Source of the DNA: Halichondria panicea
Taxonomy: Eukaryota > Porifera > Demospongiae > Suberitida > Halichondriidae
Direction of reading: 5' to 3'
Length of the DNA stretch: 64,000 nt
NCBI RefSeq assembly: GCF_963675165.1
Contig: NC_087378.1
Span: 248,001-312,000 of the forward strand
Shown here: positions 1-64,000 of the stretch, one piece after another
Layout of the letters: each line of letters begins with the position of its first letter
Numbering within the stretch: position 1 is the stretch's first letter
Made by a program: the position numbers and the translations under genes
Notes under the pieces: model-generated
Told to the model about the DNA's origin: nothing
Seen by the model: the letters and a program-made list of their open reading frames with translations, nothing else
The model's database searches: none

Positions 1-72
1 CCAAGTTGTGTACTTGCACGTTGTATTGCGTTAATTAACTATCCTTTCTCTGGTCTCCCCATCACACAACAG

Positions 73-1301
73 ATCTCTTCTCAAAGATAGCCCAGCTTCA
101 GTCAGACACACTATCAGATCAACGCACGTCGCCCACCCCCCACACGACCCCTGAACCCGGCGGACATAGCCCGCTCTCTTCAGGGAATAGCTCTCGTGCC
201 AGGTCATCAGAGGACCTCCTCGATGGCTCCCCTGGCTCAAGAAGACGAACTGCTAGTACTGGAAAACGCTCCAACGGACATGATCACAAGATGCTGACAG
301 TGAGCAAGTCTATTGGCATGCTGCATCACGGATCGGAGCGACATCACCATAGAGACGAGCGACATCACCATAGAGACGAGAGCCATCGTGGGAGCTCGTC
401 CAGAACACAATTCAAGCGTGTACAAAGTGGGTCTTCAATTTCAAGCTCTCAGAGGTCCATTCACGTTCCAATGAACCGCTCTGTTTCTCCACCAGCTAGT
501 ATCGGATACGATGAGGGAAGACGTACTTCCCCTCCTCCACCCACATCCAAACCACCACCCCTTCCGAGAGAAGTTAAGAGATTGAATAGAGGCAATCAGA
601 ATCCTCGTTGGCCGGCTAATGCCAAGACTGACTCTGTGTCTAGTGACGACTCTGATCACAGTCGCAGTGATCGGCATCGTAGCTCACGACCAGCTAACGA
701 TTCTGACCCCAGGCATCGTCAAGCAAAATCTAACAGCACGTCTGATCATATCTACGAGAACAGGAAAGCCGACGCACCACAGTACTTCCCACAAGCACAC
801 CCCAATCATGTCGATGGCCCAGTGTACGTGAATGGTAGTCAAGAGAGAGCAAAGTCATATGCTAGAAATAGGCCGGTTAATCTGTCCAGTCTGTCCAAGG
901 AAAGGAACCCACGGCCGAGCATGATGCCCTCTCCCCCACGAGATGACCACCCTCTGGATAATGTGGTCAACGACGCCGCGCATTCTCAACGAAAACCTGC
1001 TCATCCGGGACAAAAGAAGCACATACAACCCACCAACTTGTCGAGTTATCCCTGGCATCAAGCGCATGCACGAAAGCAGCCTGGTGCAGGCAATCTCACG
1101 TCGTCTAGAAGAAGAAAAGACTTGACTGAAAACTCAGAACTGATTCAACGTGGGAATGACATTATTAAAAAGGACATGGACGACTTCCATTCCCATTCTG
1201 ATCTATCGTCTACGCACTCCAGTGGTAAGGCTCCTCCTCTCTCCCCCTCCACACACACACTCACGTTACCTGAAGAATCTGGATGCGAAACATTTGTTTG
1301 A
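73..1301 (+). CDS. GoLoco-motif protein, C-terminal part (5' end outside window)
   Basis: Long open exon entered through a clear acceptor (acacaacag at 64-72). The first residues, SKIAQLQSDTLSDQR, match the GoLoco (G-alpha-i/o binding) motif, ending in the diagnostic Asp-Gln-Arg triad. GoLoco motifs in GPSM/LGN/Pins, RGS12/14 and Rap1GAP bind GDP-loaded G-alpha and inhibit nucleotide release. The remaining ~390 residues are Ser/Arg/His-rich and probably disordered, with a short HHHRDE repeat (about 340-380) and proline stretches of SH3-ligand type (SPPPPTSKPPPLP, about 527-570). If read straight through, the protein ends in ETFV, which fits a class I PDZ ligand. A possible donor at 1225 (ggtaag) could splice to a different tail. 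The upstream domains are not visible, so assignment to the Pins/GPSM family is only a suggestion. Confidence 0.65.
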
Positions 1302-1828
1302 TTTGATCGTACGCACGTGCGTGCATGTCCATTTTTTGAAATCATTAATTTTTCTTTTTTCTACACTGACTATTCGTATCACTGGCAATTTCATACACGA
1401 TATGTTGTTTTGTTGTTTTGTACATGTATAGATCATTTCACAAGTATAGCCAATCATTCTGTACTTGGATGGACACTCACACTCCTAGCAACTGTTTTTT
1501 TTTTTTTTACCATGATTGTTTTTCTTTTATGCCTGTAGATTTAAAAAGTGATCATCCCTGGTCATGTGTTTATTGATCAGAATTATTTATACTTGTCTAA
1601 TACATGTTTCATTTTAACTCAAATTAATGTGATGACAAAGTTGAATAGGTATTATTATAAACACTGGATTATAGATGATTTGGCAAGGAGTGTTTATTTG
1701 ACTTATGAAAATAGGGAAAGGATCATCTTTATAAGAAATAGCAAACGCTCTTCATAATGATAATCATTATTCATAAGTTCTGTTAACACTCTTTACCACA
1801 TACATAATTATTACAACAACAAAAAACT
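1302..1828. other. Intergenic: 3'UTR of the GoLoco gene and MAEA upstream region
   Basis: AT-rich, with no credible coding sequence. It contains a T-run at 1495-1509 and a small palindrome, ATAATGAT-A-ATCATTAT, near 1753-1770. MAEA transcription presumably starts near the right edge. No clear TATA box was seen. Confidence 0.5.
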
Positions 1829-5161
<3,333 letters not shown>

Positions 5162-5393
5162 CACAGACTTCAATCATCAAACTGCCATCGAACGTTAATA
5201 ATTATACAATCATGATATTATGTTATTAATGACAATCTATGTATATCATACGTACTTGTACTGTCTTTAAAAATTTGATAAAATTTAAGAAATGTTGTTA
5301 TAATTATAATGATACTGACAATGATAATGATACTGACAATGATACGAGAGTCTGTATACTTTGTAGATAATACACAATGTTGGAGTATGCATG

Positions 5394-7467
5394 TCACAGC
5401 TTCACGTCTTTCTCACTTCCCTCTAAGCCAACACTTCCCTCTAGATCTGAGTCGTCTTCCAACTTGTTCAGCTCTTCCTTATCTTTCTCCTGTGCTCTTC
5501 GGTTGGCGTCTTTCATGTACATGAGCCCAGCAGTCAGACCCACCGACACAACCATGCTCACAACTGCATGGTGTACATACATGATGTCAACACAGGCTGT
5601 ATTGTATGTAGTAGATATTGTATGCCTAACCTAATTTACTGATAATGCTTAACTCACATATAGACACTAAAAATGCTGAAATGGGCACACTTGTCGTCGG
5701 TTTCTGTTTTCTGATAAACGAGCATTGTCCTTCGATTACACGTACTTCTGATTTATTTATTTTTTGACCCAATACTATCTTGTCCAAGTCTTGTTCAGTT
5801 ATACCAATCTCACTCTGTCTCTCTGCAAAAGACGTATCCTCCAGTTTTGAAACTCTTGCATATTTTTTATTTGGGCCACCTTCTGCTTTGAGAAAAAATG
5901 TTAGTGGTTGTCTGATCCTATTGAAAACTTCAGTCCCTCCATCTTTATGGTGATGGTAGCTGTTCCCCGCTTTAGGTACATTGAAGTAGAGAATGTTTTC
6001 AGGGGTTAGTTGAAGTGTTTTGGTGAGAAGTTGTAACACCCACTGTGTGTAGTCGTGTGCATCCATCAGGGGGAGGTAGAAATTGTCTAATTCACCGTTG
6101 TCAATATAGTACTTCTGAGACATGTACAATCCTCTGCTGGCTGGTTCAGAGGCTAGGGTATTAGTCAAGTTTTGTATAAGTCTTCCAATTCCTTCATTGT
6201 TTCGATTAGCTATCTTGGTGTCATGTCCCAGTGGCCATTGAAATGGAGCTGAAAGACAGGCAGCATTAACATAATACATGGGTCGCGAGAGTGCTGCAAA
6301 ACACGCCAACAGACCAGCACCACTGAATCCAATTACTGACATTCGCTGTTTGGGGAAATCCAGTTGTAATCGATTTTGTGTTCGTTTCTGCAATTCAAGT
6401 ATGAGCGTGTCTTCTATAAAGTCAAGAATGTCACTAGCAGATCCACTGCATGCATATTTAGCCAGACAAATGTTTGCTTGGGCTATGAACTCTTTAGGAG
6501 AACACTTGGTGGGTCTTAGGGGGTCCCAACAGTTCTGACACAAAGTACACCTTTTGCCTCTTACCCTACAGTTCCAAATCGTATTACCTTCAGTCAAACT
6601 CATTATGTTGTTGAATGGATTGAGTCTACAGAAAGGGGCCTTGTCAAGGTAATGTATGGAGACAACCACAGCTTCCTTAATGCTAGCTTCATGCACGTAC
6701 ATGTGCTCCAGTGAAGGTGCAATATGAGATGACTCATTGGTTCCAAACATTACAATCAACGGGTACTTTCTAATAACGTTGTAATCAAAACTTGGTGGAT
6801 AAAGAATCGTAGATGTGATAGAAACCGTTTCATCTGCTCTAAAAATATAAGAATTGAAGGATAGTTGAACAACTTCACTTCTCACACTAGTACCATCAAA
6901 CCAAGGGTGTATATAAACTCGAGGCGGTACAAAGCCAATGGCTCCACTCATTGAGTTTGAAACAGGAAGAGGGATATAAATGTTAGGTCCTTTCATATCA
7001 TCATTGGTAAACTCATCTCTGTACACACGCAGCTCCAGAGCTTGCTGATTCAGGCTGCAATAGGAGCTGTTCAAACAGAGTAGAGCGTTAGAATCAGAGG
7101 CATAAGATATCTCTATTATCCAAGTGCTGATACTCCGTGCAGACTTCTTCATTGGTTTAGGCTTGTCCCAACTAAGGCTAGGTCCAGATCCGCACACCCA
7201 GAGGGTCTTGATTGACTCTGCATCTTTCTGCTGTATATCGGCCACCAATTTGAATTTGAAGGAGGTTGTATCAGGAACGTGACAAGCCGGAGACTTTGAA
7301 GGCTCTTTAATACAAACACCATCATACTGCCAGTGAGCACCAGGTTGAGAGCATCGACTACCTTGGACATTCGAAACACAAGGACCAATTGTTTTGGCTT
7401 CAGCAAATCCAAACAGTAGATGTAGTAGCAATGATATCGAGAGGGAGACTGGTTGACTGAGTTTCAT
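5394..7467 (-). CDS. Membrane-anchored putative esterase with N-terminal CBM20-like domain
   Basis: Two exons (complement 5658-7467 and 5394-5563) join in frame to give 659 aa. A signal peptide (about residues 1-24, hydrophobic SLSISLLLHLLFGFAEA) is followed by a Cys-rich stretch. Next comes a CBM20/starch-binding-like beta domain with TLWVCGSGPSLSWDKPKPMK and a later Trp. An alpha/beta-hydrolase region of the 'putative esterase' (esterase D-like) type follows, with nucleophile elbow GFSGAG near 6310-6330, downstream of the Cys-rich insert CTLCQNCWDPLRPTKC. A later His pair (NSYHHHKDGG) could supply the catalytic His. The splice creates one hydrophobic segment near the C-terminus (FVSMVVSVGLTAGLMYM), followed by a short charged tail, so a type I membrane topology is likely. 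The substrate is unknown. Several N-glycosylation sequons are present. Confidence 0.75.
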
Positions 7468-7821
7468 TGCAATGATGAGAATTCACCTGCATAATCCAAC
7501 ATGAAGAACTAGCTATACAGAAATGAACTATCACCTTGAGTCGAGTGCCAGTGAAATCCTCACCACCAGCTGCACACAGTGCAGTGGAGCATACACAGTG
7601 CAGTGGAGCATACAGTTACATTGTAACTGCAGCTCTGAGCCCAACCCCCATAATAATTATAGTAACTGCAAAAGATGGGCGTGGTTTAATATAGGAAGTG
7701 CTTTCTCTAGCTAGCTAGCTAGCTAGCTCTAGATCTATTCATTGTATTTGTCATGACCACAGCTCTACTCAACTCTGTCTAGCTTAGCTCTGTGTCCGTC
7801 TGTCTAGACATCAGTACCAGT
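7468..7821. promoter_or_regulatory. Bidirectional promoter region, esterase / KCTD9
   Basis: 354 bp separate two divergent start codons. The region contains a perfect tandem duplication of a 19-bp unit (acacagtgcagtggagcat, twice, about 7575-7613) and a (GCTA)n run near 7707-7728. No TATA box is obvious. Promoter function is inferred only from gene orientation. Confidence 0.5.
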
Positions 7822-10564
7822 ATGGCAAGTCCTCCAGTAAGGCTAAACGTCTTCAGAAGTTCAGATGAGATAGTCAAGAGGTGTGGAAAGGTAAGTAGAT
7901 GACATGTAATGTGCTAGCTAGTTCACATGACCTCGGCCTCGTAGGTGATGGTTGCTGGGCCCACTCTAGAGGCCACCCTCAAACTGGTCAGTGACAAGTA
8001 TGGAGAGAAAGTGTTGGAGCTGCAGACAGTACGAGGGAGCACCATTGATGACCTCACTGTATTGAGGTATATAGCTATGACATCATGTACTAGCTGGCTA
8101 CACGTTTATGGTGCTATGTGTGTGTTGTCCTTTGCAGGGATTGGGATTACGTGATTGCTATGATTAAAGGTAAGTTGTGACACATTTGGTGTTTTGATTG
8201 CTTTCCTTTGAGTATCATTTTTACCTTATATGGCCCTACTGTTCGTATCAGCTAACCCTGTCCGCATAGACCACCAAGACCTCACCAATACTCTGTGTGT
8301 GTCTCCTCCTAGGCACAGAATCAGAGGAGCCTCACTCATCACCACACACCCCATTGGAGCTGGACTCTGTCTCTATCAGCTCTGCCCCCTCCAGCAACCC
8401 CCCAACACCAGACCTCAATAGGGACAGGGGAGAGGCCAATGCTAGAGTTAGAGAACCGACTGATTTCTCTCTTCGAAGGACCACCTTATTGTCCACACCT
8501 GAAGCACCTTCTCGTAATGACTGGGTCAGACTGAATGTCGGTGGCAAGATCTTTGCTACCACGAGGTAATAATGGCATTGTGTTGTGTAGTCATATATTT
8601 ATAAGAATCATTATTTAAAATATTGCCTTTTTTGTCCCAATGACATGCAGGGCCACACTAACATCCGATTCTAACTCAATGCTAGCAAGAATGTTTGAGT
8701 CATCAGGTATGCTACTAAAAATAGACTACTGCTGTATTATGTATAAATGTATTCATATATCTCAGGTTGGTTGAGTGCGACCGACTCCACTGGAGCTTAC
8801 CTTATTGATAGATCACCTGACTATTTTGAGCCACTGCTCAACTTTCTTAGACACGGAAAACTCCTTCTGAACGAAGGAATCAACCCACAGGGTAAGTGTT
8901 AGAAATTGCTTCCCTGTGACTTCACACACACACACGCCATTACAGGGGTTCTTGAAGAGGCAAAGTTCTTTGGCATATCTAAAGCGACTGAACGTTTGGA
9001 GGGGATGGTGGCCACTGAAGAGCTCTCTATAAGCGGCCACTTCACTCGCAAGGAGTTCCTTCGAATGCTCTCCATTACCTCTTCCTCAACTATTCTACGG
9101 TGTCAGGTACGCCTCTGAGGGTGTTCTGTTTAGAGAGGTATATAGTCAGCTAGTGAGAAACCTTTGTAGCCTCCAGTATTGTATTATCGTCACTAGTATA
9201 GTATACATGTCGTATGCTAATTGACATGGACTTGTTATTGCTCTTAGCCTATAATCATTTATGTAAAGGCTTGTGCATTTGTAACTTCTCTATGTATTAT
9301 CTGATGGACTTTATCGTACCCACCCACTCAGGGCATCAACATGGAGGGGGTGGATCTTTCGAACCTTGACCTGCGGAACATCAACTTCAAGTGTGCCACT
9401 CTGCGTGGCTGCAACCTCTCCAATAGTGACCTCACTAACTGTGTTTTTGAAAGAGCTGATCTCACAAAGGCTACCCTCGATGTAAGTACAATACCTCCTA
9501 GTTGGTCTGGAATGGAACGCCTTGTATCTTGCAATAATAATGTCCCTCATCATACAACCTTTGCCCCCCTCCCAGAATGCAGTGATCCAATGTGTGCACA
9601 TGCCGAGGGTGAATCTCGAGGGGGCCACTCTCAAGGGCTGCAGTATGGACGAGAGACTCAACAAGTGCACCAACCTCGAAGGTAACAAAGTACCAGTAGA
9701 GCTTGTGCAATTATGTATTATGTTTGTTATACTCTAAGGCTGTTTTTTCGCCTCTGCATAGTTTTAAAGTAATTTTGTTCATCTGTCTCCAGGAGCCAAT
9801 CTGAAAGGTATAAATTGTGACAACAGTCAAATGAATGGAGTCAATTTTCGTCTGGCCAGTCTGAAAGGAGCTTCACTTCGTTCCTGTAACCTGAGACACG
9901 CTATCATGGCAGGCACTGACTTAGAGGTGAGTAGTTTACAATGGCCTGCTGGGTAGGTAGGTAAATTAATTTTCTGTTGTCCTTTTCATTTTAAGGCTTT
10001 TGTAAGCTCCCATATTCCACTCGCCTTGTTTTGCATCCCTATATTGTAGCTATCATTGAGATGCATTTCACCTCTCTTAGGACTGTGACTTGGAGGGCAG
10101 TGACTTGCAGCATGCTAACCTGAGAGGAGCCAATATAGAGGGCACCAATTTCCAAGATGTGGCAGTGTAACGGCCTTTATTGATTTGGTAGGCTTGAGTA
10201 GTACTAGTCAGAGCTTAAGTTAAATGGTCTGTCACTGCCCTCTCAGGTTAAAGGTTAAAGCTTGCTACTAATTGAAGTTTGCTAATAATTATACTTTTTC
10301 TTTTGTCCACACACACAGAACAGTGATTTGACTGGTTGCGATCTTCAGTATGCCAATCTAAGAGGGTCCAATCTAGCAGGTGCCGTGCTGGAGGATATCA
10401 CTGCTCCTCTACACATGTCGCAAACTGTCAATGTTACAACTGTGCACACTAATCTTAGCAATGGAGGGGTCATTGTAAATCAAGCAGCTGTGTTAGCAGG
10501 GGCCCCCTTAAACCCATCACAAGCACAAGAACAAGTCTTACTTAGAACGAACAGTGCACAATAA
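7822..10564 (+). CDS. KCTD9: KCTD9-like BTB/pentapeptide-repeat protein
   Basis: Twelve exons: 7822-7890, 7945-8066, 8138-8169, 8313-8565, 8651-8706, 8766-8891, 8946-9106, 9332-9481, 9576-9681, 9793-9926, 10081-about 10158 and 10319-10564. Together they give roughly 510 aa, against 389 in human. In order: an N-terminal ubiquitin-like KHA-type domain ([11 protein letters not shown]..., [22 protein letters not shown]), a Ser/Pro linker unique to this protein (exon 4), and a BTB/T1 domain ([40 protein letters not shown]). Pentapeptide repeats of A(D/N)LXX type follow from ~9340 to ~10390. The family signature APLHMSQ then precedes a ~45-residue extension. KCTD9 is a putative cullin-3 substrate adaptor. 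The donor of exon 11 is weak: gtggca or gtgtaa, both in frame. AATAAA overlaps the stop codon (10560-10565). Confidence 0.93.
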
Positions 10565-11114
10565 AACTGTGTGTGTGTGTGTGTGTTGTGTGCATTATTG
10601 TCTATGCAAGCCGCGGCTTGATTTCAATTCATAAGAATGAATATCATAACTGGCTGTGCGCGCAGTGAATGATGAAAACCACTAATAAGATAGAATGTTA
10701 CTGTGGAATATAAATAGTCAAGCTATTTTATTACTGAGTAAGCTAGATGCGATGCCTCACTCAGAATCCCCTCCGAGCTCGCAGCTCTGTCGACAGGGTC
10801 GAGGGTCGAGCTGATGGAACGTGCCGTTTAGCGTAAACATAGATTCGGTGCCTCGCTCACGTACCTGTAAGCCTCCTCGCATGCACGGAGCTTGTACAAA
10901 GGCCGTCTATTTTTGTTTTTGTTTTGTCTGGTTCTGAGACTTTCTCTAATTTTTGTCAGCTTCAGGTGTTTCAATAAATGTATTACAATTTCTGAACAAT
11001 CTGACGAGACAGGAAGGAATACATGCACAAGCAGGTACATACATACAGTGTATGAGTATACAAAGACCAAGACAGACAGAACTAGTGATTTGTATGATGG
11101 GTGGGTGTGGTGAG
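10565..11114. other. Convergent intergenic region KCTD9 / beta-TrCP
   Basis: Starts with a short GT run (10568-10586) in the KCTD9 3' end. The segment 10740-10890 is more GC- and CpG-rich (gcctcactcag, gcctcgctcacg, cctcgcatgcac) than its surroundings, which suggests an old repeat fragment. The rest is probably the 3'UTR of the minus-strand gene. No coding sequence was seen. Confidence 0.4.
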
Positions 11115-14016
11115 CTACGACACTGTTCTCGTACTGCTATCTGATTGGTCAGTTTCCATGGGGGCAGGTGGACCTTCCGGGTCCAGGAAGTCCCAGATAA
11201 GAATGGTATCGTCATGAGAGCTGCTCACTATTTGGAAGTCATCAAACTGAAGTCTGAACACTCGACCAGTGTGCTCTTGCTGTGAGGGGTGTGTGTGTGT
11301 GAGATGTGTGTGTGTGGAGGGGGTGTGAGGTGTGAGTGGAGGGAGTGGGGAGTTAAGGTAAGTAGAAGGTATACACACACACATACATGTAGCCTACAGA
11401 CGGACACAATGATAACCTCACCACGAGTGTTCTGAGACAGATGGCGTCTGCAGGAGTGCGTGGGTCCAGTGCAGCCTGGAAGTCCCACACCTTGATGGCA
11501 CTGGAGGGGCAGTAAAATAATGTCATGTAGTAATGAGAATAATTATTTGAATTTTCCACAATCTCACTAGACTAGTAAAATTGAAGCACACAAAAAACAA
11601 CATAAACTGCCCTTTAGATACATAAACATTTCCCCTTCCCAGCTAAAAATCTTGTATGTACTACTTTGCCTGGCTCACCCGTCATAAGCTCCACTGACAA
11701 TCCTCTTGTCATCGAAGCGTATGCACCTGACCAAGTCGTCGTGGCCCTCTAACAGCCGCAGACACGCCCCCAACTCAATGTCCCATATCCTGATGGTATT
11801 GTCGGATGACCCACTCACTACGTGGTTGCCACGGTACTGTAGACAAGCTATCCCTCTTCTGTGTCCATGAAGAGTCCGCACAAACTCACTAGTAGACGTC
11901 CGCCAAACCTGAGTTTTGAATTTGAATTCGAAAAGTTTATCCCAAAAGGAAAGGGTTGGGGGGCAGCAAGGTGAGCCAACCAACACATGGCCACATTAGA
12001 CCACTAGTAACAGTACAGGTACATACCTTGATGGTTCTGTCTCCAGAGGCAGACACAATATATCGGTCATCAAAGTCCACCACATTGACTGCTGCCCTGT
12101 GCCCCACGAGAACTCTCCTCAGAACAATGTCCTTGGTACTGCGCATGTCCCACACGGCAATGGTACGATCCTGTGGGGAGAGAGAGCAGTGTTTAATCAG
12201 CAACAAGAAACTGACTTATAAGACGATAATTATAGCTATTCAGTATCTTACCTTTGAGCAGGTGACCATTGTCTTGTTGCAGAACCTCAGATGGAGCACA
12301 GCCTCGCAATGATGGACCAGAGTGTTGAGCATTGTACCACTGGCCACATCCCACACACTGTACACAATACACACACATTGACCACCTATACACTTGAGGT
12401 CCAGCTACCCTCACCGTATGGTTGAATCACTGGACCCCGTGACAACAACGTCCTCATCATACTGGAGACAGAGTACAGAGCCAGTGTGGCCTTGAAGGAT
12501 ACGAATACACTCCAGAGTATGCCTGTTCCACACCTACGAGGTAAGAGGGGGGAGATCACATGACTGAGAGTATGGATTATCAGCTCCACAAGAGAGATAA
12601 CATATCCTACCAACTACATGTACTGTGTGTGCTACTAAGGCAGCACAGTATTATATATAAATTATAACAGTATAATTGTACTGGTGGGTACGGGGACGTG
12701 GGCTGTGGGGAGCATTTTTGTGGGCATTGAACCAGGGAGAGTACACACACACAAGGTTATAAAACAAAGGAAGTGCTAATCAAGAAAGGAAGTGCTAATC
12801 AAGAAAGGAGACTTTGAGGCTGTGTACTCACCTTGATGGTGTTGTCTCTGAGCCCACTCACGATCTTCTTGTCATCGTACTGCAGACAATAGACTCCCTT
12901 GCTGTTCTCACTGTGACACTCAATCCGGGTGAGAGAATGGTGTCCATTCTTCCAGTTAGCCACCATCCTCTGAAAGGTAGGGAGGGCACAATCAAACACA
13001 GAGTTTGCTGTTAACTAATGTACATGCACAATGCAAAGTTACATTTTGCATACCGTGACTTGATATAATTACGCATAATTATTTGTAATCATATAAACTG
13101 ATCTATTTATGCATATTGGATACTGACATGCGTATAATTATAATTATATCCGCCCACTCCTTAGCAAGCTTCTCAGGCCAAAACTTAATTGGCAGACTCC
13201 CCTGACTACCACTGACCCCTAACCATCACTGACCCCTAACCACTGACTATCTGATATTATAGACCTCATAGACCTCACCTCTATGTCCTTGATAATGGCA
13301 GGGTATAGCTTGCGGTAGTACTGGTGGGCCAACCCCTCTGATTGGGGTACATGACGAAACAAGTACTTGGACCACCCCCTGCGCTCAGATAGACCCTTGT
13401 ATACGGTATCTGTGGCAACCTTCATCTCGATAATTTTCTTCCACAGCAGTCCGTCCTCGACAACACGAAACCATTCAGTGCACACCAGCTCAGCTCTACA
13501 CAGAGACTTGGCATCGAGATAGGATAGGATCTTGTAGGCTATGTGGTGAAGGCCCTTGCCTACAATGGGGGGTAGATGATTGCTATCAGTACTATATAAT
13601 AGAGCCTGTTGTTAGGGGTAGTAGCGTGTACTGCAATGACATACTTGTAGTAATGAATTGCTCGGACAATATAATGTGATCAACAGATATTCCACACACA
13701 ACCACTTACTAGGCAGGACGGTGATGAAGTCACGTTGGAGCATGGGCATTAGAATGGTGTACAGATGCTCGTGTTGGTTGAAGCTCATGCGTGCAATCAC
13801 TTGCTCCACAAACTCTGTCTGTCGTGTTTGGGCCCACGTCTCAAACATCCGTAGACACATCTCCGTCTCTTGGTCGTGTTGTTCCCGTGGTGACATGGAG
13901 AACTGTGAAGAGTCCTCGTCCCCATCACGTCCCACCATCATCTCCACGCTCTCTCGCTTGAGCTCCTCAAGGTCCAGGTTGAACTGAAGTGCGTTGCCTT
14001 CAGATGATAACGCCAT
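11115..14016 (-). CDS. BTRC: Beta-TrCP (FBXW1/Slimb), F-box/WD40 substrate receptor of SCF ubiquitin ligase
   Basis: Nine exons on the complement: 13710-14016, 13279-13559, 12832-12969, 12415-12533, 12252-12357, 12027-12170, 11679-11908, 11422-11500 and 11115-11279. They sum to 522 aa in consistent phase. The N-terminal D (dimerisation) domain includes [11 protein letters not shown] and [11 protein letters not shown]. An F-box follows ([30 protein letters not shown]), then the WD40 propeller with repeats such as [60 protein letters not shown] and [19 protein letters not shown]. This is the receptor that recognises DSG-type phosphodegrons (beta-catenin, I-kappa-B, PDCD4 in vertebrates). The C-terminal tail after the last blade is short (about 18 residues). 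The gene diverges from PBDC1. Confidence 0.97.
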
Positions 14017-14541
14017 ACTGTATGTGTATGTATGTGTGTGTGAGGTGTGACTATGTATGTGTGTGTGAGGTGTGACTATGTGTGTGTGTGTGCGGACGTC
14101 TGTGTGCGTGTGTGTGTGAGGTGTGTGTACGTCTGTGTATGTGTAAGCAACTGACCCAATACCACTAAACAACCACACCTCTAGCTACTATGGTACACTG
14201 TCTATAAAGGAAGTAGTCTCCCTATTAAACACACAGTACATGAAGCCCTTATCTTTCACCTTTATACAAGAGTTAAGTTGTAGATGTATGATCAGCTAGG
14301 GTCCAACTTGTTTACAGAGCAGTCGCCTCCTTGTGCAATGCAGCAATCAGCCTAGTCTTCTACGGAGACGCTATTGCATAGTTTGGAAATCCCCGAGGGT
14401 GCTCAGAATGAGTCAGCAAATTCACATAAAGAGAATGACACAGCACTTTTTAGCGTTTTAGCGGAGGTCAGAGGTCATATTTAGTGGGCGTGCATTTGGT
14501 GGGCGTGCCAGAAGAAAGCAAAATCCACGTGGAACTGAAAG
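14017..14541. promoter_or_regulatory. Bidirectional promoter region, beta-TrCP / PBDC1
   Basis: 525 bp between divergent start codons. The beta-TrCP side carries GT-rich tracts (14025-14145) in the presumed 5'UTR. On the PBDC1 side there are two copies of GTGGGCGTG (near 14484 and 14499, a CACCC/KLF-type box) and a palindromic CACGTG E-box in tccacgtgga (14525-14534), just upstream of the PBDC1 ATG. No TATA box was seen. Confidence 0.5.
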
Positions 14542-15544
14542 ATGGCTAGTTTGGAAGAGCAGTTGTCTGCTTTGGTGAGCGTTCAAGTGATATTTAATGT
14601 TCTCTTTGTGCTAGTAATGTTCTACTGTAGGGGGTGGAGGGGGTCCAACCCGTGGGGGGTATGTTGTCTGGTGCCAAGGCTGAGGACTTTGAAAACAATG
14701 TGAGTTGTGAGTACATTTTAATATTAGACATGCCCCCGGGTGACTCTCACTCGTACTTGTAGCCCGTGCTGGAGCAGATGTGGGCCATGCAAGCATTCAA
14801 GTATGCTGAGACACACTTCACTGTGAGTTGAAACTATTGCTACAATTATGTCGTATTATTATAAAGTAGTGTTCTCGTGTATACAGCTCATCCAGAGCAG
14901 GGATGCCAAGGAGTTCCAACTGACCAGGTACAGTGTCAGAGTGTCCATATGGTGTGTCTATATGGTGTTGTGTTTAATAGCAGAGTGTCTTGTTCACAGG
15001 GTGGACGATGAGCTGTACGAGGCAGTCCGGGAGAGGTTTAAGGAGCTCAAGGTATCAGACAGTGGTTCAATCCACTTACGTACGTACACAGATCTAGCTG
15101 TATGGTCCAATGCACACAGATCTAGCTGTATGGTTCAACACAGGTGGACGTGATTGACGTGGAGAGTATCAAGTCACCAGCTGGGAAGGAGGTTGTTTAC
15201 ACTGTGTGTGTGTGTGTCAGTCAGTGCAGTGTGTTGCTGTGTGTAGGTATGGCGACAGTTCTGTAATGACTTCAGGGAGAAGGTGCATGACTTCAACTTT
15301 GCCACCCTCCTAAGGTAACCACTCTTGTCATGGGGTGTGTGTGAATGTATTATATTGTCCCACAGAATTGACTCATCTAAAGAATACGATGAAGCCAACA
15401 CTGTCATTGGTGAGTAGCAATGTTCATTGACTGATCTAACCGCTGACCCCCCATATAGTTCCACGTGCCCAGTTCCTTGCTATTGAAGTGGTCAGAAACA
15501 GACAAGGGCTTAACTCTATGCACTCTAAAAAGACTACTAGCTAA
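14542..15544 (+). CDS. PBDC1: PBDC1-like (CXorf26 / UPF0368 family) small protein
   Basis: A nine-exon mini-gene of about 1 kb. The exons begin with MASLEEQLSAL (14542-14574) and continue with EDFENN, EQMWAMQAFKYAETHFT, LIQSRDAKEFQLTR, VDDELYEAVRERFKELK, VDVIDVESIKSPAGKE, VWRQFCNDFREKVHDFNFAT, IDSSKEYDEANTVI and PRAQFLAIEVVRNRQGLN, ending in KKTTS. The block order and motifs (WAM-A--HAE, LTKVDD, DFNY/F-TLLR, QF-AIE--RNR) are those of PBDC1. The molecular role of this conserved eukaryotic protein is poorly defined. The long acidic tail of human PBDC1 is absent here. Introns are about 50-130 bp. The stop lies at 15542-15544, only 190 bp before the next gene. Confidence 0.9.
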
Positions 15545-15733
15545 ACTGTGTTTGTTTGTTTGTTTGTTATTGGCTACATGCATGGCTGTGTTGAATGAAC
15601 AGCATACTTATCAGAGTGTTGCATCTCAAACAGAATGCAGTCTATAGCAGGTGTTGCACAAATAAGGAAACTGAATTGGCTTCTGGGAACAAAGAAAGCT
15701 AGCTTGCACGTTGGCTAAGCTGTAATAGAGAAA

Positions 15734-18686
15734 ATGGAGTTTAAGACGCTGACACTAATTCTGTTGTTCCTGTGTGCAGGGAAAGGGCTCGGGCAAACTA
15801 ATACTAGTAATAGTAAGTGAATTGTCAGTGCCATGCCAGTGGCCTAAGCTAGCTAACCATAATAATTATTAGATACATATATGCTATGCTATTCTCCCTG
15901 TACACAATAGGTACCACTGGTGCTCCAACTACACAAGTACCAACAACTACAATACCGTCAACCACCGAGACAACTACCACTGTGCCAACTACCATCGAGC
16001 CAGCTGCCACTGAGCCGCCAGCAACCACTGGACCAGCTACCAATGTTACTGAGCTAGCTACCAATGTTACTGAGCTAGCAACCACTGGACCAGCTACCAC
16101 TGTTCCTGAGCCGCCAGCAACCACTGGACCAGCTACCACTGTTAACGTTACTGAGCTAGCTACCATTGTTACTGAGCTAGCAACCACTGGACCAACTACC
16201 ACTGTTACTGAGCTAGCTACCACTGTTACTGAGCTAGCTACCACTGTTACTGAGCTAGCTACCACTGTTACTGAGCTAGCTACCACTGGACCAGCTACCA
16301 CTGTTACTGAGCTAGCAACCACTGGACCAGCTACCACTGTTACTGAGCTAGCAACCACTGGACCAGCTACCACTGAGCCAGCTGGAGGATCTGGGCGTCC
16401 TTCGCAAGAGTTTGTGGTGGCCATGAGCATCATCGGTACCTTCCTTGTCGTCTTCCTTCTCCTTATTTGCGGCCTCAGCCTGATCCTCTACATAATCTGT
16501 AAAAGTGAGTGTGTCTATTCTTGCAGTTTAGTCACTCTGTGTGCGTGTGTGTACGTGCAGGGCGTGTGTCTCGTCTCAAGGATGAGGTTGTGTGGGTGGA
16601 CACTGAACATTGTGAGCAGTCCTGTAATGTTGTGCTCACTGATGTCAAAGAAACACCAGCCACACCCACATCACCAGTGAAGGAAGGAAAGAACGAGAGC
16701 GACGCTGCACTCACTGCCTGCACATTTGGCTTTGAAGGGGAGATCGTAAAGAGTGAGGAGATGAGCATGGTACGTCATTACCCTGTGTGAGAGTGTGGCT
16801 ATCATGTGTATCGTTTCACAGAGCAAATTCAACGAAGAAGTTTGAGTACTAAACATTCAAAAACTAGACTATTTATGTATTTCCTTGCCATTATTTACTC
16901 AATATACAGATGTTTATATAGATGTATACTTCCTGTTTTCATTGAAACGTTCCCTATAAATACATCTCTCAGTAGCAACAGTAGCCAGCTAGCTAGTGTG
17001 TGGTATGTAGCTCTGTGGAATTAATGGCTACTGTCACAATTAATGGAGTAAGTTTTCCCCTCGAGGCCATTTACATCGTTGGTGCTCTCTGTGGTCTGAT
17101 TGTTATCTTCCTCTTCTTTATTTCCTGCCTCTCGTGCATCCTCTGTGCCCTGCCGCGACGTAAGCCACACACACCACACACACCACACTCACCACCCACT
17201 CCTCCTCTTGCAGGATCAGAGAGCCCCCGGGACAAGACAGAACCTCTAGTCCTCAAGTGGGCTGACACTGAACCTGGAAACGTGGAACTGCTGGCAATGA
17301 GAACTCTCTCTGAGACAATATTAGAGCCAGCTACGACCACAGCGGACGAAACAAAGAGTGAGAATAGCGATGAGGAGGTCACTGCTGGGACATTTGGCTT
17401 TCAGGGAGAGATTGTCAAGAACCAGGAGATAGTAACGGTATTGTGTAATGCTGTTTTGGTGTGCTAACTATCTTGAGTGTGAGTAGGTGGAGTGCAACGA
17501 TGAAGACACAGATACAAAGCAACAAGTTGAAGAAAGCCAGCCAGCGACTAGTGTGAGTCTATTAGCCTGCTAGCTGAGTGAGTGTGTGTGTGGGTGGGTA
17601 TTGCCACTAATGCTTGACAAACATTCTATGTCGCAGAACAAGCTTTAAATTGTTGATTTGAAGTGTTTACTTTCTGTAATGTAATCATTCATTTTAGTAC
17701 TCTACATTAGTGATTGCTTTTATTGCTGCATGGACTGCTGCCACTGTTTGCATTCACTAACAGCCTTGTTCATATAATGCAGACCTTTGGTGTCCTCTCT
17801 GACAAGCAACCTCTCGGCAGTGTCCAGAAGGTGCATGAACTCACTACATTAATAGCTAACACTGTCTGTATTACTGTTCATATTATTGTGCAGCCTGACC
17901 TTGTCCTGAGTACACCTGTGGTGATAGTCCTGGAAGAGGCCACACCCACTAAGCCCCCCTCTGATGACAAGCCCACACTTGACGAGCACACCACCCTCAT
18001 GTCTGATACCATTGAACCCCATGAACCCATTGTAGATACTGCCAAGTAAGCCTTCACAATTAACGTACTGTCCGTGTGTTTAAAGTCATTACTGTCCTTT
18101 ATTGCTATTCTTTTATGCTCACAAGTTGCTGACATTGGCATATTATTCTTTTCAAATTGCCTATTATTCTTTTCAAATCGCCACATTATTCCTCCAAAGC
18201 ACAACATAGACCCCATGTTGTCGCACAAGTAACATTAAACTATAAATAATGGCCACACGACTCCACCTATTAGCACTAATGTAGAATGCCAAGGAGATAT
18301 AATCATCCACCAGTACTTCCATCAGGCCTACAAATGTTTATACTATAATTCGTACTGACCTGTTTTTCCAAAACCTACCTTAATTGTTATATAAAGGTGC
18401 CTAGTATGCCAGCATAATTCTCACCCAAAAAATGTGCCTATTATGCTTAAAATTATGCCAGCATAATCTACTAACCCCTATCCCTTGTCCATTTCCCCAT
18501 GCAAGGCCTACTGCAGCCAACAAGTCAACAGAAGAGATCACTAGTAATAGTACAGCTGCTGACACTGGCAAGAGCCTCGAACAACCCAACAGCCCAAACA
18601 TATTGTTCATGGACGATATTGACAAAGCTTTGGGGATGAGCCCATTGGACATGCAGTTGATGGACATCCCGGGAACTTCCCTCTAG
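15734..18686 (+). CDS. Mucin-like single-pass membrane protein with duplicated transmembrane/tail cassette
   Basis: Exons 15734-15812 (signal peptide MEFKTLTLILLFLCAGKG), 15911-16504 and 16561-16769, then shared downstream exons 17487-17552, 17783-17830, 17894-18045 and 18506-18686. All phases agree. The ectodomain is a Thr/Pro/Ala-rich stalk of short repeats built from TELATT and GPATTV, with NVT sequons, so it is probably heavily O-glycosylated. One transmembrane helix (SIIGTFLVVFLLLICGLSL) is followed by a cytoplasmic region with FGFEGEIVKSEE. The tail exons are acidic and end in DDIDKALGMSPLDMQLMD. A second transmembrane/tail cassette lies at 17024-17437 between exon 3 and the shared exons and could serve as an alternative start. 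The family is not recognised; a receptor or adhesion role is only a guess. A polyadenylation-like AATAAA lies near 18769. Confidence 0.6.
17024..17437 (+). other. Second transmembrane/cytoplasmic exon cassette (alternative N-terminus or paralogous unit)
   Basis: Two exons, 17024-17159 and 17214-17437. The first encodes MATVTINGVSFPLEAIYIVG and a membrane helix (LCGLIVIFLFFISCLSCIL) ending in basic residues; the second encodes a cytoplasmic piece. Its exon structure copies the upstream cassette exactly: a phase-1 intron directly after the membrane helix, then an exon ending in phase 0. Local sequence similarity is also visible (VVWVDTE versus VLKWADTE; FGFEGEIVKSEE versus FGFQGEIVKNQE). It lacks a signal peptide and the Thr-rich stalk, so its product would be a signal-anchor protein of short ectodomain. 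In-frame translation could begin eight codons earlier (17000). Confidence 0.55.
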
Positions 18687-18903
18687 AACTCATAATTAGA
18701 GCATAGCTATAGCGTTTGTTATGATAGCGTTTGTTGTTCAAGCGTTTTGTTGTTCACAGGTGTTTAGTAATAAAACAGATTGTTTGTAAAAACATTATGA
18801 ACATAATAAATTATTGTATGATGGGATATAAAATGACTGTTCTAAAAATGGCACACTACATATATATATATATAGAGTCTGGCTACATGTCACACATTGT
18901 TGA

Positions 18904-21900
18904 TCATTCTATTGTAAAGTTAACGGTACGGCGAATTCTCCTGGCACAGGCATCACCATTAGGCCGAACCTTGAATGCATAAACTCCAGCTACCAGGTTA
19001 CCAAGGTTAGAGGGAGATGTGCCTGCAAGAGAAAAAAGTGTACGGATATTGTCACAGGGTTATATAGAAATTCAAAAATGACCATAAAATGACACTAAGT
19101 CATGTGATACTCACATGGTACATACTCTCCGACAGCCCCATTGATGGTGAGACGACACTCAGTGTCGGTGACTGGTCCAATCTCATTCCACTCTATTTGT
19201 ACGAACCCAGCTTCGTCCACGACAACCACATCCTCTTGTGCAGCATTAACAAACACCACAGAACAGTCCATGTTGAACCCTACAGGGAAAGGGGTGTGGC
19301 ATTCAGTAACTATAGAGACACACTAGCCACTCCACCTACCTAGTCGCACTTGTCTGGTTATGTTGGCAATCTCCAATCCCTGAGAATCAAAGGCAGTCAC
19401 TATGAATGTATATGGTTCTTGTCGATCCGGTGGCAGGCCAAAGAAGGTCACAGTCCTTGATGAACCTGGAGGGGGCGGGGCATGTGTTAGGGGGGGTGGT
19501 CTGAGGCTAGTGTACATGCTCACAATCTACGGGTCCAAGGGTGCCGAGTTGACACAAGGCTGAGGCAACATCACTACGCAGAGTGAAATCTACGAGCACA
19601 GAAGCGGAGGTTGGGCTGTCCAGAGTCACTCTCGGTGTGTCGTTGATGATGACTATCCCAGGGGACACTGTACATGGCAACACAGTGTGTGTGTATGGTG
19701 TGGTAGCTGGACTATGTATCAACACAGTGTGTGTATATGGTGCGGTAGCGGGACTATGTATCAACACAATGTGTGTGTATGGTGTGGTAGCGGGACTATG
19801 TATCAACACAGTGTGTGTGTATGGTGTGGTAGCGGGACTATGTATCAACACAGTGTGTGTGTATGGTGTGGTAGCGGGACTATGTATCAACACAGTGTGT
19901 GTGTATGGTGTGGTAGGGGACTATATATGTATCAACGCAGTGTGTGTGTGTGTGTGGTGTGGTAGCGGGGACTATGTACAGTGTGTGTGTGTGTGTGGTG
20001 TGGTAGCGGGACTATATATGTACAGTGTGTGTGGAAAACATGTGGGAGAAAACAATACAAGTAACTGATGGGAGGGAATTAAAATTTGTTGGTGTGTACA
20101 CAAAGAAGAAAGCCTAGCTGTTAGTCAGATGTATATGGTGTTGCCTATGTGACATGTATATACGTATATACCTTCATCATCATCAATAATAACCACTGTG
20201 GCTGTGTTGGGGGAGAGGGTGACAGGAAGACCCCCCGCGGAGACAGAGACTAAGAAGCTCTCCGTAGAGGATTCAGGGAGGTCATTCCCCACAATGGTGT
20301 ACATAGCACACTGCGTGGTAGCCCCCCCGGACACAAAGGACACAATACGATCACCACCGATGTAGTCAGAGCCATCTACAGAAAGGGATCAATCATATGT
20401 ACAAGGTGCACTCAACAACACAGCCAACTACACTGTGTAATGAGGTCAACCTACACCTACACTCACCGAGAGCAGAGCCTTGGATTGTTGATACGGTGAA
20501 GTCCAGCTGCCCTGAAAGAGGTGCTTCAGAGATGGTGAGGCACACAGGGACAACGGCCTGGGACTCCCCCTCCAACACAGAGAAACTAGGATCACTGAAT
20601 CCAACAACCGTCGCTACTATAGGAGCTGTGTGTGTGTGTGTGGGGGGGGAGGGGGCAGTCAAAGGGTGGTTATTATCTGAGCTCCACAGTGCACTTACGG
20701 TCATCATCAATGATGGTAATAGAGGCAGACTGACGGAAGAACACAACAGCTGAGTCGGTGGTTGACAGGTCAGCAAAGAACATCTCTGTTGGTTCGTTGA
20801 TTACGTCGTTGATGAGAGTGATGAACTCACAGATGAACGGTTCCGTGTTGATGGGACTAAAGGTGACCGTAACAGTCTCCGCTACGAAATCCTGGCCAGC
20901 TGGAGGACAATGGACAATACAGAGAGAGAACAGTTAATAAACAACCCATACAAAGCACATCATGTCTTAGAGCTATACACAATGGCCCCACCCACTCACC
21001 CAGCGCACTGCCCGCCCTCAGTGTGAGCGTGAGGATGACATCTCTGTTGACAACATTGTTTGTAAGGTCCACACACACCATCAAGTTAGTGGCGTCTTCG
21101 TTCTCATTGAATGTGTAGCTGAGTTGACTCAAGCCGACTGAAACAGTATTGTCTGTGAGAGGGGAGGGGTTTATACACAACAACCTAATCACCAGCTGTT
21201 ACATACCGAGCGTGTCGAGTATAGAGACAATGGCAGGTGAACCCAATGACCCCGGGAAGTCCCCACTTGTTAGTGAGATGCTGAATGTTTCAGTGCCCTC
21301 CTGTACAGTATCCTCCAAGATGGTAACCGTGGTGCACTGTCGTCTTGGCCCACTCGGAGTGAACATGAGCAGCGTGGTGAGGGGAGCATAGTCAAAGCCA
21401 GCTGAAGGGGGGGGGAGTAATAGCATTGTGTAAATTAACACAATCATAATAATACCATTTGCTGTGATGTCATTTGCTGTCACAGTGATGGTTGTGGGGG
21501 CGGTGAGTTGAGCTCCATTGACCACAATACACACACTTAAACTGCCGTCTTCTTCATTCACAGAGTATGTACTCATCTCCACAGCAATGGTGGCTGGGAG
21601 GGGATCGTCACTGATGATGGTAACCAGAACAGTCTGATCTGGTTGGCCAGTTTGTTGTAGTCGGATGGTAAACAATTCGTTAGATTCAAAGAAGGAATCA
21701 TCGATGATATCGAGAGGTAGACATATTCTAGTGGGAGAGGTGGAGGTGAAGGAGATCTCTCCAATCTTGTCCACATAGTCATCACCAGCTGCATAGGGGG
21801 CAAAGGTTATGTCGCCCACACACACACACTGACTGACTCACCTGTGGCTGTGTTGGCTACAGTATCGTATGTTGCCGTGACAGTCTGTCCAGGTGGTGGT

Positions 21901-24900
21901 AGGGTGTCGATACTTAAACACACCTCAGCACTTGGACCACCCTCTGTCAGTGACAGCTGTAGGGGACCCTCAAATGATATCAGTGGATCCACAGCACCGT
22001 CAGAAGCTGTGGGGGGTAATGTGTGGGGTAAGGGGTGTGTGTGTGGGGGGTGGTACTCACCGAATATTGTGACTGTGGAAGTGGGTGTGATTATAGAGCA
22101 CCCTCCCTGGGGGTCACTAAGGTCAACTAAGAAGCTCTCGTCAGGCTCGGCTAAATTGTCGTCAATGAATTCAACACGTGGACACTGCACATCGATGCCA
22201 AATAGAGAGGGTCCAAAGTTCACACTCACAGAGCTTGCCACATAGTCACTACCAGCTGTAGGAACGGACATAGTGTCATGTGATGTATGACAGGTATCAT
22301 GAGGTGATCAACGTACCCATGGCTGTTCCATCTCTGGTAGAGAAGACGAGACTAGTGGCTGTCGTGGTTATCCCATCGAGCTGCACACACACAGAGAAGA
22401 AACCAGCGCTTTCAGGTCCAGAGTAGCTACTCTGAATGAACTGGAAGCTACAGTCAGCGGGGGTTCCATCTGAGGGGGATGGGGGATGGGATAGTAACAG
22501 TGGATTGCAGTGCACTTGCAACAGAGAATAGCCAAACAGCACAACCGCAAATTAGATAATAATTTCTTGGCCTAATAATTATAGGCTGTATAATTATAGA
22601 GACAATAATTATATATCTCTGGGATTATATTAATAATAGGTATGGCTTAGTGAATTATGCTGTTTGGCCATTCTCTGCTGCAATTAAGTGCACTGCAGTC
22701 CACTGTACAGCTAGCCACTGCATGTAGAACAGTGTACAGAGCCTATAGTGTGCATGGTACTATCACTGTATGTTTTCTCGTGGGGTAAAACAGTTCTGCT
22801 ATAGCTATCTTGTTTCGAGAGGCTGGCCTACCATTGTCTGTGATGGTAACGACGGTTGTCTGGGGGGCCACAAACAGCGCCCCCTGGGGAGGGGGGGACA
22901 CCAACACTACAGAGAATGACTCAGTAGACTCTGAAGTAGTATCATCTAGGAGGGCCACATTGACACACATCTCAGTGGGGGAGGAGGAGTCAAACACCAA
23001 TGGGAATGAATCGGCCACAAAGTCAGAGCCAGCTGTAAAAATAAGTGTATGAGCATTAGCACAGGGAGGAGGTACACTTACCAATTGCTGATCCTGTTTC
23101 TTGTGTTGCTATAGTTATTGGTAGACTGATAGCAAGGGCTGGACCACTCACACTCACACACACACTCACAAAACTGGTTCCTTCACTCACACTATCGGCA
23201 GCCTGAGAGAAGGACACTTGTGCATCTGAGAGAAGGGGGCGGGCATTAAGAGGGTGCGATTAGATTGGGTGTGGTCTTACTGTCAGAGTTGTTGATGATT
23301 ACTGTTCCCATGGATACACCAAATGTGATTGCATTGCTGGTGCTACTTAGTTCCACTGTGAAGGTCTCGCTACTCTCCACTAGATTGTCTGGTGCTATGG
23401 CAATGTTCACACACTGTCTGACGTCAGATGAAGAGAATATCAGGAATTCATTGACACCAGTGTAGTCAGAGCCAAACACTGGAGGGAGGAGAAGGGTTAT
23501 ATAATTATAACAAGACAATTTCGGAAAATTCAACAAGAAATGCAAACGTATCTATCAAGAACACTAAAAAACCATGTGCACACAACCTTAAGGTCTTTAC
23601 CGTTTTTGAACGAAACAAAATTTAAGATGTACATGTACAAATTAAGATTCACAGCCCAAAGTTAATCTGTCTGGGATACAAGTTACATAATTGTATATCA
23701 AAACAGGACCATTAATTTTTGTAAAAATTCCTTACATGCAATATATGGTGGCTATCCCTCAAAGTGTTTATTAAAGAAAAGGTTAAAAGTTGCAAAAGTT
23801 ACGAGTTAGTCTTACGTGCAGTAGCGGTCCCGTCCATGGTAGTGAGTTGAACACCAGCTAATCCAGTCAACTGTCCTTGAGTAATGGCTGCACACACCAT
23901 CACAGACCCCTCACTCTCACTTATGATATAGTTGGCCTCCTCTAAGGAGATGGTGGCAGCTGTGGTGGGGTTGTGTTCAGTGATTGAGCATATAATAAAT
24001 TATGTAATTAAGCTACTTACATGTGTCATCATCAAGAATGGTAACTGTTCCCATGGATACACCAAGTGTGATTGCATCGCTGGTGCTACTTAGTTCCACT
24101 GTGAAGGTCTCACTACTCTCCACTAGATTGTCTGATGCTATGGCAATGTTCACACACTGTCTGACGTCAGATGAAGAGAATATCAGGAATTCAGTGACAC
24201 CAGTGTAGTCAGAGCCAGACAGTGCAGTGGCAGTTCCGTCCATGGTAGTGAGTTGAACACCAGCTAATCCAGTCAACTGTCCTTGAGTAATGGCTGCACA
24301 CACCATCACAGACCCCTCACTCTCACCTACGGTATAGTCGGCCGCCTCCAAGGAGATGGTGGCAGCTGTGGTGGGGTTGTGTTCAGTGATTGAGCATACA
24401 ATAAATTATGTAATTAAGCTACTTACATGTGTCATCATCAATAATGGTAACTGTTCCCATGGATACACCAAGTGTGATGGCATCACTGGCGCTACTTAGT
24501 TCCACTACGAAAGTCTCGCTACTCTCCACTAGATTGTCTGGTGCTATAGCAATGTTCACGCATTGTCTGGTATTGATGGATGACAGGAATTGAGCAGAGT
24601 TGACGGGAGTGTAGTCAGAGCCAGGCGCTAGAGGGGGGTGGATAGTGAGGGTATCATCACCAGCTACTCCACTTACTAGCTGTTCCAACAACACTAGAGA
24701 ACTGGAGGGGCAGGAGCACTCCAGGGTCAATTTCTCCATCAGTAATGGCTGCACACACCATCAGAGATCCACTATCCTCAGTCACACTGTACACACCCAT
24801 CTCTAGGGAGACTGTCACGGCTGTGTGTGTGTGTGGGAGGGGGAGGGGAGTGATCACTCACCTTATACCAGCAAGAGTTGACTTACTATCATCATTGAGA

Positions 24901-27900
24901 ATGGTGACTGTTGCCATTGAAGCACCCAGTGTGACATCAGGATCAGAGCTAGTCAGTTGCAGTGTGAAGGTCTCATCATTTTCTACCCGACTGTCTTGAG
25001 TGATGCTGATACCACCACACTGTGTCAGACCATTGGCAGTGAACGTGAGAGACATAGTACCCAGGAAATAGTCACTACCGGCCTCTGTAAGGGAAGGAGG
25101 GATTGTGTCAGTCGAGGTGTTTAGTGCATTGCCAGCATCCATCAACTCACCAGCTGTTCCGTCCGTGGCAGAGAGTTGAACTGACACAGTTTCAGCTGAC
25201 AACAGCTGTTCACTGGTAATGACTGCACACACCACCAGAGATCCACTATCCTCAGCAACACTGTACACATCCATCTCTAGGGAGACTGTCACGGCTGTTG
25301 TGGTGGGGTTAGTAATACTGTAGGGTCGTTTATATTGAAGTTGAACTTACTATCATCATCAACAATGGTAACTGTTCCCATGGATACACCAAATGTGATT
25401 GCATCGCTGGTGCTACTTAGTTCCACTGTGAAGGTCTCGCTACTCTCCACTAGATTGTCTGATGCTATGGCAATGTTCACACACTGTCTGACGTCAGATG
25501 AAGAGAATATCAGGACTTCAGTGACACCAGTGTAGTCAGAGCCAGACAGTGCAGTGGCAGTTCCGTCCATGGTAGTGAGTTGAACACCAGCTAATCCAGT
25601 CAACTGTCCTTGAGTAATGGCTGCACACACCATCACAGACCCCTCACTCTCACCTATGGTATAGTCGGCCAACTCCAAGGAGATGGTGGCAGCTGTGGTG
25701 GGGTTGTGTTCAGTGATTGAGCATACAATAAATTATGTAATTAAGCTACTTACATGTGTCATCATCAATAATGGTAACTGTTCCCATGGATACACCAAAT
25801 GTGATTGCATCGCTGGTGCTACTTAGTTCCACTGTGAAGGTCTCGCTACTCTCCACTAGATTGTCTGATGCTATGGCAATGTTCACACACTGTCTGACAT
25901 CAGATGAAGAGAATATCAGGACTTCAGTGACACCAGTGTAGTCAGAACCAGACAGTGCAGTGGCAGTTCCGTCCATGGTAGTGAGTTGAACACCAGCTAA
26001 TCCAGTCAACTGTCCTTGAGTAATGGCTGCACACACCATCACAGACCCCTCACTCTCACCTACAGTATAGTCGGCCAACTCCAAGGAGATGGTGGCAGCT
26101 GTGGTGGGGTTGTGTTCAGTGATTGAGCATACATAAATTATGTAATTAAGCTACTTACATGTGTCATCATCAATAATGGTAACTGTTCCCATGGATACAC
26201 CAAATGTGATTGCATCGCTGGTGCTACTTAGTTCCACTGTGAAGGTCTCGCTACTCTCCACTAGATTGTCTGATGCTATGGCAATGTTCACACACTGTCT
26301 GACGTCAGATGAAGAGAATATCAGGACTTCAGTGACACCAGTGTAGTCAGAGCCAGACAGTGCAGTGGCAGTTCCGTCCATGGTAGTGAGTTGAACACCA
26401 GCTAATCCAGTCAACTGTCCTTGAGTAATGGCTGCACACACCATCACAGACCCCTCACTCTCACCTACAGTATAGTCGGCCAACTCCAAGGAGATGGTGG
26501 CAGCTGTGGTGGGGTTGTGTTCAGTGATTGAGCATACAATAAATTATGTAATTAAGCTACTTACATGTGTCATCATCAATAATGGTAACTGTTCCCATGG
26601 ATACACCAAATGTGATTGCATCGCTGGTGCTACTTAGTTCCACTGTGAAGGTCTCGCTACTCTCCACTAGATTGTCTGATGCTATGGCAATGTTCACACA
26701 CTGTCTGACGTCAGATGAAGAGAATATCAGGACTTCAGTGACACCAGTGTAGTCAGAGCCAGACAGTGCAGTGGCAGTTCCGTCCATGGTAGCGAGTTGA
26801 ACACCAGCTAATCCAGTCAACTGTCCTTGAGTAATGGCTGCACACACCATCACAGACCCCTCACTCTCACCTACGGTATAGTCGGCCAACTCCAAGGAGA
26901 TGGTGGCAGCTGTGGTGGGGTTGTGTTCAGTGATTGAGCATACAATAAATTATGTAATTAAGCTACTTACATGTGTCATCATCAATAATGGTAACTGTTC
27001 CCATGGATACACCAAATGTGATTGCATCGCTGGTGCTACTTAGTTCCACTGTGAAGGTCTCGCTACTCTCCACTAGATTGTCTGATGCTACGGCAATGTT
27101 CACACACTGTCTGACGTCAGATGAAGAGAATATCAGGACTTCAGTGACACCAGTATAGTCAGAGCCAGACAGTGCAGTGGCAGTTCCGTCCATGGTAGTG
27201 AGTTGAACACCAGCTAATCCAGTCAACTGTCCTTGAGTAATGGCTGCACACACCATCACAGACCCCTCACTCTCACCTACGGTATAGTCGGCCAACTCCA
27301 AGGAGATGGTGGCAGCTGTGGTGGGGTTGTGTTCAGTGATTGAGCATACAATAAATTATGTAATTAAGCGACTTACTTATACGATCACCATCAAGAATAG
27401 TAACTGTTGCCATGGATACACCAAGTGTGACATCATCGCTGGTGCTACGTAGTTCTACTGTGAAGGTCTCGCTACTCTCCACTAGATTGTCTGATGCTAT
27501 GGCAATGTTCACACACTGTCTGACGTCAGATGAAGAGAATATCAGGAATTCAGTGACACCAGTGTAGTCAGAGCCAGACAGTGCAGTGGCAGTTCCGTCC
27601 ATGGTAGTGAGTTGAACACCAGCTAATCCAGTCAACTGTCCTTGAGTAATGGCTGCACACACCATCACAGACCCCTCACTCTCACCTACAGTATAGTCGG
27701 CCAACTCCAAGGAGATGGTGGCAGCTGTGGTGGGGTTGTGTTCAGTGATTGAGCATACAATAAATTATGTAATTAAGCTACTTACATGTGTCATCATCAA
27801 TAATGGTAACTGTTCCCATGGATACACCAAATGTGATTGCATCGTTGGTGCTACTTAGTTCCACTGTGAAGGTCTCGCTACTCTCCACTAGATTGTCTGA

Positions 27901-30900
27901 TGCTATGGCAATGTTCACACACTGTCTGACGTCAGATGAAGAGAATATCAGGACTTCAGTGACACCAGTGTAGTCAGAGCCAGACAGTGCAGTGGCAGTT
28001 CCGTCCATGGTAGTGAGTTGAACACCAGCTAATCCAGTCAACTGTCCTTGAGTAATGGCTGCACACACCATCACAGACCCCTCACTCTCACCTACGGTAT
28101 AGTCGGCCAACTCCAAGGAGATGGTGGCAGCTGTGGTGGGGTTGTGTTCAGTGATTGAGCATACAATAAATTATGTAATTAAGCTACTTACATGTGTCAT
28201 CATCAATAATGGTAACTGTTCCCATGGATACACCAAATGTGATTGCATCGCTGGTGCTACTTAGTTCCACTGTGAAGGTCTCGCTACTCTCCACTAGATT
28301 GTCTGATGCTATGGCAATGTTCACACACTGTCTGACGTCAGATGAAGAGAATATCAGGACTTCAGTGACACCAGTGTAGTCAGAACCAGACAGTGCAGTG
28401 GCAGTTCCGTCCATGGTAGTGAGTTGAACACCAGCTAATCCAGTCAACTGTCCTTGAGTAATGGCTGCACACACCATCACAGACCCCTCACTCTCACCTA
28501 CAGTATAGTCGGCCAACTCCAAGGAGATGGTGGCAGCTGTGGTGGGGTTGTGTTCAGTGATTGAGCATACATAAATTATGTAATTAAGCTACTTACATGT
28601 GTCATCATCAATAATGGTAACTGTTCCCATGGATACACCAAATGTGATTGCATCGCTGGTGCTACTTAGTTCCACTGTGAAGGTCTCGCTACTCTCCACT
28701 AGATTGTCTGATGCTATGGCAATGTTCACACACTGTCTGACGTCAGATGAAGAGAATATCAGGACTTCAGTGACACCAGTGTAGTCAGAGCCAGACAGTG
28801 CAGTGGCAGTTCCGTCCATGGTAGTGAGTTGAACACCAGCTAATCCAGTCAACTGTCCTTGAGTAATGGCTGCACACACCATCACAGACCCCTCACTCTC
28901 ACCTACAGTATAGTCGGCCAACTCCAAGGAGATGGTGGCAGCTGTGGTGGGGTTGTGTTCAGTGATTGAGCATACAATAAATTATGTAATTAAGCTACTT
29001 ACATGTGTCATCATCAATAATGGTAACTGTTCCCATGGATACACCAAATGTGATTGCATCGCTGGTGCTACTTAGTTCCACTGTGAAGGTCTCGCTACTC
29101 TCCACTAGATTGTCTGATGCTATGGCAATGTTCACACACTGTCTGACGTCAGATGAAGAGAATATCAGGAATTCAGTGACACCAGTGTAGTCAGAGCCAG
29201 ACAGTGCAGTGGCAGTTCCGTCCATGGTAGCGAGTTGAACACCAGCTAATCCAGTCAACTGTCCTTGAGTAATGGCTGCACACACCATCACAGACCCCTC
29301 ACTCTCACCTACGGTATAGTCGGCCAACTCCAAGGAGATGGTGGCAGCTGTGGTGGGGTTGTGTTCAGTGATTGAGCATACAATAAATTATGTAATTAAG
29401 CTACTTACATGTGTCATCATCAATAATGGTAACTGTTCCCATGGATACACCAAATGTGATTGCATCGTTGGTGCTACTTAGTTCCACTGTGAAGGTCTCG
29501 CTACTCTCCACTAGATTGTCTGATGCTATGGCAATGTTCACACACTGTCTGACGTCAGATGAAGAGAATATCAGGACTTCAGTGACACCAGTATAGTCAG
29601 AGCCAGACAGTGCAGTGGCAGTTCCGTCCATGGTAGTGAGTTGAACACCAGCTAATCCAGTCAACTGTCCTTGAGTAATGGCTGCACACACCATCACAGA
29701 CCCCTCACTCTCACCTACGGTATAGTCGGCCAACTCCAAGGAGATGGTGGCAGCTGTGGTGGGGTTGTGTTCAGTGATTGAGCATACAATAAATTATGTA
29801 ATTAAGCGACTTACTTATACGATCACCATCAAGAATAGTAACTGTTGCCATGGATACATCAAGTGTGACATCATCGCTGGTGCTACGTAGTTCCACTGTG
29901 AAGGTCTCGCTACTCTCCACTAGATTGTCTGATGCTATGGCAATGTTCACACACTGTCTGACGTCAGATGAAGAGAATATCAGAAATTGATTAACACCAG
30001 TGTAGTCAGAGCCAGACACTGGAGGGAGGAGAAGGGTTATAAAATCGGGAAGGAAGTGACAAGAGTAGTCTTACGTGCAGTGGCAGTTCCGTCCATGGTA
30101 GTGAGTTGAACACCAGCTAATTCAGCCAACTGTCCTTGAGTAATGGCTGTACACACCATCACAGACCCCTCACTCTCACCTACGGTATAGTCGGCCACCT
30201 CCAAGGAGATGGTGGCAACTGTGGTGTGATGGGGGGTAGTCAGGCATACAACACACACCATAACTTATGCAAATCAGAGTCAGTAACTACAATGGTGGCT
30301 ATTCACTCACCGTTACTATCAATAATTTCCACTGACACATCTTGTAGGGTCACCGTGACGAATGAGTCTCCAGCTGTAATGTGGCCAGTGAAGATTTCAG
30401 AGGATTCCAGTAGTTGGTCATCATTGATTGTCACCTCAACATTCTGTATTCCCGGACCACTAAACTCAATAATCTGTACCGTACCGTCGTAATCATCAGG
30501 GGCTGTAATTATAGGTATGATAGCATGAGTGGTGCTGACTCAGCAAGCTGCTGACTTACCTTCCGCTGAACCATCACGTGTGTAGAAAACAAAGTACGAG
30601 GTGAGGGGCTGCACTTGTATGGGATCAGGGAAATCTCCACTGATGCTGACTGATAATACGAGGGGACCTTCATTCTCCCGGACCCGCACAGAAGAAGCCG
30701 TGAAACCAACAGTGATCTCTGGAGGAGCAGTGAATAATTGATCATGACATAATTATATTGTAATACAGTGGAACCTCCATTAACGACCACCTCCAATTGC
30801 AAAGAGCAACCACACGCTATATAACGGCCAAGAGCTCAGGTCCGGATTGAAACTACAATGACTTCAATGTAAAGCAACCTTTCAGGAGCGACCACCTCTT

Positions 30901-31840
30901 TACTCCGCATAACGAGCAGCTTTCTAGTCGGCCCCAACTAGCTTTAGCAACGGAAAATAACCTCCAGAATTAGCAGAAAATTATTGCTGAGATAGCATTA
31001 TTTTGCACAATCGTGAAAACCTGGCTGTAGCTTGTCTCTACAGCCTTTTCAAAGCTTGTATGAGCTAAAGAAGCAGTTAGCAAAGCCCCAAGATTCCTTT
31101 GCAGCAAGAAATGACTCATAGAAAATACATAGCTGGCAATCGAAACCTCCCAAGGAAGACCACCTCTCTATAACGGCCAAAAGGCTGGTCCCCAATGGTG
31201 TCCATTTTATGAAGGTTCCACTGTACATGTTTGAACTTATTATTGACTACCTTATTATAAACGGGTACTAATTTTAGCAAATTTTAGCGAACTTGTAATT
31301 AATGCTAAATTAAGTACCGTACGGGTAGAAAATTTCGAGGTGTTTTTAATTTCGCGTTTTTCGTGGGTGGCTGCAGAACACGAAAATTAAAACCTATGGA
31401 AGGCTTCGTATACGCATGCGAGATAGTGCCACACCCTAACTCCACGAAATTTACTACCCGCGAAATTTTCCAAATAAGACAGAATATTGAATTGCACGAA
31501 AATTTACACCCTCGAAATTTTCCACCTGTACGGTACGCGCTAATAATAAAACGCAATTGATAAAAAAATATGTATGTTTTTTTTTCATATACTTTTGTAT
31601 AATGTAATGTACTTTTGAGAGTATGCTAAGCAAGCTAGCCCTTTCTTTATCTGTATCTGACTCCAAACTTTCCATTCAACCTTAAAACTCATACTTGTAC
31701 ATCTTTTGAGATATAATTATTGTGGTAATGAATTTGCTACAAATCCGCCAAAATTAGTACCCTAAAAACAGAGAAAAACCTGAAAACGCTAAAATTACTA
31801 CCCATCTATTAAGGTATTGTATACATAATGTACCATTTTC

Positions 31841-31872
<32 letters not shown>

Positions 31873-33948
31873 AGTGTTTTACCAGGGAAGCAAGAGGCAG
31901 TGAGGATGTCCTCACAGCAGTCTCCTCGCTGGAAACAGCCCTGAGAGCACGAGCAGTTGACTAGTGCCACGGAGATGACACAGTCAGTGGTGCTGCTCTC
32001 TACACAGCAGCCATCGTACACACCACGGCACAAGTCTACAGTATGTCAGACACCATGCGTAATAGTGACTCTATAGTTCCTACATCTAACCTGTAGGGAA
32101 TGCACCACTGCCACTGCCACTGCCACTCCCACTGCCCATAAGCTCTGCACACAGTGACAAAGAGTGTGAGAATGGAATGCAACACATTAAGCTCATTAGC
32201 CTTGTACCAGGCAGAGAAATGCACACACACAACAAACACTCACCACTGCAAGACAAGCCATCACCCGTGTAACCAGGCAGACACACACACTCAAAACCAA
32301 TCGCCATGTCAACACAATTGGCATTAGGGTCACAGTTACTCAGACCTTGCAAGCACTCATCAACCACTGAAATATAAGGAGGAGACCATTATTATTAGTA
32401 TGTGGCCATACTAACATAATTATATCCCTCACACCGATGCTTAAACAAACACTGACTAGCTGCTACGTACTATACTACATCGATAATTAGCACAATTATA
32501 ATATGTGCGCATGATATATATAAACTCACAGGGTCTCTCTACCGAGGTGCCCACTTCAAATATCCACACTCCTCCAACTCCAACGTTGGTGGTTGTATCA
32601 AGCTCCAGGACAGCACCCGTGTTGGAGCCAGGCAAAAAGAACATGTTGGAACCTTCCCCAATAAAACCCACGTCAGCTCTGTCCCCCCCGAATCCATTGA
32701 CCCCACCATCACTATCCCCTGTCATCCATTGTAGGAGGTTGTCTGCATACATCAGGACAGTGAAGGATCTTACTCCATCAGTGGCCACTATGCACTGGAA
32801 CGTATTTGTCTGGGGAGGAACAAGAGAGGACAATTATACTTTGCACTGCAAGTAATTGTATTTGACAAACCATGCAATACTACCACTCACTAGATCATCA
32901 TGGTTGTCTTGGTAGCCGACGTAGAACCAGGTGGCAATGAAAGCACTTGAGACAGTAGAGCTACCAAAGCCGAGGTTGGCTAGTTCGTTGACTCTGTTCA
33001 ATACTGCAAGCTCTGTAGTCTCTCGATAGAAGACATGTCCAATACTAGTTGTGTCTGCATCAGCTGAGAAGGCATAGACGGATGCTGAGGTTCCACCACT
33101 GCTGACCAACTCCAACACACCATCAGTGTGCACCTATGCATGGGATTAGGGGGTAGGGCAACACAAGAGAGGTAATATGTGCAGTGGGGGGGGGGGGGGG
33201 GGGGGATTGCAGTGCATGCATTAAAGAGGTAGTGAGTGCAGGGGGGTTAGTATGCGGGCCAGGCAGTGCAGGACAACACACAATGTGGGAGAGGTAATGG
33301 AGAGACAATCATTGCCTGGTACTGAGGTAGTACAGTGTAGGGTGCATGGTGACTGGTACAAGTGTCCACATGACAACACCATATACAGTCCAACTATCTC
33401 TGCTATGTGGGTGATCATAATTATCAATACAAACATTGGATTGCATTCTGCAAACTGAGGCTAAAGATGGAAAGCGATGCGAGCACCACTCACGCACACA
33501 CACACTACTCCCAGGCCTTCCTTTTATTGCTGATTTAGTCTAGCTGAGTATCTATCTATAGAAGGCAGCAAAAAACAAAAAGACGACATGAGGCAGCAAT
33601 CAACTTATTGTGACATGCAAGAACAGAAGAAAGAGCCTGTGTAGCCACCACACACACACACACATGCATACACACATATATACTACAGGCAATACACCAC
33701 TCACTCACACACACACACACAGAGGCTACAGATAATGCACGTACTGTAATAGTCTCCCGCTGCAGTCCTAGGAATGGAATATTGGCCGCTAAATTCACAG
33801 AAGCTGATACATCATTTCCTCGCTGCAACTCAGTGTCTCCAGAGTCGGGGCCAAATGGCAGGAACATGGGGAGAGGTATCGCCCACACAGTCTGGAGGGC
33901 CGTCAGACATAGTAACAAAACTCTCACTGACACCATAACCTCCACCAT
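18904..33948 (-). CDS. Giant secreted NIDO-EGF-SMB protein with about two dozen Calx-beta domains
   Basis: Starts at 33948 with a signal peptide (VRVLLLCLTALQTVWA; exon 33745-33948). NIDO-domain exons follow at about 32892-33133 and 32528-32815 (AFIATWFYVGYQDN, GDRADVGFIGEG). Then come one EGF-like exon (32244-32366, DPNANCVDMAIGFECVC) and a somatomedin-B-like exon (31883-32035; Cys pattern with CCVESS, CSCSQGCFQRGDCCED). Roughly 23 Calx-beta domains run from ~30720 to ~20170, each with SGSDYTG, ESSETFTVEL and IDDD-type motifs; this fold binds Ca2+ in Na/Ca exchangers and integrin beta-4. The C-terminal exons (19540-19670, 19335-19466, 19104-19280, 18904-19022) form two Cys-containing Ig/Fn3-like units and end in NFTIE. 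No membrane segment was seen. It is likely a calcium-dependent extracellular matrix or adhesion protein. Exon edges in divergent parts are approximate. Confidence 0.8.
19681..20030 (+). repeat. Minisatellite, 42-bp unit, about 7-8 copies
   Basis: The unit contains tatggtgtggtagcgggac and tatcaacacagtgtgtgtg and recurs at 42-bp spacing (tatcaacaca at 19717, 19759, 19801, 19843 and onward), degrading towards 20030. It lies in an intron of the Calx-beta gene. Open frames across it are artefacts, because 42 is a multiple of three. Confidence 0.9.
22498..22705. mobile_element. MITE-like element, about 208 bp, CAGTGGAYTGCAGTGCACTT termini
   Basis: The left end reads CAGTGGATTGCAGTGCACTT and the right end, on the complement, CAGTGGACTGCAGTGCACTT. 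The inverted arms extend about 45 bp, to near GGCCAAACAGCA/AGCCAAACAGCA. TA follows the right end and TA(A) precedes the left. It sits in a Calx-beta gene intron. It belongs to the same family as the element at 47278-47715 and the fragment at about 42398. No coding capacity. Confidence 0.8.
24021..30020 (-). repeat. Tandem array of near-identical Calx-beta exons, about 406-bp unit
   Basis: About a dozen units; successive units start at 25746, 26151, 26557, 26963, 27333, 27778, 28184, 28589, 28995, 29401 and 29771, with 24013 and 25289 at the left. Each unit is one exon of 345 bp (for example complement 26159-26503, 115 codons) plus a 61-bp intron. Both exon ends are in phase 1, so units can be gained or lost without breaking the frame. 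Two divergent units (24419-24754, 24858-25292) interrupt the array. Units at 27333 and 29771 share a different 3' intron edge (acttacttatacgatcacc) and are exactly 2,438 bp apart. Confidence 0.95.
30766..31223. mobile_element. Pogo/Tigger-like MITE, 458 bp
   Basis: Termini CAGTGGAACCTCC (left) and, on the complement, CAGTGGAACCTTC (right) are flanked by TA on both sides (30764-30765 and 31224-31225), the target duplication of Tc1/mariner-pogo transposons. The internal termini also repeat gaccacct and ataacggcc motifs. It lies in an intron of the Calx-beta gene between the SMB and first Calx-beta exons. No transposase is encoded. Confidence 0.85.
31248..31816. mobile_element. Terminal-inverted-repeat element, host of a nested MITE
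   Basis: The left end (TACCTTATTATAAACGGGTA then CTAATTTTAGC) matches the complement of the right end (TACCTTAATAGATGGGTAGT then AATTTTAGCG) over about 30 bp with a few mismatches. A second, shorter element (31315-31535) sits inside it. It is intronic and non-coding. Confidence 0.65.
31315..31535. mobile_element. Nested MITE, about 221 bp, TACCGTAC termini
   Basis: The left end TACCGTACGGGTAGAAAATT continues TCGAGG; the right end on the complement reads TACCGTACAGGTGGAAAATT and continues TCGAGG. The termini resemble those of the element at 35232-35431 (TACCGTATAGCGGG), which suggests a related family. Confidence 0.75.
33186..33205 (+). repeat. Poly-G tract (20 bp)
   Basis: An uninterrupted run of 20 G in the intron between the signal-peptide and NIDO exons of the Calx-beta gene. 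It is a likely replication or sequencing-error hotspot. Confidence 0.9.
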
Positions 33949-34598
33949 TCAACTAGCAACAATCCTAACACACAACTATTGCAAATAATAGACTGTAGCT
34001 ATATAGCTTGAGAGTTCGTTTTGCTTATAAATATCACTGAAATGAACGTAATGTCGTATGCTGCATGCACTGTGGACTATCATAGCTAGCTTGAGCTGTG
34101 TGTGGTATGCTAACATGGAAGCCCTACAGAGACGTACCAGGCAATGTGATTGTCAGGATAATTATAGCTCATTTGCACACTTATGATCTTAGCTCCTCCT
34201 GACTACTGGCAGGTTGGGAGGAATGAGACACACACACACGTGAAGTCATTGATATCTCTTTATATACAAGCAGCCTTACAATAATAATTTCACTATTAAA
34301 GCAGATCAGATGACATCTCTTGCAGCTTTGTATCAGCAGTGCCACTGCATGGTGTTCATGAATGGTGTGTTAATTCATCAGTCCTTCATCTGCATGCATG
34401 TTCTGTAGCCAGTCCATTCATAACTTATCAATGATTAACTTGACCATTAATACCAAATTTATATCAACATTAATAGTGTACAATATGCACACAATAAAGA
34501 ATAATGCAAGCACAATGAACCAAGCATTGGATAGCGAGTTTAACAACAATAGTCTAATAGTGTGAATGAATAAATGAGTTGGTTGGTTGATGTGGTGT
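33949..34598. other. Upstream region of the Calx-beta gene and 3' flank of SMC3
   Basis: 650 bp, AT-rich, with no coding sequence. It should include the promoter of the giant Calx-beta gene (right of 33948) and the SMC3 3'UTR (left of 34599). No clear TATA box or repeat was seen. Confidence 0.4.
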
Positions 34599-50033
<15,435 letters not shown>

Positions 50034-50423
50034 AGTGATTCTTGCTGCAGCTGCCCGCCAGAAACACAAGTCCAGAAACGATCACCACCTCCTGCACCTG
50101 GCTTTCAAATCTTACTCGTTGTAATTACTATTAGTACGGTTTATTGGATATCTTTTCCTGCAAACGAGCCCCTCCCCTTATTCTTGAGGTAGTTTTGCAA
50201 ACTAGATCTAGTTGTAACATGTCAGTCAGCGCAGCATGGATACACGAACACATGGGACCATATAATGATCATATGTTATCATCTGAGGAGACTCTCTAGT
50301 CTTGCAGGCCATACGTTGAAGGAGGGGACGGCTACCTTGTAATCACACTCACAGGACAGTGTGTGGACGGGATTAATAAAGTTTCTATTTCTATCCAAAC
50401 TATTTGTTCATCAACTTAAATCA
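50034..50423. other. SMC3 promoter region / FAHD2 3' flank
   Basis: 390 bp between the SMC3 start (minus strand) and the FAHD2-like stop. No TATA box or repeat stands out. Promoter activity for SMC3 is inferred from position. Confidence 0.4.
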
Positions 50424-51728
50424 TTACTGAACAATGTTTCTAATAGTTCCTATTTCATCAATCTCACACTCGACCACATCTCCTTTCTGTACGTGTGTGT
50501 GTGCAAAACCAATAATAATAAATTTAAATTATTATTAATGAATATACAATTCTACCTTAAGATAAAGCGGAGGTTTTCTGAAACAGCCTACTCCAGGGGG
50601 GGTCCCAGTAAGCACCACATCACCCGGTTCTAGGGTCATGAACCTTGAGAAGGGGGGGGGGGCAGTGTATAGTAAAATAGTAGCAGATAGCAAACGTACC
50701 TGGAGAGAAAGGTGACTAGCCCTTGTGTTTTGTGGACTAGTTGGTTAGTGTTAGAGTTCTGGACAGTCTCCCCATTCAGTCTGCAGCGTATACCCAGGTT
50801 ATGGGGGTCTGTGGGCCAGAGGGGATGATGATAGAACCATGAGTGAGAGTGCTCACCAGAGAGAGAGGGTGTGGTCACAATGGCTGGACCAAGAGGGGAG
50901 AAGGTGTCAAAGGTCTTCCCAATGAGCCACTGTCCTCCATTCCTGTGCAGCTGCCAGTCTCGAGCACTCACGTCATGAGCAACCATGTAGCCTGCAACAT
51001 GAGACATGGCCTCACTCTCCTGCATAAGCAGCTCACATGAGCTGTGTGGTAACAAGGGTGGTGTGTGGGTGGGTACTGACCTTGATGTTCTTGCCACGCT
51101 TGCACACAATAAAGGCCATCTCCACTTCATAATCCAGACACTATAAGATGTATGCAATAATTAATTAAAACGTTTGAACTTGGCTCCAACCTTTGTCTCA
51201 TCAGAGAGCAGAATAAAGCCATTAGGCTCCGTGATGGTGGAGGCAAACTTGTTGAAGATGACAGGCTCCTTTGGAACAGGAACGTTTTGTTCAGTACAAT
51301 GGTCAATGTAGTTCAGACCGACGCAGATCAACTTCTGGGGGTCGTAGATGGGGGCTTGGAGTTCAAAGGTCCCTGGCTGGAGGGTGTGGTCAGTTGGAGC
51401 AGCCTCCGCTACCCTGCACAGTGAGAATATTAAAGGACAAATTATATTTAATATGGCTATAAAAAAAAAGGCGAGTGTGTTTGTGTGTATACACAAACAC
51501 ACTCGCGCCTAACCAGAATAGCTACGCCAGGCCATTGTACCTTGCTGCTGCTGGTGCACTGGTGTCCCACTGCTGCAGGAAGGTCTTCATATCCTTGGGG
51601 ATGGTGGGGTCCACAGCAGTCACATCCACCACACACCCACCATTCACCAGCTCCACACCCACACGCCTACACCCCTCACCACTAGCACCACCCTCACAGA
51701 ACTGCACCAGACGAAGCTTCACATCCAT
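50424..51728 (-). CDS. FAHD2: FAHD2-like fumarylacetoacetate hydrolase family protein
   Basis: Starts at 51728 ([14 protein letters not shown]) in a first exon ending SAPAAAR (~51540), followed by exon ~51190-51415 with the family block [19 protein letters not shown]. Next come [11 protein letters not shown] and [18 protein letters not shown] (the metal-binding Glu region), [14 protein letters not shown] and [20 protein letters not shown]. The end carries LTGTPPGVG and [18 protein letters not shown]. These are hallmarks of FAH-family C-C bond hydrolases/decarboxylases with a Mg2+ site (ExE...D). FAHD2 proteins are usually mitochondrial; no clear presequence is visible here. Only 203 bp separate its ATG from that of the divergent MVP gene. 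The exact substrate is unknown. Confidence 0.88.
51471..51506. repeat. 16-bp perfect inverted repeat in FAHD2 intron 1
   Basis: The arm gcgagtgtgtttgtgt and its complement acacaaacacactcgc are separated by four bases (gtat). Confidence 0.9.
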
Positions 51729-51931
51729 AGCTATGCTCAGAATCTCACATACTTAAAGCTAAACTCCACCTTGAACTCCACCTCATGCAAAAACTCCAGC
51801 AAACGGGGGAGGGGCTGGAAGCCCACACGTGACACCCCTTGTTCCGCAGGCGTTACTTCTCTCCGACCTTTGCTGTGCAGTGACTCAGCTCTATACGTAC
51901 CTTCCAGCCTTCGCTACCTCACAGAGCCGCC
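51729..51931. promoter_or_regulatory. Short bidirectional promoter, FAHD2-like / MVP
   Basis: A 203-bp interval between divergent start codons, so both promoters must overlap or extend into the transcripts. No TATA box is evident. Confidence 0.5.
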
Positions 51932-54900
51932 ATGAGCGAAAAGAAGATAGTGGGGATCCTGCCCAACAACTATGTCCATGTACTGGACCTGGTGAGTGCT
52001 GTTTGTGTTTGCATTCAACATGTGTGTGTGTGTGTTTGTGGCTCTGATCAGTACATGAACTGAGTAGGTGGCCTTACAAGTGTACTGTACATGTACTACA
52101 CACTACCGTCTCCCTCACAGACAACCAACATTACGACACTGGAGGTGGGCCCAGCGAACCTCATGCTGCGTGACAACCAGAAGTTGGTGGCCGGGCCGCA
52201 CCCCTTTGTCAAGGTACCCCCAGGCTATTACTGCATTGTCAAGAACCCCATTGACCCAACGTAAGAATCATTCGATTAACTTTTGAGTGGTGATTAAACT
52301 TTATGTTTTCTGTAGTAAGCCATTACAAGATGGAAAGCTGTTTGAGCCGAGATTTGGTCATCAGGAGGTCCGACTGCATGGAGTAAGTTACCCCCCCCCC
52401 TCCCTCTCAGTGTTAGCATTGTTTAACCACACCCCTCAGGAGCCCTTCCCGCTCTACCCCGGGGAAAGCCTAGAGGGAGGAACTCTTGCTGGTGAGTCTA
52501 TACATGGTGATTGTACATTTCAATGACCCTCCCCCTCTTCTGCCAGACTACAAGGGAGCAGTTCGCCAGCTGCCTGTGTTGAGAGCTTGTCATGGTCTGC
52601 ACTTGAGGGCACTGGTGGATATAGAGGCTGATGGAGAGATGAGGCGATGTGGTGATGAATGGCAGCTCAAGGGACCTGTCACTTATATCCCTAATCCTGA
52701 TGTGGTATGTACTCTTAGAAAGCTAACCCTCCTAACATTCACAAAGTGTCTGCTTTCATGTATAAGTTACAGCTCGTGATTACTTGATCCCCACTCAGCA
52801 CAGTATAGCTATCAGTTTACACTGTCTCCATTCTTACTACAGGAGATTGTCAGGAACATGAGTCCCCAGGTGATTGCGGGTGGCAATGCTCTGAGGCTGA
52901 AAGCCAGACAAGAACTAGTGGACAAGGATGGTGCTCCACGCTTCACTGGAGAGGAGTGGCTTGTGAGGGATGTGGGGGCGTACCTGCCTGGTGTCATGGA
53001 AGAGGTACAACTAGCATACTAGTAATATTGTCTGTGAAGCTTGTGCTACATGTATTCCCCAGACCTAGTAATAATTGCTGGCCTAGGTTGATTCTAATAC
53101 CAATTACTGAGTTTATACAGACCCTCCCCCTCCCTCCAGGTGGTTGGTATGGTCGATGCTTACACAATGACTTCTCAAGTAGCACTGCACATTTTGGCCA
53201 CTGACAACTTTACTGACCAGTTTGGGGTCAAAAGGTGTGTCTGTACTTGTATTGTGGGTGTGGTTTAAGTGTGTGCGTGTACAGGCACATTGGAGACGAG
53301 TGGTTGGTCACCAGCGAACAGTGCGAGTCTTATATCCCTGACATCACTGAGGTACGCACACGTCCACACACACACCCTCACACCTTACACACCTCACAGG
53401 ATATGAAACGTGTGGTGAACCTGACGGTGCTCAAGTCCCACCAATATGCAGTGGTGCTGGACCCAGTGGGACAAGACAATAAGAACACACTTGGTTGCAG
53501 AGAGTTGCGTGTCGGACCAACCACTTTCTTCCTGCACCCAGGTAACACAAACTAGGCCACCCACCACAACACAGCCATATTAACTGAGCATTATCTGCTG
53601 TAGGTGAGAGACTGGAGACTGGCATCAAGAACTCTATGATCCTCCAAGCTGACGAAGCCGTCGTTGTCACAGCACACGACGAGTTTGTCGACACTCTACC
53701 GAATGGTGCGTTTGTTCAATTTCAATTGTGTGTGTCTGTGTGTTACTTGGATGTACGCACTGCTACAGGCAAGACTGTTCAGCGTGGCCCTGGTGACAAG
53801 TGGATGATCCATGGACCCACTGAGTTCATACCCAAAACAGAGATTGGCAAGTTTGAGAGGAGGAAGACGATCCCCCTCAATGAGAATGAGGGAGTGTATG
53901 TACGAGACATTCAGTCTGGTCAGGTTCGCTGTGTCCATGGACCTCAGGCGTACATGATACAGGCCAATGAGGAGCTGTATGAGAAGGAGCTCACCCCACT
54001 AGTGGAGGACTTGCTCAGGTACACTACCATCACTCTGTGTTACCTTGTGGTGTGTATGTGGCCAATGGCCCATTGTGTTCGTATGTACTGCATTGTTAGT
54101 ACTTCCTTTGTTTTGTGTAAAGTAGCTTTTCCTTTCCATGCAGACATGGTGGTGGTATTGGAGATGCCTCCATTAGAAAGCTCTCCTATTTTGATGGCTC
54201 TGTTGACCCCAAGTACCAGGTTGGTATCCACTAGCCAGGATGGTTCTGTTATTTATTGTAATTTTAACCCCTCCAGTCCCGAGACCGTACTCGAGTGATT
54301 ACATACCGTTGTCCTAGCAACACGGCAGTGCAAGTATACAACTACCTCAAGAAGACGGCTAGAGTTGTGTTTGGTCCTGACCTGGTCATCCTCGGCCCTC
54401 ACGAGACATTCAACGTCCTCTTCCTCAGCGGTCAGTGAGTGGGGAATAAGATTCTCAACTTGTTTTTTTTAGTGCCCCTAACTTTAGCCTGGAGCGTATA
54501 ACTTGATTGCATGTGTGCTATGTGTACTGTACAGTAGTGTGATGTGTTGCTTGCTGTGTAAATCAATCATAGCTTTCAGGCCCAACTTTCCATTTTATGA
54601 AAGAAAAAGGCTAGATGAATTTGGACCTGTTATTGAGAGACCATAACTAATGTCCAACTTCATAGCTAAAGATTATAACTCTTGGGCAATCTTTTCCCAT
54701 TTTCTGGTTGCTTTTTCTGAATTGTGTTGTTTGTTGTATTATATGATTTTTTTTGTCTCTTGTAGCTGGCAAGCCCAAGAAACAAGGAGCTCTCATCTCC
54801 ATCTGTATCATGCTTGGGCCAGACTTTATCTCAGACACTATCGTCGTGGAAACATCGGACCATGCTCGACTCAAAGTAGCCATCTCAATGAACAACGTCT

Positions 54901-57103
54901 TCAGAGTATGTGTAATATCCCAACTCAACCGTGTGTGTGTGTTGGTCTTATAGTGTATGAAACGTACACTCTTTCCCACTGTTTGTTAATGACTGTGTGT
55001 GTCCTCCCCCTGTGTGCAGTTTGAGAAGGGCAATGCAGAGTCTGAGGCACAACTGTTCTCTGTGCCTGACTTTATCGGGTTCGCTTGTCGTGAAGTGGCC
55101 AGTAAGATACGTGCCTCTGTGGCCTCACTACCATTTGAGCAGTTCCACAAGTACTCGAATGACATCATCCGTGCTGGAGTGTTTGGCAAGAGTGAGGAGG
55201 GGGAACTGAAAGAAGAGCTGATCTTCAATGCCAATAACCTGGTGAGCCCTCATTTACTAGTCGCCCTCTATATAAACCCTCCTGGGGAGATCTCAGTTAC
55301 TAGTCGCCCTCTATATAACCCTCCTGATGAGATCTCAGTCACTAGCCGCCTCTATATGAACCTTCCTGATAACTGTGTATACATAGACTGTGTTTCTATG
55401 TTTTCTCGTATGATAATTTTCTGATGTGTTGGGATAGAGTGTGCGGACTGATGTTGTCAACAAAACATGTTTACTCTCCCCTCAAGCCACAATAGTGTGG
55501 CCACTTGCTGACAGCTGTTGGTGTTCATTAAAATTCAATATTTGAACAAGGGTGTTCCTATTCATGAGCAGTGTTGTGGACATTTAGTGATCCCATTGTT
55601 GTATTGTGTTTAGGTGATCACCAACATTGATGTCCAGAGCATAGAACCAGTGGACCAACACATGAGAGACAGTCTCATGAAATCTGTGCAGATGGCCATT
55701 GAGATATCTACCAAGTAAGCTCAGCTATCCATTACATACTGTCTCCCCATCTAATAATTAGTTATGTGGTTATGTGTGGCAAATTGCAATTAGCAATGCC
55801 TCTATTGTAGTGTACATGTTCATGCACAATGTGCTTCTCATGTACACTGACCACGGCTTGTGTCAACATGTGTATCTATGTGCCCCCTAAGTGACTCTAC
55901 CACCATTACTCTCTTACACAGCTCTATTGAGCGGTTTGCCCAGCACGAGGCCAAGAGGACAGAGCAGAAGGCTAGAGGAGAGTTAGAGCGTCAGAAGCTA
56001 AATAATGAGAAGGAGGCAGAGGAAGCTCGCCACTTGCTGTTGAAGCTACAAGCTGTGGCATCTGCAGTGGAGTCCTCTGGACAAGCCAAGGCTGAGGCCC
56101 AGGCTCATGCTCAGAGGCTACTCATTGAGGGACAGAGTGCTATTGAGTGTGAGTGAGGTAGTGTGAACCTTGGAGCTTCCACTCTGACTCAGTACAAGGG
56201 CATAGTGCATGAATACAGGGACTAGTCATTGTGACAATGCTGTACTGATTGTGTGGTCGATTGTCTCGCTGGACTACTACATGTTGATAAGCAAATGTGG
56301 TCATGTTCTCATTAGTGTATTATTTATCACGCTATGACCATTGCTGGCTTCCATGTTTCACTCATAATTATTTGCAATTTTAGGCCATTGTGTGCTTTGG
56401 TGGGTGTGTTTAGAAAATAAACTAAATGTCCTTATCCCCCTTCCCAGTGGCTGAGTTGAGAGCTGAGGCTGCTCGAGTGGAGAATGAGGCAGAGTTGAGC
56501 TGCCAGTCTCAGGCCAGAGAGGCTGAGGTGTCCTTTATCAGGGAGCAGAACCAACTGGAGATAGCCAAGGCCAAGGAACTCAGTGACATTGAAGTAAGGA
56601 GTAATTAATAAGTCAGGGTACTGAATTTACAGCTGCTTGTAATTGTCTTAGTGGTAATCGGTTGTTAATTACATAATGATTGTGGGCGTCTGTTAGACCA
56701 TTGACTGTGTGTGTGTGTGTTTTGTGCAGGTGGGCAAGTTCTCTAAGATGGTAAGTGCTGTGAGCAAGCAGACCATTGCCCGCATTGCCATGGCTGGCCC
56801 AGAGGCTAAGGTGAGAGCATCCAACCATGACTTCCTCTGAGATTATACAGCTCATGTTTACTATTAGACTTAGTACTGCACTATCATTTTGTGGAGATCA
56901 AAGCATACAGACTTTATATCAACAATATACATACATACAACATGCAGTCAATCACACCTGTACACATACACACACACACACACCCTCAGCTCAAGATGCT
57001 ACAAGCCCTAGGCATTCAGAATGTTCTCATCACTGATGGCAAGAGCCCGGTCAACTTGTTCCAGTCCCCTCAAGGCATCACGCAAATGCCCGGACACTAC
57101 TGA
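51932..57103 (+). CDS. MVP: Major vault protein
   Basis: Starts at 51932 with [19 protein letters not shown], the conserved MVP N-terminus. The exons encode the series of structural vault repeats ([113 protein letters not shown]). The shoulder domain follows ([40 protein letters not shown]). Then comes the long cap helix ([20 protein letters not shown] onward, to ~56590) and the cap ring, ending in [16 protein letters not shown] is the 78-copy shell protein of vault ribonucleoprotein particles. It has about 18 exons with mostly short introns and is intact to the stop at 57101-57103. Confidence 0.96.
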
Positions 57104-57886
57104 GATATCGAGAGTAGCCAATTATAACGACTTAGGTTTTTTATCGTGTTTTTTAGTGATTGACTCTTCATAATTATAACGTTTTAGATCCTGTTGTGTG
57201 AACTCTCACAATGTTAGAGATTGTATAGTCTGAAATTATTTTTTTGTTGATGATTAATCATTGGCGATGTTGTATAATTATTATGAGCTGACAATGGCAA
57301 CTGATATGAATAGCTTGAACAGGTAAGCAAAAAGATTGTTCTAGAATAATCTAGTAAAAATTAAATGCTTCCCCCGCATTGGCTGATGCAATGCCTTTGG
57401 CAATGACTGTCAGCTTTCTGATTGGTGAACATCAAATTACGTCATCTGTTTACCTGAATTTTATATAAGCAGAGATCTTGGCAATAAATTTAATTTTTTA
57501 CTCTCGATTGATTTTGACTCGATTGAATTGTTGTTGGCCGTGCTGAGAAGCCTAGAGAGCTTATCGAGCTTATCTTGCCTGTATTGCAGGTACTGAAGGA
57601 CGCAAGCAGCTTTGAGACCATCCGAAGCCACCTCTTGGAACAGCAGCTCAGCTCACACTACTGTTGCTCCAAAAGTGAATGTTTGCGTGACTACTCCTCT
57701 CTCACCGGCCGGCTACTCTTACGCAGCCACTGACGACCCTGCAACTGTCTCTCACTTCCACTACGAATCACCACCAACCAACCGACGTTTGGCCAAACTA
57801 GAACTATAAAAAAATCATTAAAGTATAATTATTTCATCTTTTGAAGAATTTTACTGCACTCATTTTGCACACAGCAAGTTACAAGT
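57104..57886 (+). promoter_or_regulatory. PDCD4 promoter and probable 5' untranslated exon
   Basis: A strong set of RNA polymerase II promoter elements in correct order: ATTGG (inverted CCAAT) at 57378-57382 and 57421-57425, TTACGTCA (CRE/ATF type) at 57437-57444, and TATATAAG at 57462-57469. Transcription should start near 57490. A possible 5'UTR intron runs from tgcag|gtactg (~57591) to cacacag (~57875). An open frame of 65 codons at 57612 lies in this interval and is not supported as a gene. The left part is MVP 3'UTR. Confidence 0.6.
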
Positions 57887-60414
57887 ATGTCTTCGATGGA
57901 AGTCGACATTCCGCAGCAAGTAAATAGCTACAAATACTCTCCACCGACCAACGGTCATCATGTACATTTCGATACTGAGATCAAGGTTGTGAAGCTCGCC
58001 GCCACAAGCACAGCACCGCAGCAACGTCCCAAACACAAGTCTCGTAGGAGAGCCCGCGTTCCTAACCTTGAGCTGGAAGACGATGAGATGTCTGGTGTGA
58101 GCAGCACAGGCAAGCCCCCTTCCCCGTCCAAACTAAAGAAGATGGCTGACAAGGACCGTCATTCTCGCTCTGGCCGCAGGGGAAATCCTAAGAAAGGTGA
58201 GGGTTGTTGATGTAAGGACACCTTGAATTGTATTTTGACTTGCTGCAGTAATGTCTGACCATAGATGGTTGTGTTTTGTGTGGGTGCTGTAATGGTGATT
58301 GCCAAGTCATGTGTGTGTGCCTACTGTACAGGGGTGTAAGCTATTGATAGTCTCAGCTGGTAATCCCATTGTATAGGTGTAATCTAGCGTCAGTTGACAC
58401 CTCGAGTGGCAAATAGAGATACCTGTTATGATTGCCATTGGACACCCATTAGCAAACTTGCATGTTTACTGCATTGTCAGCACTGATAATGCATGGTCAA
58501 CATGGTGCAATGATTACGCTTGATTGTTGCCAATGTGCTGATGTTGTGCTGATGCCATTGTTGTGTTGTGTGTGCCACAGTTTGCAGGTGTGCTGTGAGG
58601 TAGAACTTTAGGTTACTGGTTACCTTTGAGAATTGAATTTTTGAGTGCTGGGTTAAATTCATTAGCCAGCTGCACCCAGTTCTATCTAATGATATTCATT
58701 TGTCATTTGAACTAGTGTGGCAGATTAATTAGTCCCTTGGTTGTTGTTTTAGAGCTTCTCACATTATCTGCACCCGATGAATGCCGGTGTTGTTTACTGC
58801 TAAATCCCGTTAAACTGGTTTGTCCAGATTTCTATCTGATAATTCCTTTGTGGGCTGACCACCATCACAAAGATCTCACTTCCCTTGTTTACATGTCTTA
58901 TGTTTATCAACAACAATTGTCTTTTCTCAGGTGGTGCTGGTGGCAAGGGCACATGGGGCAGTATCACTGATCAGATGTATGCTGACTCAACAACACAGGA
59001 TACTCATGACCCCAACTACAGCTCTGAGGATAATGATGAAGTAAGCAGTCCTATACAGTGACAAAGGACAAGGTGTTGATTGCTGTGATTATCTCCCTTG
59101 CAGACCACATATCTTGTGAGCAGCCCAACATCCCCTCAATTGAGCAGTGAGGAGTTTGAAAAGACAGCCACTGAAATATTCCTCGAGTACTTTGATCATG
59201 GTGATACTGGAGAGGTGGCCAACACTCTAACAGGGCTTTCCATTAAGAACAACAAGCATGAGGTGGGTTCTAAACATGTTGAATGTTGTGCATGGCTATA
59301 CTGCTATATACCTCCAGGTTATTCGTGTGGTTGTGAGCTTGGCTCTGGAGGAGAAAGATTCCAATCGCGAGAAGGTCTCTGTACTCATTTCTGACTTATA
59401 TGGACAAGTTGTGAACGGCCGTGAGGTGGCCAAAGGCTTTGAATTGGTTCTGTCTCAACTGGATGACCTCTCTCTGGACACTCCTGATGCTGCCACTGTA
59501 GTGGGCAACTTTATGGCTCGCTGTGTGGCTGACGATTGTCTACCTCCGGCCTTTGTCTCTAACTACCCTAAAGTTGACAACAAGAACACTTTGTAAGTGT
59601 AATGTTATTGTGCTACTTCAGTGTTGTCATCCTCCCCCTCCCTACAGTGATGCCATGAAAAGGGCCAAGCTCCTGCTGAGTATGAAACACAGCATTGCTC
59701 GCCTGGACAATGTGTGGGGAGTGGGCGGAGGTCAAAGGCCTGTCATGTTCCTCATCAACAAGGTAATTAATGATTATAATTATTCCATCAACCCTCCCTT
59801 ATTATTATATTATTCTGTACAGATGAACCTCCTGCTCAAAGAGTACCTCTCCTCTGGTGACTGTGTTGAGGCTATCCGCTGTCTCAGAGAGTTAGAGGTG
59901 CCCCACTTCCATCATGAGCTAGTCTATGAGGCCATTGTAATGGTCATGGAGAATGCTACTGAAGCTTGTGCTGAGATGATGACTGATCTTCTCCTGTACA
60001 TGTATCAGACTGGCATCATTTCCTCTGATCAGCTCACCACTGTGAGTTTTTGCACGTCTTTTTTCCAGCAATGTTTATGAATGCATGCCGTTTTTTTTGC
60101 AGGGATTTATGCGTGTGTTTAGTGATATCACTGACATTGTGTTGGATATTCCCAATGCTTACCACACTCTCAACAAGTTTGTGGATCGTGGAGTGGCTGC
60201 TGGTTTTGTGTCTCCCCAGCTTGCCATTGAGAGCCCCTCCAGGTATGCAGGTCAATAGCTGGTTCTGCCTTATAATTAATTGTATGGCTTAAGCTTATTA
60301 ATTTCCTAGTTTTCTTTTCTTGTAGTCACTGTGTCTGTTGTTTCTTTGTGCAGGGGCCGTAAGCGCTACGTGAGTGAGGGAGATGGTGGTGCTATCAAAG
60401 AGCCAGAAGATTAA
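57887..60414 (+). CDS. PDCD4: PDCD4-like translation inhibitor (two MA3 domains)
   Basis: Exon 1 (57887-58196) encodes a basic N-terminus with RPKHKSRRRAR and ends SRSGRRGNPKKG. After an intron of about 730 bp, exon 2 (58931 onward) continues GAGGKGTWGS; this joint reproduces the conserved PKKGGAGGKG(V/T)WG of vertebrate PDCD4. The first MA3 domain (FEKTATEIFLEYFDHGDTGE, VVSLALEEKDSNRE) and the second (MNLLLKEYLSSGDCVEAIRC, LEVPHFHHELVYEAIVMVME) follow. The C-terminus RGRKRYVSEGDGG matches the vertebrate Akt-site tail (RGRKRFVSEGDGG). PDCD4 binds eIF4A through its MA3 domains and blocks cap-dependent translation. In vertebrates it is degraded through a beta-TrCP phosphodegron; here the N-terminus has only EDDEMSGVSS in that position. 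AATAAA near 60657 is a likely polyadenylation signal. Confidence 0.96.
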
Positions 60415-61022
60415 AGCTAAATTCAACTGTTCCCAAACTGCTATTTTGAATATTTGACCCTGCCTGGTTACGAGTGTTTGTATTGATACATGATTATACG
60501 AACTGCTGCTGTATGTGCTGCTGTATGTGTGTATCGATCACCACCTATAAGAGGAGGTGTTAGCTAGAGTGTGTATGACATCTCATGCATTCATTTGTCT
60601 CGGTCACTGCCTTGATTCTGTCAATCCCAAACCATCCATCCATGTAAACTTTTGTAATAAAGTGAACCTATTCATGTGATAATGTGTACCTACTAAGCTA
60701 GAGACGCTTAATGCCAGGTATGACGCAGTCGCTAATAAAGATAAAAATAATTGATTAGGGGTTTTCCCTCTGATGTGCTATGATCTCGAAATTTAGTCGC
60801 CTCATAGAATTTCAACGGTTGGTAATGATCGCCAAAGGAATATAATTATCATGGTTGCCTACTTTTTGCTGACTGTGCAGAATGCGTGGTGTTGTAGGTG
60901 GGCGTGGCTGATTCTAGCTGAACTCCGAGCAATGCCTCCGGCAGCAACAACACAAATGCAGATTCTTTTCAAGTGGTGAAGCTTTCAAGAGACAGCTTGT
61001 GCAGCGGTCAAGTATCTAAGAG
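60415..61022 (+). other. PDCD4 3'UTR and 5' region of the CARD-ankyrin gene
   Basis: Contains AATAAAG near 60657 (probable PDCD4 polyadenylation signal). From ~60900 it is likely 5'UTR of the next gene, with a 15-codon upstream ORF (60932-60979, MPPAATTQMQILFKW). No other coding sequence was seen. Confidence 0.45.
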
Positions 61023-64000
61023 ATGGGTGTATGGTGGAGCAAAAGTCAGACTGGTAAGTTGTCTTTAGCAGGCTAGTACATGTCTGTAAAATTCATCACA
61101 TCGCTGCAATATTTATAATGACTTTTTACTTGGTTAGTTTATATGTAGCTGTGCATCTCTCATTGGTAGCTAGCTCACAGTAGTTATGGTATGCTTATAA
61201 GCAGCAGTATTAGTAATATGCTCAGCAGCCACAGGTCTCATGCAAACACCATTCATTTACATGCAGTATATGAGAAGATAGAGGCTGGCCTTCATGTGGA
61301 CCTTGAGGAGACTCTCATCTCCCCCCCTCCTGGCTGCGAGACAGAGTCATGGCTAGAGTACTCATTCAAGAGGGACATTGTCAGTGTACCCAGCTCCCTC
61401 AACGGCTCTTGGGTCGTACTAGATACCAATACTACAAACCACCTATTGCAATCCACCACACCACATGGCAGTACAGAACAACTACAGCATTACAGCAGCA
61501 CTGAGCAATCATACACAAGCTTAGAGGAAACATCGTACACCACCGTGCTGTCAGAAGAAGTCTCCTTGGAGGAGCTACAGTGTGAAACAAATAGTGAAAT
61601 GGAAAGTTCTCTATTGACCTCAACACCGAAACAGGAAGGCAGTCTAACATTGGCTGAGTTGGGTAAGGAAACAGTCTCTTCCTCTCTGTATTCATTAGGC
61701 TGTATTCACCCAGTTTGAATGGCTGCCTGCCTGCCTGGTTGTGGTGTAACATGCATTCAGCTGAGTAGGCATGCTGACATGGCTGTGTACCCCAAACAAG
61801 CGTATTTAATAACAAGTGTAATGTGTAATCAAAACATTACACATTTTTATATTGTGTATTGCAGTCTTTTAGTCTAGGTGTCCAGCTGTTGTCACCTCAT
61901 CATGATTGTTCATGTACACAGCTGTAGGGGAGTGTAGGGATGGCGTGTTTCTAGACACTGGGTCACTGCAGAGGACTCCAGTTCATTGCACCAAACCTTT
62001 CCGTACCAACAGAAGTTTAACCTTCAGTGGCACTGATTCACCTAGTAAGTTTGTCTGTACTTTTAGGGTAGTAGTACACTGATGTGGTACACTAGAAAGT
62101 ATGTTCTGGTTACTAATGTTGTTTATTTCTTTGCAGGACATTCCCTTTACTCTGGAGCCAGTGTGCTGTCCATGGGCAGACCATTCTCCCCAAACGGTGG
62201 TGAGTTGTGTTGCTTTGTCTTTGAGGTCAGCTGTTGGAAGTGGTCCATTTACCATGGGCTGTTTATCACTGCCATCAGATTGTGTTGACAGGAGCTAGAC
62301 ACTTAGTACAGTGCCTCTTTGCTTCTGTTGTGGCTATGGCTGCCACAAGGAATTCACCACTGTTATGTAAGGTGACCTGTTCTTCCCCCAGGTGACTGTC
62401 AGTCTCTCACTGCCTCCCTACTAGCCTTAAGCACCTCTTCTGAGAAAGGGCTCTTCATTTCCCGGCTCCTCCAGACCCATCAGACCACCCTCACACAACA
62501 GATAAGACCTAAGGATGTAGCCAAACAGCTCTACAACCTCGCAATCCTAGACACAGCTGAAATGAACAGAGCTAGGAGCAGTGCTTTAAACGAGACTGAC
62601 AGGGCTAAAGCTATTGTGCTGTATCTACAAAAGAAGCTTAGATACAAGCCAGAGCTCTTCTCTGATGTGTGTGCAGCTCTCAAGAAAGCTGGAGTGGAGA
62701 TCATTCAACAGATCAAAGGTTTGGTGTAGTTTACATCCTTACATGGCTGCCCTTTGTTGTGTCTGTGTCTCAGCTGTTGTATTGAGGGTATTGCTCTAAT
62801 GTAGCAAAGTGATAGGGTGTAGCACATGTTCCATTAGTTGCCAAATACTTCAGTTATTGACTAATCAAACTTTGTTTATAAATTAACACACTTAAATTTT
62901 CTACAGCTGAAGTTCGCAGCAGATATCCTGATGACTCTGACCTCACAAGGAGCATGTCTGTGCTTAGCAGAGCAGATCTTATGTCTTCTTGTGAGTTCCT
63001 AATTTGTACCATGTGTTGGTTTACAATAGAGGCCCACTGGAGGGTATAATGCTTCATTGATTGTGGTACACCATGTTTTGATAACAGCTGATCTGATAAC
63101 ACTGCAGATTGTGAGCCTTTATCATCCATTAGCAGCCAGAGCAGCGAACAACACTTGGAGAACACTGTAAGTACTTGTTGAGGGTCTTGTTATATTATGT
63201 TACATGCTTTTGTGTACAGGGCGTTTCCCTCGAGGAGGCTTGCAGAGATGGTCTCTTGGTAACAGCTAAGCTAATTATCTCCAAAGAAGTGTCTAGGAAT
63301 GTGAGTATCACTGTAGCCAGACTGCAATGCCTTACCACTAACCTGTCCAGAATGGCCCCACTCTCCTGTTAGAAGCGTGCAGACTAGAGGTGAATGTGTG
63401 TGTGCTCAATATGCTGCTCACTGAGGCCTCTCTGGACACCAACACCATCACTCAGGTACACACCTCGTGTGCATAGGACCAATCACCAGTATATGATAAT
63501 TATACCTACGTATACTATAGTATAACAGGACCCCACTCCACACTGCCACTGCTGCTCTCACACCCCAGACCTCCTCACAGGAACTACAGGTAATGTAACT
63601 ATATCAGACCAACTCCCACTGTATTGATGCCACCTCTCCACAGGCCCACCAGAACCAGCTCAGGCAACAGAGGATGAAAATTGAGAACCTTCTAAAGCAT
63701 GAAGCAGACCCAAGTGCTAAGGATGATGTAAGTCAAGTTTTATAATCCTTGTATTGCTTATCACTGGACTGTTTCTATATACAGGATGGCAACACTGTTC
63801 TCCACCTTGCTGCTCTGAGGAGAGACACTGAGACCGTGGCTATTGTCCTGAGATACAGTACTACTTGCATCGACCTCATCAATAAGGTGAGTATATATAC
63901 CTCATTGACTGTATCCATTGTATGACCTTTGCCCCCCCCCCCCCCTCCAGCGAGGCAACACAGTGCTTCACATTGCCTGTCATGAGGGTCTCACTGAACT
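61023..64000 (+). CDS. CARD and ankyrin-repeat protein, 3' end outside window
   Basis: Probable start at 61023 (MGVWWSKSQT; exon 61023-61053) joined in phase to 61267 (VYEKIEAGLHVDLEETLISP). Ser/Thr-rich exons follow to ~62200. The exon 62392-62719 encodes a CARD-like death-fold domain: LFISRLLQTHQTTLTQQIRP, then DVAKQLYNLAILD, AKAIVLYLQKKLRYKPELFS and ALKKAGVEIIQQIK. After another Ser-rich linker come ankyrin repeats: SLEEACRDGLLVTAKLIIS, GPTLLLEACRLEVN, TPLHTATAA, then DGNTVLHLAALRRDTETVAI and RGNTVLHIACHEG, cut by the window end. The exon after 63300 starts at 63351, since only that acceptor keeps the ankyrin frame. Around 63455-63535 the donor is uncertain. CARD proteins assemble signalling complexes in apoptosis and innate immunity; a similar adaptor role is inferred. 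The N-terminal ~170 residues match nothing I recognise. Confidence 0.7.

Follow-up and report, generated by a model that had tools for sequence, protein, structure and literature searches.

The window, by which we mean the whole stretch of 64,000 nucleotides of Halichondria panicea DNA that was analysed, includes a minus-strand gene that combines a NIDO domain, an EGF domain and a long chain of Calx-beta domains (Table 1). A simple exon model of this gene extends from about 33.9 kb to about 19.0 kb; its Calx-beta part is well supported, and its first exons and last exon are uncertain. The gene end in Table 1 is taken from an open frame, the exon model itself ending at 19,007. Searches with Pfam profiles identified NIDO (PF06119, 8.6e-37, over the cut-off, at C2:280,549-281,085), EGF_3 (3.8e-10) and Calx-beta (PF03160), the domain of the array exons, which is matched over nearly its full length (5.6e-23, 81.7 bits, profile positions 7-119 of 119). 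Half-domain Calx-beta profiles, trained partly on exons of the host gene itself, found 23 second-half and 22 first-half matches in the window; every one is on the minus strand, and together they extend from 20,176 to 30,561. A 55-residue cysteine-rich piece at about 31.9-32.0 kb, considered as a Somatomedin-B domain, matched no Pfam family, and the last 164 residues of the protein matched none in a search of Pfam alone, without a Wreath model. The Wreath domain is a feature of sponge aggregation factors. A 42-bp tandem repeat of 8.4 copies (19,678-20,033) overlaps with the beginning of the gene's first predicted C-terminal exon.

The array domains also match the Calx-beta chains of the Na/Ca exchanger (2.8e-11), and several acidic positions are kept in the alignment, including the DDD at its end. 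In the exchanger, acidic residues of the Calx-beta domains serve as Ca2+ ligands. The array domains may bind Ca2+. No membrane segment was seen by eye in the model, and the host protein may be a long, secreted or matrix-type adhesion protein.

Elsewhere in the window there is a perfect CA repeat of 371.5 units (1,922-2,664), and an F-box exon (13,222-13,611, minus strand, 8.1e-12) is followed by putative WD-repeat-like pieces recognised by eye. An open frame at 15,853-16,680 on the plus strand has Thr/Ala-rich repeats and then, by eye, a membrane-like segment; it has no Pfam match. A tandem pair at 40,106-42,034 and 44,134-45,994 (plus strand) encodes a hydrophobic protein of 642 residues, also with no Pfam match; in the second copy the reading frame is interrupted, leaving two frames that overlap. 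On the strand opposite to this pair there is an SMC-type exon (34,804-35,079), and more coiled-coil pieces were seen by eye beyond the pair. A 27-bp tandem repeat (46,129-47,050, 34 copies at 98%) has open frames on both strands. Rfam gave no match within the window at gathering thresholds.

Table 1. Features of the Calx-beta array and its host gene, with positions in the window.
Feature	Position	Strand	Basis or remark
Host gene (NIDO, EGF, about 23 Calx-beta domains, C-terminal tail)	19095-33948	minus	simple exon model and Pfam
Outlying fused unit U1	24021-24365	minus	two diverged domains between U1 and the array
Exon V1, left edge, 342 bp	25351-25692	minus	3' end and next intron unlike the array type, resembling the diverged neighbour
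Exons A1-A4, each of 345 bp, separated by phase-1 introns of 60-61 bp	25754-27315	minus	exon model
Junction unit T1, a chimera with its left part of the terminal-unit type and its right part of the array type	27376-27784	minus	mismatch comparison
Exons B0-B4, 345 bp each	27786-29753	minus	exon model
Right flanking unit T2, exons of 144 and 204 bp split by a 56-bp intron	29815-30218	minus	joined halves match B4
Block copy 1: V1, A1-A4, first part of T1	25353-27545	minus	9 mismatches in 2,193 bp at lag 2,438
Block copy 2: B0-B4, first part of T2	27791-29983	minus	9 mismatches in 2,193 bp at lag 2,438
Interval of 89 bp with the recombination junction, its sequence the same in both parental types	27457-27545	.	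mismatch comparison

The exon model places eleven consecutive one-domain exons, V1 to B4, at 25,351-29,753, each of 342-348 bp and spaced 405-409 bp apart. Units are named in plus-strand order as V1, A1, A2, A3, A4, T1, B0, B1, B2, B3, B4 and T2, and U1 is a twelfth exon of the array type. The array introns are of 60-61 bp and in phase 1, and in the model all eleven exons have an open frame and end in phase 1. With exons of 342, 345 or 348 bp between phase-1 introns, the gain or loss of a unit preserves the reading frame. The units are very alike: only 13 of 345 exon sites vary among 10 units, and seven of the nine core introns are identical, the remaining two, six units apart, having one deletion in common. 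The variable sites fall in 12 codons (five changes silent, seven altering the residue), too few to judge selection. Selection on the protein is needless as a cause of this likeness, the introns being about as uniform as the exons; this uniformity indicates copying and exchange.

The array is not only repetitive from unit to unit but also at a higher order. The earlier note proposed that a block of six exons recurs at 2,438 bp, and this repeat is real: 25,353-27,545 and 27,791-29,983 differ by nine mismatches in 2,193 bp (0.41%). When lags of 300-4,999 were scanned over 24,001-31,000, the best was 2,438 (0.615), followed by 406 (0.576). The best lag is the sum of six successive unit lengths, which are 405, 406, 406, 406, 409 and 406 bp. 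A comparison of the nine non-chimeric full units, leaving out V1, T1 and T2, gave the same period, since pairs at lag 6 differ by 1, 0, 1 and 2 (mean 1.0) while lags 1-5 and 7-9 give means of 3.0-7.0; likeness between units thus peaks at an offset of six, as had been predicted. Some single pairs at lags 1 to 5 also differ by only 2, so the block signal sits in the set of pairs and not in single pairs.

Individual markers follow the same period. Exactly 2,438 bp separates the two occurrences of the 60-bp intron, of each variant at codons 39, 50 and 53, and of the terminal unit's left edge. Among the markers named in the earlier note, the shorter intron was recovered at 26,125 and 28,563, the motif gtagcgagttg at 26,789 and 29,227, and the motif cagaaccagac at 25,943 and 28,381, the last also occurring once on the opposite strand, at 10,926. 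The variant exon/intron edge was correctly spaced in the earlier note but misplaced; it lies at 27,366 and 29,804, and the positions originally given, 27,333 and 29,771, are intronic and 33 bp off. The codon 53 variant (27,148 and 29,586) is an additional marker. The extent of the block also needs revision, for although it recurs at a six-unit period, the recognisable repeat covers 5.4 units (2,193 bp) and starts at 25,353 rather than 25,746. A DNA search of the assembly with the block as query, in which very common words were skipped, found nine places, all of them in the host gene on C2, and none on a second contig.

The unit between the two blocks, T1, is informative about how they arose. 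Between 27,376 and 27,545 its only differences from the terminal unit T2 are at 27,421 and 27,456; beyond 27,456, just two positions, 27,548 and 27,690, distinguish it from B0. Its right part carries a Phe variant at codon 59 together with ACT at codon 11, a pairing present in none of ten units (the nine core units and U1), so that the parent unit, here called X, is not among them. A chimera of this type is what would be expected if the terminal unit had crossed over unequally with a unit six positions distant, and unequal homologous recombination is the likely mechanism. Our main reading is that six Calx-beta exons underwent a real tandem duplication within the gene, through unequal homologous recombination of misaligned, near-identical units, and we give this a probability of about 0.82.

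The same junction is where an assembly error would sit. Two alleles with different array structures, joined within the identical 89-bp tract, would show the block twice; 0.41% is, from general knowledge, a size of difference possible for alleles of one individual, and one assembly is the whole basis of the analysis. Such an artefact is nevertheless unlikely, as the window has no gap (no N), further long tandem arrays in it are assembled, and the array is shorter than 5 kb in an assembly whose 39 contigs for 131 Mb suggest, without proving, reads long enough to span it. Two variants cross the block pattern, the codon 59 variant pairing B3 with U1 and the codon 95 variant pairing B0 with B4; they point to further exchange or to older shared variants, and suggest exchange among non-corresponding units. 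This could speak for single-unit copying followed by in-register gene conversion that made units six apart alike, with no block duplication, but several independent events at one lag would be required, including transfer of the 1-bp intron deletion and of the left part of the terminal unit, and we consider this very improbable. That the pattern arose by chance in a homogenised array, in units so alike that few sites are informative, is scarcely credible, since only 768 of the 362,880 orderings of the nine units reach a sum as low as that at lag 6, with the T1/T2 match left uncounted.

A single simple event does not account for the duplication. One crossover within one template needs a lag-6 run of at least 2,438 bp, and the run of 2,193 bp falls 245 bp short of the period. 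The end of V1 has a donor site and an intron unlike those of the array and like those of the diverged neighbour. Either a unit was lost later at the left edge, or the donor array had an extra unit, the recombining arrays already being different. Both options need at least two past structures of the array, which lends indirect support to variation in its length. If the recombining arrays already differed, the nine mismatches are partly allelic and older than the duplication, and give no safe age. The earlier view of the history holds in its outline: the differences between units and the 2,193-bp run support a block duplication over older single-unit amplification. The block was duplicated, but its copying as a whole in one simple step does not hold, a second event or two arrays being needed; likewise the description "very recently" is apt relative to the other units but not as an absolute age, because the 0.41% may partly be older allelic difference.

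The flanks of the array suggest how its unit originated. In the two flanking units examined a mid-domain intron interrupts the domain, of 56 bp between exons of 144 and 204 bp on the right and of 337 bp between exons of 144 and 198 bp on the left. In the fused exon B4 the two halves are joined with no base added or missing at the junction. Elsewhere in the genome many Calx-beta matches start or stop near profile position 50, and others, such as those on C5 and C15, run through the whole domain in a single frame. The split flanking units and the matches breaking near position 50 make loss of an ancestral intron the likelier direction, and the founder of the array probably lost its mid-domain intron.

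These observations can be arranged as a model of growth in four steps. Exact loss of the mid-domain intron in one unit would have given a 345-bp one-domain exon between phase-1 introns, and this fused unit would then have been amplified singly. A crossover between the middle of the terminal unit T and that of array unit X, at a distance of six units, may have followed; it would have left units 0-4 and T in two copies, separated by a T/X chimera. The left edge would owe its difference to a further event, either a subsequent deletion or a divergence already present between the two recombining arrays. By the exon lengths of the model, the protein would have gained six domains of the Ca2+-binding type, or 691 residues.

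The number of array units may plausibly differ between individuals, a suggestion based on one assembly. A further reading is possible but doubtful, namely that the array is a length-variable module for adhesion or self-recognition: the number of Ca2+-binding domains would differ between individuals through frequent unequal exchange of fused one-domain exons, the exact intron loss having started a recombination-prone array by giving a uniform unit of about 406 bp. Whatever the function of the array, the stages by which a multi-domain extracellular protein may lengthen can still be read at this locus, from exact intron loss through single-unit amplification to a block duplication whose junction is mapped to 89 bp. 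Should the number of domains vary within the species, the gene would make it possible to test directly whether adhesion or self-recognition depends on how long a Calx-beta chain is.

Sponge aggregation factors are described as extracellular Calx-beta proteoglycans tied to adhesion and allorecognition (PMC10815962). Calx-beta repeats are common to these factors and the host gene, which has NIDO and EGF domains as well. The relevant extract of an Amphimedon graft study reports no significant enrichment of aggregation-factor adhesion genes, which counts against the recognition reading (PMC5450542). In the extracts of two further sponge papers (PMC8242945, PMC11229196), NIDO and Calx-beta figure solely as names of domains or in two genes. 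Silicatein, a mark of demosponges, was looked for among the cysteine proteases of the genome: of 77 matches, six loci were scanned, four had an active-site motif (two of them giving one and the same protein), and all were cathepsin-like.

The genome has at least 151 Calx-beta matches, and 20 stretches around other matches were compared for repeats. A high-identity block array was found in one of the 20 and repeats of 2.1-2.2 kb at 81-82% in two; the other 17 had shorter repeats or none at the threshold. No multi-exon block repeat in these stretches has copies as similar to each other as those of the window block. A second Calx-beta gene, on contig C9 at about 5,644,800-5,655,500, has a five-domain block of about 2.44 kb in nearly four copies at 91-92% identity; the 40 kb examined there contains 22 matches to the second-half profile. 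It is likewise a higher-order Calx-beta array; by its identity it is older, and it is unmatched by the window block at the DNA level. The common block length of about 2.44 kb looks like a coincidence, and the two arrays together indicate that growth by blocks occurred more than once in this genome.

Similar arrays are known from human genes. In CR1, a receptor built from a domain array, a block of several units (seven SCRs) is described as having been duplicated whole (PMC6883348, in part). Whole-block duplication is thus common to CR1 and the window array, whereas the domain differs and CR1 has known length variants. Three copies per allele are the norm in nebulin, and its blocks are longer than those of the window array. 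The triplicate region of human nebulin is, as in the window array, a tandem block within one gene, there of eight exons, and varies in copy number (PMC9109913); nebulin, however, is a muscle protein. The window array shares several features by which these cases are recognised: consecutive exons recur in an unchanged order, corresponding units resemble each other more than other units do on average, and symmetrical exons keep the frame. No description of the window array was recognised among the matching literature listed, a partial listing. Block duplication of domain exons is already known from CR1 and nebulin, and the window case joins that kind with an unusually clear junction.
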